Assembly (NCBI RefSeq): GCF_018687815.1 | Contig: NZ_CP061306.1 | Coordinates: forward strand, 1,116,001 to 1,180,000 | Source: Polynucleobacter sp. JS-JIR-II-b4 | Lineage (GTDB): Bacteria > Pseudomonadota > Gammaproteobacteria > Burkholderiales > Burkholderiaceae | Length of the DNA: 64,000 nt | Direction of reading: 5' to 3' | In this document: positions 1 through 64,000 of the stretch, one piece after another | How positions within the stretch are numbered: the stretch's first letter is position 1 | Layout of the letters: every line of letters begins with the position of its first letter | Translations under genes and position numbers: made by a program | Notes under the pieces: model-generated | The model's database searches: none | Told to the model about the DNA's origin: nothing | Seen by the model: the letters and a program-made list of their open reading frames with translations, nothing else

Positions 1-763
1 GCGCTTCAGCCAAAGCAGTAACCTTGGCGATAAATGGCTCATCTTTAGGAGCAGCAGTCCAATCCCACTCTGGCTTACCAGCTTCAGAAACCAATTCGTT
101 GATAGCGTTAATCGCAGTCTGCATTTGGTCGTGACCATATACAACTGCACCTAACATGACTTCTTCAGAAAGCTGGTTAGCTTCAGACTCAACCATCAAT
201 ACAGCGGCTTGTGTACCAGCAACGATCAAATCAAGTTCGCTAGTAGCTTGCTCTGTACGAGTTGGGTTCAAGAGGTATTGACCATTAGCGTAACCAACGC
301 GTGCTGCGCCAACTGGGCCAGCAAATGGAATACCTGAAATAGCCAATGCTGCAGAAGCAGCGATCAAAGCAGGAATATCAGAAGGAACATCAGGGTTGAT
401 AGACAACACATGAACAACTACTTGAACTTCGTTCAAGAAGCCTTCTGGAAACAAAGGACGTAATGGACGGTCGATCAAGCGGGAGATCAATGTCTCACCT
501 TCTGATGGACGACCTTCGCGACGGAAGAAGCCGCCCGGAATCTTACCTGCTGCGTATGTTTTTTCTAGGTAGTCAACAGTCAACGGGAAAAAAGACTGGC
601 CTGGCTTTGCAGACTTAGAGGCTACTACTGTGCCCATTACTACTGTGTCATCAACGTTAACAATAACAGCGCCACCGGATTGACGGGCGATCTCGCCTGT
701 TTCCATAGTTACCTGATGATTGCCCCATTGAAAACTTTTTACTGCTTTTTTAAACATTGTCAT
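1..763 (-). CDS. pnp: Polyribonucleotide nucleotidyltransferase, N-terminal part (runs off the window)
   Basis: PNPase degrades RNA 3'-5' by phosphorolysis and works with RNase E in the degradosome. Only about 254 N-terminal residues are present. The first RNase PH-like core is visible, with the family stretches [20 protein letters not shown] and [15 protein letters not shown]. The start is the ATG at 763, read as [11 protein letters not shown]; a second in-frame ATG lies at 757, and a GGAGA ribosome binding site sits about 10 bases upstream. The gene lies downstream of rpsO on the same strand, the classical rpsO-pnp order. The 3' end is outside the window. Confidence 0.95.
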
Positions 764-953
764 TCTGATCTTCTCCAAATTGTTCACGCAAAACTCACAT
801 GAGAGTTGCGCTTGTCGTGGGATAAAGCAGTGTCACGACAACACTGGAGCGATTTAAGATCACAAGGGATGCCATTCCAGGGAGACTCTGAATCAACTTT
901 CAGAAGCTCATTGGAATGACACAATCCCCTACACAAATAATCTTGAAGCGCCC

Positions 954-1017
954 AAAAAAAACATGCCATCTGCTTAAGACTGAATCCGCTAAGAAACAAC
1001 CCTAAGATAGATGGCAT
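954..1017 (-). terminator. Stem-loop with U-run between rpsO and pnp
   Basis: On the minus strand a perfect 9-bp inverted repeat (AGATGGCAT at 1009-1017 against ATGCCATCT at 963-971) is followed by eight T residues at 954-961. The loop is long, about 37 bases. It sits directly after rpsO and before pnp, so it could be a partial terminator or the leader structure through which PNPase controls its own mRNA, as known in E. coli. The sequence shows the repeat and the T-run; the role is inference. Confidence 0.5.
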
Positions 1018-1033
1018 TGCATACCGATAAGAA

Positions 1034-1303
1034 TTACTTACGGAGACCTAATTTCTCAATCAATGCGCGATAGCGATCCAAATCTTTGCCTTTGAGGTAA
1101 TCCAAGAGGCGACGGCGACGTGAAACCATCTTCAACAAACCACGACGGCTGTGATGATCTTTAGCGTTAGCCTTGAAATGGGGGGTTAATTCATTGATGC
1201 GGGCTGTGAGCAATGAAACTTGAACTTCAGGGCTACCCGTATCGTTTGCGCTGCGCGCGTTATCTTTGACGATTTCCGCCGTTTTAATATCAGCAACTGC
1301 CAT
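1034..1303 (-). CDS. rpsO: 30S ribosomal protein S15
   Basis: S15 binds 16S rRNA early in 30S subunit assembly. The 89-residue length is normal for the family. The family signature is visible in [39 protein letters not shown] and the C-terminal [13 protein letters not shown]. The ATG at 1303 is preceded by a strong AAGGAG ribosome binding site at about -8. pnp follows downstream on the same strand after a 270-base gap that holds a stem-loop. There is no reasonable alternative identity. Confidence 0.98.
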
Positions 1304-1405
1304 TTTTAATACTCCTTACTTGCGAACACTTGAGCTTTCACCCAACCTGTGTCGTGCGTGTTTAACAAAATAAAACAAAAAAGCTTTATAAATCAAAGCC
1401 ATCGA

Positions 1406-1413
1406 ATTGTAGC
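1406..1413 (-). promoter_or_regulatory. Candidate extended -10 promoter of rpsO
   Basis: The minus strand reads TGCTACAAT here, an extended -10 motif (TGn followed by TACAAT at 1411-1406) about 100 bases upstream of the rpsO ATG. I see no good -35 at 16-18 bases, which fits an extended -10 promoter. This is inference from sequence pattern only. Confidence 0.4.
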
Positions 1414-1520
1414 AGACTGCGCCCTAAAAGATCGTGCAAGGCACCAGATATTGGTATGCTGTTGGTATAAATGACACAGAAAAACATTAAAAAACTATAT
1501 AAATCAATAACTTATAAATA

Positions 1521-2117
1521 ATGAACCCTATTTTCCGCTCCTTGGCGACCCTCGTTACCCTCTATTTTTGTCTAAACGGTGCTGTTTTGGCGCAATTTTC
1601 GAACCCATTTGGATCAGATAAAACGGTTGCCCAGCAACGCCAAGAAATCCTCAAAAAGAATGATGAAATTTTGAGGCACCTATACCAAGTACAACCCAAA
1701 GCCAAAGAGCTCATTGATAAATCCGTTGGATATGCGACCTTTAGCAACTTCGGCATGAAGATTCTGATTGCAGGAGGTGGAACCGGTAGCGGCGTTGTGA
1801 TTCTCAAAGCAAATAAGAAGACCATCTATATGAATATGGCTGAAGTTCAGGCTGGCTTGGGTTTTGGCATCAAATCATTTCAGAATATTTTTGTATTTGA
1901 AACTGAGGCAGCCATGAACGATTTTGTAAATTCTGGATGGACGTTTGGTGGGCAAGTTACAGCAGCAGCCAAATACGAGAAAAATGGAGACGCCTATCAA
2001 GACGCTACCGTAGTTGCCCCAGGAGTTTTAATGTACCAATTGACAGACTCTGGCCTTGCTGCTGAAATCACCGGCAAAGGCACCAAGTACTATAAAAACA
2101 CTGACTTAAATAAGTAA
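1521..2117 (+). CDS. Secreted SYLF (Ysc84-type) lipid-binding domain protein
   Basis: This 198-residue protein has an N-terminal signal peptide (hydrophobic core about residues 8-24, likely cleavage after VLA). A SYLF/Ysc84-type domain fills the rest: the stretch KSVGYATFSNFGMKILIAGG, then a glycine-rich segment, then GLGFGIKSFQNIFVFE. Family members bind phosphoinositides in eukaryotes; in bacteria they are periplasmic or outer-membrane proteins of unknown job. The gene stands alone, convergent with leuA and divergent from rpsO. Domain assignment is from recognition of the motif pattern; function is not known. Confidence 0.8.
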   Translation: MNPIFRSLATLVTLYFCLNGAVLAQFSNPFGSDKTVAQQRQEILKKNDEILRHLYQVQPKAKELIDKSVGYATFSNFGMKILIAGGGTGSGVVILKANKKTIYMNMAEVQAGLGFGIKSFQNIFVFETEAAMNDFVNSGWTFGGQVTAAAKYEKNGDAYQDATVVAPGVLMYQLTDSGLAAEITGKGTKYYKNTDLNK

Positions 2118-2125
2118 ATCTCTTT

Positions 2126-2157
2126 ACAGATGATTCAATGATTAAGGAGTCATCTGT
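2126..2157. repeat. Inverted repeat between the convergent SYLF gene and leuA
   Basis: A perfect 8-bp inverted repeat (ACAGATGA at 2126-2133, TCATCTGT at 2150-2157) spans the convergent gene ends and overlaps the leuA stop region. Neither side has a clear T-run, so it is at best a weak terminator or an mRNA 3'-end hairpin. Confidence 0.35.
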
Positions 2158-3692
2158 GCATTGAGCTTAGCTTGACTCGGATCATGCAATTTGTTCAAAG
2201 CAGATAAATAGGCTTTTGCGGAAGCGGCAATGATGTCTGGGTCGGTACCTACCCCATTCACAATACGACCACCTTTTGCCAAGCGTACAGTAACCTCACC
2301 TTGAGACTGCGTACCTGAAGTAATGGCATTGACAGAATAGAGCAACTGCTCTGCCCCACTCTTAGCAATTTCTTCAATCGCATTCAAACTCGCATCTACT
2401 GGACCATTACCTTCTGCTTCAGAGCTAATCTCTTTATCACCCATGCGGAACGTCACGCGAGATTTAGGGCGCTCGCCAGTTTCGGAATGTTGACTTAAAG
2501 AAATAAATTTATAGTGTTCACCCTCTTCTGCCGCTGCAGAATCTGACATGATGGCAATAATATCTTCATCAAAAATCTCAGACTTTTGGTCAGCTAACGC
2601 TTTAAATCTGGTGAAAGCTTCGTTCAAATCAGCCTCGGCCTCAACAGTAATACCCAATTCTTGCAAGCGCTGTTTAAAGGCGTTACGACCGGATAATTTA
2701 CCCAAAACAATCTTATTAGCAGACCAACCCACATCTTCTGCGCGCATGATTTCATAAGTGTCACGGTTCTTCAAAATACCGTCTTGATGAATGCCTGAAG
2801 TATGTGCGAAGGCATTTGCACCGACGACCGCCTTGTTAGGCTGGACCACAAAGCCGGTGATCTGAGATACCAATTTAGATGCTGGAACAATTTGCGTTGC
2901 ATCGATGCCGCACACCATATCAAAGTAGTCTTTACGAGTGCGCAAAGCCATCACAATTTCTTCTAAAGCAGTATTACCTGCACGCTCGCCCAAGCCATTG
3001 ATCGTGCACTCAATTTGACGTGCTCCGCCAATCTTTACACCCGCCAAGGAATTAGCAACCGCCATTCCCAAGTCGTTATGGCAATGCACTGACCAGACCG
3101 CTTTATCGGAGTTAGGCACGCGGGTTCGCAAAGTCTTAATAAACTCTCCATACAACTCAGGAGTGGCATAACCTACGGTATCAGGAATGTTGATAGTAGA
3201 TGCACCTTCGTTAATAACCGCCTCAACTACCCTACACAAGAAATCCATTTCTGAGCGATAGCCATCCTCTGCAGAAAACTCAATATCTTCAGCTAAGTTA
3301 CGCGCAAAACGGATGGAGCGTTTAGCCTGTTCTAAAACCTCTTCTGGAGACATGCGTAATTTCACGGCCATGTGTAATGGACTTGTTGCCAAGAATGCAT
3401 GAATACGCTTGGCGTTTGCCGCCTGCAATGCATCGGCGGCTCGTGTGATGTCTTTATCATTCGCCCTAGCCAACGAGCAAACAATAGAGTCCTTAACAGC
3501 AGCTGCAACCGCAGATATAGCTTGGAAGTCACCCTCCGAGCTAGCAGCAAAGCCAGCCTCGATCACATCTACTTTAAGACGTTCTAACTGACGAGCAATG
3601 CGTACTTTTTCGTCTTTAGTCATGGATGCGCCAGGTGACTGTTCACCATCTCGCAAGGTGGTATCAAAAATGATTACTTTGTCGCTCATCAC
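2142..3692 (-). CDS. leuA: 2-isopropylmalate synthase
   Basis: LeuA condenses 2-ketoisovalerate with acetyl-CoA, the first committed step of leucine synthesis. The 516 residues contain the N-terminal TIM barrel with [12 protein letters not shown] (about residues 10-21), the metal-site [14 protein letters not shown], the NGLGERAGN loop and [13 protein letters not shown]. The C-terminal LeuA regulatory domain, where leucine feeds back, fills roughly residues 385-510. The start at 3692 reads [10 protein letters not shown]; the second ATG, three bases on, is equally possible. The gene is last in the ilvI-ilvH-ilvC-psd-pssA-leuA row. A leucine-rich leader ORF and a terminator lie just upstream, so transcription attenuation by charged tRNA-Leu is likely. 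Confidence 0.97.
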
Positions 3693-3742
3693 TACTCTCC
3701 GGTTTTAAATACTTCTGAACTTCTTCAGATAACACAATCTCA

Positions 3743-3776
3743 TAAAACAAAAACCCCAGCAATTAGCTGGGGCTGG
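3743..3776 (-). terminator. Attenuator terminator of leuA
   Basis: On the minus strand a perfect 7-bp GC-rich stem (CCCCAGC at 3772-3766, GCTGGGG at 3760-3754, loop TAATT) is followed by TTTTTGTTTT: a strong intrinsic terminator placed about 50 bases before leuA. Its 5' arm, GCCCCA at 3773-3768, can instead pair with TGGGGC at 3832-3827, inside the upstream leader ORF. A second hairpin (GTTAATGA at 3813-3806, TCATTAAC at 3793-3786) lies between the leader stop codon and the terminator. These mutually exclusive pairings are what ribosome-mediated attenuation needs. Confidence 0.8.
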
Positions 3777-3813
3777 TATGTGGTGGTTAATGAATCTGCT
3801 TTATCTCATTAAC

Positions 3814-3891
3814 TCAGGCCTTACCCGCCCCAAGCTTTAGGCTTAGTGCTAGCAGAAGGAGGCCAGTTAAAGGTGAGAAATTCATCAACAT
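3814..3891 (-). CDS. leuL: Leucine-rich leader peptide of the leuA attenuator
   Basis: This 25-codon ORF, too short for routine gene calling, reads MLMNFSPLTG, then four consecutive Leu codons (CTC CTT CTG CTA at 3861-3850), then ALSLKLGAGKA and a stop. Nine of 25 codons are Leu, and they cluster just before the segment that can pair with the terminator arm. Initiation could be at the ATG at 3891 or 3885; the ribosome binding site is weak (GGGG about 14 bases upstream of the first ATG). Expected behaviour: stalling on Leu codons leaves TGGGGC free to form the antiterminator, while a ribosome reaching the stop codon covers it and lets the terminator form. The ORF and structures are visible; the regulatory role is inferred from the enterobacterial leu leader, and the symbol is borrowed from there. 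Confidence 0.75.
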   Translation of the reverse strand: MLMNFSPLTGLLLLALSLKLGAGKA

Positions 3892-3919
3892 GGAATTAAT
3901 ATACCCCAAAAATAGGGAA

Positions 3920-4783
3920 TTAGCTAAAACGTTTACCGCTGAGACGCTCCCAAGCCCAAATTACATAGCCAGAGATGGAATACACCACGAATAAACCAAA
4001 CAGCGTTAAGGGTGGATTTGAGGATATCAAGACAAAGGTCAAGATCATTAAAACCATCACACCAAATGGCACGCGGTAACGGACATCCAGGGCCTTACCA
4101 CTATAAAAACGGGCATTAGAAACCATGGTGAGTCCGGCGTAGACGGCGATAAAGAAGGTAATCCAAGGGATTGCAGTATCGCGAACTGGAATCTTATTGT
4201 CATCAGCCAACCAAATAAAGCCCGCCATTAATGCACCAGCAGCCGGACTTGGTAGTCCTTGAAAAAACTTCTTATCCACTACGCCAGTATTTACATTAAA
4301 GCGGGCTAAACGCAAGGCAGCACCAGCACAGTATGTGAATGCTGCTAACCATCCCCACTTACCCAAATCTTTTAAAGCCCACTCATAAGCAACCAATGCA
4401 GGCGCAACCCCAAATGAAACCATATCAGCAAGAGAATCATACTGCTCACCAAAAGCGCTTTGAGTGTTGGTCATACGGGCTACACGGCCATCCATGCCGT
4501 CTAATACCATTGAAGCAAAGATAGCGATTGCTGCAATCTCAAACTGGTGATTCATTGCGTTCACAATGGCATAGAAGCCGCAAAACAAAGCTGCGGTTGT
4601 AAAGGCATTTGGAAGAAGATAGATACCCTTGCTGCGTAAGCGGGGCTTTTGAGGATGCAACTCCTCTACTTCGTAATCAATACCATCACCTAAGTCTTCA
4701 GCCCATTGATCTTCTGAAGAAGTAACGCGCCTCTGGGAGAGACGGCTTCGGTCAATACGACCACGACGGCGAAATGTAGTCAA
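3920..4783 (-). CDS. pssA: CDP-diacylglycerol-serine O-phosphatidyltransferase
   Basis: PssA makes phosphatidylserine from CDP-diacylglycerol and serine in the inner membrane; Psd, encoded just upstream, decarboxylates the product to phosphatidylethanolamine. The CDP-alcohol phosphotransferase motif is clear: DGMDGRVARMTN followed by FGEQYDSLADMVSFGVAP, with the conserved Asp residues. Several membrane helices follow. I place the start at the TTG at 4783 (TTFRRRGRID), which has GGGAT about 7 bases upstream and lies beyond the psd stop, giving 287 residues. The frame stays open to 4870 inside psd, but that extension looks unlike the family. Confidence 0.9.
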   Translation of the reverse strand: MTTFRRRGRIDRSRLSQRRVTSSEDQWAEDLGDGIDYEVEELHPQKPRLRSKGIYLLPNAFTTAALFCGFYAIVNAMNHQFEIAAIAIFASMVLDGMDGRVARMTNTQSAFGEQYDSLADMVSFGVAPALVAYEWALKDLGKWGWLAAFTYCAGAALRLARFNVNTGVVDKKFFQGLPSPAAGALMAGFIWLADDNKIPVRDTAIPWITFFIAVYAGLTMVSNARFYSGKALDVRYRVPFGVMVLMILTFVLISSNPPLTLFGLFVVYSISGYVIWAWERLSGKRFS

Positions 4784-4811
4784 AGAATATCCCAGTGAAT
4801 AATATTTCGAA

Positions 4812-5459
4812 TCAATCCAAACCAGGCAAACGAGCCAAGGCTGTATTTGTTGCAAATACTTTATCACCAACGCTCACTAGCGGCTCTGCAGTCAGTGGCA
4901 AATAAATATCTACTCGCGAACCAAAGCGAATAAATCCATAGCGCTCACCTGCTTTGAGGCGATCGCCAACATGAATGTAGCAAAGAATACGGCGGGCAAT
5001 TAAGCCAGCAACCTGGACTAAGGTAACTACTTGGCCATTAGCATCGATAACAACGGCGTTACGCTCGTTCTCAGTAGATGCCTTATCCAAATCCGCATTC
5101 ACAAATTTACCCGGGAAGTATTGAATCTCTTTCACCAAGCCATTTACCGCACTACGATTAGAGTGCACATTAAATACGTTCATGAATACGCTGATTTTGA
5201 GCGCTTCACGGCCAGCATATGGATCATTAGTTTTTTCAACGACAACAATCCGGCCATCAGCTGGAGATAAAACAAGATCGCGACCTAAAGCAGGAATACG
5301 CTGCGGGTCACGAAAGAACTGCAGAACAAAGAAAAAAATGATCCAAAGAGGCCATGACCAAGCTATCCCACCTAAATAGTGAACTAGCAAAGTCAATGCC
5401 CCCACTAACGCTAAATACGGCCAACCTTCTTTCGCAATAATGGGGTGCGGATACATCAT
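4812..5459 (-). CDS. psd: Phosphatidylserine decarboxylase proenzyme
   Basis: Psd converts phosphatidylserine to phosphatidylethanolamine using a pyruvoyl group formed by self-cleavage at an internal Ser. At 215 residues this is the short form of the family. The cleavage motif appears near the C-terminus as [11 protein letters not shown] (Gly-Ser), and [16 protein letters not shown] carries the conserved His residues. Two hydrophobic segments near the N-terminus (about residues 14-47) anchor the protein in the inner membrane. It lies between ilvC and pssA on the same strand with short gaps, so it is probably co-transcribed with the ilv genes. Confidence 0.95.
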
Positions 5460-5500
5460 CTTTGTTCTGAGCCTTTTATTGAACTGCTATTAGTAGATGC

Positions 5501-6559
<1,059 letters not shown>

Positions 6560-6568
6560 TTAAAAAAA

Positions 6569-7060
6569 TTAAACCTTGAGGATACGTTCACCGCGACCAA
6601 TCCCAGAACCACCCGAACGGACGGTCTCCAGAATCGATGCGCGATCGATCGAATCAATAAAGGCATCCAACTTGGCACCATCACCTGTTAACTCGATGGT
6701 GTAACTCTTATCAGTCACATCAATGATGCGACCGCGGAAGATATCAGTAGTACGTTTGAGCTCCTCGCGTTCTTTACCTACCGCACGTACTTTAATCATC
6801 ATGAGCTCCCGCTCAATATGCGGACCTTCGCTTAAATCAAATACTTTTACTACCTCAACCAAACGGTTTAGGTGCTTAGTAATCTGTTCAATGACATCGT
6901 CCGAACCAAAAGTGACGATAGTCATGCGAGATAGGGATGGATCTTCAGTAGGTGCAACACTCAAAGTATCAATGTTGTAACCACGCGCAGAAAATAAACC
7001 CACTACACGCGATAAGGCACCCGGCTCGTTCTCTATGAGTACAGAAATGATGTGTCGCAT
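6569..7060 (-). CDS. ilvH: Acetolactate synthase small (regulatory) subunit
   Basis: This is the regulatory subunit that raises activity of the large subunit and confers valine feedback inhibition. An N-terminal ACT domain is clear: RHIISVLIENEPGALSRVVG with the ARGYNIDTLSV segment. The ALS_ss C-terminal domain follows (about residues 80-160). The start ATG overlaps the stop codon of the large subunit gene by one base (TAATG), implying translational coupling. Length 163 matches the family. ilvN is an equally valid name. Confidence 0.96.
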   Translation of the reverse strand: MRHIISVLIENEPGALSRVVGLFSARGYNIDTLSVAPTEDPSLSRMTIVTFGSDDVIEQITKHLNRLVEVVKVFDLSEGPHIERELMMIKVRAVGKEREELKRTTDIFRGRIIDVTDKSYTIELTGDGAKLDAFIDSIDRASILETVRSGGSGIGRGERILKV

Positions 7061-8847
7061 TAGAGATCCTCACTACCCAAAAGCATTTCAGTAATACCCT
7101 TGCCTGCTTGAACCATAGGCCAAACGTTTTCTTCTGGGTCAGTCTGGAAATCCATAAACACCGTACGATCTTTTAAGCGAATTGCCTCTTTAAGCGCACC
7201 CTCAACATCGGATTTTTTCTCGATACGCATACCAACGTGACCATAGGCCTCTGCCAACTTCACAAAGTCAGGCAAAGAATCCATGTATGAGCTGGAATAA
7301 CGTTTGTTATAGGTGAGCTCTTGCCACTGGCGAACCATACCTAGGTAACGATTGTTCAAGGACACGATCTTCACGGGAGTGTTGTATTGCTTGCAGGTAG
7401 AGAGCTCCTGAATACACATCTGAATAGAGCCTTCACCAGTAATGGCGAATACATCCTTATCAGGAAATGCTTTCTTGATACCCATGGCATAAGGCAAACC
7501 TACACCCATGGTACCCAGACCACCTGAATTAATCCAACGACGTGGCTGATCAAACTTATAGAACTGAGCTGCCCACATTTGATGCTGACCTACGTCAGAT
7601 GTGATGAATGCATCACCTCCAGTGAGCTCCCACAACTTTTGAACCACATACTGTGGCTTAACAATTTGTGACGCTTCGTCGTACTTCAAGCAATCTTTTT
7701 TGCGCCACTCATTAATCTGATCCCACCAAGCAGCAACTTTGTCGCCATTTTTGCGTGGGCCAGCAGCTTTCAATTGGGCAGTCATCTCTACCAATACTTC
7801 TTTGAGATTACCAACAATAGGAACATCTACTTTGACACGCTTCGAGATAACGGAGGGGTCAATATCAATATGAATAATCTTGCGCGGATGACTTGCAAAG
7901 TGCTGTGTATTCCCAATCACGCGGTCATCAAAACGAGCGCCAATAGCAATTAACACATCACTGTGTTGCATCGCCATATTGGCTTCATAAGTACCATGCA
8001 TGCCGAGCATGCCCAAGAACTGAGGACTTGTGCCAGGAAAACCGCCCAAGCCCATCAAGGTATTGGTAACTGGATAACCAAGTAAGTCGGCAAACTCTTT
8101 GAGCTCTGGAGCAGCATCAGAAAGGATAACGCCACCGCCGGTATAGATGTATGGACGCTCCGCCTCTTGCAGTAACGCTACCGCTTTACGAATCTGACCG
8201 CTGTGACCCTTTACAACAGGGTTGTAAGAGCGCATCTCCAAAGTCTCTGGATAAACAAATGGTCCTTTAGCAGCTGATACGTCTTTAGGAATATCAATCA
8301 ATACAGGACCAGGGCGGCCTGTCTGCGCGATATGGAAAGCCTTCTTCAATACCAGCGGAAGATCTTTAACATCTTTTACTAAGAAGTTGTGCTTCACCAC
8401 CGGGCGTGTGATACCAACGGTATCTGCCTCTTGGAAAGCATCTTCACCAATCGCGTACGTTGGGACGTTACCGCTGATGATCACCATTGGGATCGAATCG
8501 GTATAGGCGGTTGCGATACCGGTCACCGCATTGGTAACACCAGGACCGGAGGTAACTAATGCAACGCCAACCTTACCGGTTGCGCGCGCATAACCATCGG
8601 CAGCATGAACTGCTGCTTGCTCATGGCGAACCAAAATATGTTCGAACTTGTCTTGTTTAAAAATTTCATCGTAGATGAAGAGAACGGATCCGCCTGGGTA
8701 ACCCCAGACAAATTCAACACCCTCTTTGTGCAATGCATGCACGAGCATTTCAGCACCAATCATTTCTGGAGGCGCTTCTACGAGATTTGTATTTGCTGTG
8801 TCTTTGTTAGCTTTAGTAGCTAAAAATTCGGCGCTGCTTGTATTCAT
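7060..8847 (-). CDS. ilvI: Acetolactate synthase large (catalytic) subunit
   Basis: This thiamine-diphosphate enzyme makes acetolactate from two pyruvates, or acetohydroxybutyrate. The N-terminal domain shows GYPGGSVLFIYDEI and the catalytic Glu in RHEQAAVHAADGYARATGK. The central FAD-associated domain is around residues 220-350. The C-terminal ThDP motif is ITGEGSIQMCIQELST ending at NN. The N-terminus carries about 28 extra residues before the conserved GAEMLVHAL. It is the first gene of the ilv row, with a candidate promoter and 137-base leader upstream. Confidence 0.96.
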   Translation of the reverse strand: MNTSSAEFLATKANKDTANTNLVEAPPEMIGAEMLVHALHKEGVEFVWGYPGGSVLFIYDEIFKQDKFEHILVRHEQAAVHAADGYARATGKVGVALVTSGPGVTNAVTGIATAYTDSIPMVIISGNVPTYAIGEDAFQEADTVGITRPVVKHNFLVKDVKDLPLVLKKAFHIAQTGRPGPVLIDIPKDVSAAKGPFVYPETLEMRSYNPVVKGHSGQIRKAVALLQEAERPYIYTGGGVILSDAAPELKEFADLLGYPVTNTLMGLGGFPGTSPQFLGMLGMHGTYEANMAMQHSDVLIAIGARFDDRVIGNTQHFASHPRKIIHIDIDPSVISKRVKVDVPIVGNLKEVLVEMTAQLKAAGPRKNGDKVAAWWDQINEWRKKDCLKYDEASQIVKPQYVVQKLWELTGGDAFITSDVGQHQMWAAQFYKFDQPRRWINSGGLGTMGVGLPYAMGIKKAFPDKDVFAITGEGSIQMCIQELSTCKQYNTPVKIVSLNNRYLGMVRQWQELTYNKRYSSSYMDSLPDFVKLAEAYGHVGMRIEKKSDVEGALKEAIRLKDRTVFMDFQTDPEENVWPMVQAGKGITEMLLGSEDL

Positions 8848-8983
8848 TTTCCTTCGTCCTTTGCAATTTTCGGCAAAAAATTGTTTGGTCTGTTCTATCT
8901 CTTGCTTTTGGCCTGAGTTCGAACGGCGCTGCTACCGGAAAAAACCACTTCTTGAATGAGATTCTAGGTAGTAAGCCCTATAT

Positions 8984-9011
8984 TCTATAGCAATCCCCTA
9001 AAATGACTCAA
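8984..9011 (-). promoter_or_regulatory. Candidate sigma-70 promoter of the ilvI operon
   Basis: On the minus strand TTGAGT (9011-9006) and TATAGA (8989-8984) are spaced by 16 bases, a good match to -35/-10 elements. It lies in the gap to the divergent sigma-factor gene and about 137 bases before ilvI. The intervening leader has a hairpin, CAATTTT/AAAATTG at 8864-8883, close to the ilvI ribosome binding site, but no obvious Val/Ile/Leu-rich leader ORF with an ATG. Pattern-based inference. Confidence 0.5.
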
Positions 9012-9040
9012 TTCTTACAGATTCAGGTCTAATCCATTGC

Positions 9041-9610
9041 ATGGCATCAGCCCAAGAACTATCCGACTTTCTCAGTAGTGTTGAGCAGCGTGCTTTTAAG
9101 CAGGCGGTTTACGCCGTGCGTGACGACGATGCTGCGATGGATATCGTGCAAGATGCCATGATCAAATTAGCCGAGAAATACGGTGATAGACCAGCAGGAG
9201 AACTTCCCCTGGTATTCACCAGAATTCTGCAAAATCGCATTCATGATTGGTTTAGAAGGCAAAAGGTTAGAAATACCTGGGTCACCTTGTTTTCCAATAT
9301 GGGCAAAAAATCCGATGAAAGCGATGATTTTGACCCTTTAGAGTCCCTTGCAGCCCCTGATGACAGTGAAATTCACCAAGATGGGGCTCAAAAGCTTGAA
9401 AAAAGTCAGCTTTTACAGGCCCTTGAGTCAGAAATATCTAAATTGCCTGTACGTCAACGAGAAGCCTTCCTGATGCGTTATTGGGATGAGCTAAGCATTA
9501 CTGAGACGGCCAAAACAATGAGTTGTAGTGAAGGAAGCGTCAAAACGCACTGTTCTAGAGCCACCCAGACATTAGCTAAAGCATTGAAATTAAAAGGAAT
9601 TACGCTGTGA
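9041..9610 (+). CDS. ECF-type RNA polymerase sigma factor
   Basis: This 189-residue protein has the two-domain architecture of group IV sigma factors. Region 2 is at about residues 15-85: DIVQDAMIKLAEKYG, then FTRILQNRIHDWFRRQK. An acidic linker follows (SDESDDFDPLES). Region 4 is at about 125-180 (LPVRQREAFLMRYWDELSI, then the HTH with EGSVKTHCSRATQTL). It is first of four closely packed genes; the next gene starts four bases before its stop and encodes a small single-span membrane protein that could be its anti-sigma factor. Which genes it controls cannot be told from here; I avoid the name rpoE because the class is broad. Confidence 0.9.
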   Translation: MASAQELSDFLSSVEQRAFKQAVYAVRDDDAAMDIVQDAMIKLAEKYGDRPAGELPLVFTRILQNRIHDWFRRQKVRNTWVTLFSNMGKKSDESDDFDPLESLAAPDDSEIHQDGAQKLEKSQLLQALESEISKLPVRQREAFLMRYWDELSITETAKTMSCSEGSVKTHCSRATQTLAKALKLKGITL

Positions 9611-10065
9611 AACACTTTGATGACCAATTTACCCAGACCCAAGTCGACCAATTTGGCCAGGCTAGCGCTGCCCTGCTTCGTCAAGGTACTCAGAGCATTC
9701 CCAAGCATCTGAAAGATCGCCTATATGCAGCACGTATGAAGGCCCTTTCAGTTAGAAAACCTGAAAAAGTACGCATTCAGAAGCAAGTATTTGCTGGTTC
9801 ATCGCGTAATTGGACCTCTGGATCTAATAGCCTCTGGGATAGCGTTGGCTGGATTGCTCCGCTAGTGGTCCTCGTATTTGGCCTGATTGGCATTGCCCAA
9901 TGGCAAGATGATTCTCGTATTAATGACATTGCCGAAGTGGATGCCGCTCTTTTGTCTGATGATGTGCCTCCTGATGCATATGCAGACAGTGGATTTATGG
10001 CCTTCCTCAAAAACGGCCCTCTCTCCGAATCTGATAGCCAATCCGACTTAGTACGCAGCAAATAA
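9607..10065 (+). CDS. DUF3619-type single-span membrane protein, candidate anti-sigma factor
   Basis: This 152-residue protein overlaps the sigma gene by four bases (GTGA), implying coupled translation. A soluble N-terminal half (residues 1-75, with a Gln-rich start and basic patch) is followed by one membrane helix (about 79-98, WIAPLVVLVFGLIGIAQW) and a short acidic C-terminal part. This is the layout of a membrane anti-sigma factor with a cytoplasmic N-terminus. I recognise it as the DUF3619 family that accompanies this sigma factor in Burkholderiales. The anti-sigma function is inference from position and topology, with no ZAS zinc motif seen. Confidence 0.7.
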   Translation: MKHFDDQFTQTQVDQFGQASAALLRQGTQSIPKHLKDRLYAARMKALSVRKPEKVRIQKQVFAGSSRNWTSGSNSLWDSVGWIAPLVVLVFGLIGIAQWQDDSRINDIAEVDAALLSDDVPPDAYADSGFMAFLKNGPLSESDSQSDLVRSK

Positions 10066-10067
10066 TC

Positions 10068-10694
10068 TTGACTCGTTTGATGTCTATGAGAACTAGAACA
10101 GGTCAAGTTTGTGGCGCTGCCCTATTGGCATTTTTCTGCGCCGCCCAGGCGAGTCCAGCACTTGCGCAAGGTGCGCCTAGCGCTCCGCATGGAAAGGCTA
10201 CGGCCATTCCTGAAAAGAAACCTGATGGTACTTGGGATGGTTTAAAGCCAGCACAACAGAAAATTCTTGCGCCGCTAGAAAGCGACTGGGATTACATGTT
10301 GCCCGATAGTCGCAAAAAATGGATTCAGGTTGCCAACATTTATCCCAAGATGAGCGCACAAGATCAAGAGCGACTTCAGTCTCGTATGACAAGCTGGTCC
10401 AATCTTTCGCAGAAGGATCGTCGCATTGCCCGCGAAAACTACCTCACCAGCCTAAAATTCCCTGCAGAGAAAAAAGCGGAGGCATGGTATGCCTACCAAA
10501 AGCTGAGTGATGAGCAAAAGAAGAAATTGGCTGACTCTGAACTAAAGAAGAAGCCTACTGCCGCTAATGCCCCAACACTTCAGCAACATCCTATTTCACC
10601 TAAGGCTGCTCTCCCCGCCGCCGTCATTGCTCCGAGCGCACCTGCGCCAGCAGATGGTGCCGGTTCTAATGCAGAAGCCGGCTCCCCTTATTAA
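10068..10694 (+). CDS. Secreted DUF3106-type protein
   Basis: A protein of up to 208 residues with a signal peptide (hydrophobic core in GAALLAFFCAAQASPALAQ). The body resembles DUF3106: WDGLKPAQQKILAPLESDWD, repeated W-containing helices (SRKKWIQVANIYPKM, MTSWSNLSQKDRRIAREN) and a Pro/Ala-rich C-terminal tail. The start is uncertain: the TTG at 10068 is two bases after the previous stop, while ATG codons at 10080 and 10086 also leave a good signal peptide. No strong ribosome binding site is visible, so translational coupling is likely. It may be a periplasmic partner of the sigma/anti-sigma pair. Confidence 0.7.
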   Translation: MTRLMSMRTRTGQVCGAALLAFFCAAQASPALAQGAPSAPHGKATAIPEKKPDGTWDGLKPAQQKILAPLESDWDYMLPDSRKKWIQVANIYPKMSAQDQERLQSRMTSWSNLSQKDRRIARENYLTSLKFPAEKKAEAWYAYQKLSDEQKKKLADSELKKKPTAANAPTLQQHPISPKAALPAAVIAPSAPAPADGAGSNAEAGSPY

Positions 10695-10702
10695 GCGGTC
10701 GC

Positions 10703-11239
10703 ATGACACCTGCTGAATTAGACGCATTACCCTCACCTCAATTTTGGCGACGAGTATCTTGCTGCCTCTATGAACAGCTCGTATTGCTTGGCGTCATTGC
10801 CTTTACTTTTCTAGTCCCTAATCTTGGCTTGGGGATGCTATTAGGTATCTCATTACCCAGCTGGCTGACATTTATATATCTCTACGCTGTGCTGGGGATT
10901 TATTTTGTTTGGTACTGGACTAAATCTGGTCAAACTCTCGCCATGCAAACATGGCGGGTTCGCCTTGTTGGACGCGGCGGTTTCAATCTCACTAAACGAC
11001 AAGCCTTTTGGCGTTATGTCTATGGCTCGCTCTGGCTCATTCCTTGTGTACTATTGCAATGGGTATTTCATTTAGAGAAATGGCAAATTATTGAAATGCT
11101 ATTCACTGTAGCTTTGTTAATTTGGCCACTGAGCATCTATTTAGATCGTCAGAGTTTTCTATATCGACAAAGCCTTCCAGACCGCTTCGCTGGCACACGA
11201 TTGGTTGAGCTCCCCAAAAACCTCGTTACCTTGAATTAA
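10703..11239 (+). CDS. RDD family membrane protein
   Basis: This 178-residue protein has four or five hydrophobic segments. It begins with PSPQFWRRVSCCLYEQLVLL, where the Arg of the RDD motif lies just before the first helix, and has the later GQTLAMQTWRVRLVGRGG segment typical of the family. RDD proteins are thought to be small transporters, but no substrate is established. It follows the DUF3106 gene by 8 bases and ends the sigma operon, facing the convergent permease gene. Confidence 0.85.
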   Translation: MTPAELDALPSPQFWRRVSCCLYEQLVLLGVIAFTFLVPNLGLGMLLGISLPSWLTFIYLYAVLGIYFVWYWTKSGQTLAMQTWRVRLVGRGGFNLTKRQAFWRYVYGSLWLIPCVLLQWVFHLEKWQIIEMLFTVALLIWPLSIYLDRQSFLYRQSLPDRFAGTRLVELPKNLVTLN

Positions 11240-11262
11240 GAGCTGCGTCTTGATTTTCTAAC

Positions 11263-13749
11263 TTAGGCTTCTCGTAAACATTCCACTGCAGTCGCCTTCT
11301 GAATTCTTCTCTGAAAGCGATATCCAGAAGCAAGGCAAGCGCTAATCCCAAATGCAACACCCATGAATAAGGCCTCTCCAAAGGCATTAAATGGAATCTC
11401 CATCACGAAATAGCCCAAAGCCCAAGCTGCGGCACCAGAGGCTAGGCCTGCTAGAAACCCCGCTATCAAGCCAATCATGACTAATTCAATATTCGCAATC
11501 TGAGCTAAGGTATTTTGAGAGGCTCCCAAAGCTTTTAATAGGGCCGCATTTTTATAACGCTCATCTTGAGTAGCTGCGATCGCTGACATTAAAACCAAGA
11601 ACGCTGCTGCAATCGTAAATGCCAATAGCAAACCCAATACTGAGGAAAGCTTATTCAATACTTCCTGTATTTGTTGCAGCGAGGCTGAAACATCCACAAT
11701 AGTTAAATTGGGGTAGGCCTGGCTCAGATCAAAATCCAAAGATTCTTGTTTGGGCGATTGGTAATAAGAGGTAATCCAAGATTGCGGCAATGATTGCAAC
11801 TGTACAGGCGGCATGATCACGAAAAAGTTCACGCGCATCGATCCCCAGTCAAGCTTTCGCAAGGAAGTAATTGGGGCAACAATTTTTTCTCCGGCAACCT
11901 CAAAGGTTAACTGATCACCCAATTTCAATTTCAAGGTTTTGGCGATGCCGGTTTCCATCGAAATCTGCGGCGCATCGCCCTCAATCCACTTGCCCGTTAG
12001 GATTTGATTGCCTGATGGCAACTGGTCGGTATAGGATAAATTGAACTCTCGATCGATTAAGCGCTTTGCATTTTCTTCTACATAGTCGTTAGGCGTGATG
12101 TCTTTGCCATTCACCTCAATCAAGCGGCCACGTACCATTGGATAAAACTGCGGAGCTGTAACGCCTGCATTCTGAAGAGACTCTGTAAGCCCCTGCTTCT
12201 GATCGCCTTGAACATTAATCATGAAGCGATTAGGCGCATCACTCGGTATATTGCCTTGCCAGGCACTTAAGAAATCAGCTCGCAATAGCAATACCAATAA
12301 GAGCGCCATTAATGCAATACCGAGCGTTGTAATTTGCACCACTGCGAGACCCGTTCTTCGACCTTGAGCAAGAATGACAAACCCCAGAGAAAAACCTTGA
12401 GTACGTATCCTGCAAAGCAGCTTCAATATGCCCCAAGATGCAGTGGCAAAAATCAGGATGGCAAGACCAAAACTAAGGCTTGTCCATAACGCTAGTTTCC
12501 AGTCGCGTGCCGCAAGCATGATCAATATCACTGCCGCAACTAATCCACATACAGCAGTCCAAATAGTGGAGACGCCGATGCCATCAAATTCTTTTCTAAT
12601 CAATCTGATTGGGGAAACTTTTACCAAGCTGAACATTGCCGGGCCAGCGAAACCAAATAATAAGAACCAAGCCACCAGCACACTCCAAAGGACAGGTCCA
12701 AAAGAGACGGGCGGCAATTCTGTTAAGACTAGATTACCCAAAAGAAGAGTTAATACAAATTGGCCAAGGTAACCCAAAATAGAGCCCATCAACGCGGCTA
12801 TGAAGCCAAGCGCTAAAAGAGTCTGCCCTTGTCGTCTAAGGATCATGGTGGAGCTGGCTCCAAGACATTTCAGAACAGCACAGGTATTTGCCTGTTTGCG
12901 TGTGTAGCGATGAGCCGATAAAGCAATGGCAACCGCAGCTACCATCGCAGTTAATAAAGCAATCAAGGAGAGAAAACGATCTGCGCGCCCAAGTGTTTTG
13001 CGCATCAAGGGTTGTGCATTCTCTAAAGTTTCAATGCGAACACCTTTAATGCTCTCGGATTCAATATATTGACTTGCCCATTGGCCATAAGAATGAATTT
13101 GCTCATCAGAACCAGCCAATAACAATCGGTAGGTTACTCTGCTACCAAGACCAATCAGTCCAGTATCAGCAAGATCAGACATGGGCATCATGACGCGGGG
13201 TGCAAAGTTCATAAACCCTGCCCCACGATCGAGTTCACGCTCTAAAATTCCACCGATCACAAAGACTTTTTGACCAAGCTGAATGGAGTCGCCTTCATTT
13301 GCATGCAGGCTCGCCAACATAGCGGGGTCAACCCACACTGATCCCTCATGAGGTCCGGTAGTCAATGTCTTGTCTTGAGACATGGATTGAACACGCAAAG
13401 CGCCACGCAGGGGATATTGAGGGCTTACCGCCTTAAGTGAAGCAAGCTTGCTGTGTGAACCTACAGTTGCCATGCTCGGAAACACGATTGTCTGAGCTAG
13501 CTGTAGGCCCCTGCTCTTTGCCTCATCTAAAAAGAGATTGGGTAAAGGCTGGTCAGAAACGATCAGCAAGTCCGAAGCTAAGAGTTGGCGGGCATCGGAT
13601 GCAAAAGCCCTTTGCATTCGATCTGCTAAAAAAGTGACACTAGATAACGCTGTTACCGAAAGAATTAAGGCAACGAATAGCCAAGCTAACTCGCTTGAAC
13701 GTAAATCACGTCTCAAACCACCCAAGAAACGAAGTAATGATTTAATCAA
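11263..13749 (-). CDS. FtsX-like ABC transporter permease (YbbP type)
   Basis: This 828-residue membrane protein has one N-terminal helix, a large periplasmic domain, then two sets of FtsX-type helices (about residues 255-490 and 705-820). This is the layout of the YbbP/LolC-E-like macrolide exporter (MacB) superfamily. Such permeases move lipophilic substrates or drive lipoprotein and lipase export with a YbbA-type ATPase. No ATPase gene is next to it here. It starts with TTG at 13749, overlapping the stop of the upstream dehydrogenase gene (TTGA), so the two are translationally coupled. Substrate unknown. Confidence 0.85.
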   Translation of the reverse strand: MIKSLLRFLGGLRRDLRSSELAWLFVALILSVTALSSVTFLADRMQRAFASDARQLLASDLLIVSDQPLPNLFLDEAKSRGLQLAQTIVFPSMATVGSHSKLASLKAVSPQYPLRGALRVQSMSQDKTLTTGPHEGSVWVDPAMLASLHANEGDSIQLGQKVFVIGGILERELDRGAGFMNFAPRVMMPMSDLADTGLIGLGSRVTYRLLLAGSDEQIHSYGQWASQYIESESIKGVRIETLENAQPLMRKTLGRADRFLSLIALLTAMVAAVAIALSAHRYTRKQANTCAVLKCLGASSTMILRRQGQTLLALGFIAALMGSILGYLGQFVLTLLLGNLVLTELPPVSFGPVLWSVLVAWFLLFGFAGPAMFSLVKVSPIRLIRKEFDGIGVSTIWTAVCGLVAAVILIMLAARDWKLALWTSLSFGLAILIFATASWGILKLLCRIRTQGFSLGFVILAQGRRTGLAVVQITTLGIALMALLLVLLLRADFLSAWQGNIPSDAPNRFMINVQGDQKQGLTESLQNAGVTAPQFYPMVRGRLIEVNGKDITPNDYVEENAKRLIDREFNLSYTDQLPSGNQILTGKWIEGDAPQISMETGIAKTLKLKLGDQLTFEVAGEKIVAPITSLRKLDWGSMRVNFFVIMPPVQLQSLPQSWITSYYQSPKQESLDFDLSQAYPNLTIVDVSASLQQIQEVLNKLSSVLGLLLAFTIAAAFLVLMSAIAATQDERYKNAALLKALGASQNTLAQIANIELVMIGLIAGFLAGLASGAAAWALGYFVMEIPFNAFGEALFMGVAFGISACLASGYRFQRRIQKATAVECLREA

Positions 13750-14531
13750 ATGGCCTGAATTTGACCGCCATCAATACGCATGACGGTACCAGTAATAAAT
13801 GAGGCATTTTGGCTAGCTAAAAATGCAGCGGCATCACCATACTCCTTGGGATCGCCATACCTACCCATTGGAATTTGTCTTAAGCTGGCTTTAACGACAT
13901 CTTCATAGCTAGTGCCTTCCCGCTTTGCGCGCGCTTCATCCAACTGACGCAGACGAGCAGTTGCAATTCTTCCAGGCATGATGACGTTAACAGTAATGGC
14001 TTCGGCAGCCACTTCTGCAGCCAATGTTTTCGACCACGCCAGCAATGCAGCACGCAAGGTATTGGAAATGGCTAGATTTTTAATCGGCGCAATAGCGCCT
14101 GAAGTGGTGCTGGTAATAATGCGGCCCCACTTACGCTGGCGCATGCCAGGAAGTATTCGATCGGTAATAGCAATGAGCGATAAAACCATGTCGTTAAAGC
14201 TCTTTTGCCAAAGCGCCGGATCTTGGCCGGCTGCTGGTGTTGGCGGCGGCCCACCTGTGTTATTAATCAAAATATCGATGGGTCCAAGTTCCTGCTCTAC
14301 TTTTGAGACCAAGCTATCAATAACCGAAGAATCCGCTAGATCCCAATTAAGTGCCAAAGCCTGTCCACCTGCAGCCTCTATCAACCTCACCGACTCACTC
14401 AAGCCCTCAGCATTTCTACCGGTAACAGCTACCTTGACACCCTCTTTGGCCAATGACACTGCCATTGCCTGACCCAAGCCACGGCTAGAAGCCATTACCA
14501 ATGCAACCTTACCCTTTAATCCTAAGTCCAT
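13746..14531 (-). CDS. Short-chain dehydrogenase/reductase
   Basis: This 261-residue Rossmann enzyme has the cofactor motif ASSRGLGQAMA (TGxxxGxG-like, with ASS replacing TGG). The active-site region departs from the canonical Ser/Tyr-x3-Lys: TSTTSGAIAPIKNLAISNTLR occupies the position where YxxxK is expected, so the catalytic Tyr is not evident. The NNTGGPPP motif replaces NNAG. Such variants occur in a 3-oxoacyl-ACP reductase-like subgroup of SDRs. The C-terminal RIDGGQ is typical. It is coupled to the FtsX-type permease gene. Substrate unknown. Confidence 0.85.
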   Translation of the reverse strand: MDLGLKGKVALVMASSRGLGQAMAVSLAKEGVKVAVTGRNAEGLSESVRLIEAAGGQALALNWDLADSSVIDSLVSKVEQELGPIDILINNTGGPPPTPAAGQDPALWQKSFNDMVLSLIAITDRILPGMRQRKWGRIITSTTSGAIAPIKNLAISNTLRAALLAWSKTLAAEVAAEAITVNVIMPGRIATARLRQLDEARAKREGTSYEDVVKASLRQIPMGRYGDPKEYGDAAAFLASQNASFITGTVMRIDGGQIQAI

Positions 14532-14560
14532 CTCATCTCCAAAAACTAATTTTTATATAT

Positions 14561-15547
14561 TTAATCTAACTGCAATTTCTGCTTTGCAACCACCTCTTTA
14601 TAGACGGTGTACTCAGCTTTAATTTCTTTTGCAAACGCCTCAGATCCATTCACGTTGATGATTGAGCCAGTATCTTCAATACGCTTCTTAACCGCAGGAT
14701 CAGTCACTACTTTTTGTAAAGCGGCGGTATATTTATCCACGATATCTTTTGGCATTCCTGCAGGCCCCAATAGACCGTAATAAGCCATCCGATTAACTGG
14801 CGCTAAACCCACTTCAGCAAAAGTAGGTACATTGGGTAATTGAGCCAAGCGCTTAGGTGCAGCTACCACAATCGGCACAAGCTTACCGTCTTTGATGAAG
14901 GGTAAAGACGATGGCAAATTGTCAAAGATCATAGAGACCTGACCGCCCACTGTGTCGGCTAATGCTGGACCAGCTCCACGATAAGGAATATGAACAATAA
15001 ATACCCCAGTCAAACTCTTGAAAAGCTCGGTTTGAAGGTGTCCAATACCGCCAGTACCGGAGCTTGAATAAGAATACTTTCCAGGGTTGGCTTTCAAAAC
15101 CTGCATAAAGGTTTTGAAATCCTTTGCCGGAAATGATGGATTTACTGCAATGATGTTCGGTGTCGCAGCAATATTGCTAATGGCCGTGAAGTCCGTAACA
15201 GGATCGTAGCCAATCTTTGGGTTAATCGCTGGATTGGCTGCAGTAGTAGAAACGGTAGCCATACCAATGGTGTAACCATCTTTCGGTGAGCGCATCACTT
15301 CCAACGCGCCAATAGAACCACCACCGCCTGCTTTATTTTCGACAATTACCGGTTGACCCAACTGACGACCCAAAGCATCACCAACGGCTCGCGCAATGAT
15401 GTCTGTACTGCCGCCGGGTGCAAATGGAACAACCAGGCGAATCGGTTTATTCGGAAATGTATCTGCGTGGACAGCATTCAGGGAACTTGCGGCAACAAGG
15501 AATGCTGCTCCAACGAATTTGAAGATGTTTACTGAGTTGTATTTCAT
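14561..15547 (-). CDS. Bug-family (TTT) periplasmic solute-binding protein
   Basis: This 328-residue protein has an Ala-rich signal peptide (cleavage near AVHA). The mature part begins FPNKPIRLVVPFAPGGSTDIIAR, the hallmark of Bug/TctC proteins, and continues with PVIVENKAGGGGSIGA. Bug proteins capture carboxylates for tripartite tricarboxylate transporters, but most copies in Burkholderiales lack adjacent TctA/TctB, as here. The gene starts four bases after the stop of the MCE-operon lipoprotein gene, so it may be transcribed with the lipid-transport operon; whether they share a function is open. Confidence 0.92.
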   Translation of the reverse strand: MKYNSVNIFKFVGAAFLVAASSLNAVHADTFPNKPIRLVVPFAPGGSTDIIARAVGDALGRQLGQPVIVENKAGGGGSIGALEVMRSPKDGYTIGMATVSTTAANPAINPKIGYDPVTDFTAISNIAATPNIIAVNPSFPAKDFKTFMQVLKANPGKYSYSSSGTGGIGHLQTELFKSLTGVFIVHIPYRGAGPALADTVGGQVSMIFDNLPSSLPFIKDGKLVPIVVAAPKRLAQLPNVPTFAEVGLAPVNRMAYYGLLGPAGMPKDIVDKYTAALQKVVTDPAVKKRIEDTGSIINVNGSEAFAKEIKAEYTVYKEVVAKQKLQLD

Positions 15548-15551
15548 AAAA

Positions 15552-16178
15552 TTACTGACCTAAAGGTTTTGGTAAATTGCCGGCGTATTTATAAAGTTGC
15601 GCCTCATACTCTTGGAAAATCTGAGCCAGTGCTTCTTGCAGGCCCAATACCAGCGCTTCAGGAGTATTGTCTTTGAGGGCTACGCGCTTGGTATAGCGGT
15701 TTGCACCAATCAAGGGATTTGCTTTGCCGGCATTAGTTGCACTCAAGAAAAACTCTACACTCACTACCGCCTCTGGTTGTTTACGATAATCACCATAAAA
15801 CTCCTCTACAGTTGCCTGTAAATAATAGTAAGGAAAGAAGCTATTACTTTGACCTACTGTTGAGGAGAAAATATTCGCCTTATTCATCCACTGGCGTTCA
15901 GCGTTCCCAATCATTTCAGCAGGAATAGTCGCGTACACGTTATAAAAATCTTTTTCATAACGTTGATCACCAGTACGGTAGACCAAAGACCTGCCATCAA
16001 AAGGCGGCGTCACCGAGACAGAGCCCATCTTTAGCCAAATATCTGTGCGGGCTTGACGCGGTGCCGCGGTTCTATCTGGAGATACCATCCAGGTAGTGGG
16101 CCCTACTGGGGGTCTGGTAGGCAAGGAGCAAGAGGTTAAGCCCAAGATAGCAAAGCCAAATAAAATTCGCTTGATCAT
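15552..16178 (-). CDS. ABC-type transport auxiliary lipoprotein (PqiC/YmbA-like)
   Basis: This 208-residue protein has a lipoprotein signal with lipobox LTSC at residues 14-17, then an ABC_trans_aux (DUF330) domain. TDIWLKMGSVSVTPPFDGRSLVYR and the later WMNKANIFSSTVGQS are typical. The family includes PqiC, an outer-membrane lipoprotein that pairs with MCE proteins. It overlaps the MCE gene by four bases (ATGA) and is therefore the probable outer-membrane end of this lipid-transport system. Confidence 0.88.
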   Translation of the reverse strand: MIKRILFGFAILGLTSCSLPTRPPVGPTTWMVSPDRTAAPRQARTDIWLKMGSVSVTPPFDGRSLVYRTGDQRYEKDFYNVYATIPAEMIGNAERQWMNKANIFSSTVGQSNSFFPYYYLQATVEEFYGDYRKQPEAVVSVEFFLSATNAGKANPLIGANRYTKRVALKDNTPEALVLGLQEALAQIFQEYEAQLYKYAGNLPKPLGQ

Positions 16179-17101
16179 TTCTGAGCTCCAGACTGACCGC
16201 CGCTACTAGTGGGTGTAATTTTCTTTGGTGGGTCGCTCCAAATTAAGCTTGATGGCGATTGACTTGCAATACGGCTAAATTCATTTAGATTCTCGCTCGC
16301 CTGCTTAATATTTTCTATTGTCAACACGGTATCGCCCTGCACACTCGTAATAGTTTGGCGCAAAGAGGAGGTGGCCGCTACTAATTCACGCATCAGAACA
16401 CCGAGCTCTTCTTTATCGGTTGCCTTATTAATGCGAGCCATGATGACGTTTAACTGCTTAACCGATTCAATCATGCCTTCATTACCCCTGCCATCTCCTG
16501 CCATCATCACATTAAGATTACCTAGCAAGGCATCCAATTTTTTCTGTGTGCCATCGATATTCATATTATTTAAGGCACCAATCAGATTCTGAATACCCGA
16601 AATAATTTCATCCGCTTGGTTTGGCATAGATGGGATTACTGGATACTCGGGCTTCCAAGAAAAAGGGAGAGCGGGAGTATCGGATGCATGAGCAATAAAA
16701 TCAAACTCAACGTAATTTACACCCGTAATGCCCATAGATTTGATGCGAGCTCGCAAATTATTTTTTACAAACTCGCTAATTTGATCTTCATTTACTTTGT
16801 CACCAAAAATTTGCATTCTGACGACAACATACTGACGGCGATCATGAAAAGGTAAATTTCGTTCGTAGATATCACCAGATAGGCCGATCGATGTGACCTG
16901 ACCAATCTTAACTCCACGAAACCGTACAGCCGCCCCTGCATCTAAGCCTGTTACAGACTGCTTGATATAGGTTTCGACCATAAATGATTTTTGGAAAAAT
17001 TTGCCTCCGCCAAAAATGAGAATCACAGCAATCAGTGCACCAATTGCGGCAAGCACAAAAGCGCCTAAGCGAAAATAATTGGGATTTGAGTTATTACTCA
17101 T
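16175..17101 (-). CDS. MCE (MlaD-type) substrate-binding protein of a lipid ABC transporter
   Basis: This 308-residue protein has one N-terminal membrane helix (about residues 10-30) and a single MCE domain (about 38-125, with FMVETYIKQSVTGLDAGAAVRFRGVKIGQV). A long helical C-terminal part follows (160-290), resembling the needle helices of longer MCE proteins. It is anchored in the inner membrane and would form a hexamer carrying phospholipid across the periplasm. It overlaps the ATPase gene by four bases. It is longer than E. coli MlaD, so I do not assign the symbol. Confidence 0.9.
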   Translation of the reverse strand: MSNNSNPNYFRLGAFVLAAIGALIAVILIFGGGKFFQKSFMVETYIKQSVTGLDAGAAVRFRGVKIGQVTSIGLSGDIYERNLPFHDRRQYVVVRMQIFGDKVNEDQISEFVKNNLRARIKSMGITGVNYVEFDFIAHASDTPALPFSWKPEYPVIPSMPNQADEIISGIQNLIGALNNMNIDGTQKKLDALLGNLNVMMAGDGRGNEGMIESVKQLNVIMARINKATDKEELGVLMRELVAATSSLRQTITSVQGDTVLTIENIKQASENLNEFSRIASQSPSSLIWSDPPKKITPTSSGGQSGAQK

Positions 17102-17874
17102 GCTGCGTCCTTGCTCATAATACGATTGAAGAATTGATGCACCCGTGGATCTTTACTGGTATCGCGCAATACTTTTGGATCACCCTCAGCAATAATTCCC
17201 TTAGCCCCTTTATCCAGCATGATTACTTTGTCAGCAATAGCATAGATGCTGGCAAGTTCATGGGATACGATGACAAAGGTGATGCCTAGGTTTTTTGATA
17301 AATCCTGGATTGTGCTGTCGAGATCTGCAGACGTAATAGGATCCAAGCCAGCAGATGGCTCATCTAAGAATAATATTTTGGGATCTAGCGCCATGGCCCG
17401 AGCGATCGCCGCCCTCTTTTGCATGCCTCCACTAATTTCACTGGGCATATAAGACTCATAAGGCAACAGACCGACTAAATCCAACTTGCAACGCGCCAGT
17501 AAATCCATTTGCGCTTGGGTTAGCTGGGTATATTCCTGCATAAACAAAGTCACGTTATCGAGCAAGTTCATGGAACCAAATAAGGCACCTTGTTGATACA
17601 TCACGCCAAAGCTGGTCATGATCTTCTGGCGCTCCGCTCCAGCTGCAGTAGTAATGTTTTGCCCTTCAATCAGAACATCACCAGATAAGGGCTGATAGAG
17701 ACCGAACAAGTTTTTTAACAAGCTAGACTTGCCGCAACCTGAGCCGCCCAGAATCACAAAAATTTCACCGTAATTCACCGTGAAATTCAGATTTTGCATC
17801 AGGACGTTAGAGCCATAACCTACAGTGAGGTTTTGAACATCAATTGCGCATTGTGATTTATTTGGCGTGTCCAT
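17098..17874 (-). CDS. ABC transporter ATP-binding protein (MlaF-like)
   Basis: The 258-residue ATPase of the MCE transporter. Walker A is GGSGCGKSSLLKNLFG (about residues 44-59), the signature is SGGMQKRAAIARAMALDP and Walker B is ILFLDEPSAGLDPI followed by the H-loop VSHELAS. The MQKR form of the signature is typical of MlaF/Ttg2A. It overlaps the permease stop by one base upstream and the MCE gene by four bases downstream, so all four operon genes are tightly coupled. Confidence 0.94.
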   Translation of the reverse strand: MDTPNKSQCAIDVQNLTVGYGSNVLMQNLNFTVNYGEIFVILGGSGCGKSSLLKNLFGLYQPLSGDVLIEGQNITTAAGAERQKIMTSFGVMYQQGALFGSMNLLDNVTLFMQEYTQLTQAQMDLLARCKLDLVGLLPYESYMPSEISGGMQKRAAIARAMALDPKILFLDEPSAGLDPITSADLDSTIQDLSKNLGITFVIVSHELASIYAIADKVIMLDKGAKGIIAEGDPKVLRDTSKDPRVHQFFNRIMSKDAA

Positions 17875-19046
17875 CAGAAACCTGTCTTATAGGAAATGAA
17901 GGCAAAAATACCATCAACTAGCACAATCAAAACAATACTACTAACGACTGCTCTTGTAGCTGAAATACCAACTGCAGCCGCACCATTTCCCGTTTGCATG
18001 CCACGCAGGCAACCAACCGCTGAAACAACCACGCCAAAAAGCGTCGCTTTAATTAAACCTGAGCCAATATCTTCGATATCTACAGCCGAGAGCATGCCGT
18101 TGTAGAAGTTAATAAATGGAATGCCGTAAATCAACATCGTCAACATCGAGGAAAAAATACTGACGATGTCAGCAAACAAAGTCAAAATAGGCGCAACCAA
18201 AATACCCGCCAGAACACGTGGAACAACTAAAAAACGAATTGGGCTTAAGCCGCCAGAAACCAGCGCATCTACCTCACTATTAACAGTCATCGTGCCAATC
18301 TCGGCAGCAAATGCTGCTGAGGAACGTCCTGCTAACAAAATGGCGGTAATTAATGGGCCCATTTCTCGCACAATACCCAAAGCCGCCAACGGGCCGACAA
18401 AGGATACGGCGCCAAATTGCTGCATACCAATAGCAGCCTGAAAAGACAGGATGACGCCAATCAAAAACGCGACTAGTCCAACGATAGGTAATGCTGCAAT
18501 ACCCGCTTGCACAGCAGCGTTCACAAAATCACCCCAGCGCACTTGCTTGGGGTAACGAATAGACCAAGCTAAATCAGCCGCAAGATGTCCGGTAAATGAA
18601 ATTAATCCAACAGCATCATCAATTAAATTTTGTGTTGCCATTCCTGTACTGACAACAAAACTTCTTTTGGGCTTTACAACTGGAACGGGAAATAAATTAC
18701 CGATCGGATTGAATTCAGTTAGTAAAGGTTCATAGCGAGGATCTAAGCCCACGACATCAAACTTTGCACCCGCTGTTGTTTGCGCCTCTTCAATCCCAAT
18801 CAGAAATGCGATACCAGCCCCATCTAAAAAAGTGACTTTGCTTGCATCAAAAGTCAGGGACTTGCTTTTGCCATCACCCTGCTTGAGCCACACATCTTGA
18901 GAATCACGGATTTGAGTCCAAACACCGCCCAAGGAATAGACGTTCACATTGCCACTCATTAGTACTTTGGCGTTATTGGCATCTATCTGTGACCAAACAG
19001 CCACTGGGGCGTCAGAAACGGCAGAAATGGTGTCAGAAGTGCTCAT
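17874..19046 (-). CDS. MlaE-type permease fused to an N-terminal STAS-like domain
   Basis: A 390-residue protein. Residues about 15-130 look like a STAS domain (KSLTFDASKVTFLDGAGIAFLIG matches the STAS core, as in MlaB). Residues 150-390 are the MlaE permease with GMQQFGAVSFVGPLAALGIVREMGPL and the EIGTMTVNSEVDAL motif. In E. coli MlaB and MlaE are separate; here they are one polypeptide, a known arrangement in Proteobacteria. First gene of the lipid-transport operon, starting just beyond the tRNA-Arg terminator. Confidence 0.92.
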   Translation of the reverse strand: MSTSDTISAVSDAPVAVWSQIDANNAKVLMSGNVNVYSLGGVWTQIRDSQDVWLKQGDGKSKSLTFDASKVTFLDGAGIAFLIGIEEAQTTAGAKFDVVGLDPRYEPLLTEFNPIGNLFPVPVVKPKRSFVVSTGMATQNLIDDAVGLISFTGHLAADLAWSIRYPKQVRWGDFVNAAVQAGIAALPIVGLVAFLIGVILSFQAAIGMQQFGAVSFVGPLAALGIVREMGPLITAILLAGRSSAAFAAEIGTMTVNSEVDALVSGGLSPIRFLVVPRVLAGILVAPILTLFADIVSIFSSMLTMLIYGIPFINFYNGMLSAVDIEDIGSGLIKATLFGVVVSAVGCLRGMQTGNGAAAVGISATRAVVSSIVLIVLVDGIFAFISYKTGF

Positions 19047-19094
19047 AAGCAGACTATAAGGTATCTCTGTGAAAGATCTGAGAAAAGCCTATAA

Positions 19095-19126
19095 AGAGAA
19101 AGGGCCCAGTCTTTCAACTAGGCCCT
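19095..19126 (-). terminator. Intrinsic terminator of tRNA-Arg
   Basis: The minus strand forms a 10-bp stem (AGGGCCTAGT at 19126-19117 with ACTGGGCCCT at 19110-19101, one G-T pair; loop TGAAAG) followed by TTTCTCTTTAT. It lies 10 bases after the tRNA 3' end and before the MlaE-type gene. Confidence 0.85.
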
Positions 19127-19135
19127 CATATAGTT

Positions 19136-19212
19136 TGGTGCGGCTGGCAGGAATTGAACCCACGACCCCTTGGTTCGTAGCCAAGTACTCTATCCAGCTG
19201 AGCTACAGCCGC
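19136..19212 (-). tRNA. tRNA-Arg (anticodon ACG)
   Basis: A 77-base cloverleaf on the minus strand: acceptor GCGGCTG pairs with CAGCCGC, the D-arm is GCTCAGCTGGATAGAGT, the anticodon stem CTTGG/CCAAG holds loop CTACGAA (anticodon ACG), and the T-arm is GTGGG-TTCAATT-CCTGC. CCA is encoded. The ACG anticodon is normally deaminated to ICG by TadA to read CGU, CGC and CGA. No integrase or attachment-like repeat is next to it. Confidence 0.97.
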
Positions 19213-19230
19213 AACAGCCATAATTATGCC

Positions 19231-19731
19231 ATGGAAGAGAAGAACTACATCACCCCCGCTGGTCACGAACGCATTAAGACCGAGCTCCTTCAGCTCTTAA
19301 ACCTTGATAGACCGGAGGTTGTCAAGGTTGTGCACTGGGCTGCCAGCAATGGCGATCGATCTGAAAATGGTGACTATATCTATGGGAAAAAGCGCTTAAG
19401 GGAGATAGATAGACGGATCCGCTTCCTTAATAAACGTCTAGAATTTGCCGTGGTTGTCGATAATTCTGCTCGAAAATCAGGGGAAAATGACTCTGAGCAG
19501 GTGTTCTTTGGGGCTACTGTGACCTACGCAACCCTGGAAGGACCCGAAGCCAACAAGAAGACCCTAATCACAATTGTGGGCGTTGATGAGGTTGATCTGG
19601 ATAAAGGGCATGTCAGTTGGGTCTCACCTATAGCCAAGGCCTTAATCAAGTCTCGGATCGGAGACTGTGTTTTTATACAAACACCCACAGGCCCCGCTGA
19701 AATTGAAATCTTAGACGTTCAATACTTATAG
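19231..19731 (+). CDS. greB: Transcription elongation factor GreB
   Basis: GreB rescues backtracked RNA polymerase by stimulating transcript cleavage. The 166 residues begin MEEKNYITPAGHERIKTELL. The coiled-coil shows the acidic tip in ASNGDRSENGDYIYGKKRLREID with Asp and Glu residues, and the FKBP-like C-terminal domain follows. I choose the ATG at 19231 because upstream codons in this frame run antisense through tRNA-Arg. The 5' gap to the tRNA is only 18 bases, so its promoter must overlap the tRNA gene. It is convergent with spoT. The YGKKRLREIDRR motif favours GreB over GreA. Confidence 0.93.
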   Translation: MEEKNYITPAGHERIKTELLQLLNLDRPEVVKVVHWAASNGDRSENGDYIYGKKRLREIDRRIRFLNKRLEFAVVVDNSARKSGENDSEQVFFGATVTYATLEGPEANKKTLITIVGVDEVDLDKGHVSWVSPIAKALIKSRIGDCVFIQTPTGPAEIEILDVQYL

Positions 19732-19734
19732 AGT

Positions 19735-22134
19735 TCAAACAGCGCGAGTACGGGTTACCCGCATGACATCGGGATTGGCGCGCAAACTGCGCATCACCTT
19801 AGAAAGGTGCAATCGGTCATAAACTTGGATCGTAAAGCGAATAGTTACCGAGTCTTCTTTGAAGCGATCTTCCATGGATACATTCATGATGTTGGAGTCT
19901 GCCGAAGTAACACTACTCGCCACCCTAGCCAAAACTCCCTTACCTTGGCGCGTGTCGATCGCTAGGTCCACTTCAAACTCACGATTTAGCTCTTTGCCCC
20001 ACTCAACCTCAACCCACTTATCACTATCCTTAGAGAGCATGCGCAATGCCACTGTACAGTCGTTGGTGTGAACTTGTAATCCTTCACCCTTACCAAGATA
20101 ACCAATGATGTTATCGCCTGGTATAGGATGGCAGCAAGTTTGGAAATGAATCGAATTACCCTCACGCCCATCAACTAGGATAGCTTGGCGTTGATGATGA
20201 TGATAATGGCTTGCCTCTTGATTCGGCGCGACCCAATCCGCAACTCCCAAACGCATTTGCTCGGCACCGCCTTCATCATCGATCAAAATTTTCAGCCGAA
20301 TAGCCAGCTCCTGGGGAGAGCGTCGTCCTAAAGCAATGTTGACACATGCTTCTTCGCGGGTTTTATCACCCGTCCAATGCGTTAGCTTTTCCCAAATTTC
20401 TGGACTTAACAAGGCAGCATCAACGCCCTGCTGACGTAAAGCGTTTGCTAAAAGTCGCTCACCTAGTTGAAGCGATTCAGAATAATGTTTTGTTTTAAGG
20501 GAGTGTCGTATAGAAGCACGAGCTTTGCCAGTCCGCACAAATGCCAGCCAACCTGGATTGGGTTGTGAGCTTGCTGAAGTAATGACTTCAACAATGTCAC
20601 TATTCTTCAGCTCGCTACGTAAAGGCAATTGCAAGCCATTGATTTTGACTGCTACGCAGGTATTACCCAGATCACTATGGATAGAGTAAGCAAAATCTAG
20701 AGCAGTTGCGCCCCTTGGTAAGGCCCTAATCTGCCCAGTGGGTGTAAACACATAAACTGCATCTGGGAACAAGTCAATTTTGACGTGTTCTAAAAATTCT
20801 TGAGAGTCACCGCTGCTATCCTGAATATCAATCAAGGACTGCAGCCATTGGTGGGCTCTGTTTTGCACCTCACTCATATCAGGGGAGCCGTCTTTATAAG
20901 CCCAATGCGCAGCTACCCCAGCCTCAGCTACCGCATGCATTTCCGTTGTACGAATCTGAAACTCTACTGGCACTCCTGAAGGACCCAATAAAGTGGTGTG
21001 TAAGGATTGATAGCCGTTTAATTTGGGGATCGCAATGTAATCCTTAAATTTCCCTGGCATGGGCTTGTATAGAGAATGCAAGATACCGAGTGCGCGATAG
21101 CATGCATCAATCGAATGTACGGTAACCCGGAATGCATACACATCTAATACCTGCGAAAAGCTTAAATGCTTTGAGCGCATCTTGGTATAGATACTGAAGA
21201 GTGTTTTCTCACGACCGCGCAGATCTACCTCTAAATTGGCTTTAGCAAAGGCCATGCGTGAAGCCTGCAAAATCTTTTCAACCATTTCCTTGCGGTTGCC
21301 GCGTGCACGCTTAACGGCTCCCTCAATGACTCGGAAACGCATGGGCATAGAGTAACGGAAGCTGAGATCTTGTAGATCACGGTAAATGATGTTCAACCCA
21401 AGACGATGGGCGATTGGTGCGTAGATTTCGATTGTTTCAGCGGCTACACGACGGCGCTTCTCCATGGGTACAGCGTCCAGGGTGCGCATATTGTGGGTGC
21501 GGTCAGCAAGCTTGACCAAGATGACTCGAACGTCGCGCGCCATGGCCATGAACATCTTGCGAAAGCTCTCTGCTTGCGCCTCCGCATGACTTTGAAACTC
21601 TAATTTATCGAGCTTTGTTAAGCCTTCAACTAGCTCAGCTACTTTATTACCGAACTTTTCAACTAAGTCTGCCTTTGTACAGCCAGTATCTTCAATCACA
21701 TCATGCATCAACGCAGCCATGATGGATTGCGCATCCAAGCGCCACGTTGCGCATAGTTCAGCTACAGCAACTGGATGGGTAATGTAAGGTTCGCCGCTAT
21801 GACGGTATTGGCCTAGATGAGCAGCATCAGAAAACTGAAATGCTTTTTTGATTTGTGCAATTTCTTCAGGCTTGAGATAGGAAAGCTTTGCTAGCAATCC
21901 CTCAATAGAAACCACCTGGTGTTTGAGAGGAAGAATGGGCGCTGATGTCGGGCCGAATAAATGCCGACTCGATTGCGCCAACAAACTCGCAATGATGGAT
22001 TTTTTACCGCTTTGAATTGGTGTGTCGGAATTGATATCCAACAACTGTGCTTGAGTAGGGTCAAGCGAAGCATCCTTAGACGAGATGCCTCCTACTTTAT
22101 CCGATGTATTGACTAGTCCTAAAGGGAGCTCCAC
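19735..22134 (-). CDS. spoT: Bifunctional (p)ppGpp synthetase/hydrolase
   Basis: SpoT makes and destroys the stringent-response alarmone. Of 799 residues, an intact HD hydrolase domain is present (His in EPYITHPVAVAEL near 120, and HDVIEDTG at 144-151), followed by the synthetase domain (YQSLHTTLLGPSGVPVEFQIRT), a TGS domain (VFTPTGQIRALPRGATALDFAY) and a C-terminal ACT domain. The N-terminus has about 75 residues before the HD domain. The start is a GTG at 22134 with AAGGGG seven bases upstream. It follows rpoZ by 15 bases, the common gmk-rpoZ-spoT order. Confidence 0.96.
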   Translation of the reverse strand: MELPLGLVNTSDKVGGISSKDASLDPTQAQLLDINSDTPIQSGKKSIIASLLAQSSRHLFGPTSAPILPLKHQVVSIEGLLAKLSYLKPEEIAQIKKAFQFSDAAHLGQYRHSGEPYITHPVAVAELCATWRLDAQSIMAALMHDVIEDTGCTKADLVEKFGNKVAELVEGLTKLDKLEFQSHAEAQAESFRKMFMAMARDVRVILVKLADRTHNMRTLDAVPMEKRRRVAAETIEIYAPIAHRLGLNIIYRDLQDLSFRYSMPMRFRVIEGAVKRARGNRKEMVEKILQASRMAFAKANLEVDLRGREKTLFSIYTKMRSKHLSFSQVLDVYAFRVTVHSIDACYRALGILHSLYKPMPGKFKDYIAIPKLNGYQSLHTTLLGPSGVPVEFQIRTTEMHAVAEAGVAAHWAYKDGSPDMSEVQNRAHQWLQSLIDIQDSSGDSQEFLEHVKIDLFPDAVYVFTPTGQIRALPRGATALDFAYSIHSDLGNTCVAVKINGLQLPLRSELKNSDIVEVITSASSQPNPGWLAFVRTGKARASIRHSLKTKHYSESLQLGERLLANALRQQGVDAALLSPEIWEKLTHWTGDKTREEACVNIALGRRSPQELAIRLKILIDDEGGAEQMRLGVADWVAPNQEASHYHHHQRQAILVDGREGNSIHFQTCCHPIPGDNIIGYLGKGEGLQVHTNDCTVALRMLSKDSDKWVEVEWGKELNREFEVDLAIDTRQGKGVLARVASSVTSADSNIMNVSMEDRFKEDSVTIRFTIQVYDRLHLSKVMRSLRANPDVMRVTRTRAV

Positions 22135-22149
22135 ACCGGAACCCCTTAA

Positions 22150-22353
22150 TTACAAAGGTACTTTGGTCAACATGTCACGGTCAGTCACGCCAGCAGCTAC
22201 TTCGCGCAATGCAACTACGGTAGCTTTATCTCTGGACTCAACACGTGGGGAGTGACCTTGCACCAATTGGCGGGCACGATATGTCGCGGCCAAAACCAAT
22301 TCAAAACGATTAGGGATAGTTTTAAGGCAATCTTCTACAGTAATACGTGCCAT
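22150..22353 (-). CDS. rpoZ: RNA polymerase omega subunit
   Basis: Omega assists folding of the beta-prime subunit and forms part of the ppGpp binding site. The 67-residue sequence starts [30 protein letters not shown], an almost canonical omega N-terminus, and includes [13 protein letters not shown]. It lies between gmk and spoT on the same strand, as in many Proteobacteria. Confidence 0.97.
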
Positions 22354-22397
22354 GCTGGACTCACTTAATTTAGCTTCAATACCTATAGGATAACTGA

Positions 22398-23036
22398 TTA
22401 GACCCCGAGGCGCTTCAAAAGGGCTGGATTTCTGGCCATACTGGGCCCAGAACGCAAGCGGCTCGAAGCCAAGATATGCTTTAAATCGATCAATGCCTGA
22501 TCAAATAAATCATTCACCACGATGTAATCAGCCTCATGAGCATGCAGAAGCTCTACGTGGGCAGCTGCCAAGCGACGCTGGATTGTGGCTTCATCATCCT
22601 GACCGCGCTTACGTAGCCGCTCTTCTAAAGCCTCTATCGATGGCGGGAAGATAAAGATCCACTGCACAGAAGGTATTAACTTCCGAATTTGTTGAGCGCC
22701 CTGCCAATCAATCTCCAACATGACATCGCTACCCGCCTGCATTTGAGACTCAATCCAAGGTTTTGAAGTCCCATAAAAATGACCATGGACTTCTGCCCAC
22801 TCTAAAAAATGTCCCTGATCACGTTCTTGCAGAAAATCTTCTTTTGTCAGAAAGCGGTAATCCTTGCCATCTACTTCACCAGGTCGCGGTGCTCGCGTGG
22901 TAGTTGATAAAGATAACTTCAATCCGGCCTCGTCTTTAAGTAAGGCATTCACTAAAGAGGATTTACCTGCGCCTGAGGGCGCAACAATCATCAACATACT
23001 GCCTTGGTAGGATGGTGTCGGAGTGGAGTTAGTCAT
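22398..23036 (-). CDS. gmk: Guanylate kinase
   Basis: Gmk phosphorylates GMP to GDP. The 212-residue protein has the P-loop [16 protein letters not shown] (about residues 13-28), the GMP-binding [17 protein letters not shown], and the [11 protein letters not shown] segment. The lid and [12 protein letters not shown] motif are normal. It sits between yicC and rpoZ in the same orientation, probably in one operon with both. Confidence 0.97.
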
Positions 23037-23052
23037 AAATCAATAATATGGA

Positions 23053-23982
23053 TTACTCGAGGTTTTGAACTTGCTCACGCATTTGCTCAATGAATAACTT
23101 GAGCTCTAGAGCTGCTTGTGTGCATTCTTCTGATACAGACTTAGAACTTAGGGTGTTGGCTTCGCGATTCAGTTCTTGCATCAAAAAATCTAAACGCTTA
23201 CCAACAGGGCCTTTGCCTGCAAGTGCGGTATCTACTGCCTGAAGGTGAGTCTTTAAGCGTGCGAACTCTTCCGCCACATCGATGCGCACCGCATAAAGCA
23301 CAACCTCTTGACGAATACGCTCCATTAGTTCGGCACCCGCCTTGGCTTGTTCTTGAGCAGCTAATGCTTCAGCCAATCGCTCTGTGAGCTTTTCTTGATA
23401 CTGAGCCACGTACTCTGGAACTTTAGGTTCAATCACCTTAACGATGTCATGCATCTTGCCGGTAATGCTAGTTAGAACGGCAACCAGGGCCCTGCCTTCT
23501 GAATGGCGACTCTCCATGAGAGCTACAAGCGCTGCGCGCCCAGCTTCAACTGTGGCAGTGATCCAGCTATCTTCTTCGCCACGAGGCTCAGAAACAATGC
23601 CAGGCCAACGCAACACTTCAGCAATACTCAATTCTTGCGCTTTCGGAAAAGCTTCTTGGGCTTTTTCCTGCAGGGTATACAGGGCATCAAGGCGATCTCG
23701 ACTTATGGCACCCAAAGCATGTGGATTACTTTTGGCAGCACCTGCTACTGCGCTATTGACCCGCCATGCCGCCCTAAACTCGACTTTTCCGCGCGATAGG
23801 CTTTGGGTAGCCAGCTCTCGCAAGGCAGGCTCTGCCCCACGACACTCGTCCGGAAGACGAAATCCTAGATCCAGAAAGCGGCTATTAACAGCCCGACATT
23901 CCACCTGCAGATCAGCAACTACACCAGCTCCTAGGGAGACTTGGCGAGAAGCGCTGCCATAACCAGTCATGCTCGATATCAT
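23053..23982 (-). CDS. yicC: YicC family endoribonuclease
   Basis: A 309-residue member of the YicC/YloC family, for which endoribonuclease activity has been reported in E. coli. The N-terminal signature MISSMTGYGSA and the C-terminal GPVGKRLDFLMQELNREANTLSSKS are highly characteristic. It lies upstream of gmk, and is divergent from rph with a 57-base gap that must hold both promoters. Confidence 0.93.
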   Translation of the reverse strand: MISSMTGYGSASRQVSLGAGVVADLQVECRAVNSRFLDLGFRLPDECRGAEPALRELATQSLSRGKVEFRAAWRVNSAVAGAAKSNPHALGAISRDRLDALYTLQEKAQEAFPKAQELSIAEVLRWPGIVSEPRGEEDSWITATVEAGRAALVALMESRHSEGRALVAVLTSITGKMHDIVKVIEPKVPEYVAQYQEKLTERLAEALAAQEQAKAGAELMERIRQEVVLYAVRIDVAEEFARLKTHLQAVDTALAGKGPVGKRLDFLMQELNREANTLSSKSVSEECTQAALELKLFIEQMREQVQNLE

Positions 23983-24039
23983 ATGGACATTGTAGATTCA
24001 TTATTGAACTAGACCCCAACCCCACAGGACCCCCTTTCC

Positions 24040-24780
24040 ATGAGCACAGCAAACCCAGTCAACATTGCCCGCCCTAGCGGCCGTAAGCCCACCGATTTGC
24101 GCCCAGTAACCATCTCTAGAGCCTTTACTAAGCATGCTGAAGGATCAGTATTGATCGCCTTTGGAGATACCAAGGTTCTGTGTACTGCCAGCATCCTGGA
24201 AAAAGTGCCTCCACATAAGAAAGGCTCCGGAGAAGGCTGGGTTACTGCTGAATACGGCATGCTGCCCCGCTCCACCCATACCCGCAGCGATCGTGAAGCT
24301 GCCCGCGGCAAACAATCTGGTCGCACTCAAGAAATTCAGCGCCTCATTGGCCGTGCCATGCGTAGCGTCTTTGATTTAAAAGTATTAGGTGAGAGAACCA
24401 TTCACCTCGATTGCGACGTGCTGCAGGCTGATGGCGGAACACGTACTGCATCTATTACTGGCGCCTATGTTGCGGCTCGTGATGCAGTAAACCAACTTCT
24501 TAAAAGTGGCGTCCTCAGCAAGGATCCCATTATCGATAGCGTTGCTGCAATTTCCGTTGGCATTTATCAAGGCGTTCCAGTGTTGGACTTGGATTACCCA
24601 GAAGACTCTTCATGCGATACCGATATGAATGTGGTCATGACCGGCAAAGGCGGAATGATTGAAGTTCAAGGCACAGCAGAAGGTGCCGCTTTCTCTCGAG
24701 CAGAACTCAATGCACTCCTGGATCTGGCTGAGCAAGGTATTCAAGAGCTCACCCAAATGCAAAGTGATGCATTGAAATAA
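24040..24780 (+). CDS. rph: Ribonuclease PH
   Basis: RNase PH trims tRNA 3' ends by phosphorolysis. The 246-residue protein shows the family motifs [38 protein letters not shown] and the phosphate-binding [20 protein letters not shown], plus [20 protein letters not shown]. Length is normal. It starts the rph-rdgB-hemW row and is divergent from yicC. Confidence 0.97.
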
Positions 24781-24788
24781 AGATCGCC

Positions 24789-25379
24789 ATGCAAAAGCTC
24801 GTTCTCGCATCTAACAATGCCGGTAAGGTAAAAGAGTTTCAGGCGTTATTAGCGCCCTTGAGCTTTCAAGTGATCCCCCAAGGTGAATTGGGCATTCCTT
24901 CTGCAGAAGAGCCACACTTCACCTTTGTGGAGAATGCTCTTACTAAGGCAAGGCATGCAAGCGCTGCATCAGGCTTACCGGCGTTGGCCGATGATTCCGG
25001 TATATGTACACATGCATTAAACGGCCAGCCTGGCGTTTTGTCGGCGCGCTTTGCTGGTGAGCAAGGCGATGATGCAGCCAATAATCAAAAACTCATTCAA
25101 GATTTAAAAGATCAGGCAGATCGAAGTGCGCATTATGTGTGCGCATTGGTTTTTGTAAATAGCGCAAATGATCCTGAACCCATCATTGTGCAAACACGTT
25201 GGTATGGGCAGATTGTTGATGAAGCTGCTGGTAGCAATGGTTTTGGGTATGACCCCTATTTCTTTTTGCCAGATCAAAAATGTACTGCTGCTGAGCTAGA
25301 GCCAGAAAAAAAGAATTCAATCAGTCACCGGGGTCAAGCGCTACGTGAATTGATTGCACAACTCAAAAGCCGTGCTTAA
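24789..25379 (+). CDS. rdgB: XTP/dITP diphosphatase
   Basis: RdgB removes XTP and (d)ITP from the nucleotide pool. The 196-residue protein has the N-terminal substrate motif ASNNAGKVKEFQALL, the FVENALTKARHAS segment, the acidic GLPALADDSGIC metal site and the C-terminal FGYDPYFFLP plus SHRGQALREL. It starts 8 bases after rph and overlaps the likely hemW start. Confidence 0.96.
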   Translation: MQKLVLASNNAGKVKEFQALLAPLSFQVIPQGELGIPSAEEPHFTFVENALTKARHASAASGLPALADDSGICTHALNGQPGVLSARFAGEQGDDAANNQKLIQDLKDQADRSAHYVCALVFVNSANDPEPIIVQTRWYGQIVDEAAGSNGFGYDPYFFLPDQKCTAAELEPEKKNSISHRGQALRELIAQLKSRA

Positions 25380-26559
25380 TTCCAGCCCCAACAAAGTAAC
25401 GCTGACTACATTGCCTCCATTGGCTTTGTATATTCACTTTCCCTGGTGCGAAAAGAAATGCCCCTATTGCGATTTCAATTCACATCAAATTAAAGAGGGT
25501 ATTACCAAGGCGGGCTTTGATGAGCAGCGCTATATCAATGCACTGATTGCTGACCTAGAAACTGAATTACCTAATATTTGGGGGCGTCAGGTCCATAGCA
25601 TCTTTATTGGTGGTGGAACGCCAAGTCTGCTATCTGCCCAATGCATGGATCAATTACTTTGCGCTATCCGCGCTCGAGTAAATCTTGAGCCCGACGCTGA
25701 AATTACGATGGAAGCTAACCCAGGATCGATCGAAGCCGATAAATTTGCAGGATTTGCAAAGGCAGGCATTAATCGAGTGTCGATCGGAGTTCAGAGCTTT
25801 CAGGATGAACAGCTCAAAGCCTTGGGCCGCATACACAATGGCGAGGAAGCCAAGCGCGCAATAGCAATTGCCCTGAAACACTTCAAATCGGTGAATCTGG
25901 ATTTGATGTACGGACTCCCAAAGCAGACTTTAGAGTTAGCCAAGGCAGATATTGAGACAGCCCTTTCTTTTAAAACGCCCCATCTGTCTTTTTATAATCT
26001 CACGCTAGAACCGAATACCTACTTTGCAAACTTTCCTCCGCAATTACCTAGCGATGATGAAGTGGATGCCATCTTTGAGCAGAATTTAGATTTGCTCACC
26101 AAGGCAGGCTACAAACGTTATGAAGTCTCTGCCTATGCGCAGAGAAACCAAGAGTGCAAACACAATTTGAACTATTGGCGCTTTGGTGATTACATTGGCA
26201 TTGGAGCAGGCGCTCATGGAAAGATTTCTTTTCCAGACAAAATTACTCGCCAAGTAAGAGAGCGCCATCCAGAAAGTTATATGCAAGCAATGGAGTCCAA
26301 GGGAAATGCGTTGATTGAATCTCGGGTTCTTGAGGCTAAGGATCTGCCTTTCGAATTCATGCTCAATACCCTCAGACTGACAGATGGCGTTGCCACCAAT
26401 ACTTTCAGCGAGAGAACTGGTCTGCCTTTAAACGTGATTAGCAAAGGCTTGGCAGAAGCTAGTAATAAGCAATTACTAGATGAGAATCCCAGTCAGCTGA
26501 AAGCCACACCACTAGGAATGCGCTACCTCAACAATCTTCAAGAGATGTTTTTGGATTGA
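25372..26559 (+). CDS. hemW: Radical SAM heme chaperone HemW
   Basis: HemW is a radical-SAM-family heme-binding protein, long misannotated as an oxygen-independent coproporphyrinogen oxidase. The iron-sulfur motif CEKKCPYC follows LALYIHFPW. The SAM-binding FIGGGTPSLL and the HemN C-terminal domain (GVATNTFSERTGLPL) are present. The His residues upstream of the cluster fit HemW, which lacks the true HemN N-terminal features. The start is uncertain: I take the GTG at 25372 (overlapping rdgB by 8 bases), but a TTG at 25354 is also in frame. Neither has a clear ribosome binding site. Confidence 0.92.
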   Translation: MLNSSPNKVTLTTLPPLALYIHFPWCEKKCPYCDFNSHQIKEGITKAGFDEQRYINALIADLETELPNIWGRQVHSIFIGGGTPSLLSAQCMDQLLCAIRARVNLEPDAEITMEANPGSIEADKFAGFAKAGINRVSIGVQSFQDEQLKALGRIHNGEEAKRAIAIALKHFKSVNLDLMYGLPKQTLELAKADIETALSFKTPHLSFYNLTLEPNTYFANFPPQLPSDDEVDAIFEQNLDLLTKAGYKRYEVSAYAQRNQECKHNLNYWRFGDYIGIGAGAHGKISFPDKITRQVRERHPESYMQAMESKGNALIESRVLEAKDLPFEFMLNTLRLTDGVATNTFSERTGLPLNVISKGLAEASNKQLLDENPSQLKATPLGMRYLNNLQEMFLD

Positions 26560-26572
26560 CTTGCCTTGAGTG

Positions 26573-27370
26573 CTAGTTACCAGTCCAAATCGGTGGCTCG
26601 CCCTTTAAAAAAGCAGCAACTCCGTTTTTGAAATCATGACTGCCATAGGTTTCACTGATGAGATCATTGCAGTCAGGCAGATTATTTTTTATTAATCTTG
26701 CTAATACTAGCTTGCTTGATTTTTGGGTGATGGGAGCCAATTTACTCAATCGCTCTGCAAGAACATCGGCCTCATGCCCTAACTGATCTTGTTCGTATGT
26801 TGCCAATAGAAATCCCTGCTTTAGTAACTCTGGAGCTGAAATCATTTCTGCCAATAGCAACATCCGCTTCACAATATTGATATTCAGATGCACCACCAAC
26901 CAAGCAACATTACCTGCGGATAAACAGTTGCCAAGTGTTTTAGCAATGGGTACGCCATACTTGGCATCAGGAGTTGAAATTCGGAAGTCGCAGCAACTAG
27001 CTATCGCTAATCCGCCACCAACAGCCATGCCATCAATCACGGCAATCGTCGGAATGGGCAAGGTAGCGAGCGGACTTAGGTAGTCATCAATCCCCTTTTC
27101 GTAGAGAACGCCATCTTGACCATCTTTAAAACTAGCAAATTGCGCTATATCGCTGCCGGATATAAAAGACTTACCGCCAGCGCCGCGCAAGATGGCTACT
27201 CGTATCTTTGGATTCTTGGCAATATCTTCACAGATGGACTTCAGGCTTTGATACATCCCTACTGTCATTGCGTTGCGTGCCGCTACATGATCAAAGGTAA
27301 TGTGGGCAACATTGCCGCGTATCTCTAGCGAGACTTGTGCAATATTGCCCACCTTATTTTGTTGTGTCAT
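26573..27370 (-). CDS. Enoyl-CoA hydratase/isomerase family protein
   Basis: This 265-residue crotonase-fold protein has the oxyanion-hole segments GGKSFISGSDIAQF and IPTIAVIDGMAVGGGLAIASCCDFRIS. The two catalytic Glu residues of true enoyl-CoA hydratases are not evident at their usual places (GMAVGGGLAIA lacks the first). The reaction may therefore differ, for example isomerase, decarboxylase or CoA hydrolase. The Bug protein gene lies 8 bases upstream on the same strand, and a CoA-transferase gene is divergent next to that, suggesting a small organic-acid catabolic cluster. Confidence 0.88.
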   Translation of the reverse strand: MTQQNKVGNIAQVSLEIRGNVAHITFDHVAARNAMTVGMYQSLKSICEDIAKNPKIRVAILRGAGGKSFISGSDIAQFASFKDGQDGVLYEKGIDDYLSPLATLPIPTIAVIDGMAVGGGLAIASCCDFRISTPDAKYGVPIAKTLGNCLSAGNVAWLVVHLNINIVKRMLLLAEMISAPELLKQGFLLATYEQDQLGHEADVLAERLSKLAPITQKSSKLVLARLIKNNLPDCNDLISETYGSHDFKNGVAAFLKGEPPIWTGN

Positions 27371-27377
27371 AAAAAGC

Positions 27378-28367
27378 TTATTCAGCTTTGATATTTAAGC
27401 TCTTTACTAAACGCTGGTATTTAGCCAGCTCGCCAGCTAAGAACAAACTAAATGCTGCAGGTGTTGCAGGCCCTTCAGGTTGTAAGCCCTGAGAGTCAAG
27501 TGTCTTTTTAATTTGTGGGTCGGCCATGGCGGCTTTAACAGCCTGGTCAATCTTGTTGACTACCGCTGGATCCATACCCTTTGGACCCATGATGGAGTAC
27601 CAGTTGGTCACATCAAATCCTGTAATGCCAACTTCGTTAAACGTTGGTACGTTTGGAAGTATGGATAAACGCTTTGGGGTAGAGATTGCCAAAGCCTTCA
27701 AACTGCCGTCTTTAATTTGCTGCAAGTTCGGCGGCAAGGTATCAAAGTTCATCGTAATTTGACCACCCAGCAAATCAATGATGGCCTGACCGCTACCTTT
27801 ATAGGGCACATGGTTTAACTGAATGCCGGCAATCTTGGCAAACAATGCACCTGCTAAATGTTGAGTACTGCCAATGCCAGAGGATCCATAAGTCATCTGA
27901 CCTGGATTTGCTTTAGCAAGAGAAATCAATTGTGAGACTGAGTTCACAGGCAACGAAGCTTTCACCACCAAAACGTTAGGAACGTATCCCAAATAAGTAA
28001 TGGGTGTGAAATCCGTAGCGGGGTTGTATTGAACGTTAGTCAGCACAAATGGCGCAATTGCATTGGAGTTAGAGTGGCCTACTAACAAAGTGTAGCCATC
28101 TGGATTCGCCTTAGAAACTTGATCAGCTGCAATTGTCCCCGCCGCACCCGATTTATTTTCCACAATAACGCTTTGACCCAAAATCTCACCCATTTTTGGA
28201 GCAAGGGCTCGAGCAACAATATCGGTACCGCCGCCAGGTGCAAAACCCACGATCAGTCGAATGGGTTTAGTTGGATAAGACTGCTGTCCTAATGCAAAGA
28301 AAGAACTCGTGGCCAGCGTAATTGCAAGCAAACTACGAACGGCCCACTGAGGCGATTTAAGCAACAT
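27378..28367 (-). CDS. Bug-family (TTT) periplasmic solute-binding protein
   Basis: A 329-residue protein with a signal peptide ([17 protein letters not shown]) and the Bug hallmark [27 protein letters not shown], then [18 protein letters not shown] start it at the ATG at 28367, which has GGAGA five to six bases upstream; the frame is open to 28544 but that lies across the divergent promoter region. No TctA/TctB transporter genes are nearby. Its neighbours (CaiB-type CoA-transferase, crotonase) suggest a carboxylic-acid ligand, which is inference. Confidence 0.92.
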
Positions 28368-28443
28368 AAAGTCTCCAAAATTGTTTTTATTGTGTTTGAT
28401 ACTATTAAAGGCTAATTCTAAACATATAAAAACAAACGAGACA

Positions 28444-29691
28444 ATGACGAAAACACCTATAAATGACGCTTTAAATGGTGCGCATGATGGATCTAGGCCA
28501 TTACCTCTCTCAGGAGTGCGTGTACTTGACGTCAGCCAGGTCATGGCCGGCCCTTACTGCTGCATGCTGTTGGCGGACTTGGGTGCGGATGTTATCAAAA
28601 TCGAGCCTCCGGGCACAGGCGATCAGACCCGTGGCGCAATGGGTTTCAAGATGAAAGGTTCAGATAGCATGGGCTTTCTGAACATGAACCGCAATAAACG
28701 TAGTCTCACCTTAAATCTCAAAACTGAGGCCGGCAAGAAAGTATTCTTCGAGTTAGTCAAAACAGCCGATATTTTGGTTGAGAACTACCGACCCGGCGTT
28801 ATGAAAAAACTCGGGATTGATTACGCATCATTAAAAGATATCAATCCTGGTTTGGTCTATGCCAGCATCTCTGGCTTTGGCCAAACTGGTCCATGGGCAG
28901 ATCGCCCTGGTTTTGATCTCATGGCTCAGGCAATGTCTGGCGTTATGAGCGTCACTGGCTACCCTGACGGACCTCCAGTCAAAGCTGGTGTCCCGGTAGC
29001 GGATATTGGTTGCGCACTCTTTGCGGTCTATGGAATATTGTCGGCATACATTGGTAAAACCAAAACTGGTGAAGGTCAATTTATTGACGCCTCACTCTTT
29101 GATTCTGCTTTGGCATTCTCCATCTGGGATACCGCTCAATACTGGGGTACTGGCGTTGAGCCCTATAAGCTTGGAACAGCGAATCATATGAGCGCGCCCT
29201 ATCAAGCCATGAAAGCTGCCGATGGTTATTTTGTGATGGGCGCAACCAATCAAAAACTCTGGAAGTTACTTTGCGACAAGATTGAGCGCCCTGAATTATT
29301 TGAAGATGCCCGTTTTAAAACCAATCCACTGCGCTTAGCCAATCGCTTAGAGCTTGCTTCTGAACTTGAAAAAACATTTGTTACCAAAACTGCAGATGAA
29401 TGGGTAGACACCTTATTGACCGCAGGCACCCCAGCCGGCCCGATTAATACCTACCCAGAAGCATTTGATAGTGAGCATGGCCGCCATCGCAAGATGCGGA
29501 TGGACATTGATCATCCGGTAGAAGGCAAAGTTCCTAATATTGGCTTTGCCGTCAAAATGAATGGCACGCCACAGCAGGTCTATCGTCACCCTCCTTTGTT
29601 GGGTGAACATACCAATGAGCTTCTTGCCGAACTAGGTATTGCAGGTGATGAACTGAAGTCTCTTGAAGCGGGTGGCGCCTTTGCCCCCTAG
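28444..29691 (+). CDS. CaiB/BaiF family (class III) CoA-transferase
   Basis: This 415-residue enzyme would move CoA between an acyl-CoA and a free acid. Diagnostic parts are [33 protein letters not shown], the catalytic Asp region [18 protein letters not shown], and [17 protein letters not shown]. The start is the ATG at 28444 with GAGAC just upstream; the frame is open further upstream but the Bug gene promoter lies there. A TTGATA-type -35 at 28396 fits a promoter here. Substrate unknown (formyl-, succinyl- and carnitine-type members look alike). Confidence 0.9.
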
Positions 29692-29730
29692 TTTTTAGCT
29701 TAATAAACAAAAAGATTTAGTAATAAGATA

Positions 29731-29762
29731 GTTAAAAAGGACTCCGCAGGGTCCTTTTTAAC
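29731..29762. terminator. Bidirectional terminator between CoA-transferase and alkylsulfatase genes
   Basis: A perfect 12-bp inverted repeat (GTTAAAAAGGAC at 29731-29742, GTCCTTTTTAAC at 29751-29762, 8-base loop) with T-runs within both arms lies between two convergent genes and can serve both. Confidence 0.85.
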
Positions 29763-29784
29763 TACTAAGAGGCGTACTCCTTAA

Positions 29785-31890
29785 TTACTCACCAGCAGTA
29801 ATTGCCATCTCCTGAGCTGAGAATGGATCCTTAGCGGGAGCGGCTGGTTTTGGAGCAGCCTTACCTTTGGTACCTGGCATTAGTTCAAAATCAGGTACAA
29901 AGACTGTCAGGGTGCCTCTAAGTTGGTCGAATGATTTGCGATCGCCATCGAACTTCACCTTACCTTCAGCTAGCAACTTTTCAAAAGTTAATTGTCCACC
30001 CATCACCTGCTCAAGATCACTCCGATTAAGTGTGATGGTCAGATTTGGGTTCTTGGCCTGCTGACCTTTAATGTTGGTTAAAGCAGAATTGCTCATCTCA
30101 ATTACAAATTTTTCACCATTGTCTGGAGTAGAAAGATTGATCACAAAGTTCATGTCCGCAGCTTTTTTACTATCCATGCTGATTGCCAAAGCATTGAGCC
30201 AGAGTTCGGTTGTCATGCCTTTAATCATGTCAGGACCATTAGATTTTGGAGAAGCGCCTGTTGGCATGCCATGACGTAGTTCATAAGCAGCTCCCAAGAA
30301 ACTATTGCGCATGCTTGGGCTTTCTTTTTGGTAGCCAATCTGCTCAAAAATATCAGCCAGTAAATCTTTGGCAGCCGTATTGTTTGGCTGTGCATAAACT
30401 AATTTATTGACGATCTCCATAGCTTCGCGGTATTTTCCTTGCCTATAGAGATCTTTGCCCTTAGCCATAATCTTGGCAGAGCCGCCCATCATCTCCACAT
30501 ATAAAGGTGCGGAATTTTTTGGTGACAACGGCGCTAATGTTGCTGGGTTGGCATCCCAGTAACCAAGGTAGCGATTAATCACAGCGCGGCTATTGTGCTC
30601 CTCAGAGCCATGATAGCTATGGGCAGCCCACTGCTTCTTCAAGCTCTCAGGCTGCTTGTAAACGTTCTGAATTTCATTAATAGTGACGCCATTGTTTGCT
30701 AGGTGGAGCACTTCGTTATGCAGGTGAGCATAACTATCGCGTTGTGTGCGCATTACTTCCTGAATGCGTTCATTACCCCAGCGTGGCCAGGTATGCGATG
30801 CAAACATCACTTCACTCTCATTGCCATAACGATATAAAGCGTTATTAATATTCTTAGACCATGCCAGCGAGTCGCGAACTAAGGCACCACGTAAGGTGTA
30901 GATGTTATGAATGGTGCCAGTGATATTTTCTGCCGCCCAGAATGCTTTAAATTGCGGGAAATAGGTATTCATCTCCGCAGGAGCTTCAGTGCCTGGTGTG
31001 TTTTGGAACTCCATTTCTACGCCATCAACCGTCATTTTTTCATACGGTTGGTTGATATAGACGTTAGGCTCGATCAACCCTAAATTACCAGCAGCGGTAT
31101 TTTTACCGATGGATTGGTCGACGTGACCAAATGGGCTGCGAGGCAATAACACACCATACTGGAAGTACATTCTGCGGGTCATAGCATTGCCTGCATAGAC
31201 GTTTTCAGCAATCGCATGATCCATAAAACCAGCCGGCGCAATGACCTTGACTTTTCCGCTCTTCACATCGGCCTCATCGACTACACCACGCACACCACCG
31301 AAGTGATCACCATGCGAATGCGAATACACCACCGCTACAACAGGACGCTTACCAAGCTTTTCATTTACAAGCTCTAGTGCAGCACGAGCTGTTTCTTTAG
31401 CAGTTAATGGATCGAAAACAATCCAGCCAGTATTCGTCCTGATAAAGCTAATGTTTGCTAAGTCAAAGCCGCGTACTTGATAAATTTTTCCTGGCACAAC
31501 TTCATATAAGCCGTAGCCCATATTGAGGATAGCTTGACGTTGCAATGAAGGATGCACGCTATCAAAGTCTTTACCCTGCAGGAGAAATTCATAGCTACCC
31601 ATATCCCAGGCAACGTTGCCGGCATCTGCCATGATTGTTTTATAAGGCGGGGCCGCTATGAAGCCCTTTTTAGATTCCTCAAAATCACGCTTATCCTCGA
31701 AAGGCAGCGTCTTACGCAATCCATTTTGCAGCTCAACCGTATAGCTTGATGGCGCCTTACCTTTTGGATCGAAATGCTTCCCCTGCATAGCGCCTGGATC
31801 CGCAACCACACCACCACCCCCTGCCGCCATTGCTAACCCAGAGGTCATTAATGTTGCTGCAACCGAAAACTGTGTGAGTTTGATTTTCAT
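29785..31890 (-). CDS. Alkyl/aryl-sulfatase, metallo-beta-lactamase fold (SdsA1/BDS1 type)
   Basis: This 701-residue secreted enzyme has a signal peptide (about residues 1-23). The zinc motif HSHGDHFGG at 191-199 identifies the binuclear MBL fold. The dimerisation domain follows, and a C-terminal SCP2-like domain (about residues 550-680) completes the architecture of linear alkylsulfatases that hydrolyse sodium dodecyl sulfate to dodecanol and sulfate. The C-terminus is Pro/Ala-rich. There is no adjacent LysR regulator (SdsB) or sulfonate gene. The natural substrate could be other sulfate esters. Confidence 0.9.
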   Translation of the reverse strand: MKIKLTQFSVAATLMTSGLAMAAGGGGVVADPGAMQGKHFDPKGKAPSSYTVELQNGLRKTLPFEDKRDFEESKKGFIAAPPYKTIMADAGNVAWDMGSYEFLLQGKDFDSVHPSLQRQAILNMGYGLYEVVPGKIYQVRGFDLANISFIRTNTGWIVFDPLTAKETARAALELVNEKLGKRPVVAVVYSHSHGDHFGGVRGVVDEADVKSGKVKVIAPAGFMDHAIAENVYAGNAMTRRMYFQYGVLLPRSPFGHVDQSIGKNTAAGNLGLIEPNVYINQPYEKMTVDGVEMEFQNTPGTEAPAEMNTYFPQFKAFWAAENITGTIHNIYTLRGALVRDSLAWSKNINNALYRYGNESEVMFASHTWPRWGNERIQEVMRTQRDSYAHLHNEVLHLANNGVTINEIQNVYKQPESLKKQWAAHSYHGSEEHNSRAVINRYLGYWDANPATLAPLSPKNSAPLYVEMMGGSAKIMAKGKDLYRQGKYREAMEIVNKLVYAQPNNTAAKDLLADIFEQIGYQKESPSMRNSFLGAAYELRHGMPTGASPKSNGPDMIKGMTTELWLNALAISMDSKKAADMNFVINLSTPDNGEKFVIEMSNSALTNIKGQQAKNPNLTITLNRSDLEQVMGGQLTFEKLLAEGKVKFDGDRKSFDQLRGTLTVFVPDFELMPGTKGKAAPKPAAPAKDPFSAQEMAITAGE

Positions 31891-31987
31891 AAAAGCCCAA
31901 AGTAAGAGTGTTTTGATTACTTCAATGATATGTTTGAGCTAATCAATGGCAATTAGCCCCACAGCTAATGTCAGCCTATTCAGGATA

Positions 31988-33436
31988 TTAAATTGCGTAG
32001 ACTGCAACTACAGGTAAACCAACGAAAAAGGTAGTTCCCTTACCTGGGAATGACTCAAACCAGATAGATCCGCCGTGCCTCATCACAATATGCTTACACA
32101 ACCAGAGACCAATTCCCATACCGGAGCTTTTGGTGGTTGAAAGCAGCTCAAACATGTGGGCCTGTACTTGTTCATCAATTCCTGAGCCTGTGTCTGCAAT
32201 CGATATTTGAAAACCAGCACTACTGTGCTCGCCTCGAATCGTAATAGATTTATTTAAATTTTCAGTCGACTTCAATGCATCAATTGCGTTGATGACCAAA
32301 TTCAATAGGACTTGTTGAAGTTCCCCCTTATTAGCAGTGATAAACAAGTTTTCCTCTAACTTGAGAATCATCTGAATATTCTGATTAACAATTTCTGGGC
32401 GGGCAATGGTGAGTACTAAATCAATTAATTCAGCAAGATCAACTTTAGCAGATGCCATCTTTTCATCAGCGAATACCGATCTAAGGGAGCGAATAATGCT
32501 TGCTGCACGCTGATTGTCTGCCAACAAAGAATCTAAAACTTCTTTCTGTAAGTCAGGATTTAATTCGCCTTCAGAAAGTTTCTTTTGCAAAAATTGAATA
32601 TTCAGACTTGAGGCCCCCAAGGGCTGATTAAGCTCATGTGCAATAGAGGCCGATAAAGCTCCGGTACTGGCGGTCTTATTGGCCTTTAATAGCGATGCGA
32701 TGAGGAGCTCTCGCTCATGTAAATGGGCTTTAGTAGCTTCACTTTCATTCGCTGTTTCGATATTCGCAATAGTAATTTGCTCGGCCCAGTATCCCCCAAT
32801 CGCAATATATGACAAGGTATTCATCACGAGTTGGGAAATGGTAAACAGGATCAGCAGCTGTGGAATCTGATCAACTTGACGAATGGTAAAGGCCGAGGCA
32901 ACCATGGTGACGAATCGTCCTAACGCAAAAAACATTTCAGCAAAATTGGCATATTGCATATAAACCAATTGCTTAGATGGGGAAGATTTTCTCTTCTTGC
33001 CTAGCTCATAGATTTGCCAGCAATAAAAAAGGCTAGCAAGCCCTGCCATTACTGCAGTACGACTTTCAAAAGATCCATGCAGACGCAGGGAATCAAATAC
33101 AACAACAAAAATGAGGACAGAAACTGAAGCAGCTATCTTTACTCGTTTAGAAACTTCATGATTGAGAGACTGACAAAATAAAGCTTGCAACATCGTTGCC
33201 ACATAGAAGAAGGTATTGGCTACCGTGAAATTAAATTCTGGATTTGCAATATTTTGAAGAGTAATAATTCCTGTCCCAAAAATAAATAACCCCACCACAT
33301 TGACTAGCAGGGATGACATCCAATAAAAACTGGGTCTCAGGAGATTCTGAGAGCGGTAATAGTGATAGATTCCAAAAAATAGGCCCATCTGAATGACGGC
33401 CAGAATAAAGAAGTAGATAGAAATGAGCAGCTTCAT
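31988..33436 (-). CDS. Membrane sensor histidine kinase (orphan)
   Basis: The N-terminal 215 residues contain about seven hydrophobic helices. They lead to a coiled-coil linker and a HisKA domain (H-box SIAHELNQPLG, His near residue 267) and an HATPase domain (N-box NLVINAID, G1 DTGSGID, G2 GMGIGLWL). No PAS, HAMP or receiver domain is seen. I start at the ATG at 33436 (MKLLISIYFFIL), which places the first helix at the N-terminus; the frame is open to 33523 but would overlap the divergent gene. No response regulator gene is adjacent, so the partner is unknown. Confidence 0.88.
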   Translation of the reverse strand: MKLLISIYFFILAVIQMGLFFGIYHYYRSQNLLRPSFYWMSSLLVNVVGLFIFGTGIITLQNIANPEFNFTVANTFFYVATMLQALFCQSLNHEVSKRVKIAASVSVLIFVVVFDSLRLHGSFESRTAVMAGLASLFYCWQIYELGKKRKSSPSKQLVYMQYANFAEMFFALGRFVTMVASAFTIRQVDQIPQLLILFTISQLVMNTLSYIAIGGYWAEQITIANIETANESEATKAHLHERELLIASLLKANKTASTGALSASIAHELNQPLGASSLNIQFLQKKLSEGELNPDLQKEVLDSLLADNQRAASIIRSLRSVFADEKMASAKVDLAELIDLVLTIARPEIVNQNIQMILKLEENLFITANKGELQQVLLNLVINAIDALKSTENLNKSITIRGEHSSAGFQISIADTGSGIDEQVQAHMFELLSTTKSSGMGIGLWLCKHIVMRHGGSIWFESFPGKGTTFFVGLPVVAVYAI

Positions 33437-33473
33437 ATTTGCTATGGTACATCCACTGAATTGATTCGCTAAA

Positions 33474-34436
33474 ATGGCTGTCATGCGGCCTTTTAGTAGA
33501 TCCCAGCTCCTTTTCTTTGTCACCCTATTTGCCGCCGGGATTGGCTTTGCACATGCCCAATCGGCGTTTTATAACGCCGCTAACAATTACCTCAAAAAGC
33601 GCGCTGATGCTTTTATGACGATTACGGGTTATTCACTTACTCCAGATGTGACAACAGGCTCGTTATCGATCCGTAACAATGGCGGTGATAACTCCGACTT
33701 GCAAATGATTTCTCTAGGAGGTGGTGATCGAATTAGCGCAAACTTTCCACTCTATTTAGAGGGGACCTTGGCAGTTAATCGTTACAACCCAACTTTTAGC
33801 GATGGCATCGCCAACACATCTGTTACGGTACCAGTTCATTGGAATAGCGTTACGGGCACCGGCGGTATTGGTTGGGATTTTCCAATCACCAATGAACTCC
33901 GCTTTCGACCTATAGCTAATGTCATGCTCGGACATTTAGAGAGCGATATATCTATTGCCTCTAGAGTCATCCAGAATCAGAAAGGTATCGACTTGCAGTT
34001 CCTTAATGGCGGTCGCATGAATTCTTATGGTTTGGGTGGCTCGGTCATGCTGGATTATGAGAACTACAAACCCGATCAAGAAATTGATGTGGAGCTGCGT
34101 TACACCAATATCCCAGTACAAACATTTGACACCTCAACTGCAGTGCAAGGCTCTGCCGATTCGCAAAGTCTGGCGCTTTGGGCTCGCAGTCGCATTCCAA
34201 CACCCATCACATTATTAGATAGGCCACTAAGAGCGGTATTTGAAGTGGCGCATACCGAGTTCCTGGGCGACTTACGAGGAGCCCTGGGGTTTAACTCCCT
34301 CTCCTCCGTAGGCACCGGCATAGAATTAGACCGAAGCGCATCTGACCCTATATTTACTCGCATTAGAGTCGTATTTAGGTATCAGTTTGGTCAAAACGTG
34401 CATGGCACCTCTATTGGCCTAGCTGCCAGCTTCTAA
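33474..34436 (+). CDS. Outer-membrane beta-barrel-like protein of unknown function
   Basis: A 320-residue protein with a signal peptide (LLFFVTLFAAGIGFAHAQ). The mature part has alternating polar/hydrophobic strands, many aromatic residues and a C-terminus ending in LAASF, the terminal Phe typical of outer-membrane barrels recognised by BamA. It may belong to the solitary autotransporter-type barrel family, but I cannot confirm that. It is divergent from the sensor kinase gene, with only 37 bases between the proposed starts, so co-regulation is plausible. Confidence 0.65.
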   Translation: MAVMRPFSRSQLLFFVTLFAAGIGFAHAQSAFYNAANNYLKKRADAFMTITGYSLTPDVTTGSLSIRNNGGDNSDLQMISLGGGDRISANFPLYLEGTLAVNRYNPTFSDGIANTSVTVPVHWNSVTGTGGIGWDFPITNELRFRPIANVMLGHLESDISIASRVIQNQKGIDLQFLNGGRMNSYGLGGSVMLDYENYKPDQEIDVELRYTNIPVQTFDTSTAVQGSADSQSLALWARSRIPTPITLLDRPLRAVFEVAHTEFLGDLRGALGFNSLSSVGTGIELDRSASDPIFTRIRVVFRYQFGQNVHGTSIGLAASF

Positions 34437-34542
34437 TATGGGCAATACAATAGCCACAAATGCTAAATTGCTAGGATTTACTATTTTCCGCATTACCACT
34501 CAGTGGTGATGCTCTTTCAACATCCATAAGGATCAAACTATT

Positions 34543-35121
34543 ATGAAAAAAATTATCATTGCTGTCGTCATTGCTGCAATCGCAGTTGGCGGCTACTTAT
34601 TCCTCACTAAACCAAAGGCTCCTATTGCTGGCGTAACTGCTCAAGAATCCGCGCTTATCTATGATGGTGAAGTAACCAAAATTGATGCTGCAACTCGCAC
34701 AGTTACCCTCAAAAACCAAGACGGCGAAACTTCTATCGTTGCGGGCCCTGAAGTGAAGAACTTTGCTGAAATTAAAGTGGGCGACCATTTTGATGTTGTG
34801 TATGAACTTGCTGTAGCTATTGAATTAGTTAAGGTAAAAAATCCAGGCACAACCAGTGAGCAAGTTAGCACCAGCACTACGACTGCTCCGCAAGGCGATA
34901 AGCCAGGCATGATCACTACCAACACTGTTACTGCTACAGCCAATGTTGAAGCAATTGATGCAGCTAAAAATATCGTTTCTTTAAAAGGTCCACAAGGAAA
35001 TATTTTCAAGGTTAAGGTTCAGAATCCTGACTTGATGAAAGATATTGCCGTAAACGATCAAGTAAAAGTGGTTTACACAGAAGCGATTGCTGCAGTGGTA
35101 ACTGCACCAGCTAAGAAGTAA
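34543..35121 (+). CDS. Small membrane-anchored periplasmic protein with a duplicated domain
   Basis: This 192-residue protein has an N-terminal hydrophobic segment (residues 3-21) that is either a signal anchor or an uncleaved signal. Two similar beta-rich halves follow. One is near residues 37-103 (GEVTKIDAATRTVTLKNQDG ... IKVGDHFDVVYELAVAIEL), the other near 126-187 (ANVEAIDAAKNIVSLKGPQG ... IAVNDQVKVVYTEAIAAVV). A Thr/Ser-rich linker joins them. I do not recognise a named function; the duplication is visible in the sequence. A strong terminator follows. Confidence 0.75.
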   Translation: MKKIIIAVVIAAIAVGGYLFLTKPKAPIAGVTAQESALIYDGEVTKIDAATRTVTLKNQDGETSIVAGPEVKNFAEIKVGDHFDVVYELAVAIELVKVKNPGTTSEQVSTSTTTAPQGDKPGMITTNTVTATANVEAIDAAKNIVSLKGPQGNIFKVKVQNPDLMKDIAVNDQVKVVYTEAIAAVVTAPAKK

Positions 35122-35183
35122 TCAAGAAATGCAGTAGTTCTTCAGCAGTTCTTTAGTAGCTCTTTTCTAGGAGCTAGAAAGAT

Positions 35184-35213
35184 AAAAGCCCAGCAAGTAG
35201 TTGCTGGGCTTTT
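35184..35213. terminator. Bidirectional terminator between the duplicated-domain gene and tRNA-Ser
   Basis: A perfect 13-bp stem (AAAAGCCCAGCAA at 35184-35196, TTGCTGGGCTTTT at 35201-35213, loop GTAG) with T-tracts on both strands. It can end the plus-strand gene and the minus-strand tRNA-Ser transcript. Confidence 0.9.
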
Positions 35214-35225
35214 TCACATTTAACT

Positions 35226-35315
35226 TGGCGGAAGAGGTGAGATTCGAACTCACGGAGGACTTTCATCCTCGCCAGTTTTCAAGACTGGTGCATTCAACCG
35301 CTCTGCCACTCTTCC
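35226..35315 (-). tRNA. tRNA-Ser (anticodon TGA)
   Basis: A 90-base class II tRNA on the minus strand: acceptor GGAAGAG/CTCTTCC, anticodon loop CTTGAAA with anticodon TGA, a long variable arm (GAGGATGAAAGTCCTC) and T-arm GTGAG-TTCGAAT-CTCAC. Discriminator G and encoded CCA are present. It reads UCA and related serine codons. Confidence 0.97.
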
Positions 35316-35359
35316 TTTAATTCTGCTTACTGTGAATCACGGTTGATTCAAGCATCAGA

Positions 35360-36496
35360 TTATAAAGAACTTTTGATTTGCCCTTCTAAATGCTTGGCAA
35401 TCGCAAGGCTGGAGGTTAATCCGGGGGACTCAAAGCCATATAGATTAAAGAGGCCTTGAAGCCCATGTTCTTTAGGGGTGTTAAAACAAAAGTCGCCTGC
35501 CGGGGCATTAGGCGGGACTATTTTAGCCCTAACACCTGAATAATCGGGTTGTAATGCCTGGTCTTTTAGACCGGGCCAATAACGCCTTACTGCCTCATAA
35601 AAGCCATCACCCCTTGTGGGATTAACCGTGTAATCAATTTGATTTTCCTCGTGGATTTCAAGCCATTCCACATCGGGACCAAATTTAGCCTGTCCTCCCA
35701 TGTCTAAAGTGAGATGCACCCCTAGACCACCAGGCTCGGGAATCGGATAAATCAAGTGATTGAATGGTGATTTTCCTGAAAGAGAAAAATAATTGCCTTT
35801 AGCAAAATAGGCTCTGGGAATTTGATCTTTACTTAATGATTGAATTTTTTGTGCCACTGCTGGTGCACTCATGCCCGCGCAATTAATCAGTAACTTTGTT
35901 TGAATGTGCATTCCATCCGTGCCACCAATTTCTAATTCAAAGCCATCTTTGGCATTGTCACCAATAGGCTTTGCGCTGATCAGCGGCGATTGATAAGCCA
36001 CCATGCCGCCCGCATCCTCGAAGCCACCCAATAAGGAAAGCATAAATCCATGGCTATCCACAATGCCTGTACTTGATGACAGAATGGCTGCTACACAATG
36101 AAGCTGTGGCTCTAACTGTTTAGCTTCTTCACCAGAAATCATCTTGATCTCGGGCACACCATTATTTTGAGCTTTATATAAAAGGGCCTGCAGATCATCA
36201 ATTTGGTTTGAATCAGTAGCCACGATAAGTTTGCCGTAAGGCTGCGTAGCTACTTGATGGCTCCGGCAGTACTCGTACAACATGCGATTGCCCTCAACAC
36301 AGAGCTTTGCCTTTAGGGAATCTTTGGGGTAATAGATGCCAGCGTGAATAACCTCGCTATTGCGCGCGCTGCTGATCGTGCCAAAAGCGCTTTCTCGCTC
36401 TAGCAAAATCGTTTCTCGACCCTGCAGGGCCATTTCTCTCGCAACGGCCAGACCTACAACCCCGGCACCGATGACAACACAGTCGACTTGATCCAT
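35360..36496 (-). CDS. FAD-dependent oxidoreductase, DAO family (2-hydroxyglutarate oxidase-like)
   Basis: This 378-residue protein starts with the FAD dinucleotide motif VVIGAGVVGLAVAREMALQGRETILLE. The segment SSARNSEVIHAGIYYPKDSLKAKLCVEGNRMLYEYC is characteristic of the LhgO/L-2-hydroxyglutarate dehydrogenase group. C-terminal GVRAKI and LYGFESPGLTSSLAIA also fit. It would oxidise a 2-hydroxyacid to a 2-keto acid and pass electrons to the quinone pool or oxygen; the substrate is inferred from similarity only. It is a single gene, divergent from pgi. Confidence 0.85.
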   Translation of the reverse strand: MDQVDCVVIGAGVVGLAVAREMALQGRETILLERESAFGTISSARNSEVIHAGIYYPKDSLKAKLCVEGNRMLYEYCRSHQVATQPYGKLIVATDSNQIDDLQALLYKAQNNGVPEIKMISGEEAKQLEPQLHCVAAILSSSTGIVDSHGFMLSLLGGFEDAGGMVAYQSPLISAKPIGDNAKDGFELEIGGTDGMHIQTKLLINCAGMSAPAVAQKIQSLSKDQIPRAYFAKGNYFSLSGKSPFNHLIYPIPEPGGLGVHLTLDMGGQAKFGPDVEWLEIHEENQIDYTVNPTRGDGFYEAVRRYWPGLKDQALQPDYSGVRAKIVPPNAPAGDFCFNTPKEHGLQGLFNLYGFESPGLTSSLAIAKHLEGQIKSSL

Positions 36497-36596
36497 TTAT
36501 CTGCCCAAGCCTTGAATTTTTGCTATTTGCATCCCGAAATCGTAACATTTTCAGTGTTTTAGTGGGTTTTGGGGTACTTCTTGATAAAATCTATAG

Positions 36597-38087
36597 ATGT
36601 CTTCAAAACCAGCTGCAGATAACCCAAAAACCCTATTTAGCGCCCAAGATATCGTTTTAGATAGCGCTTATCAAGGCATTGATGCTGCCGGTTGGAAATC
36701 CCTCTTTAAGCAGGCTAAAGATGCGCATTTAGAGCAGTTTATTGCCGACCTATTCGCTGGCAAGCCAGTGAACAACTCTGAAAATCGTCCTGCCCTGCAC
36801 TCTGCTCTGCGCAACCTTGACCAATCTCCCGTATTGGTAAATGGCAAAGATGTCATGCCAGACGTTGCTCAAGTTTGGCATCGTATTGAAGCCCTATGCA
36901 ATAAGTGGGTTGGCGTCACTGATGTCATTCACATTGGTATTGGTGGATCTGATTTTGGCCCGCGCCTCGCCATTGAAGCCTTAGCCCATGTTCCCGATAT
37001 TGAAAGTCGTGGCATGCGGATGCATTTCTTGGCGAATATCGATACCGCTGATTTAGCCCGCATATTGCAACGCGCTTTACCGCACAGCACCAAGGTCATT
37101 ATTGTCTCCAAGTCCTTCACAACGCTTGAGACGACCATGAATGCACAGGCTGTGGTGAGGTGGCTTAAAAATAATGGTCTTACCGATAGTCAAGTAAGTA
37201 AATCACTCTTTGCTGTAACAGCAAACGTTCCTGCCGCAGAAGCATTTGGCATTGACCAAGACCACATCTATCCTTTTTGGGACTGGGTCGGAGGCCGTTA
37301 CTCCGTATGGTCTGCCGTAGGTTTGCCAATTGCCCTGCAATATGGCTTTGATACCTTCAAGCAGCTCCTAGCTGGTGCTCAAGCAATGGATCAGCACTTT
37401 AAGTCTGCCCCTCTTGAGGAAAACATTCCGGTAATCATGGCGCTGAGCCTGCTTTATCAGCAAGAGAAACACAACATTAAATCTTATGCGGTTATTCCAT
37501 ATGCGGATGCATTGGATTGGTTTCCGAAGTGGTTGCAGCAACTTGATATGGAAAGTAATGGCAAGAGCGTCGATCGTGATGGCAAACCAGTCAAGTTCTC
37601 ATGCCCAGTAGTCTTTGGTAGCTCTGGTAGCAATGCACAGCATTCCTACTTCCAGTTACTACATCAAGGCACCGAAGTCATTCCGATTGATTTCATTGCC
37701 GTACGTGAACCGATGAGTCATTTGCCAGAGGCCAAAGAACATCACCGCATCCTGTTGTCTAACTGCTTAGCTCAATCTCAGGCGTTGGCTAATGGCAAGA
37801 AGACTAATAATCCAAATAACACTTACCCTGGTAAACGCCCTAGCAACCTGCTGATCTTGCCTAAGCTCAATGCCTTCTATTTAGGGGCGCTTTTAGCGCT
37901 GTATGAAAATCGCACTGCTGTACTCGGTTCTTTGTGGAACATCAATAGCTTTGATCAACCGGGTGTGGAGCTTGGTAAAGTCCTTGCCAAGCCAATCGAG
38001 GCTGCCTTAAATAATGGTGGCTCTGCTCAGGCGGATTCCGGCATTGATGAAGTAACGGCCGCCCGCATTAATTTATTTAATCAATAG
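36597..38087 (+). CDS. pgi: Glucose-6-phosphate isomerase
   Basis: Pgi interconverts glucose-6-phosphate and fructose-6-phosphate. The 496-residue protein has the family signatures DVIHIGIGGSDFGPRLAIEAL, VSKSFTTLETTMNAQA, DWVGGRYSVWSAVGLPIAL and the late EHHRILLSNCLAQ. It is shorter than the E. coli enzyme (549) but has both sugar-isomerase domains. The next gene, a phosphohexomutase, follows 44 bases downstream, so both feed sugar-nucleotide synthesis. Confidence 0.97.
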   Translation: MSSKPAADNPKTLFSAQDIVLDSAYQGIDAAGWKSLFKQAKDAHLEQFIADLFAGKPVNNSENRPALHSALRNLDQSPVLVNGKDVMPDVAQVWHRIEALCNKWVGVTDVIHIGIGGSDFGPRLAIEALAHVPDIESRGMRMHFLANIDTADLARILQRALPHSTKVIIVSKSFTTLETTMNAQAVVRWLKNNGLTDSQVSKSLFAVTANVPAAEAFGIDQDHIYPFWDWVGGRYSVWSAVGLPIALQYGFDTFKQLLAGAQAMDQHFKSAPLEENIPVIMALSLLYQQEKHNIKSYAVIPYADALDWFPKWLQQLDMESNGKSVDRDGKPVKFSCPVVFGSSGSNAQHSYFQLLHQGTEVIPIDFIAVREPMSHLPEAKEHHRILLSNCLAQSQALANGKKTNNPNNTYPGKRPSNLLILPKLNAFYLGALLALYENRTAVLGSLWNINSFDQPGVELGKVLAKPIEAALNNGGSAQADSGIDEVTAARINLFNQ

Positions 38088-38131
38088 TTTTTAATAGTTC
38101 TAGCCTCAGTCTAGACATCGAAAGAACGCTC

Positions 38132-39517
38132 ATGGAACTCTCTCCTTCAATTTTCAAAGCTTATGACATTCGGGGCATTATTGATGAAACCTTAGATCCA
38201 TCGATAGCCAAACTTATTGGTCAAGCGTTTGGAACGGGGATGCGTGAGCTAGGTGAAACCGAAATTGTGATTGGTCGCGATGGTCGCCTATCTGGCCCTA
38301 GCTTAATTGAGGCCTTGACTGAAGGATTGCTTTCTACCGGCATTAATGTCATTGATTTAGGAATGGTTGCAACACCAATGGTTTACTTTGGCGCCAATCA
38401 AACACTAAATGGCAAGAAACCAAAATCCGGAATCATGATTACCGGTAGCCATAACCCACCAAATTACAACGGATTCAAGATGGTTCTGGGTGGTGCCGCA
38501 ATTTATGGCGATCAAATTCAGGCATTGCGCAAACGCATTGAAGCTAAGCAATTTGCTATTGGTCAAGGTGCACGCAGCACATTTGATATTTTTCCAATGT
38601 ACCTAGAGCGCATTGTGAGCGACGTTAAGTTAGCTCGTCCCATGAAGATTGTTATCGATTGCGGTAATGGTGTTGGTGGCGCATTTGCTGGCAAACTCTT
38701 TAGAGCCCTAGGATGTGAAGTACAAGAGCTCTTTTGCGAAGTGGACGGTCATTTTCCAAACCACCATCCAGATCCAGCCCATGTTGAGAACCTGCAGGAC
38801 TTAATTAAGAACTTACAAACTACCGATAACGAATTGGGTCTTGCCTTTGATGGTGATGCAGACCGCTTAGGCGTGGTAACCAAAGACGGTCAAATCATCT
38901 TCCCAGATCGCCAAATGATGCTATTTGCCAAGGATGTACTTTCACGCAATCCTGGTGAGAAGATTATTTATGACGTGAAGTGCACACGCAACCTAGCCAC
39001 CTGGGTTAAGCAACATGGTGGTGAGCCACTCATGTGGAAAACGGGGCACTCCTTAGTTAAGGCCAAACTTAAAGAAACGGGGGCTCCTCTTGCAGGTGAA
39101 ATGAGCGGTCACATATTCTTCAAAGATCGTTGGTTTGGTTTTGATGATGGACTTTATACTGGTGCGCGTTTACTTGAGATCCTAAGCAAAGAGAAAGATC
39201 CAAACAAAACCCTCAATGATTTGCCGAATGCAATTTGCACCCCAGAGCTACAGCTTACCTGCATAGAAGGTGAACCGTTTACCATTCTTAAACAAATCAA
39301 AGCCAATGCCAAATTCCCAACATCTGAGTCCATTAATACTATTGATGGTGTACGGGTTGAATATGCCGATGGTTTTGGTTTAGCTAGACCCTCCAATACC
39401 ACCCCGGTTGTAGTCATGCGCTTTGAGGCTGATAGCGAAGATGCGATTAAACGCATTCAAGGCGAATTTAAGGCGGCCCTTTTAGCGGCTAAGCCTAGTG
39501 CAAATCTGCCATTTTAA
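38132..39517 (+). CDS. algC: Phosphomannomutase/phosphoglucomutase
   Basis: This 461-residue alpha-D-phosphohexomutase moves phosphate between C1 and C6 of glucose or mannose for polysaccharide and LPS precursors. The active-site Ser lies in MITGSHNPPNYNGFK, the metal loop is FDGDADRLGVV, the sugar loop is GEMSGHIFF, and the C-terminal phosphate-binding domain ends the protein. Start ILVK-like SPSIFKAYDIRGIID is typical. Whether glucose or mannose is preferred cannot be read from sequence, so the symbol is by family (manB is also used). Confidence 0.92.
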   Translation: MELSPSIFKAYDIRGIIDETLDPSIAKLIGQAFGTGMRELGETEIVIGRDGRLSGPSLIEALTEGLLSTGINVIDLGMVATPMVYFGANQTLNGKKPKSGIMITGSHNPPNYNGFKMVLGGAAIYGDQIQALRKRIEAKQFAIGQGARSTFDIFPMYLERIVSDVKLARPMKIVIDCGNGVGGAFAGKLFRALGCEVQELFCEVDGHFPNHHPDPAHVENLQDLIKNLQTTDNELGLAFDGDADRLGVVTKDGQIIFPDRQMMLFAKDVLSRNPGEKIIYDVKCTRNLATWVKQHGGEPLMWKTGHSLVKAKLKETGAPLAGEMSGHIFFKDRWFGFDDGLYTGARLLEILSKEKDPNKTLNDLPNAICTPELQLTCIEGEPFTILKQIKANAKFPTSESINTIDGVRVEYADGFGLARPSNTTPVVVMRFEADSEDAIKRIQGEFKAALLAAKPSANLPF

Positions 39518-39535
39518 TTAGCCTCAATACTCGAG

Positions 39536-39574
39536 AAAAAAATAACTTACTGCGCCACTTGGTGCAGTAAGTTA
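39536..39574 (-). terminator. Terminator of the giant surface-protein gene
   Basis: On the minus strand an 11-bp stem (TAACTTACTGC with GCAGTAAGTTA) is followed by TTTTTTT. The 5' arm contains the TAA stop codon of the large ORF, so coding sequence and terminator overlap. The convergent algC gene ends 19 bases further on. Confidence 0.85.
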
Positions 39575-42500
39575 CCTAGGTGATTGATCGCAGTTTGTTG
39601 TTGAATTGTTGCAATTCTGCTCTTTGGTGCTCTTATCTGCTGGTTTATCAGACTTGGATGCATTAGAACTGCCGGCCTCTGCTGATGCGCCGCTTGCTCT
39701 CTGGGCCGATTGCTCATCGCCTGAAGCATTTGTAACATCAGATGCTCCAGAAGTGGTATTCCGAAGAGCCTTTTCATCCTTTGCCACCTCAGTGAGTGAT
39801 CCAGCCTTATTGGATAGCTTCTCACCCACCTTATCGTCCTTGACTACTTCAGAGTAGCTTGCAGCACGAGTTGAGCCGCCCATAGCAACCTCTACAGTGC
39901 CAGCAGAGCCAGCTTTAGGAACCTCAAAGTTTGTATTGTTCATAATGCCTGAGAGAGCCTTGGCCACATCTGCAATACCCGAAGAAGCATTATTGCTAGC
40001 TTTTTTCGCAATGGCAGCTGGTGGAGCAACTGCTACTTTCTGCTCTGCTAATTGTGCCGCCGCCAGTTGATCTGCTGCCATCTGCGCTGATAACTGTGCC
40101 GCTGCCAGCTGATCTGCTGCCAACTGCGTTGCAATTTTCACAGCAGTCAAAGAGTTTGCAAATGCGACTGACGTCCATTTTCCTGCGGGCAATAAGGGGG
40201 ATGCTGTACTTCCATTAAAGAGTGCTGGCCCATTAAAGATCAATGTATCCAAACCATTGCCATTGGTGAGAGAGTACGTGCCATTAGTTGCCTTAAACAG
40301 ATCAAATGAAATTTTTGCGTTGACATCATCAACTGTAAATGTCATTACATTAGAAGGCGCATTTGGGTCCGCAGTGAGAGTTGCTGAGCGATAGTCTTGA
40401 TTAGAGAAGGTGTTGACCTCCCCCTTAAGATTAATGGCGCCGATGTAAACACTTGGATTTGTACTCTGCATAGTTAATAGGTTAATCGAATAGAGCGGCT
40501 TGATTTTTCCGATTGCAGCACTAAATGTAATCTCAGGTGCAGTAAATCCAGCATCTGCAGGTGCGAGTTGTGTAATTGCGGCTGTATATAGAGAGTGAGT
40601 ATTTAGAACTAAATCATCTACGGTACCAGTAAAGGTTATGCTCGGATCAATAGAGATAAATGTTCTGGCAAAAATTGGATTTAGAAGAATTGGCGCAGGC
40701 TTTAGCGGATCAATAGCAACGAATCGAGACAGATAATATTCATATAGAGCGCCTTTGACTCCATTGTCGCCAATACTTACCGCTCCATTATAAGTTTGAG
40801 TTGAGCGTGTTAAAGCATCAGCAAGCATGTAGATCTTTCCTGCATTGATAGTTAAATTATCGAGCGCAGAAGTTAATGGCAAACCAGAGACTGCAGTGGT
40901 GATAGTGGTTATACCGACGCTACCATTGATCGTAACAAGGCCCGTACCAGCATTAATAGTCAATGAAGCAGGTGTTGCAGCGGAGCTGATAATCATTCCA
41001 TTGAAGGTAATTGGACTATTTGTTGTGGTGATCGTAATTGTTCCTGGGACAATGACGTTACCCGTAGGATTCAGGCTTACGGTATTGTTAAAAAGCTGTG
41101 AGCCTATAGAACGAATATCACCTACAAGGGTGATGGCGCCATTTACAGTCAAATTATTCAGCGCCACTGTTAGATCCGCAGTCATACCAAGAGATCCACC
41201 AGCAGTATTTAACACACCACTACCTAGTGCAGAAGCGTTGCCCAAAATCAAGGTGGCTCCAGTTGCAAGTGTTGTATTACCTTGGTATGTATTGACGCCA
41301 GATAAGGTTTGTACGCCACCGTTAATAAGAACGCCCCCCGTTCCAGAAATAACGCCGCTAAAGGTATCTAGCGCATTAGTGAGGGTTAAATTTTTAGCGC
41401 CTAAGACGAGTCTACCGATATTAGCACCCGACAAACTGACAAGTGAAGCGCCAGATGTTGCAGAGATATCTAGCACAGCATTCAGAGATAGCTTGCTTGA
41501 ATTAGCAATGCTTCCAGCGCTTCCTAATATTAAAGATCCCGCAGAGACTATAGTTACACCAGAGTAAGTATTTGCGGAGGTCAATGTGAGGCTGCCAAGT
41601 CCTAGCTTGGTTAAAGAGCCTCCAACGCTATTTAAACTTGTAACAAAAGTAATGTTTTGACTATTTGTGTCGATCTTGTATTGCTGATTGGCGGTAGTGC
41701 TAAAACGCAATGAGTAATCGATAGTATTTTGAAGTGTGTACTGCAATGTGCCACCATTGAAGCTAATAATACCAACTGAGCCAATTGCACCTAACGATCC
41801 TAAAGAAAGCGTACCACCGTTAATAGTTGTTGTACCAGTGTAGGTATTAGCACCAGACAGAGTCTGAGTGCCTGTTGTTAATACGAGGTTGCCAGTGCCA
41901 GAGATGATGCCGCTAAAGGTATCAGCAGCATTGCTGATGGTGAGAGTCTTGGTACCCAATACGACTGAGCCGGCATTGCTACCCGCTAGGCTAATGATTG
42001 AAGCCCCGCTCGTTGTAGCGCTGATATTGAAGATGGCGTTATCAATGATGCTAGACGATGCTGCGATGGCGCCTGAACCACTTAAGGCCAAGGTACCACC
42101 GTTAATAGTTGTTGTACCAGTGTAGGTATTAGCACCAGACAGAGTCTGAGTACCAGTAGTTAATACGAGGTTGCCAGTGCCAGAGATCACGCCGCTGTAA
42201 GTGCCGGCTGCGTTACTAATGGTTAAGGTGTTGGCGCCTAAGATGGTATTGCCACTGCCAGTCAGAGCGGTAACGGTAGCACCACCGCCAGTAGAGTTGG
42301 TGATATCAAAAGTAGCATTATTGATCACACCACTAGAGCTGGCAATCGAACCTGAACCACTTAAGGCCAAGGTACCTGCTGAGATAGTGGTAGTACCAGT
42401 GTAAGTATTAGCGCCTGTGAGTACAACAGTACCAGCACCAGTCTTGGTAATGTTAAAGCCACCAGAGATCACACCTGATAAGGTGAGCGTATCACCAGCA

Positions 42501-45500
42501 TTAGTCAAGAAGATGCTGTCTGCAGTTAAGGTGATATTGCCTGCTAAGGAGCTGGTGACATCTTTGAGTGTTCCGCCATTGAGCGTAATGGCTTTAGCGC
42601 CGACTGTGACACCTTGTAGATCCAAGGTAGCGCCATTAGCAACCGTTACCGCCCCGCCACTCACGCTACCTAAGCCAGTGTTATTGGTGATGATTAAAGT
42701 ACCACCGTTAATAGTTGTTGTACCAGTGTAGGTATTAGCACCAGACAGAGTCTGAGTGCCTGTTGTTAATACGAGGCTGCCAGTGCCAGAGATGATGCCG
42801 CTAAAGGTATCAGCAGCATTGCTGATGGTTAGGGTGTTACCGCCCAAAGCCAAGGAGCCAGCACCAGTTAAGCTAGCTAAGGTAATTGCATTACCAGTAC
42901 CGCCTAGGTTATAGCTAGCACCTGATGCCACAGTGACAGCAGTACTGGTTGATAAGCTACCAGAGACCGTTAAAGTGCCGCCATTGATTGCAGTAGCACC
43001 AGTGTATGTATTGTTACCCGATAATGTGTAAGTGCCAGCGGAGATGGTCAAGCCGCCAGTACCGGAAATCACGCCACTAAAGGTACCTGCGGCATTAGCT
43101 AACGTTAAGGTATTTGCGTTTAGTGTGACATTACCAGCACCAGTTAAAGCAGCAATTGCATTACTTGCAGCTAAGTTATAAATAGCGCCATTGGCTACGG
43201 CTACGGTGGTGCTATTCGATAAGCTACCGGAGACAGTAAGCGTACCGCCATTGATATTGGTGTTACCAGTAGCGGTATTGGCGCCTGATAAAGTCAGAAC
43301 TCCGGTGTTAACTCCGGCATACCCAATAGCACCGTTGTAGTTCAGAGCAGCAGATCCACCAATGACGCCAGTGATGCTGCTGGAGGCGGATTTGGAGTTG
43401 ATGGAGAGAGTAGTTGCAACAACTGATCCGCCGATATTGACTGCGCCGTTACCAGTAGTAATCGTAACAGCGGTTGCTCCAACTCCACCGCCAGTCAAAA
43501 TAAAGGCAGAACCTTGATTGCTGCTCAATGTATATAGCTGCGCACTTGAGCTAGCATTTGTGAACGTGTTAATCACTGAACTACCAACGCCATCTTGGTA
43601 AACCGTGGTGGAAGCGCCAGCAGAAAGTAGTAAGGAAGTCGCCTGATCATTGAAGCCATTGGAATACAACAAGGCCCAGGTTGGACTAGACGAATTGCTT
43701 GAATTAGCAAATGTCACTACACCGGTATAGGTAAATGTTCCACCGCCTGCATTGTAGAAAGTCACGGATGGAGGTGTTGAGCTGCCACCAACAGCTCCTG
43801 CAATAGTGATTGCTCCGTTAGCTATTGTTCTAAGGTTGGTATCTTGATTTAAGGTGAGGTTCCCGCCGAAGGATTGAGCACCCGCCGTTGTGACGTTGCC
43901 GGTCAATGTTGTAGTTTGTGCTGTAGCTAGGGCGGCACCAGTAATAGTGAGTGAGCCCAATGCGGTTGAGCCGCCCACGTTATTAGCAAAAGTAACTGCG
44001 CCACTGCCGTTGGTAATAGTCAAACTCTCGGCACCAGTTGTTCCATCAACAGTGGAATTGAATATCACCGCAGCATTAGTATTAGCTCCGCCAGCATTTA
44101 AAGTGCTTAAGGCGGTGTTAGCGCCTAAGGTCAATGCTCCGTTATAAGTTTGGTTACCAGCAGTATTAATAGCTCCATTTAAGGCACTAGTTCCCGTGAC
44201 ATAGAGGTTCGATGTATTGGCACTATTAGTAATAGCTGCACCAGTAGCCATGCTTAGGCTTGAGCCCAAGGTGACGGTTCCGTTAAAGGCTAGATCAAGA
44301 GTTCCAGATGAACCAATACCAACCGCACCTGTACCTAGCGCATTGCCACTACCGGCACTAATTGTTCCGGCAGTAATCGTAGTACCGCCGGTATAGGTAT
44401 TGTTACCGGAGAGTGTTTGTGTGCCTGCTCCATTTTGGATCAAGGCAACAGTACCAGATCCATTTTGAATTACACCGCCATAATTGGTTGCAGCATTACC
44501 GCTACCTACAGTAATGATCTGTGTGCCAGCAACTGAAGTAGTAATTGTGCCGCTTGTGCCGGCCAATGAAGCTAAGCTTGGTGAATAGCCATTAAGATCT
44601 AAACTACCATTTATAGTAGCTGCAGAGCTTATACCTACAGCGCCTGCATTTCCTAGCTTCAGGCTTGAACCAGAATTAATCGTGGTAGCACCACTATAAG
44701 AATTAGCCGCGCCGAGGGTCAAGCTACCACCACTACCGCTAATCGTGATGGCACCAGTACCCGAAATTGGGGTCGAGAACGTCACAGCATTGGTATTAGT
44801 AAAGTTGATAGTGCCGTTATCGGTAATCGCAACAGCGGCAATTGGAGTAAGACCAGACATAGCATTGCTATAGGCAACGGTAGCGCCAACCGGAATAACG
44901 ATGGTTGCTACGTTACCCAAGGTTGGTGTAGCACCAGTGATATTGGTTATTCCTAGCGTGCTTGTAGTTGTCCAGTTTGAACCTATAGACCATAAACCCC
45001 CTGCACTACCGGTGTAAGTAACTGAAGAGAGCTGCCCAATGGTTACTGGTGCATTAGTAGCATTTAGAGTTGGCAACTGATAGTTGCTTGCAGTACCAAC
45101 ACAGCCGATACCAGAGCAATTACCCAAAGTGATAGCTGTGATGTATTTATTAGCAGTAACCACATTGATATCGCTAACGGTCGCAGAGCTATAAGTTAAT
45201 GTTTGGCCAGCGATGCCAGTATTAATAGTGACAGCACCTGCACCAAGAGTGTTGTTGCCGTCATAGGTTTTAGTGGCAGATAAAGATACTGTTAAAGCAT
45301 TAATAGTAGCCGGCGCATTAGTTGCATTTAAAGTTGGTAACTGGTAGTTGCTTGCTAAACCTACGCAACTTACACCGGTACAGTTGCCTAATGTAATAGC
45401 GCTAATATATTTATTAGCTGTTGCAACGTTAGAGTCGCTTGCAGTAGCTGAGCTATAAGTTAATGTTTGGCCTGCGATACCAGTATTAACAGTGACAGCA

Positions 45501-45981
45501 CCTGCACCAAGAGTGTTGTTGCCGTCATAGGTCTTCGTGGCAGATAAGGTCACTGTTGCAGCGTTAATAGTCAGGCCGTCATTCGCGCTAAAGCTAGAGC
45601 CTGGTAATACATAGTTACTTGCTGCTGTTGTGCCAGTACCACCAGTCAGGGCCAAGGTACCTAGGCTCACATACTTATTGGCAGTAGCGACGTTGGCATC
45701 ACTAGCTGCTGCAGTACCTAAAGTAAAGTCGATCACTGCCCCACCGACACCAGTAATACTAATTTGTGGTTTAGTCAGTGTGGTGGTGCCATCGTAGGTC
45801 TTGGTTGCAGCGACTGTAGCAGTAGCAGCGTTAATAGTCAGGCCGTCATTCGCGCTAAAGCTAGAGCCTGGTAATACATAGTTACTTGCTGCTGTTGTGC
45901 CAGTACCACCAGTCAGGGCCAAGGTACCTAGGCTCACATACTTATTGGCAGTAGCGACGTTGGCATCACTAGCTGCTGCAG
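39572..45981 (-). pseudogene. Giant repeat-built surface protein, 5' end lost at an IS element
   Basis: An open frame of over 2100 codons with no plausible native start: it remains open up to the IS boundary at 45982 and meets a stop in the IS end. The first in-frame start-like codon (GTG at 45937) lies inside a repeat. From the N-side: four YDG/MBG-type repeats of about 90 residues (KTYDG motifs, to about residue 300), then about 15 autotransporter-associated beta-strand repeats (LSGANTYTGTTTINGGTL type, to about residue 1700), a unique region, an Ala/Gln-rich heptad stretch (AADQLAAAQL) and a Ser/Lys-rich tail. There is no C-terminal beta-barrel, so it resembles a two-partner-secreted (TpsA) adhesin whose signal peptide and TPS domain are missing. 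Without these it is unlikely to be secreted. Intact length unknown. Confidence 0.8.
41814..42830 (-). repeat. Near-identical beta-strand repeat units within the surface-protein gene
   Basis: A block of about 130 bases that reads (plus strand) from ACCACCGTTAATAGTTGTTG through the TCTGAGTGCCTGTTGTTAAT segment recurs almost unchanged near 41814, 42095 and 42701. Each encodes one SGxISGTGxLVLTTGTQTLSGANTYTGTTTINGGTL-type unit (shown here only as key positions). More diverged copies occur through 41500-44700. Such identity at DNA level suggests recent duplication or gene conversion. Confidence 0.8.
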
Positions 45982-45982
45982 T
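45558..45982 (-). repeat. Exact 158-bp direct repeat at the broken end of the surface-protein gene
   Basis: The stretch 45558-45715 is repeated without a mismatch at 45825-45982, a period of 267 bases (89 codons, in frame). It encodes part of the YDG/MBG module (SDANVATANKYVSLGTLALT). The second copy stops exactly where the IS begins, so the IS junction falls inside a repeat unit. Confidence 0.85.
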
Positions 45983-46057
45983 GAACTGACCTGATTTTTA
46001 GTACCACTCCAGAAGAGAGGATTGTTGATAATCTCTCACCTTAAAGGAGTGCTAAAT

Positions 46058-46339
46058 ATGGCAAAAGGTCAACGTCTTAAACCCGAACAAATCGTCACCT
46101 TATTGCGTCAAATCGATGTTTTAACCACCAATGGCAAAACCTTAGCTCAAGCTTGTAAAGAAGTGGGAACGGTTGAGCAAAGCTACTATCGCTGGCGCAA
46201 GATCTATGGTGGTATGAAGGTCGATCAGGCAAAGAAGTACAAAGATCTGGAACTGGAAAATACCCGGCTTAAGAAGCTCGTAGCGGACTTATCACTACGA
46301 GAGGTGATGCTCAAGGAAGTCATTAAGGGAAACTTCTAA
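46058..46339 (+). CDS. IS3-family transposase OrfA
   Basis: 93 residues starting MAKGQRLKPEQIVTLLRQID at an ATG with AAAGGAG about 8 bases upstream. An N-terminal helix-turn-helix (transposase 8 type, LAQACKEVGTVEQSYYRWRKIYGG) is followed by a helical leucine-zipper-like end (YKDLELENTRLKKLVADLSL). It binds the IS ends. Its last codons contain GGGAAAC at 46327-46333, in the X XXY YYZ register for a -1 ribosomal frameshift into the orfB frame, four codons before the stop. Confidence 0.92.
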   Translation: MAKGQRLKPEQIVTLLRQIDVLTTNGKTLAQACKEVGTVEQSYYRWRKIYGGMKVDQAKKYKDLELENTRLKKLVADLSLREVMLKEVIKGNF

Positions 46340-46374
46340 GCCCTACTAGGCGTAAAAATGCAGCGCAGCTGCTC

Positions 46375-47199
46375 ATGGACCAGCATTCTATCTCTGAGCG
46401 GACTGCCTGCAGTTTAGTGGGGCTATCCAGAGCAGCTTATCGCTATATGCCACTGCCTAAAGATGACGAAGAGCCGCTGAGAGCCGAAGTCATCCGCATG
46501 GCTAGCACCTATGGCCGGTATGGCTATCGATTTATTGCTGGGATGATGCGTAATAGCGGCTGGGGACAAGCGACTACTGCAAAGGTCGCTCGCATCTGGC
46601 GGCAAGAAGGCCTAAAGATCCCACAAAAGCAAGCTCCTAGAGGCAGACTCTGGTTTAACGATGGCAGTTGCATGAGGCTAAGAGCTACTGCCCCCAATCA
46701 TGTTTGGAGTTACGATTTTGTCTTTATTAGAGATGCCTATGGGGGCAAGATCCGCATGCTCACGATGATTGATGAATACACCCGAAAGTGCCTAACGATC
46801 CACTGCGCTAGAAGGATTGGATCGGTCCAAGTGATTGAACAACTGGCAAACGCCATGATGATCCATGGTATCCCGCAATATATTCGATCGGACAATGGCC
46901 CAGAATTTATTGCTAAAGAGCTGCGGAGTTGGTTATCTGGTATTGGAGTGAAAACCGCTTACATTGAACCAGGGAGCCCTTGGGAGAATGGCTTTTGTGA
47001 AAGCTTTAACGGCACCTTCAGAGACAACCTTTTGGATGGGGAGATCTTTTACAACCTTAAAGAAGCCCAGATCATCGTGGGGGAGTGGGTCAAGCACTAC
47101 AACCATGTCAGGCCGCATAGTGCATTAGGTTACAGGCCACCAGCACCCCAAACCCAAGTACCCAAACTATTGCAGAATCAACCCATGTTGCTGCAATGA
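46375..47199 (+). CDS. IS3-family transposase OrfB (DDE integrase core)
   Basis: 274 residues from the ATG at 46375, though the frame is open back to 46327 and probably made mostly as an OrfAB fusion. Region HTH_21 (ISERTACSLVGLSRAAYRY) precedes an rve integrase core: first Asp in NHVWSYDFV, second in IRSDNGPEF, Glu in PWENGFCESFNG, then HYNHVRPHSALGYRPPAP near the C-terminus. All three catalytic acids are present, so the enzyme is likely functional. Confidence 0.93.
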   Translation: MDQHSISERTACSLVGLSRAAYRYMPLPKDDEEPLRAEVIRMASTYGRYGYRFIAGMMRNSGWGQATTAKVARIWRQEGLKIPQKQAPRGRLWFNDGSCMRLRATAPNHVWSYDFVFIRDAYGGKIRMLTMIDEYTRKCLTIHCARRIGSVQVIEQLANAMMIHGIPQYIRSDNGPEFIAKELRSWLSGIGVKTAYIEPGSPWENGFCESFNGTFRDNLLDGEIFYNLKEAQIIVGEWVKHYNHVRPHSALGYRPPAPQTQVPKLLQNQPMLLQ

Positions 47200-47251
47200 T
47201 TTACTATAGAAAAACTCTCTTTGGTAGTGGATCTAAATTGACAGCAGTTCA

Positions 47252-47856
47252 AAAATATATGCGCAATATATGTGAAGATAGTTTTTAACTCATCATTTCA
47301 ACGCAATAAATTAGTGTGAAAAATTTCATGATTTCTCAATCAAATTAGAGCGTATTTTTTGTTGAAATTTAATTCATTTTTCTGTATCGAAAAAAGGGGA
47401 TATGAGACATCTCATTGGGTGAATTTTTCATCTTTTATTAGCGAAAATTTAGATACGAAAATAAGATAAATTTACCTTCAAATTAATATGAATTTTTTTG
47501 TAATTTTTTGATGAAAAATGGATCAATATTGAGATGAAATGAAGTCATCATTTTTTACAATTTATTGATGTAATTTAGGGTCTTTTTTCCAGGTCATTAT
47601 TTATGTTTAATTAGCAAATAATTTCGTACTATTTATTGATATTTTTTGAAGAAGTAATCCACAAAAATTTTGGTTTTTATAAACGCAAAGCTAAGATTTA
47701 TGGCTAATAAAAACTATGTGTTTAGCATTAATTGTTTGCTTAATATCTGAAATGAATTCCAACTCATTCATATCCCACCCTCGATGGATTCTGGTGGTGA
47801 AATTACCTCTAAATAAGAGTTTGAGAGAAAACTGAGCAGACAGGTTAAGATTTCGT
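47252..47856. other. AT-rich gene-less stretch between the IS and nadA
   Basis: About 605 bases with no credible ORF on either strand and clearly higher A+T than the neighbours, with many TTTTTT and AAAATTT tracts. Small hairpins are present (for example ATGAG-ACAT-CTCAT near 47402). It contains no match I can see to the surface-protein repeats. The right end must include the nadA promoter. It may be the upstream region of a lost gene or degraded acquired DNA; I cannot assign a function. Confidence 0.6.
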
Positions 47857-48984
47857 ATGAATTCAACTGTCAGCACCCCAATTGCCTTTGATTACCCACA
47901 GCAAAATGCTGCTGGAGCTACATGCACTGCCCAAGCTTGGGCTAAGACACCCCCTCAACTGCACGGAGACGAAAAAGCGGCTGTCATTGCTCGCATTAAA
48001 AAGCTCTTAGTTGAAAAAGACGCCACCTTAGTTGCCCACTATTACGTAGATGGTGACATTCAAGATTTAGCCTTGGAGACTGGTGGTTACGTTGCGGACT
48101 CTCTAGAAATGGCTCGCTTTGGCAAGAATCACCCTGCCAAGAACTTAGTAGTAGCGGGCGTGCGCTTTATGGGTGAATCCGCCAAGATTCTAAGTCCTGA
48201 AAAGCGCGTGTTCATGCCAGACTTAGATGCAACCTGCTCTCTGGATTTAGGTTGTGATGCCACTGACTTTGCTGCATTTAGAGCTCTACACCCTGATCGA
48301 ACAGTTGTGGTCTATGCCAATACTAGTGCTGCAGTAAAGGCTCAAGCCGATTGGATGGTAACGAGCTCCTGCGCTTTGGCGATCGTCCACCAACTGAAGT
48401 TAGAGGGTAAAAAGATTCTCTGGGCACCTGATCGTCACCTAGGTCGCTATATACAAGACCAAACTGGTGCAGATATGCTCCTCTGGAATGGCGCATGCAT
48501 TGTTCATGATGAATTCAAGGCCGTGGAGCTCGAAATGCTCAAAGCAGCCCATCCAAATGCCATGATTTTGGTTCACCCTGAATCGCCACAAGCAGTAGTT
48601 GACCTTGCGGACGTTGTAGGCTCAACCTCTGCCATGATTAAGGCGGTAGTAGAGGGCACTGCGAGGGAATATATTGTTGCAACGGATAACGGTATCTTGC
48701 ATCGCATGCGTCAACTAGCTCCCGATAAGAAACTGATTGAAGCTCCTACCGCTGGCAATAGTGCAACCTGTAAGAGCTGCGCTCACTGCCCTTGGATGGC
48801 TATGAATGGCTTACAAGGAATCTTAAGTTGTCTAGAGAATGCTTCCGGGGAAATTTTAATTGATGAGTCTATTCGGGTAGAAGCATTGGGCTGCATTGAC
48901 CGCATGCTCGACTTCACCAAAAATCATCCTGACCTCTTAGCCAAAGCGCAGCATGGTTTCGTGAAGAATATTGGTGCAGCTTAG
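47857..48984 (+). CDS. nadA: Quinolinate synthase
   Basis: NadA condenses iminoaspartate (from NadB) with dihydroxyacetone phosphate to quinolinate using a [4Fe-4S] cluster. The 375-residue protein has [30 protein letters not shown] and [23 protein letters not shown]. Cluster cysteines occur in DLDATCSLD, in the [12 protein letters not shown] segment, and in the C-terminal [13 protein letters not shown]. It precedes nadC by 35 bases, forming the first half of the de novo NAD pathway here. Confidence 0.96.
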
Positions 48985-49019
48985 TTTTTTAAATTCTTTT
49001 CATTTTTTGATCGATCTTC

Positions 49020-49874
49020 ATGTTTGAATACAACGAAACCTTAGAGCAAGCACGTCAACGCAATATTCATGACGCACTCATGGAAGATATCGGCACAGGA
49101 GATTGGACTGCTAAGCTGGTACCAAGCAAACCTGTTCATGCACAGTTAATTGTTCGCCAAGAAGCAGTCCTTTGTGGTGTAGATTGGTTTGAAGGCACAC
49201 TCAAAAAGCTTGACCCTAAGGCAAAGGTAACTTGGCATTACCTTGAGGGCGATTTAATGAGGCCCGACACCAAGGTCTGTGACATTGAAGCCGATTCTCA
49301 AGCCCTACTCTCTGCTGAGCGCACCTGTATTAATTTTTTACAAACCCTTTCTTGGACTGCCAGCATTACGCGACAGCACGTTGATGCAATTGCGGGGGCT
49401 AGCCCCAATCCTAAAGGCTGCGCTGTACTGGATACACGCAAGACGGTTCCGGGATTACGCCAGGCTCAGAAGTATGCAGTACTAGTGGGTGGTGGTAAGA
49501 ATCAACGTTTAGCTCTCTGGCACGGCATTCTCATTAAAGAGAACCACATTGCTGCTGCTGGTAGCGTTACTGCAGCATTAAAGAATGCACAAGCATTAAA
49601 TGCCGGGGTGGATATTCAGATTGAAGTGGAAAATTTTGCTGAGCTTGAAGAGGCCTTAGCTGCCGGGGCTAAGAGCATCTTGGTCGATAATTTCAAAACC
49701 GATCAAATGAAGCAGGCTGTTGCGATTACTGCTGGTCGCGCTTTACTTGAAGCCTCCGGCGGCATCAATTTAGATCAAATGCGCGCCATTGCCAGCACTG
49801 GCGTTGATCGCATCTCTCTTGGTAAGTTAACCAAGGATGTGCATGCGGTTGATTTCTCGATGCGTATTCTTTAA
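49020..49874 (+). CDS. nadC: Nicotinate-nucleotide pyrophosphorylase (carboxylating)
   Basis: NadC converts quinolinate and PRPP to nicotinate mononucleotide. The 284 residues include ALMEDIGTGDWTAKLV, the TRKTVPGLRQAQKYAVLVGGG active-site segment with basic residues, KENHIAAAGS, and the C-terminal barrel motif LLEASGGINLDQMRAIASTGVD. Length is normal. It is cotranscribed with nadA; a toxin-antitoxin pair follows 74 bases downstream. Confidence 0.97.
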   Translation: MFEYNETLEQARQRNIHDALMEDIGTGDWTAKLVPSKPVHAQLIVRQEAVLCGVDWFEGTLKKLDPKAKVTWHYLEGDLMRPDTKVCDIEADSQALLSAERTCINFLQTLSWTASITRQHVDAIAGASPNPKGCAVLDTRKTVPGLRQAQKYAVLVGGGKNQRLALWHGILIKENHIAAAGSVTAALKNAQALNAGVDIQIEVENFAELEEALAAGAKSILVDNFKTDQMKQAVAITAGRALLEASGGINLDQMRAIASTGVDRISLGKLTKDVHAVDFSMRIL

Positions 49875-49920
49875 TTTTTTCAGTAAATTGACAACTAAAT
49901 TATAGATTTTCCTACAGAGT

Positions 49921-49944
49921 TAATGTATCCTATGGGCTACATTA
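49921..49944. promoter_or_regulatory. Candidate operator upstream of the HigB/HigA-like pair
   Basis: An inverted repeat, TAATGTA (49921-49927) and TACATTA (49938-49944) with a 10-base spacer, lies 4 bases before the toxin start codon and downstream of a TTGACA at 49888-49893. The spacing of half-sites by about 1.6 turns and the position fit an autoregulatory antitoxin operator. Pattern-based inference. Confidence 0.5.
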
Positions 49945-49948
49945 ATGC

Positions 49949-50239
49949 ATGCATGAAATAAGGAAAACAGAAGAATTTAAGTCCTGGTTAGATTCCCTTA
50001 ATGATTTGATGGGGAGGGCAAAAATTCAAGCCAGAATTAAACGTTTGGCTGAAGGCAATTCAGGAAATACAAAATCCGTTGGCAGCAAAGTCTTTGAGAT
50101 GAAGATTGATTTTGGACCCGGCTATAGGATTTATTACACAAAACACCAGAGCGCGATATATCTATTACTTATCGGTGGCGATAAAAGAACTCAGAGCAAA
50201 GATATTCAGATAGCAAAATATTTGGCAAAACACATATAG
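49949..50239 (+). CDS. RelE/HigB-superfamily toxin of a type II toxin-antitoxin pair
   Basis: A 96-residue protein of the putative addiction-module killer group: MHEIRKTEEFKSWLDSLND, ARIKRLAEGNSGNTKSVGSKVFEMKIDFGPGYRIYY, and a C-terminal LLIGGDKRTQSKDIQIAKYLA. These match the RelE-fold mRNA interferase-like toxins. It overlaps the antitoxin gene start by one base. The toxin-first order is that of HigBA. It sits after nadC, in the same orientation. Confidence 0.9.
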   Translation: MHEIRKTEEFKSWLDSLNDLMGRAKIQARIKRLAEGNSGNTKSVGSKVFEMKIDFGPGYRIYYTKHQSAIYLLLIGGDKRTQSKDIQIAKYLAKHI

Positions 50240-50556
50240 TGAATGAGATGAAAAAAACAGTTACCAGCCCTTATGATGTAGCAGAACATTTGCGCACCCC
50301 CAAAGAAATGTCTCTTTATCTACAGGCGTGTATTGAGGAATCCAACGGAGACGCAGCGTTTATAGCAAAAGCGCTTGGTGACATAGCGCGTGCTAAAGGA
50401 ATGGCCCAAGTCGCCAAGGAATCTGGACTCTCAAGAGAAAGCTTATACAAAGCCCTATCTGGTGATCGCATCCCGGGCTTTGATACGGTATTAAAGGTAC
50501 TTACAGCCCTTGGCCTTAGCCTGCACACAAAACCAATTAGTAAGATTCGTGCTTAA
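50239..50556 (+). CDS. HigA-like antitoxin with helix-turn-helix
   Basis: A 105-residue protein of the addiction-module antidote family. The segment ALGDIARAKGMAQVAKESGLSRESLYKALSG is an HTH with the usual AKESGLSRESLYKALS recognition helix, followed by DTVLKVLTALGLSL. It would neutralise the preceding toxin and repress the operon at the upstream palindrome. The start (GTGAATGAG) overlaps the toxin stop; an ATG at 50242+ is an alternative. It ends 7 bases before the convergent TAXI gene. Confidence 0.9.
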   Translation: MNEMKKTVTSPYDVAEHLRTPKEMSLYLQACIEESNGDAAFIAKALGDIARAKGMAQVAKESGLSRESLYKALSGDRIPGFDTVLKVLTALGLSLHTKPISKIRA

Positions 50557-50562
50557 CTTACC

Positions 50563-51942
50563 TTAACCTTCTCTGCCCCTGTATATCAACTGCTTCTCGA
50601 GCGCATTACGAATAAATTCAATATTGTTTCTCAGACTATAGCATTCAGCAGTTGCTAGCTTTGCTGCTTTTGATTTGAGAATCCTGCGTTCCATCTCATT
50701 GAGCACCTCAATATATTCGCCACGGCGAGTTGGATCAAAACTTTCAATCGTATTTTTCTCAAATTTATCCAGCTCTTTATAGATTGAATTAATTTGCTTC
50801 TTGGCAAGATTGGTTCTGTAAGTAGGAATCGATTTGATAATGGGATAAGCAAAAGCAGCAAAAGGAAGTAGCAGGAAGAACATACGCTCCAAGAACTCTG
50901 CTAGCCAAAATGGCAAATACTTCATCAAAGTCGGAGTGCCCTTTTCATAGAAAAAATTTGCCTCATCACTTAAAGGGGCTTCAGTATTCATATAAGCTGG
51001 AAATTCTCCTGTTTTAGCAAAATAGGATTTATTGCCGTTAATTTCTCGAGCAGCCTCTAGAAATAAAACTTGAATCGCCGGATGCATGCGGTTATCAATT
51101 AAGAGATTAGTTGTAGTAGAGATCAGCTCAATAGGATGATCCGGTATATTTTTCCCGAGATCAAAACCGCCCATGGGCACGGTTACCTCCTCAAAGTAAG
51201 GCAATAAACGTGTGTAGGCGTCAGCACGCGTGAATGAAGCTAGTTTAATTCCTGGATTTTTAATGAGTCTTTGCACATTTGGTGAATCAAAACCATCCAC
51301 CAAAATCACAGCATCAATTTCGCCACGCTCTAAGGCACTAACGCCTTCAGCATTCCCAAGGCTAAGCAAATTAGGGGCATCACCTTTTAGGCCATTGAGT
51401 TTAAATATTCCGAGAGCCTGCGTACGTGTTCCACTCCCCACCGGGCCAATATTGATTTTGAGCTTAGCGATATCTCTATCGGAAACATGAATACTTTCGT
51501 TGAAAGCATTCTTTCGGTAAAACATCCAAACTGGCTCATAGTCAACACTACCAAGGGATTCCACGCCAGAGAGATTATCAACGGCAATCATTCCACCCTG
51601 AACAAGGGCTGCTTGAATTGGATCTTTTCGATCAATAAGATGTTGAAGATTTTCTTTCGAGCCGTGGGTCTCCACTAATTTAAGTTCAATCCCTTTTTTC
51701 TCAAAGTAGGCCTTATATTTTTCACCCAATACTTTGTAGGAGCCACCGGTACCGGTTGCCATTAATACTTTATTGGGTGGCGCAGGCTTTGCAAACCAAA
51801 TCAGAACAGAAAGAGCAAGAATTAATAAGATAACAAGTGGCCAGACCTCTCGCAAAGCGCCGAACCAATTCTTGATTTCATCTGCCGCCGTTTGATAAAC
51901 GGCAGAGATATGTTCGCTGACTTCTTCTTTAAAACTGGCCAT
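50563..51942 (-). CDS. TAXI-family solute-binding protein with a C-terminal membrane helix
   Basis: A 459-residue protein with an N-terminal membrane helix (about residues 35-51, VWPLVILLILALSVLIWFA). A TAXI-type binding domain (NMT1-like) follows: NKVLMATGTGGSYKVLGEKY, then SKENLQHLIDRKDPIQAALVQGG, and NIGPVGSGTRTQALGIF. A second hydrophobic segment lies near residues 345-370 (ERMFFLLLPFAAFAYPI), then a charged coiled-coil tail. Usual TAXI proteins are free periplasmic partners of TRAP transporters and lack the C-terminal helix; no TRAP permease gene is nearby. It may have become a membrane receptor. Function unknown. Confidence 0.82.
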   Translation of the reverse strand: MASFKEEVSEHISAVYQTAADEIKNWFGALREVWPLVILLILALSVLIWFAKPAPPNKVLMATGTGGSYKVLGEKYKAYFEKKGIELKLVETHGSKENLQHLIDRKDPIQAALVQGGMIAVDNLSGVESLGSVDYEPVWMFYRKNAFNESIHVSDRDIAKLKINIGPVGSGTRTQALGIFKLNGLKGDAPNLLSLGNAEGVSALERGEIDAVILVDGFDSPNVQRLIKNPGIKLASFTRADAYTRLLPYFEEVTVPMGGFDLGKNIPDHPIELISTTTNLLIDNRMHPAIQVLFLEAAREINGNKSYFAKTGEFPAYMNTEAPLSDEANFFYEKGTPTLMKYLPFWLAEFLERMFFLLLPFAAFAYPIIKSIPTYRTNLAKKQINSIYKELDKFEKNTIESFDPTRRGEYIEVLNEMERRILKSKAAKLATAECYSLRNNIEFIRNALEKQLIYRGREG

Positions 51943-52009
51943 ATCATTCCTCTGGAGATGTGGCTAGCTTATCACCAAAAACTCTGCTTAGAGGAATTAG
52001 AGCAGCCTT

Positions 52010-53668
52010 TTAGGCTTGTGAATCGCCCTCAGCGCCCTCTGCTTGAGGGGTTAAGATGGTTGGATAGGACACCGCCCAAGTACCAGGGTAGTCGCGGCTG
52101 TAATGTAGTCCGCGACTTTCTCTGCGCATCAAGGCTGAGCGCACGATTAGCTCAGCACATTCCAGTAGGTTTCTGAGCTCGATCAGGTCACGTGTTACTT
52201 TAAAGTTAGCGTAGTACTCTTGGACCTCGTAGCGTAGTAGCTTGATCCGATGTAGTGCTCGCTCTAAGCGACGATTCGTTCTCACGATACCAACGTAATT
52301 CCACATCAGAGAGCGCAGCTCATCCCAGTTATGGGCAATAACGACTTGTTCATCGGCATCCTCAACCTGGCTCTCATCCCATAAAGGTAGGGGCGGCATC
52401 ACCGGGGTCTTAAGATTGGAGATGTCTTCTGCGGCAGCCTTGCCAATGACTACGCACTCTAACAATGAGTTGCTTGCCAAACGATTGGCGCCATGCAACC
52501 CAGTGTAGGTTGCCTCACCAACTGCATAGAGTCCTGGTAGATCGGTGCGGCCCTTAAGGTCGGTCACTACACCACCACAGGTGTAGTGTGCAGCAGGCAC
52601 CACTGGAATAGGTTCTTTAGTGATATCTAAACCAAGACTCATACAACGTGCATAAATCATCGGGAAATGCTCTTTAATAAATGCTTCACCCAGATGTGTG
52701 GCATCTAGATGAACATAGTCCAAGCCGTGCTTCTTCATTTCAAAGTCGATGGCTCGGGCAACGATATCGCGCGGAGCCAACTCATTTCGGTCATCATGCT
52801 CTGGCATAAAGCGGGTGCCATCAGGCAACTTCAGCAAACCACCCTCTCCACGCATTGCTTCGGTTATCAGGAAGGTGCGATCGCTTGGGTGGTACAGGCA
52901 AGTCGGATGAAATTGAATGAATTCCATATTGCCTACGCGACAACCCGCTCGCCAAGCCATGGCAATACCATCGCCAGTAGCAGTATCTGGATTACTGGTG
53001 TAGCGATAAACCTTTCCAACGCCACCTGTAGCCAATACTACTGACTTTGCTTCAATGGTTTCAACGCGATTATTTTTGATATCGAGTGCATATACACCAT
53101 AGCAACGATTGGGTTTAGTGCGTTGCGTCTTAACATCTAACTGACGATTGGTAATGAGATCGAGTGCAATCCAATGCTCCAAGATCTGGATATTTTTATG
53201 GGCTCTCGCTTTATCCAAGAGCACTTCATGAATGGCTTTACCGGTTGCATCTGCAGCATGCGCAATACGGCGATGACTGTGTCCGCCCTCACGCGTTAAA
53301 TGTAAACCCATAGGTCCAGATTTATCCTCTGTGAATGGAACACCCTGCTCGACCAACCAACGAATCGCATCAGCGCTTTCTTCAGCGATATAGCGCGCAG
53401 TAGACTCGACCACGAGACCGGCACCCGCATCCAAAGTGTCGGCCACATGAGAATCAATGCTGTCATGCTCTTTGTCGACAACGCCAACAATGCCACCTTG
53501 TGCCCAAGCTGTAGCAGCCTCACCTAAGCCTCGTTTGGCCATCAGAATGACCGGCTGAGATTCGGCCATATGTAAGGCGACAGTCAGTCCAGCTAATCCA
53601 GCCCCAATAATCAGGACAGGAAGCTCAGGGTTTGCAGTGGTGTTTTGGGAGGGTTTAGAACTTGCCAT
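52010..53668 (-). CDS. nadB: L-aspartate oxidase
   Basis: NadB oxidises aspartate to iminoaspartate for NadA. The 552-residue flavoprotein opens with LIIGAGLAGLTVALHMAES and has the fumarate-reductase-like active site region TREGGHSHRRIAHAADATG. Further motifs are MEFIQFHPTCLYHPSDRTFLITEAMRGEGG and the flavin loop TGLHGANRLASNSLLEC. The C-terminal three-helix domain is complete. It is on the opposite strand to nadA/nadC and separated from them by a toxin pair and the TAXI gene. Confidence 0.96.
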   Translation of the reverse strand: MASSKPSQNTTANPELPVLIIGAGLAGLTVALHMAESQPVILMAKRGLGEAATAWAQGGIVGVVDKEHDSIDSHVADTLDAGAGLVVESTARYIAEESADAIRWLVEQGVPFTEDKSGPMGLHLTREGGHSHRRIAHAADATGKAIHEVLLDKARAHKNIQILEHWIALDLITNRQLDVKTQRTKPNRCYGVYALDIKNNRVETIEAKSVVLATGGVGKVYRYTSNPDTATGDGIAMAWRAGCRVGNMEFIQFHPTCLYHPSDRTFLITEAMRGEGGLLKLPDGTRFMPEHDDRNELAPRDIVARAIDFEMKKHGLDYVHLDATHLGEAFIKEHFPMIYARCMSLGLDITKEPIPVVPAAHYTCGGVVTDLKGRTDLPGLYAVGEATYTGLHGANRLASNSLLECVVIGKAAAEDISNLKTPVMPPLPLWDESQVEDADEQVVIAHNWDELRSLMWNYVGIVRTNRRLERALHRIKLLRYEVQEYYANFKVTRDLIELRNLLECAELIVRSALMRRESRGLHYSRDYPGTWAVSYPTILTPQAEGAEGDSQA

Positions 53669-53708
53669 AGGGGGTTCATTCTAAAGGTCGTCAGGGATAT
53701 TCGCTTAT

Positions 53709-53987
53709 TTATCGCTTAATGTCTCGGTAGAAGTTTTCATGGGAGCCTATGGACTCCAAGTAAATTAGCCTTAGACCGTCATCTATTGAATATCCAAGTA
53801 AATAAAGCTGATTGCTACTTCTAAACTTAAATACCCATAATTCAGACAAGTCGCCCTTCTTTTTTTCCCCTATCGTGGGTTTTTTAGCCACCTGGACTAC
53901 AGCGTCATCAACATCCTTAGCGGTTTTGTCATTTAATTTTTTGTATTGTCTTAGGAATCGGCGTGTTTGATAAACGTCATACGCCAT
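53709..53987 (-). CDS. RelE/ParE-type toxin
   Basis: A 92-residue protein with RRFLRQYKKLNDKTAKDVDDAVVQVAKKPTIGEKKKGDL, then LWVFKFRSSNQLYLLGYSI, then LIYLESIGSHENFYRDIKR. These are typical RelE/ParE-fold features, including the C-terminal GSHENFYRDI segment found in the Txe/YoeB- and RelE-like group. It starts immediately at the antitoxin stop (one-base overlap at 53987). It is the second gene of an antitoxin-toxin pair downstream of formate dehydrogenase. Confidence 0.88.
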   Translation of the reverse strand: MAYDVYQTRRFLRQYKKLNDKTAKDVDDAVVQVAKKPTIGEKKKGDLSELWVFKFRSSNQLYLLGYSIDDGLRLIYLESIGSHENFYRDIKR

Positions 53988-54214
53988 TAAAGCTTCCTGG
54001 TGCGAGGGATAAATGGGGTTGATTGCTCCCTAGGCTCAGCCAATGACGCAAGCGACTCCATAATGAAAGCAACCGGCAAGTCTGGATTATCAATTGCTGC
54101 CCTACCCACTTTTGCCCAAAACTCGATTTGCCCAGCAATAGTTCGATGCTCTACCTTGGCCTCAACCTTGGCCATCTCATAAAGATCATCATCAATTCTT
54201 ACTGGCATACCCAT
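53987..54214 (-). CDS. ParD-like antitoxin
   Basis: A 75-residue protein: MPVRIDDDLYEMAKVEAKVEHRTIAGQIEFWAKVGRAAIDNPDL fits the ribbon-helix-helix of the ParD-like antitoxin family (beta strand MPVRIDDDLY, then two helices). Its C-terminal tail (PREQSTPFIPRTRKL) would wrap the toxin. A GGGGG-containing ribosome binding site lies upstream of the ATG. It is upstream of the toxin gene, with a perfect palindrome in front. Confidence 0.88.
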   Translation of the reverse strand: MGMPVRIDDDLYEMAKVEAKVEHRTIAGQIEFWAKVGRAAIDNPDLPVAFIMESLASLAEPREQSTPFIPRTRKL

Positions 54215-54234
54215 TTTGACCCCCTTTCCTCAAT

Positions 54235-54254
54235 TTTACTACAAAAGTAGTAAA
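54235..54254. promoter_or_regulatory. Palindromic operator candidate of the ParD/RelE-like pair
   Basis: A perfect 8-bp inverted repeat, TTTACTAC (54235-54242) and GTAGTAAA (54247-54254) with spacer AAAA, lies 20 bases before the antitoxin start codon. Ribbon-helix-helix antitoxins bind such repeats to repress their own operon. Inference from position and symmetry. Confidence 0.6.
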
Positions 54255-54276
54255 TAAGAAAGTAGGGTCTAAATAC

Positions 54277-54304
54277 AAAAAGGCTTCTTGTGGAAGCCCT
54301 TTTA
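54277..54304 (-). terminator. Terminator of the formate dehydrogenase operon
   Basis: On the minus strand GGGCTTC-CACAA-GAAGCC is followed by TTTTTG. The 6-7 bp stem lies 23 bases after the alpha-subunit stop and just before the toxin-antitoxin promoter region. Confidence 0.8.
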
Positions 54305-54326
54305 TGATTTAGTAGAACCGTAGTCG

Positions 54327-57221
54327 CTATACGTTAGACGTTACCTTGGATCCACCTGGGGCATTCGTGCCGTATCCCATAATCTTTGCTGCTTCACCGC
54401 CTTTGGCCAGCTTCACAGCGCAATACTTAAACTCTGGAATCTTGCCAAATGGATCTAATGCTGAATTGGTGATCAAGTTAGCCGCCGCCTCGTAGTAAGC
54501 AAACGGAATAAAGATCACGCCCCTTGGTGTGCCGTCATCTCTTCTCACGTGGATGCCCACATCACCACGACGGGACTGAACGGTGATCACATCGCCAGCC
54601 GTAACGCCTAACTGGGTCATATCCTCGCCATTCATCGATACAGTAGCCATAGGCTCAATCGCATCGAGCACTGTAGCGCGGCGTGTCATGCTGCCAGTGT
54701 GCCAATGCTCCAACTGACGACCAGTAATCAATACAAATGGGTACTCAGCATCAGGACGTTCATTCGCTGGAATGATGTCAGCAGGAACCAGTTTTACCTT
54801 GCCATCTTTGGTATCAAACTTGTCATCAAACACGATCGGACGACCTGGATCTTCAGCAGATAAGCATGGATAAGTAACGCTGGATTCTTTTTCTAGGCGA
54901 TCCCAGGTAATACCGTTGATGGCACCATGCATTGCTTGACGCATTTCGTCATAAACCTCAGCAACACCGGCATCAGGACCTTGGTAATTCCAGTTCAAGC
55001 CCATGCCTTTAGCGATTTGCTGAATAATCCACAAGTCAGGCTTTGCATCGCCAGGGGGATTAATGGCTTTCTTGCCCATTTGGACCATACGGTCAGTATT
55101 GCTTGCGGTACCAACCTTCTCTGGCCAAGCGCTAGCTGGCAATACGACGTCAGCGAGCAATGCTGTTTCCGTCATGAAAATATCCTGTACAACTAAGTGC
55201 TCTAAAGCTGCCAACGCATGACGTGCGTGATTCAAATCTGGATCACTCATCGCAGGATTTTCACCTTCGACATACATTCCACGAATCTTATCCGGATCGG
55301 AATCGGGTGCAGTGATCTTATGCATGATCTCCACCACGGTATAGCCAGGTTTTTTATCTAATGGCGTACCCCAGAATTTCTCAAACCAAGCATGTGCTTC
55401 TGGATTATCAACACGCTGATAATTCGGGAACATCATCGGAATCAAACCAGCATCACTGGCACCCTGTACGTTGTTCTGACCACGCAATGGGTGCAATCCA
55501 GAACCAGGCTTACCAATTTGACCGGTGATGCTAACCAAGGCGATTAAGCAGCGGGCATTATCGGTACCGTGCACGTGTTGACTTACGCCCATGCCCCACA
55601 AGATCATCGCAGATTTGGTGGTGGCGAACTCTTTGGCCACTTCACGCAGGGTTTCTGCTGGAATACCGCAGATTGGCGCCATTGCTTCAGGGCTATAGCC
55701 TTTGATATTTTCTTTTAACGCTTCAAAATTGTTTGAACGATTTTGAATAAAGTCTTTATCAACCAAGCCCTCTTCAATAATCGTGTAGATCATGGCATTG
55801 AGCATCGCCACATCAGTGTCTGGCTTAAATTGCATTGTGCGCCATGCGTGCTTGCTAATTTCTGTCGCGCGAGGATCGCACAAGACGATTTTGGCACCAC
55901 GTTTGGCAGCATTCTTAAACCAAGTAGCTGCAACTGGATGATTTGCAGTTGGATTGGAGCCAATCAAGAAAATTAAGCTGGAATGCTCAACATCATTAAC
56001 CTGATTACTTACCGCACCAGAGCCAACACCTTCGAGAAGTGCTGCTACAGATGATGCATGACAAAGACGTGTGCAGTGATCTACGTTATTGCTACCAAAA
56101 CCGGTACGAACCAACTTTTGGAAGAGATAAGCCTCTTCATTACTGCCCTTGGCAGAACCAAAGCCCGCCAATACTTTTAAGCCGTGTTGATCTTTTAACT
56201 TCTTGAGGCCTCCAGCAGCAAACTCCAAAGCCTCCTCCCAAGTAGCCTCGCGGAAGATGTCGGACCAGTCTTGTTTGCCTTCAAGGATAGACTCATCCTT
56301 TGGAACACCCGCTTTACGAATTAATGGTTTGGTGAGGCGTTGTGGGTTGTGGATGTAGTCCATGCCAAAACGGCCTTTAACGCAAAGGCGATTGTGATTG
56401 GCTGGGCCATCGCGACCTTCAACGCTGACAATTTTTTCATCTTTAACGTTGTAAGTAATTTGACAACCAACACCACAGAATGGGCAAACGGAGTCTACTT
56501 TGCGATCAACCGTTTGGGAACCAATCAAGCCTTTTGGCATCAATGCGCCAGTTGGGCAAGCTTGTACACACTCGCCACAGGCAACGCAAGTACTGTCGCC
56601 CATCGGATCGTTTAAGTCGAACACGATTTCACTATGACCGCCACGCATAGCGTAACCGATCACATCATTTACTTGCTCTTCACGACATGCGCGTACACAA
56701 CGATTACATTGAATACATGCATCCAAATTCACAGCCATCGCTGGATGTGAAATATCGTTACTCACTTTGTCACGACGCAACACCTTGAGTTCTGGGCGAA
56801 CAGTGACATCCATTCGGGCAGCCCAAGTACTAAGCTCACCATGTTGGTTCTTTTGCTCTTCTTCTTTGCTATCGCCCACCCACTTAAAACCTTCATCAGG
56901 CATATCGGAGAGCAACATCTCGAGAACTAACTTTTGACTCTTTACAGCACGCTCACTATTGGCCTTAACTTCCATTCCTGGTGTGGCACTTCTGCAGCAG
57001 CTTGGCGCTAAAGTACGTTCGCCATTAATCTCCACTACGCAAGCACGGCAGTTACCGTCTGGACGATAGCCATCTTTAAAACACAGATGCGGAATATCAA
57101 TCCCGTGTCGCTTAGCAGCTTTGAGAATCGTTTCGCCTTCATACGAAATGATGGTCTTGCCATCGAGCTTGAACTCAACGGTTTGTAATTCGAGTTCTTT
57201 TGGATTTGTTGGTGCGTTCAT
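54327..57221 (-). CDS. fdsA: NAD-dependent formate dehydrogenase, alpha (molybdenum) subunit
   Basis: The catalytic subunit oxidises formate to CO2. The 964 residues contain an N-terminal [2Fe-2S] ferredoxin domain (Cys 47, 58, 61, 75), two [4Fe-4S] clusters (Cys 169/172/175/179 and 212/215/218/222), a further cluster motif (CPFCGVGC at 246-253 with Cys 280), and the bis-MGD molybdopterin domain. The metal ligand is Cys387 in RLCHASSV, so this is a Cys rather than selenocysteine enzyme, and His388 follows as in the R. capsulatus type. It lies 41 bases downstream of the diaphorase gene. No fdsC (fdhD-like) or fdsD follows it. Confidence 0.94.
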   Translation of the reverse strand: MNAPTNPKELELQTVEFKLDGKTIISYEGETILKAAKRHGIDIPHLCFKDGYRPDGNCRACVVEINGERTLAPSCCRSATPGMEVKANSERAVKSQKLVLEMLLSDMPDEGFKWVGDSKEEEQKNQHGELSTWAARMDVTVRPELKVLRRDKVSNDISHPAMAVNLDACIQCNRCVRACREEQVNDVIGYAMRGGHSEIVFDLNDPMGDSTCVACGECVQACPTGALMPKGLIGSQTVDRKVDSVCPFCGVGCQITYNVKDEKIVSVEGRDGPANHNRLCVKGRFGMDYIHNPQRLTKPLIRKAGVPKDESILEGKQDWSDIFREATWEEALEFAAGGLKKLKDQHGLKVLAGFGSAKGSNEEAYLFQKLVRTGFGSNNVDHCTRLCHASSVAALLEGVGSGAVSNQVNDVEHSSLIFLIGSNPTANHPVAATWFKNAAKRGAKIVLCDPRATEISKHAWRTMQFKPDTDVAMLNAMIYTIIEEGLVDKDFIQNRSNNFEALKENIKGYSPEAMAPICGIPAETLREVAKEFATTKSAMILWGMGVSQHVHGTDNARCLIALVSITGQIGKPGSGLHPLRGQNNVQGASDAGLIPMMFPNYQRVDNPEAHAWFEKFWGTPLDKKPGYTVVEIMHKITAPDSDPDKIRGMYVEGENPAMSDPDLNHARHALAALEHLVVQDIFMTETALLADVVLPASAWPEKVGTASNTDRMVQMGKKAINPPGDAKPDLWIIQQIAKGMGLNWNYQGPDAGVAEVYDEMRQAMHGAINGITWDRLEKESSVTYPCLSAEDPGRPIVFDDKFDTKDGKVKLVPADIIPANERPDAEYPFVLITGRQLEHWHTGSMTRRATVLDAIEPMATVSMNGEDMTQLGVTAGDVITVQSRRGDVGIHVRRDDGTPRGVIFIPFAYYEAAANLITNSALDPFGKIPEFKYCAVKLAKGGEAAKIMGYGTNAPGGSKVTSNV

Positions 57222-57262
57222 GTTTGTCTCGTTATTCCCTGAATATTGTTTAAGCGACTTCC

Positions 57263-59065
57263 TTATGCAACTTCTTCAGGGAAATATTTATGAATACAAC
57301 GAATAGGATTTGGGGCAGCCTGACCTAGGCCGCAAATAGACGCATCTACCATCACAGTTGCCAAGTCTTCTAAAGTTTCTTGATCCCACGACTTTGCTTG
57401 CATCAACTTAGCTGCCTTACCAGTACCTACGCGGCAAGGCGTACATTGACCGCAGCTCTCATGCTCAAAGAAATGCATGACGTTGAGCGCCATATCGCGC
57501 GCCTTGTCTTTATCACTAAACACCATGACAGCGGCAGAGCCAATAAAGCATCCGTATGGCTGCAAAGTATCAAAGTCCAGAGGAATATCATTCATGGTCG
57601 CAGGCAAAATACCGCCTGATGCACCACCAGGCAAATAGCCGTAGAACTTGTGACCATCTTGCATGCCGCCACAGTACTCATCAATCAATTCTTGAATCGT
57701 GATACCGGCAGGTGCCAACTTCACGCCAGGCTTGTTCACGCGTCCGCTAACGCTAAAGCTACGCAAGCCCTTGCGATCATGACGACCGAATGAACTGAAC
57801 CATTCTGGTCCGCGCTGAACAATGTCACGCACCCAGTACAGAGTTTCAAAGTTGTGCTCGAGCGTCGGTCTACCAAATAAGCCGACTTGAGCGATGTACG
57901 GTGGACGCATACGCGGCTCACCGCGTTTACCTTCAATACTTTCAATCATCGCGGATTCTTCACCGCAGATGTAGGCGCCAGCGCCACGACGTAGTTCAAT
58001 GCTCGGTAATTTGAATGGCGGATTGGCTTTGAGTTTTACTAATTCAGCTTCAAGCAACTCACGGCAGCCGTGGTACTCATCACGCAAATAGATGTAGCAA
58101 GCATCAATACCAACCACGCTTGCGGCAATGAGAAGCCCCTCTAAAAAACGATGTGGATCGCGTTCTAAGTAAGTGCGGTCTTTAAATGTTCCTGGCTCAC
58201 CTTCGTCGATGTTCACTGCCATCAATTTAGGGGCAATCTGATCTTTAACAATGCGCCACTTACGACCCGCTGGGAAACCTGCGCCACCTAAACCACGTAA
58301 GCCAGAGCTTTCCATCGCCTTGATGATGCTTTCAGCATCTTTCTTGCCTTCGAAAATCTCTTTGGCCAAAGCGTAACCGCCTTGAGCACGATAAGACTCG
58401 TAACCAACATAGTCAGGAGAAACAGCCTGCATCTCACCCTGGGGAGATATGCCCTGCTCCGCTAAAGCAGCAGGATCAAAGACGGCATCATCTTTAGCCA
58501 TTGGCTGAGTGGTCAACTTGTTATTAACGGCTGCTTGTACTTTGTCTGTAGTTGCAAACAGAACTGGATATTGATGAACTACTGCAACAGGGGCTTGCTC
58601 GCAACGCCCTACACAAGGAGCTGCAGCAACTTTGATATTAGGATTACCTAAAATGCTTGGCAACTTGGCTAATAGATTTTGTGCTCCAGCTAACTCACAG
58701 GCAATGCCATCACAAACACGAATAAGAATGTCTGCTACTGGATCATTGCCACGCACTACTTCAAAGTGATGATAGAAAGTTGCTACTTCATACACCTCTG
58801 CCATCGGCAGATTCATTTCCTTAGCTAATGCCACTAAATGACGATCATGCAAAGCGCGATACTCATCATTAAGCTTGTGAAGATTTTCAATTAATAGATC
58901 ACGACGATGTGGCGCGTTACCAATAAGCTGACGAACTTCAGCAACGGAAATATCATCAGCCTGGCGACCTTTTAACTTACTTTTACGGCGAATGGTTTCC
59001 CTCAAATCATCTGCGGTTGCAACGGCAACTGCTTTGACTTCTCCAGAAGGCTTTGGATGATTCAT
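57263..59065 (-). CDS. Fused FdsG-FdsB diaphorase subunit (NuoE-like + NuoF-like)
   Basis: A 600-residue protein joining two subunits. Residues about 20-185 are a NuoE-like [2Fe-2S] domain (CDGIAC at 118-123, CVGRC at 151-155). Residues about 220-600 are NuoF-like, with GLRGLGGAGFPAGRKW (FMN site), NIDEGEPGTFKDR, RRGAGAYICGEESAMIESIEG and the cluster loop CGQCTPCRVGTGKA. It takes electrons from FdsA and reduces NAD+. In Cupriavidus these are separate FdsG and FdsB; here they are one chain, like HoxF of NAD-linked hydrogenases. First gene of the operon. Confidence 0.92.
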   Translation of the reverse strand: MNHPKPSGEVKAVAVATADDLRETIRRKSKLKGRQADDISVAEVRQLIGNAPHRRDLLIENLHKLNDEYRALHDRHLVALAKEMNLPMAEVYEVATFYHHFEVVRGNDPVADILIRVCDGIACELAGAQNLLAKLPSILGNPNIKVAAAPCVGRCEQAPVAVVHQYPVLFATTDKVQAAVNNKLTTQPMAKDDAVFDPAALAEQGISPQGEMQAVSPDYVGYESYRAQGGYALAKEIFEGKKDAESIIKAMESSGLRGLGGAGFPAGRKWRIVKDQIAPKLMAVNIDEGEPGTFKDRTYLERDPHRFLEGLLIAASVVGIDACYIYLRDEYHGCRELLEAELVKLKANPPFKLPSIELRRGAGAYICGEESAMIESIEGKRGEPRMRPPYIAQVGLFGRPTLEHNFETLYWVRDIVQRGPEWFSSFGRHDRKGLRSFSVSGRVNKPGVKLAPAGITIQELIDEYCGGMQDGHKFYGYLPGGASGGILPATMNDIPLDFDTLQPYGCFIGSAAVMVFSDKDKARDMALNVMHFFEHESCGQCTPCRVGTGKAAKLMQAKSWDQETLEDLATVMVDASICGLGQAAPNPIRCIHKYFPEEVA

Positions 59066-59187
59066 AGTTCGTAGTCTCTAATTTTCTATTTATTGCTATT
59101 TTGTACTCAGCACCAATGCAGAGCCTTATCCCACTTTGCGCATCAAAAAACCCTGCTAAGCCAAATACTTAGCCGGTCATCAATACG

Positions 59188-59207
59188 CAAAATAACGCAT
59201 AATTTTG
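59188..59207. promoter_or_regulatory. LysR-type-like palindrome upstream of formate dehydrogenase
   Basis: CAAAAT (59188-59193) and ATTTTG (59202-59207) form a 6-8-6 inverted repeat about 125 bases before the fused diaphorase start. Spacing and A/T-rich arms are compatible with a LysR-family box. No regulator gene is adjacent. A second, perfect 8-bp hairpin (GTCCTTGA at 59226-59233, TCAAGGAC at 59240-59247) lies nearby without a clear T-run. Low-certainty inference. Confidence 0.3.
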
Positions 59208-59268
59208 GGTTATTTAAGGTCCTATGTCCTTGACGGCGCTCAAGGACTTTAACTAAGGGTTTACCCTA

Positions 59269-59493
59269 CTATAGGAGGGATGGTGAAGGCTTATCGCCAG
59301 GAGGCATTGAGTAGTCCAACTTGCGCTCATACAGTCGGGCTTTGTAGCAATCCTGGTAGCCCTTACTACCGATTTGCCAGCCAATCGAAGTACAGTCGTC
59401 CTGAGCAGCTGATTCAATGGAGCCGCAGCCTACTAGGCCAAGGCTAGCAATCAATGAGATGACGGAAATAATGCGCAATTTTGTTGAATTCAT
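59269..59493 (-). CDS. Small lipoprotein of unknown function
   Basis: 74 residues from the ATG at 59493 (GAGG just upstream). It has a lipoprotein signal, LRIISVISLIASLGLVGC, with the lipidation Cys at about residue 23. The mature part (GSIESAAQDDCTSIGWQIGSKGYQDCYKARLYERKLDY) has two further Cys residues, a pattern I have seen in small lipoproteins of many Proteobacteria without assigned function. It lies 10 bases beyond the stop end of the large AsmA-type gene and may share its transcript. Confidence 0.7.
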   Translation of the reverse strand: MNSTKLRIISVISLIASLGLVGCGSIESAAQDDCTSIGWQIGSKGYQDCYKARLYERKLDYSMPPGDKPSPSLL

Positions 59494-59503
59494 GACCTCA
59501 AGT

Positions 59504-61924
59504 CTACTTGATTCTGATCTCAACATCGAGAGGTATACCCTCTTTTCCTGCCTCTACAGTCTTCACGTCTCCCAGCTGAATACGCTCCTTAAGGCTGGGG
59601 TCAGCCTTAACCATGAATCCAAAGGCCGTCTTCGCCCTACTTTTTGCCAATTCTTTAAGCTCGGCATCAGTGATCTCTATTCCAGCAATCAACTCCTCAT
59701 GCAGTTGCTCATTGCGCTTCTCGCCATCTGGGAGTGTCAAAAGACGTTGGCCAAGCTTAATGCGCCCTATGTATTGGGCATATGCCGCCTTCAGGCCTGA
59801 CTGTACTTTCGGATCTGTAAATGATGGGGTGGGTACTGGCTCACCGGGGGCCAACTTAAATCCAGCATCAATCAATATCGCTGCATCGGCTTTAGCCCGG
59901 GCAAGCGCCTGTTTATCTTGTACGGGGTCGTAAGTGCCGATGATCTCTAAGCTCGAATTCGGGCGCTTTACTAGATACTCGCCAAATTTTTCTAGGCGAT
60001 CTTGATCTGCAACCAGAAAGACTGCTTCTCCAGGCACTGCATTAACACCCTCTTCGCCACCCATTCCTAAAATAGATGCAAGGGCTCTAAACGGTGCTGT
60101 TGCTACGTTTGTTAGAACATTACTAATGGCCTGCCAAACCAACCCACTGGCACTAAATTCTGGGGAGTCAACATTGCCTGCGATGCGAACCGTGACGTCA
60201 ATCGTGTCATCAGAGTCTTCTAACAAAGCAATTGCTAAGCCTAGTGGTAATTTTTTGCCAGTAAAGTCCGTCACCTCATCACCCAGCACCACCTTCTTAA
60301 TAATGATCTGATTACTTCCGTTGAGTTCGCCATCTTTGGATTTGTAATTGAGATTGAGGTTTAGTCTTCCACTGGTAATTTGATAGCCTGCGAATGTCAT
60401 GACTGCAGGATTGAAGGCAGTCAGCGGAAGGTTTCTAAAACTCATCAAGATGTCATGATTACGTCGTGGGTCATCAAATGATGCCTGACCTTTTACTCGC
60501 ATACTTCCCGAGCCAGCAACAACGCCATCCATCGCCACAGTGGCAAATCGACCAGGAGTATTGCTGACCCCCAAAAGGGTGGCATTGAATTTCTTCACAT
60601 CCACCTTAAAATTAGGACGCATCGCCATATCCGAAAAGTACACTTCCCCATTTTTCAGAAGAGTAGATCGAATATCTAAATTAAATGTGGAGGGAGTACT
60701 TACCTTAGACCCAGCTACAGGCTCGGACTTTAATTCTGTTGTTGGCTTAGCAAATAACCTTCTAAAGTTTGAGAAGCCTTCTTCATTAATTTCAAATTGC
60801 AGGGTTGGCGCATCAATGGCCAACTCATCTATCGCGAGACTATTTTTGGAACCTTGTTTTGACTTAACGGATTGATATTCAAATTGATGAATATCTGCCA
60901 TCTTCCAAACAATCAGTGGATTTTTTTGCCCTTTTTCTAGTATTGCTAAGTCTGCAATATGAATATCGCCCGCAACCGAATCAGTCTCACCGCCTATCTT
61001 CACGATTAGATCGCCATTCATCAAGCCACTGGTACCGATGAGCTCTTTATTAGCTGGCAATAGAGCGACGATTGGCGAGGTTGCAAGACTGTGAATCTCT
61101 AACTTGCCATTAACTGACTTCGAGCTGGTATTGAAATCCCAGTGTGAGCGTATCTCACCCTCATCTAGCCTCAAGTTGAGCTGCGCACCTAAGTTATCTG
61201 GCTGAGGATTATCTAATCCACCTGTAATAGCAACATGGCGATACGCAATATTTTTATTGATTCCAGGTATTAATAACTGCAAGGCACCAAGATTAAAGTC
61301 GTATTGACCACGGACCCCGGTTACCAAACCATTCTTATCGTAATTTGCTACATCAAGCAACCTCATCGTAAACGGGTTGAGTGATTCTTTTAATTTGCTC
61401 GAATCATCCACCAAACTTAAAGAAGCTGAGCTGACGATAAATTCATCGATCGATATTTTGAGAGGCTTCTTGAGCTCCTTGGGATCTGTAGGAGGCATCG
61501 CCTTTTCAATGGCAGCAATTAATTCCTGCCAATTCCAGGACCCTGCGTGCATGCCCTTAGGTAGATTCTTCTCGACCAACACTTTAGGCTCTTCCAGCAA
61601 AATCTCATCAAAGCCCAGCTCCCCTATAGCCAGCTTTGTCCACTTGAGGGTAATTGCTAGCTTTTTAAATTCCAGTAATTTAGAACCACCCTCTTTTGCC
61701 AAGTGGAGGCCATCAAGCTCCACCCTCAGCCGCAATGGAGAAAGACTGAGGTCTTGATAGGAGATCTCATAACCAATCGTGTTGCCATATTCAGTTAGGG
61801 ACTTTTTAATCAACCCAGGCAACAACAATTGGCTTCCCAACCAAAATAAGGCGGCTATCAGAATAAAAAGCCCCACTAGACGCAGAGACCATCGCTTTAT
61901 TCGGGGGTTTGTGAGGGAAAGCAT
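59504..61924 (-). CDS. AsmA-like DUF748 domain protein
   Basis: An 806-residue protein with one N-terminal membrane helix (about residues 15-33) and a long repetitive beta-rich periplasmic part of AsmA/DUF748 type (IDEFIVSSASLSLVDDS, LRLRVELDGLHLAKEGG, AVMTFAGYQITSGRLNLNLNYKSKDGELNGSNQIII). A helical C-terminal region follows (about 660-800; YDPVQDKQALARAKADAAILIDAG resembles OmpA-type sequences only weakly). AsmA relatives are thought to form bridge-like channels for phospholipid transport between membranes. No closer function can be read. Confidence 0.85.
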   Translation of the reverse strand: MLSLTNPRIKRWSLRLVGLFILIAALFWLGSQLLLPGLIKKSLTEYGNTIGYEISYQDLSLSPLRLRVELDGLHLAKEGGSKLLEFKKLAITLKWTKLAIGELGFDEILLEEPKVLVEKNLPKGMHAGSWNWQELIAAIEKAMPPTDPKELKKPLKISIDEFIVSSASLSLVDDSSKLKESLNPFTMRLLDVANYDKNGLVTGVRGQYDFNLGALQLLIPGINKNIAYRHVAITGGLDNPQPDNLGAQLNLRLDEGEIRSHWDFNTSSKSVNGKLEIHSLATSPIVALLPANKELIGTSGLMNGDLIVKIGGETDSVAGDIHIADLAILEKGQKNPLIVWKMADIHQFEYQSVKSKQGSKNSLAIDELAIDAPTLQFEINEEGFSNFRRLFAKPTTELKSEPVAGSKVSTPSTFNLDIRSTLLKNGEVYFSDMAMRPNFKVDVKKFNATLLGVSNTPGRFATVAMDGVVAGSGSMRVKGQASFDDPRRNHDILMSFRNLPLTAFNPAVMTFAGYQITSGRLNLNLNYKSKDGELNGSNQIIIKKVVLGDEVTDFTGKKLPLGLAIALLEDSDDTIDVTVRIAGNVDSPEFSASGLVWQAISNVLTNVATAPFRALASILGMGGEEGVNAVPGEAVFLVADQDRLEKFGEYLVKRPNSSLEIIGTYDPVQDKQALARAKADAAILIDAGFKLAPGEPVPTPSFTDPKVQSGLKAAYAQYIGRIKLGQRLLTLPDGEKRNEQLHEELIAGIEITDAELKELAKSRAKTAFGFMVKADPSLKERIQLGDVKTVEAGKEGIPLDVEIRIK

Positions 61925-62001
61925 CTACTTGTCTTTATAGGCCAATATCAGTAACAATTAAAATGAACGCAGAATAATAAATATACCCCCTCAGGAGACC
62001 C

Positions 62002-62595
62002 ATGAAAACATTCCTCAAAAAACTGGCCTTATCTATTGCGTGCCTTGCCGCCCTATCAATCGGTGGTGTTGCTAACGCCCAAAATGCAGACGGGTTTACT
62101 GATCTGATTGATGGCGTGAGTTTGAGTGGGTGGAACATTATTGGAAGTGCCAACTGGGTCATTGGTAACGGCATTGTCGAAGGCAATAAGCCCAATGGTT
62201 TTTTAGTCAGCACTAAGACCTACAAAAACTTTGTCATCAAGGCTGAGTTTTATGCTGAGTCTAATACGAATAGCGGTATTTTCATTCGCTGCCAAGACCC
62301 TAACAAGGTGAGTCAATCCACTTGTTATGAAATCAATATTTGGGATACCCGCCCTGAACAAGCGTACGCAACCGGCGCAATTGTGGATGTTGCTAAAGTT
62401 GACCCGGTACCTAAGGCCGGTGGACGCTGGAACACCATGGAGATTGTTGCAAATGGCTCCAACTTTAAGGTCTTGATGAATGGTGTAGTCACGGTAGCTA
62501 ATGGCCAAGATAGCAAATATTCTGAAGGCCCCATCGCACTGCAATCTGCTGGTGGCGTCATTAAATTTAGAAAGCTACAGATAAAGCCGCTTTAA
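62002..62595 (+). CDS. Secreted DUF1080 (3-keto-disaccharide hydrolase-like) protein
   Basis: 197 residues with a signal peptide (LALSIACLAALSIGGVANAQ). The mature domain, FTDLIDGVSLSGWNIIG then NFVIKAEFYAESNTNSGIFIRCQDP and GRWNTMEIVANGS, is the concanavalin-like DUF1080 fold. Some members hydrolyse 3-keto-glycosides after a C3-dehydrogenase; most are uncharacterised. It stands alone, convergent with the toxin-antitoxin pair two bases downstream. Function inferred at family level only. Confidence 0.85.
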   Translation: MKTFLKKLALSIACLAALSIGGVANAQNADGFTDLIDGVSLSGWNIIGSANWVIGNGIVEGNKPNGFLVSTKTYKNFVIKAEFYAESNTNSGIFIRCQDPNKVSQSTCYEINIWDTRPEQAYATGAIVDVAKVDPVPKAGGRWNTMEIVANGSNFKVLMNGVVTVANGQDSKYSEGPIALQSAGGVIKFRKLQIKPL

Positions 62596-62596
62596 A

Positions 62597-62947
62597 TTAT
62601 TGAATACTGATTTCGTAGCGATCGCCACATGCCACGGGCCTCAGGGCCTTGGCCTCTTGGAGCATTTTGACTAAGCCGTAATGAGACATTGTTTTTAGCG
62701 TGCGTGATAAGTTCCCCTGCTTTCTTCCGGTAAGCTCTGCCAACTCAGAAATCGATACAGGCTTAGTTGCTCTAATGACATGTAAAAGAGCCCTGTTTTC
62801 GTCGCTCAATACCTGCGCCAGTGAACGCATCGAGGTAAACCATATCTTCGGATCAGATGCTTTTGGTTTTAGATCGCCTTTAGCAATGGCCAAGACGCGT
62901 GCCCTAATATCTTTTTGTGATGCAATCCCTATTTTGATGACTTTCAT
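62597..62947 (-). CDS. HTH antitoxin (TumA-like)
   Basis: A 116-residue protein with a winged-helix/MarR-like segment, ALLHVIRATKPVSISELAELTGRKQGNLSRTLKTMSHYGLV, in its C-terminal half. A basic N-terminus precedes it (KAIAKGDLKPKASDP). It overlaps the toxin gene by four bases (ATGA), so the toxin comes first in the operon. The pair matches the TumE/TumA type; the regulator would bind its own promoter. Confidence 0.8.
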   Translation of the reverse strand: MKVIKIGIASQKDIRARVLAIAKGDLKPKASDPKIWFTSMRSLAQVLSDENRALLHVIRATKPVSISELAELTGRKQGNLSRTLKTMSHYGLVKMLQEAKALRPVACGDRYEISIQ

Positions 62948-63300
62948 ATATCTTTATCTACCTTTAAGACTTTATCAACATCGACAAAAAAATCACTTAG
63001 GAGTTGGTGCGCATCCCTAAACTCATAGACAACGCCTGGGTCACTTGAACTACGATGCCTGTGATCGAATGCCAATTTTCTACCTGAATAGCCTGCTCTA
63101 AGCCTTACCGCATGAGCATTGTCATAACCCAAAATTCGCAAGCCTTTGGGGTTGTGTAAGGTTAATGAATAGCGCACCCCGTGCGGTACTGCCTCGCTAA
63201 CAGCTACCTCCCAAGCCTCAATCTTTACCCAGTAACCATCGCCTTGATCAATGACCTCTTGGTGCAGATCTAAAAGAGTGATAACTCCACGATTTCCCAT
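62944..63300 (-). CDS. TumE-family toxin (DUF6516)
   Basis: 118 residues (ATG at 63300; a GTG at 63303 directly precedes it). Diagnostic parts are VIDQGDGYWVKIEAWEV, GVRYSLTLHNPKGLRILGYDNAH, and RAGYSGRKLAFDHRHRS, matching the TumE/DUF6516 toxin family that pairs with HTH antitoxins. It lies upstream of the antitoxin gene with translational overlap. The cellular target of this family is not clear to me. Confidence 0.8.
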   Translation of the reverse strand: MGNRGVITLLDLHQEVIDQGDGYWVKIEAWEVAVSEAVPHGVRYSLTLHNPKGLRILGYDNAHAVRLRAGYSGRKLAFDHRHRSSSDPGVVYEFRDAHQLLSDFFVDVDKVLKVDKDI

Positions 63301-63306
63301 CACTCA

Positions 63307-63328
63307 TGATATATCACCAGATGATATA
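63307..63328. promoter_or_regulatory. Repeat upstream of the TumE-type toxin gene, operator candidate
   Basis: TGATATATCA (63307-63316, itself a palindrome) and TGATATA (63322-63328) form a 15-base-spaced direct repeat just upstream of the toxin start, where autoregulatory binding sites would lie. Weak inference. Confidence 0.35.
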
Positions 63329-63360
63329 CCAAAAGTAACAGCCCCGCTTAAATTATGGGT

Positions 63361-63666
63361 TTATTTTGCTGGCGGAAAGCCTGCTTTTTGCTCCCACATA
63401 TTATTAAATACATGGATGATTGGCTTTTCATAAACACCCGCCTTGGTATAGGGCTCATCCTTTAACCAAGCTTCCACATCTGCCCTGCTAGGAAAGTCGA
63501 TTGCGAGCAAGCTACCAACTGTAGTCTTACCGTCATCAGAAGTCATCGGTCCAGCAAAAGCCATGCGGTCAGAAAGTTGCGCCAAGTAAGCGCGATGCTC
63601 TGGTCGGATTTGCACTCGCAAGTCAGCAGTACCAGGCTTATCCATCAACAAAATTGCATAGATCAT
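63361..63666 (-). CDS. YciI family protein
   Basis: 101 residues: MIYAILLMDKPGTADLRVQIRPEHRAYLAQL, AGPMTSDDGKTTVGSLLAIDFPSRADVEAWLKDEPYTKAGVYEKPIIH. This is the ferredoxin-like YciI fold with the His-Asp pair (His24-type) of the family. Some YciI members catalyse dehalogenase-like reactions; function here is unknown. A GGAGA ribosome binding site precedes the ATG. It is followed on the same strand by the toxin pair and preceded by tRNA-Ser. Confidence 0.9.
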   Translation of the reverse strand: MIYAILLMDKPGTADLRVQIRPEHRAYLAQLSDRMAFAGPMTSDDGKTTVGSLLAIDFPSRADVEAWLKDEPYTKAGVYEKPIIHVFNNMWEQKAGFPPAK

Positions 63667-63730
63667 GTTTTCTCCATCTTTTAATTGGTTTTATTTTTGA
63701 ATCTCAATTAGGAAGATATTACGGTAAGTT

Positions 63731-63760
63731 CCAAAGAAAAAACCACCCGAAGGTGGTTTT
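63731..63760 (-). terminator. Terminator of tRNA-Ser (GGA)
   Basis: A 9-bp stem (AAAACCACC at 63739-63747 with GGTGGTTTT at 63752-63760, loop CGAA on the plus strand, TTCG on the minus strand) is followed on the minus strand by TTCTTTGG. It lies 9 bases after the tRNA 3' end. Confidence 0.85.
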
Positions 63761-63769
63761 CTTGATGCT

Positions 63770-63860
63770 TGGCGGAAGAGGCGGGATTCGAACCCGCGGT
63801 AGGCTATTAACCTACGCACGCTTTCCAGGCGTGTGACTTAAACCGCTCATCCACCCTTCC
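63770..63860 (-). tRNA. tRNA-Ser (anticodon GGA)
   Basis: A 91-base class II tRNA on the minus strand: acceptor GGAAGGG (5') with CTCTTCC (3', one G-T pair), anticodon loop CTGGAAA with anticodon GGA, a long variable arm (GTAGGTTAATAGCCTAC) and T-arm GCGGG-TTCGAAT-CCCGC. CCA is encoded. Confidence 0.97.
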
Positions 63861-63917
63861 GGAACCGATGATTATACGATTCCCGAAGGGGTTTGGTCTA
63901 AATCATGATTTAGCTTA

Positions 63918-64000
63918 TTACAGAGACTCTTTGAGCTGGTCCAAGATATGTGGATTTTCCAGGGTTGAGGTGTCTTGAGTCACTTCTTCCCCTTTAGCGA
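63918..64000 (-). CDS. acs: C-terminal end of probable acetate-CoA ligase
   Basis: The last 27 codons of a gene entering from the right: KGEEVTQDTSTLENPHILDQLKESL. The GDTSTLxxP-like element (here QDTSTLENPHIL) near the C-terminus is typical of AMP-forming acetyl-CoA synthetases. Only this end is visible, so the call rests on a short motif. Confidence 0.6.
   Translation of the reverse strand, partial: AKGEEVTQDTSTLENPHILDQLKESL

Follow-up and report, generated by a model that had tools for sequence, protein, structure and literature searches.

The question raised by this locus is whether the short, Leu-rich open reading frame (ORF) that precedes leuA on the minus strand of the window (the whole stretch of Polynucleobacter DNA that was analysed, 64 kb long) belongs to a switch through which leucine would control that gene. 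We regard it as very probable that the element is a ribosome-mediated transcription attenuator, in which leuA would respond to charged leucine tRNA by means of a leaderless leader ORF and of the choice between an antiterminator, formed by segments 2 and 3 of the RNA, and a terminator. The parts of the element, their conservation, their pairing and a codon bias are the observations from which we infer the start site, the positions of the ribosome, the kinetics and the response to leucine.

Organization of the locus

All the features considered here are read on the minus strand. The genes ilvB, ilvN, ilvC, psd, pssA and leuA follow one another in this order on that strand (NCBIfam assignments), with the leader between the last two. 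pssA (CDP-diacylglycerol--serine O-phosphatidyltransferase) occupies the mechanical ORF 3920..4870, with the stop codon at 3922-3920 in the ORF list; TIGR00473 scored above cut-off for 3920-4663, and the true start probably lies further inside that ORF. leuA (2-isopropylmalate synthase; NF002087 and TIGR00973 above cut-off) occupies 2142..3689, with its ATG at 3689 and a Shine-Dalgarno sequence, GGAG, at 3697..3700. The leader stands, then, before a gene of leucine synthesis, which it would control.

The leader ORF (3814..3891) runs from an ATG at 3891-3889 to a TGA at 3816-3814 and encodes MLMNFSPLTGLLLLALSLKLGAGKA plus stop. Direct reading of the sequence bore out its earlier description as a 25-codon ORF in which nine codons are Leu, four of them consecutive (CTC CTT CTG CTA, 3850..3861); extra Leu codons stand at 3846-3844, 3840-3838 and 3834-3832. 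A predicted -10 hexamer, TATATT (3898..3903), lies 6 nt before the ATG. The perfect intrinsic terminator that had been described after the ORF was also found by sequence scan and alignment (3744..3774, AGCCCCAGC-TAATT-GCTGGGGTT), with a stem of nine pairs at 3774-3752 and a U-rich tract at 3753-3744. The same sequence-only reading had paired TGGGGC (3832-3827) with GCCCCA (3773-3768); these coordinates were correct, and the full antiterminator is longer, with 12 pairs, one bulge and one mismatch between segment 2 (AGCUUGGGGCGGGU, 3836-3823), its 5′ strand, and segment 3 (ACCAGCCCCAGCU, 3777-3765), which is common to the antiterminator and the terminator. It had held that all the parts of a switch were present, and the ORF, the terminator and the antiterminator were rightly named, but two hairpins had escaped it. 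One is the 1:2 hairpin, in which segment 1 (CUAAGC, 3841..3846) pairs with GCUUGG at 3835-3830, and which completes what would be a classical three-way switch. The other is a post-stop hairpin (3786..3813), in which GUUAAUGA at 3813-3806 pairs with UCAUUAAC at 3793-3786. The presence of a Leu-rich leader, an antiterminator and a terminator before leuA is thus confirmed.

The region 3740-3900 folds with -55.4 kcal/mol (z = -4.39 versus 200 shuffles). Four perfect terminators were found in the window by the criteria of the script used, and one of them is preceded by an ORF with four consecutive Leu codons and at least six complementary bases; such a leader-terminator pair was given by none of 60 dinucleotide shuffles of the window.

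Conservation of the leader within Polynucleobacter

leuA was sought in 101 Polynucleobacter genomes drawn from a larger group, and the upstream region was read in 99 of them; the two left out were G027, with a distant match only, and G074, whose match lacked the 5′ end of leuA. A Leu-rich leader and a CCCCAG-type terminator were found in the 99 loci, and every leader contained at least three Leu within a stretch of five codons (the best stretch held five Leu in 14 loci, four in 77 and three in eight). The length of the leader ranges from 22 to 29 codons and varies often by whole-codon steps, an example being an insert of four codons ahead of the final Leu codons in the run. In one locus (L104), a base has been lost after the Leu run, such that the frame ends later with the Leu codons intact. 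Some variation occurs within the run: in the aligned loci, Leu occupies its second codon in 76 of 79 ungapped sequences, its third in 78 of 81 and its fourth in 80 of 81.

Concerning the peptide, its 3′ half (LALSLxLGAG) is well kept in the 81 aligned loci and its N-terminal part varies. Codon 19 of the leader, located in the loop of the 1:2 hairpin, encodes eight different residues and the codons of the stem are almost constant, so the RNA and the Leu codons seem to be under stronger selection than the peptide. A Pfam and NCBIfam search with three leaders gave no peptide family above cut-off. These observations bear on a possible second role in trans for the peptide, or for the short RNA left by termination, by analogy with the trpL leader of Sinorhizobium, for which PMC7298713 reports one. 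In favor of it, plentiful leucine would always lead to a short mRNA, and the 3′ half of the peptide is well kept; however, the N-terminal part and codon 19 vary, RNA pairing accounts for the remaining conservation, and we consider such an additional function very unlikely.

Pairing and covariation of the RNA segments

An alignment was made with 81 loci of the genus, which gave 79 distinct rows; the 18 loci outside it (L157-L173 and L178) are among the most diverged of the genus. The 1:2 hairpin was paired in every row (100% of the cells), with one pair changed on both sides, from AU to GC, in 11 of the 79 distinct rows. The post-stop hairpin was paired in 92.9% of the cells, with changes on both sides at two of its eight pairs, and the seven core pairs of the terminator were invariant over the 79 distinct rows. 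Considering these three stems jointly, 97.3% of the cells were paired versus at most 52% in slid versions. Neither their covariation score nor their number of doubly changed cells was reached by any of 500 shuffles, while the number of doubly changed pairs (three) was reached by 434 and that of further pair types (11) by 424, kinship among the rows being able to inflate the counts of double changes.

The antiterminator was paired in 93.2% of the cells versus at most 45% in slid versions, and it was nearly invariant. Its single doubly changed pair is at the edge and is unpaired in 51 of the 79 rows, and its covariation score (0.010) was below those of two slid versions (0.023 and 0.020); so, its support within this alignment comes from complementarity and not from covariation. 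The post-stop hairpin nests within the antiterminator, both in the alignment and in the fold of the nascent RNA. The sequence-only reading had made its proposal dependent on the Leu codons and the stem pairing being kept in relatives, and both expectations held, as the leader and the terminator recur in 99 of 99 loci and the antiterminator is paired in about 93% of the cells of the 81 aligned ones.

Energy minimization of the whole leader also predicted a long helix (UUAACUGGCC with GGCCUGAGUUAA), which we discarded as a candidate, because 70% of its cells were paired, with no excess over shuffles.

Distribution beyond the genus

The arrangement had been thought to be a possible novelty of a Polynucleobacter-like genome. 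It is not peculiar to the source genome, and it recurs in Burkholderiales. Among 59 loci of other Burkholderiales (L022-L080), taken from the best 80 of 582 kept, a leader was found in 42 by the rule of the script, with a terminator in 37 of them; by the same rule, the other 17, one of which has only 138 nt upstream, were without leader. A family sample of 40 loci was hand-picked among the matches listed for 200 genomes (193 with a match). A -10 box followed by an ATG, a pattern that requires no Leu codons, was present in 33 of the 40 (three of them from Polynucleobacter) and a leader of this kind was absent from seven. In the three loci of genus g11, the ORF has few or scattered Leu codons. 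Taken as a whole, the sequences indicate that leucine attenuation of leuA has been long kept in Burkholderiales.

Variants of the arrangement were observed in several places. Genera g10, g12, g13, g20 and g25 (L185-L187, L192-L198, L204-L208, L214-L216) have CTA-rich leaders (..LAGAPLRALALARLPR*) preceded at 6-7 nt by a -10 box. As judged by eye, a conserved hairpin, CGCCAGCGGTGGCG, with small variations, comes after them and has no U-run directly behind it; perhaps these leaders exert Rho-dependent or translational control. L048, L056 and L064 (Noviherbaspirillum, an Oxalobacteraceae MAG and Undibacterium) have leaders ending in LLLLVR* or similar before leuA, with no terminator detected by the script. 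In L022 and L023 (Pandoraea) and L188, inspection by eye showed the -10 box, the ATG and the ORF end ..AR* kept and the Leu run gone, the leader being possibly decayed or re-purposed. In a Polynucleobacter locus of the family sample (L217, genome G188), leuA is broken, with eight stops inside the match, and by eye the leader and the antiterminator are apparently intact, while one base of the terminator stem differs and still pairs as G-U.

The core of the antiterminator changes from lineage to lineage: most Polynucleobacter have GGGGC/GCCCC, a diverged group of this genus (L157-L166, L178) has GGGGU/ACCCC, and most loci of the family genera g3 and g24 have CAGGUCGGG/CCCGGCCUG. When leaders were combined with terminator arms of their own or of foreign groups, the energies, which may be affected by an uncontrolled difference of G+C content between groups, were -21.8 kcal/mol with own arms versus -11.9 and -18.7 with foreign ones for Polynucleobacter (up to 15 loci per group), -22.5 versus -8.6 and -10.5 for g3/g5/g24 (nine loci), and -13.6 versus -13.3 and -16.9 for the larger Comamonadaceae-type group, where the own arms were not preferred. 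In a swap among seven groups (up to 25 loci each), the own arm was preferred in four; in the three others (the larger of the Comamonadaceae-type groups and two small groups of Polynucleobacter), a foreign arm was equal or better. Shuffled leader tails paired as well as the real ones in 17% and 24% of cases in two Comamonadaceae-type groups and in about 5% or fewer elsewhere. The sequences support an antiterminator that excludes the terminator and has a strand within the leader ORF or directly behind it, the picture being mixed for the Comamonadaceae-type loci.

Another pairing was seen in Comamonadaceae-type loci (e.g., L053, L058, L072, L050, L062), where the segment between the terminator and leuA complements the loop and the 3′ arm of the terminator (CCCGCAACG/CGTTGCGGG, ACCTGCAAC/GTTGCAGGT and ACCCGCAG/CTGCGGGT, with compensating changes). 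The downstream pairing with GCA core comprised 6 to 10 perfect pairs in 17 of 37 loci, with shuffle fractions of 0 to 0.17, and was absent in 20. This may be a fifth segment that holds the read-through RNA open.

Leu codon choice

CTA accounts for 3.2% of the 187 Leu codons in seven ORFs of the window (the start of pssA being uncertain) and for 33% of the 856 Leu codons in the leaders of the genus. In the 42 leaders of other Burkholderiales, it reaches 45% of 199 Leu codons versus 0.5% of 1497 in the leuA genes of the same loci, and in the 33 family leaders 50% of 224. The excess of CTA in Polynucleobacter may partly serve the stem of the 1:2 hairpin; the fact that it is found again in lineages whose sequences differ speaks for the sensing of a rare codon, and the tRNA that reads CUA would be the main one sensed.

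It can be asked at this point whether the hairpin could be just the terminator of the ilv-psd-pssA operon, accompanied by an incidental ORF. It is located at the end of that run of genes and has the look of a strong terminator. Such an explanation is nevertheless hardly credible in view of the Leu codons, the CTA bias, the complementarity of the antiterminator and the 1:2 hairpin, all of them conserved across many species.

Leader start and predicted promoter

With the leader ORF picked by Leu density and place alone, 97 of the 99 loci of the genus had an in-frame ATG preceded by a -10-like hexamer at 6 nt (86 loci) or 7 nt (11 loci), while in the remaining two the spacing was 8 and 9 nt. Of the 465 additional ATGs in these regions, taken as a control, 9 had such a hexamer. 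An earlier count had picked the ORF partly by the -10 box, by which the starts of L168, L169 and L172 were found; the choice made independently of the box gave the identical ORF in 99 of 99 loci and the identical count of 97. A further in-frame ATG occurs upstream in 22 of the 97. SD-like 4-mers precede 13% of the leaders and 94% of the leuA genes of the genus. The position of the hexamer, together with the scarcity of SD-like 4-mers, leads to the prediction that the leader is leaderless, i.e., that it starts without a 5′ UTR from a promoter of its own. For Burkholderia cenocepacia, PMC4603805 reports leaderless transcripts immediately preceded by a TA-rich motif, and leaderless mRNAs are described in Burkholderia and Cupriavidus (PMC4603805 and PMC7563307); the main text of these two papers on transcription start sites makes no mention of leuA.

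The same attenuator could also operate without a leaderless start, the leader being translated from a long ilv-psd-pssA transcript by ribosomes that end pssA 28 nt upstream and reinitiate, with TATATT as a coincidence or a minor promoter. The nearness of the pssA stop (3920) to the leader ATG agrees with this, as do the lack of any 9-of-12 sigma-70 match, or of a good -35 box, at 3600-4100 and the fact that some leaders of the genus (the 13% just mentioned) do have an SD-like 4-mer. Nonetheless, coincidence would have to account for the hexamer in 97 of the 99 loci of the genus, when 9 of 465 control ATGs have one, and in 93% of the 42 leaders from other Burkholderiales, where the hexamer, again at 6-7 nt, helped to pick the ORF. 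Moreover, some family loci show a long gap and a terminator-like hairpin before the leader (by eye) and a -35-like box of consensus TTGCRC. Reinitiation after pssA seems thus unlikely, and the leaderless start is preferred.

The first description placed the element inside an operon, between pssA and leuA. The gene order is as described; with a promoter predicted for the leader itself, this would be half of the picture. A tentative extension, of which we are far from confident, is a discrimination between transcripts: only RNA started at the promoter of the leader could take up a ribosome there and be regulated by leucine, and read-through from ilv-psd-pssA, with no SD before the leader, would be terminated by default. 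If true, one and the same hairpin would close the upstream operon in a fixed manner and act as a regulated gate to the following one, with the rarest Leu codon setting its response.

Proposed mechanism

According to the attenuator model with leaderless start, RNA polymerase would begin at the leader ATG or about one base from it, and a ribosome would initiate on the bare 5′ end of the RNA. With Leu-tRNA in short supply, the ribosome would stall in the Leu run, covering segment 1, and segments 2 (3836-3823) and 3 (3777-3765) would pair, enclosing the post-stop hairpin; the terminator could then not form in time and leuA would be transcribed. With plentiful leucine, the ribosome would reach the stop codon, where it would cover segment 2 together with the 5′ arm of the post-stop hairpin, unless it left and so allowed the 1:2 hairpin to form; segment 3 would then pair with segment 4, and transcription would stop before leuA.

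Folding computations with assumed ribosome footprints gave the corresponding structures. With the ribosome at the fourth Leu codon and the RNA made up to 3764, the 2:3 antiterminator formed and enclosed the post-stop hairpin (-29.5 kcal/mol). With the ribosome on the stop codon, segment 2 was covered and the terminator formed, and with no ribosome the leader folded on itself and the terminator formed as well. When the full terminator had been made and the ribosome was kept stalled, the equilibrium was 0.84 terminator versus 0.16 antiterminator. The terminator being favored at equilibrium even with a stalled ribosome, the switch would have to act kinetically.

It is worth considering what the model would mean. 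It predicts a sensing peptide that is translated without Shine-Dalgarno sequence or 5′ UTR, and it would offer a natural, conserved system in which to study the coupling of leaderless initiation to transcription and the reason why the rarest codon serves as sensor. It also provides gene finders with a sharp signature: a -10 box, 6-7 nt, an ATG, a CTA-rich ORF and a terminator.

Comparison with known systems

The leucine leader of enterobacteria is represented in Rfam by family RF00512. This family gave no match to the locus at the gathering threshold, nor was it among five matches with E up to 10. The T-box leader was not among the Rfam matches of the locus either, nor was the Polynucleobacter-1 RNA (RF01718; accessible part of PMC2864571). 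The matches below threshold (five at the locus and five over 13 loci) were judged to be due to chance. In the literature, searched at the level of titles and abstract openings with most subscription papers outside its scope, no leuA attenuator of Betaproteobacteria was found, earlier notice being possible, and the accessible part of PMC4842269 contains nothing on leaders.

Several known systems resemble the present one, as far as the accessible parts of the papers describe them. In Sinorhizobium meliloti trpL (PMC7298713), the attenuated RNA likewise starts at the leader ATG, but the amino acid is tryptophan and the organism belongs to another class of Proteobacteria. Corynebacterium glutamicum (PMC4046766), from Actinobacteria, has leaders of ilvBNC and leuA that are likened by description; a title cited in that paper refers to an ilvBNC leader formed without ribosome binding site. 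LeuL of Campylobacter jejuni (PMC11955535) is likewise a translated Leu leader peptide, of another lineage and likened by description, not called leaderless in the part accessible. The LEU element of Actinobacteria (PMC1262725) is similarly located upstream of leuA and contains Leu codons; it differs in having a pseudoknot and a base stem that pairs the Leu codons with the Shine-Dalgarno sequence of leuA. The enterobacterial leuL attenuator is built alike, but the Polynucleobacter version lacks an Rfam match, is predicted to be leaderless, has an extra hairpin between the stop codon and the terminator, and stands before a leuA gene that follows pssA. Within the literature searched, three features are new: the lineage, a leucine leader predicted to be leaderless there, and the hairpin behind the stop codon.
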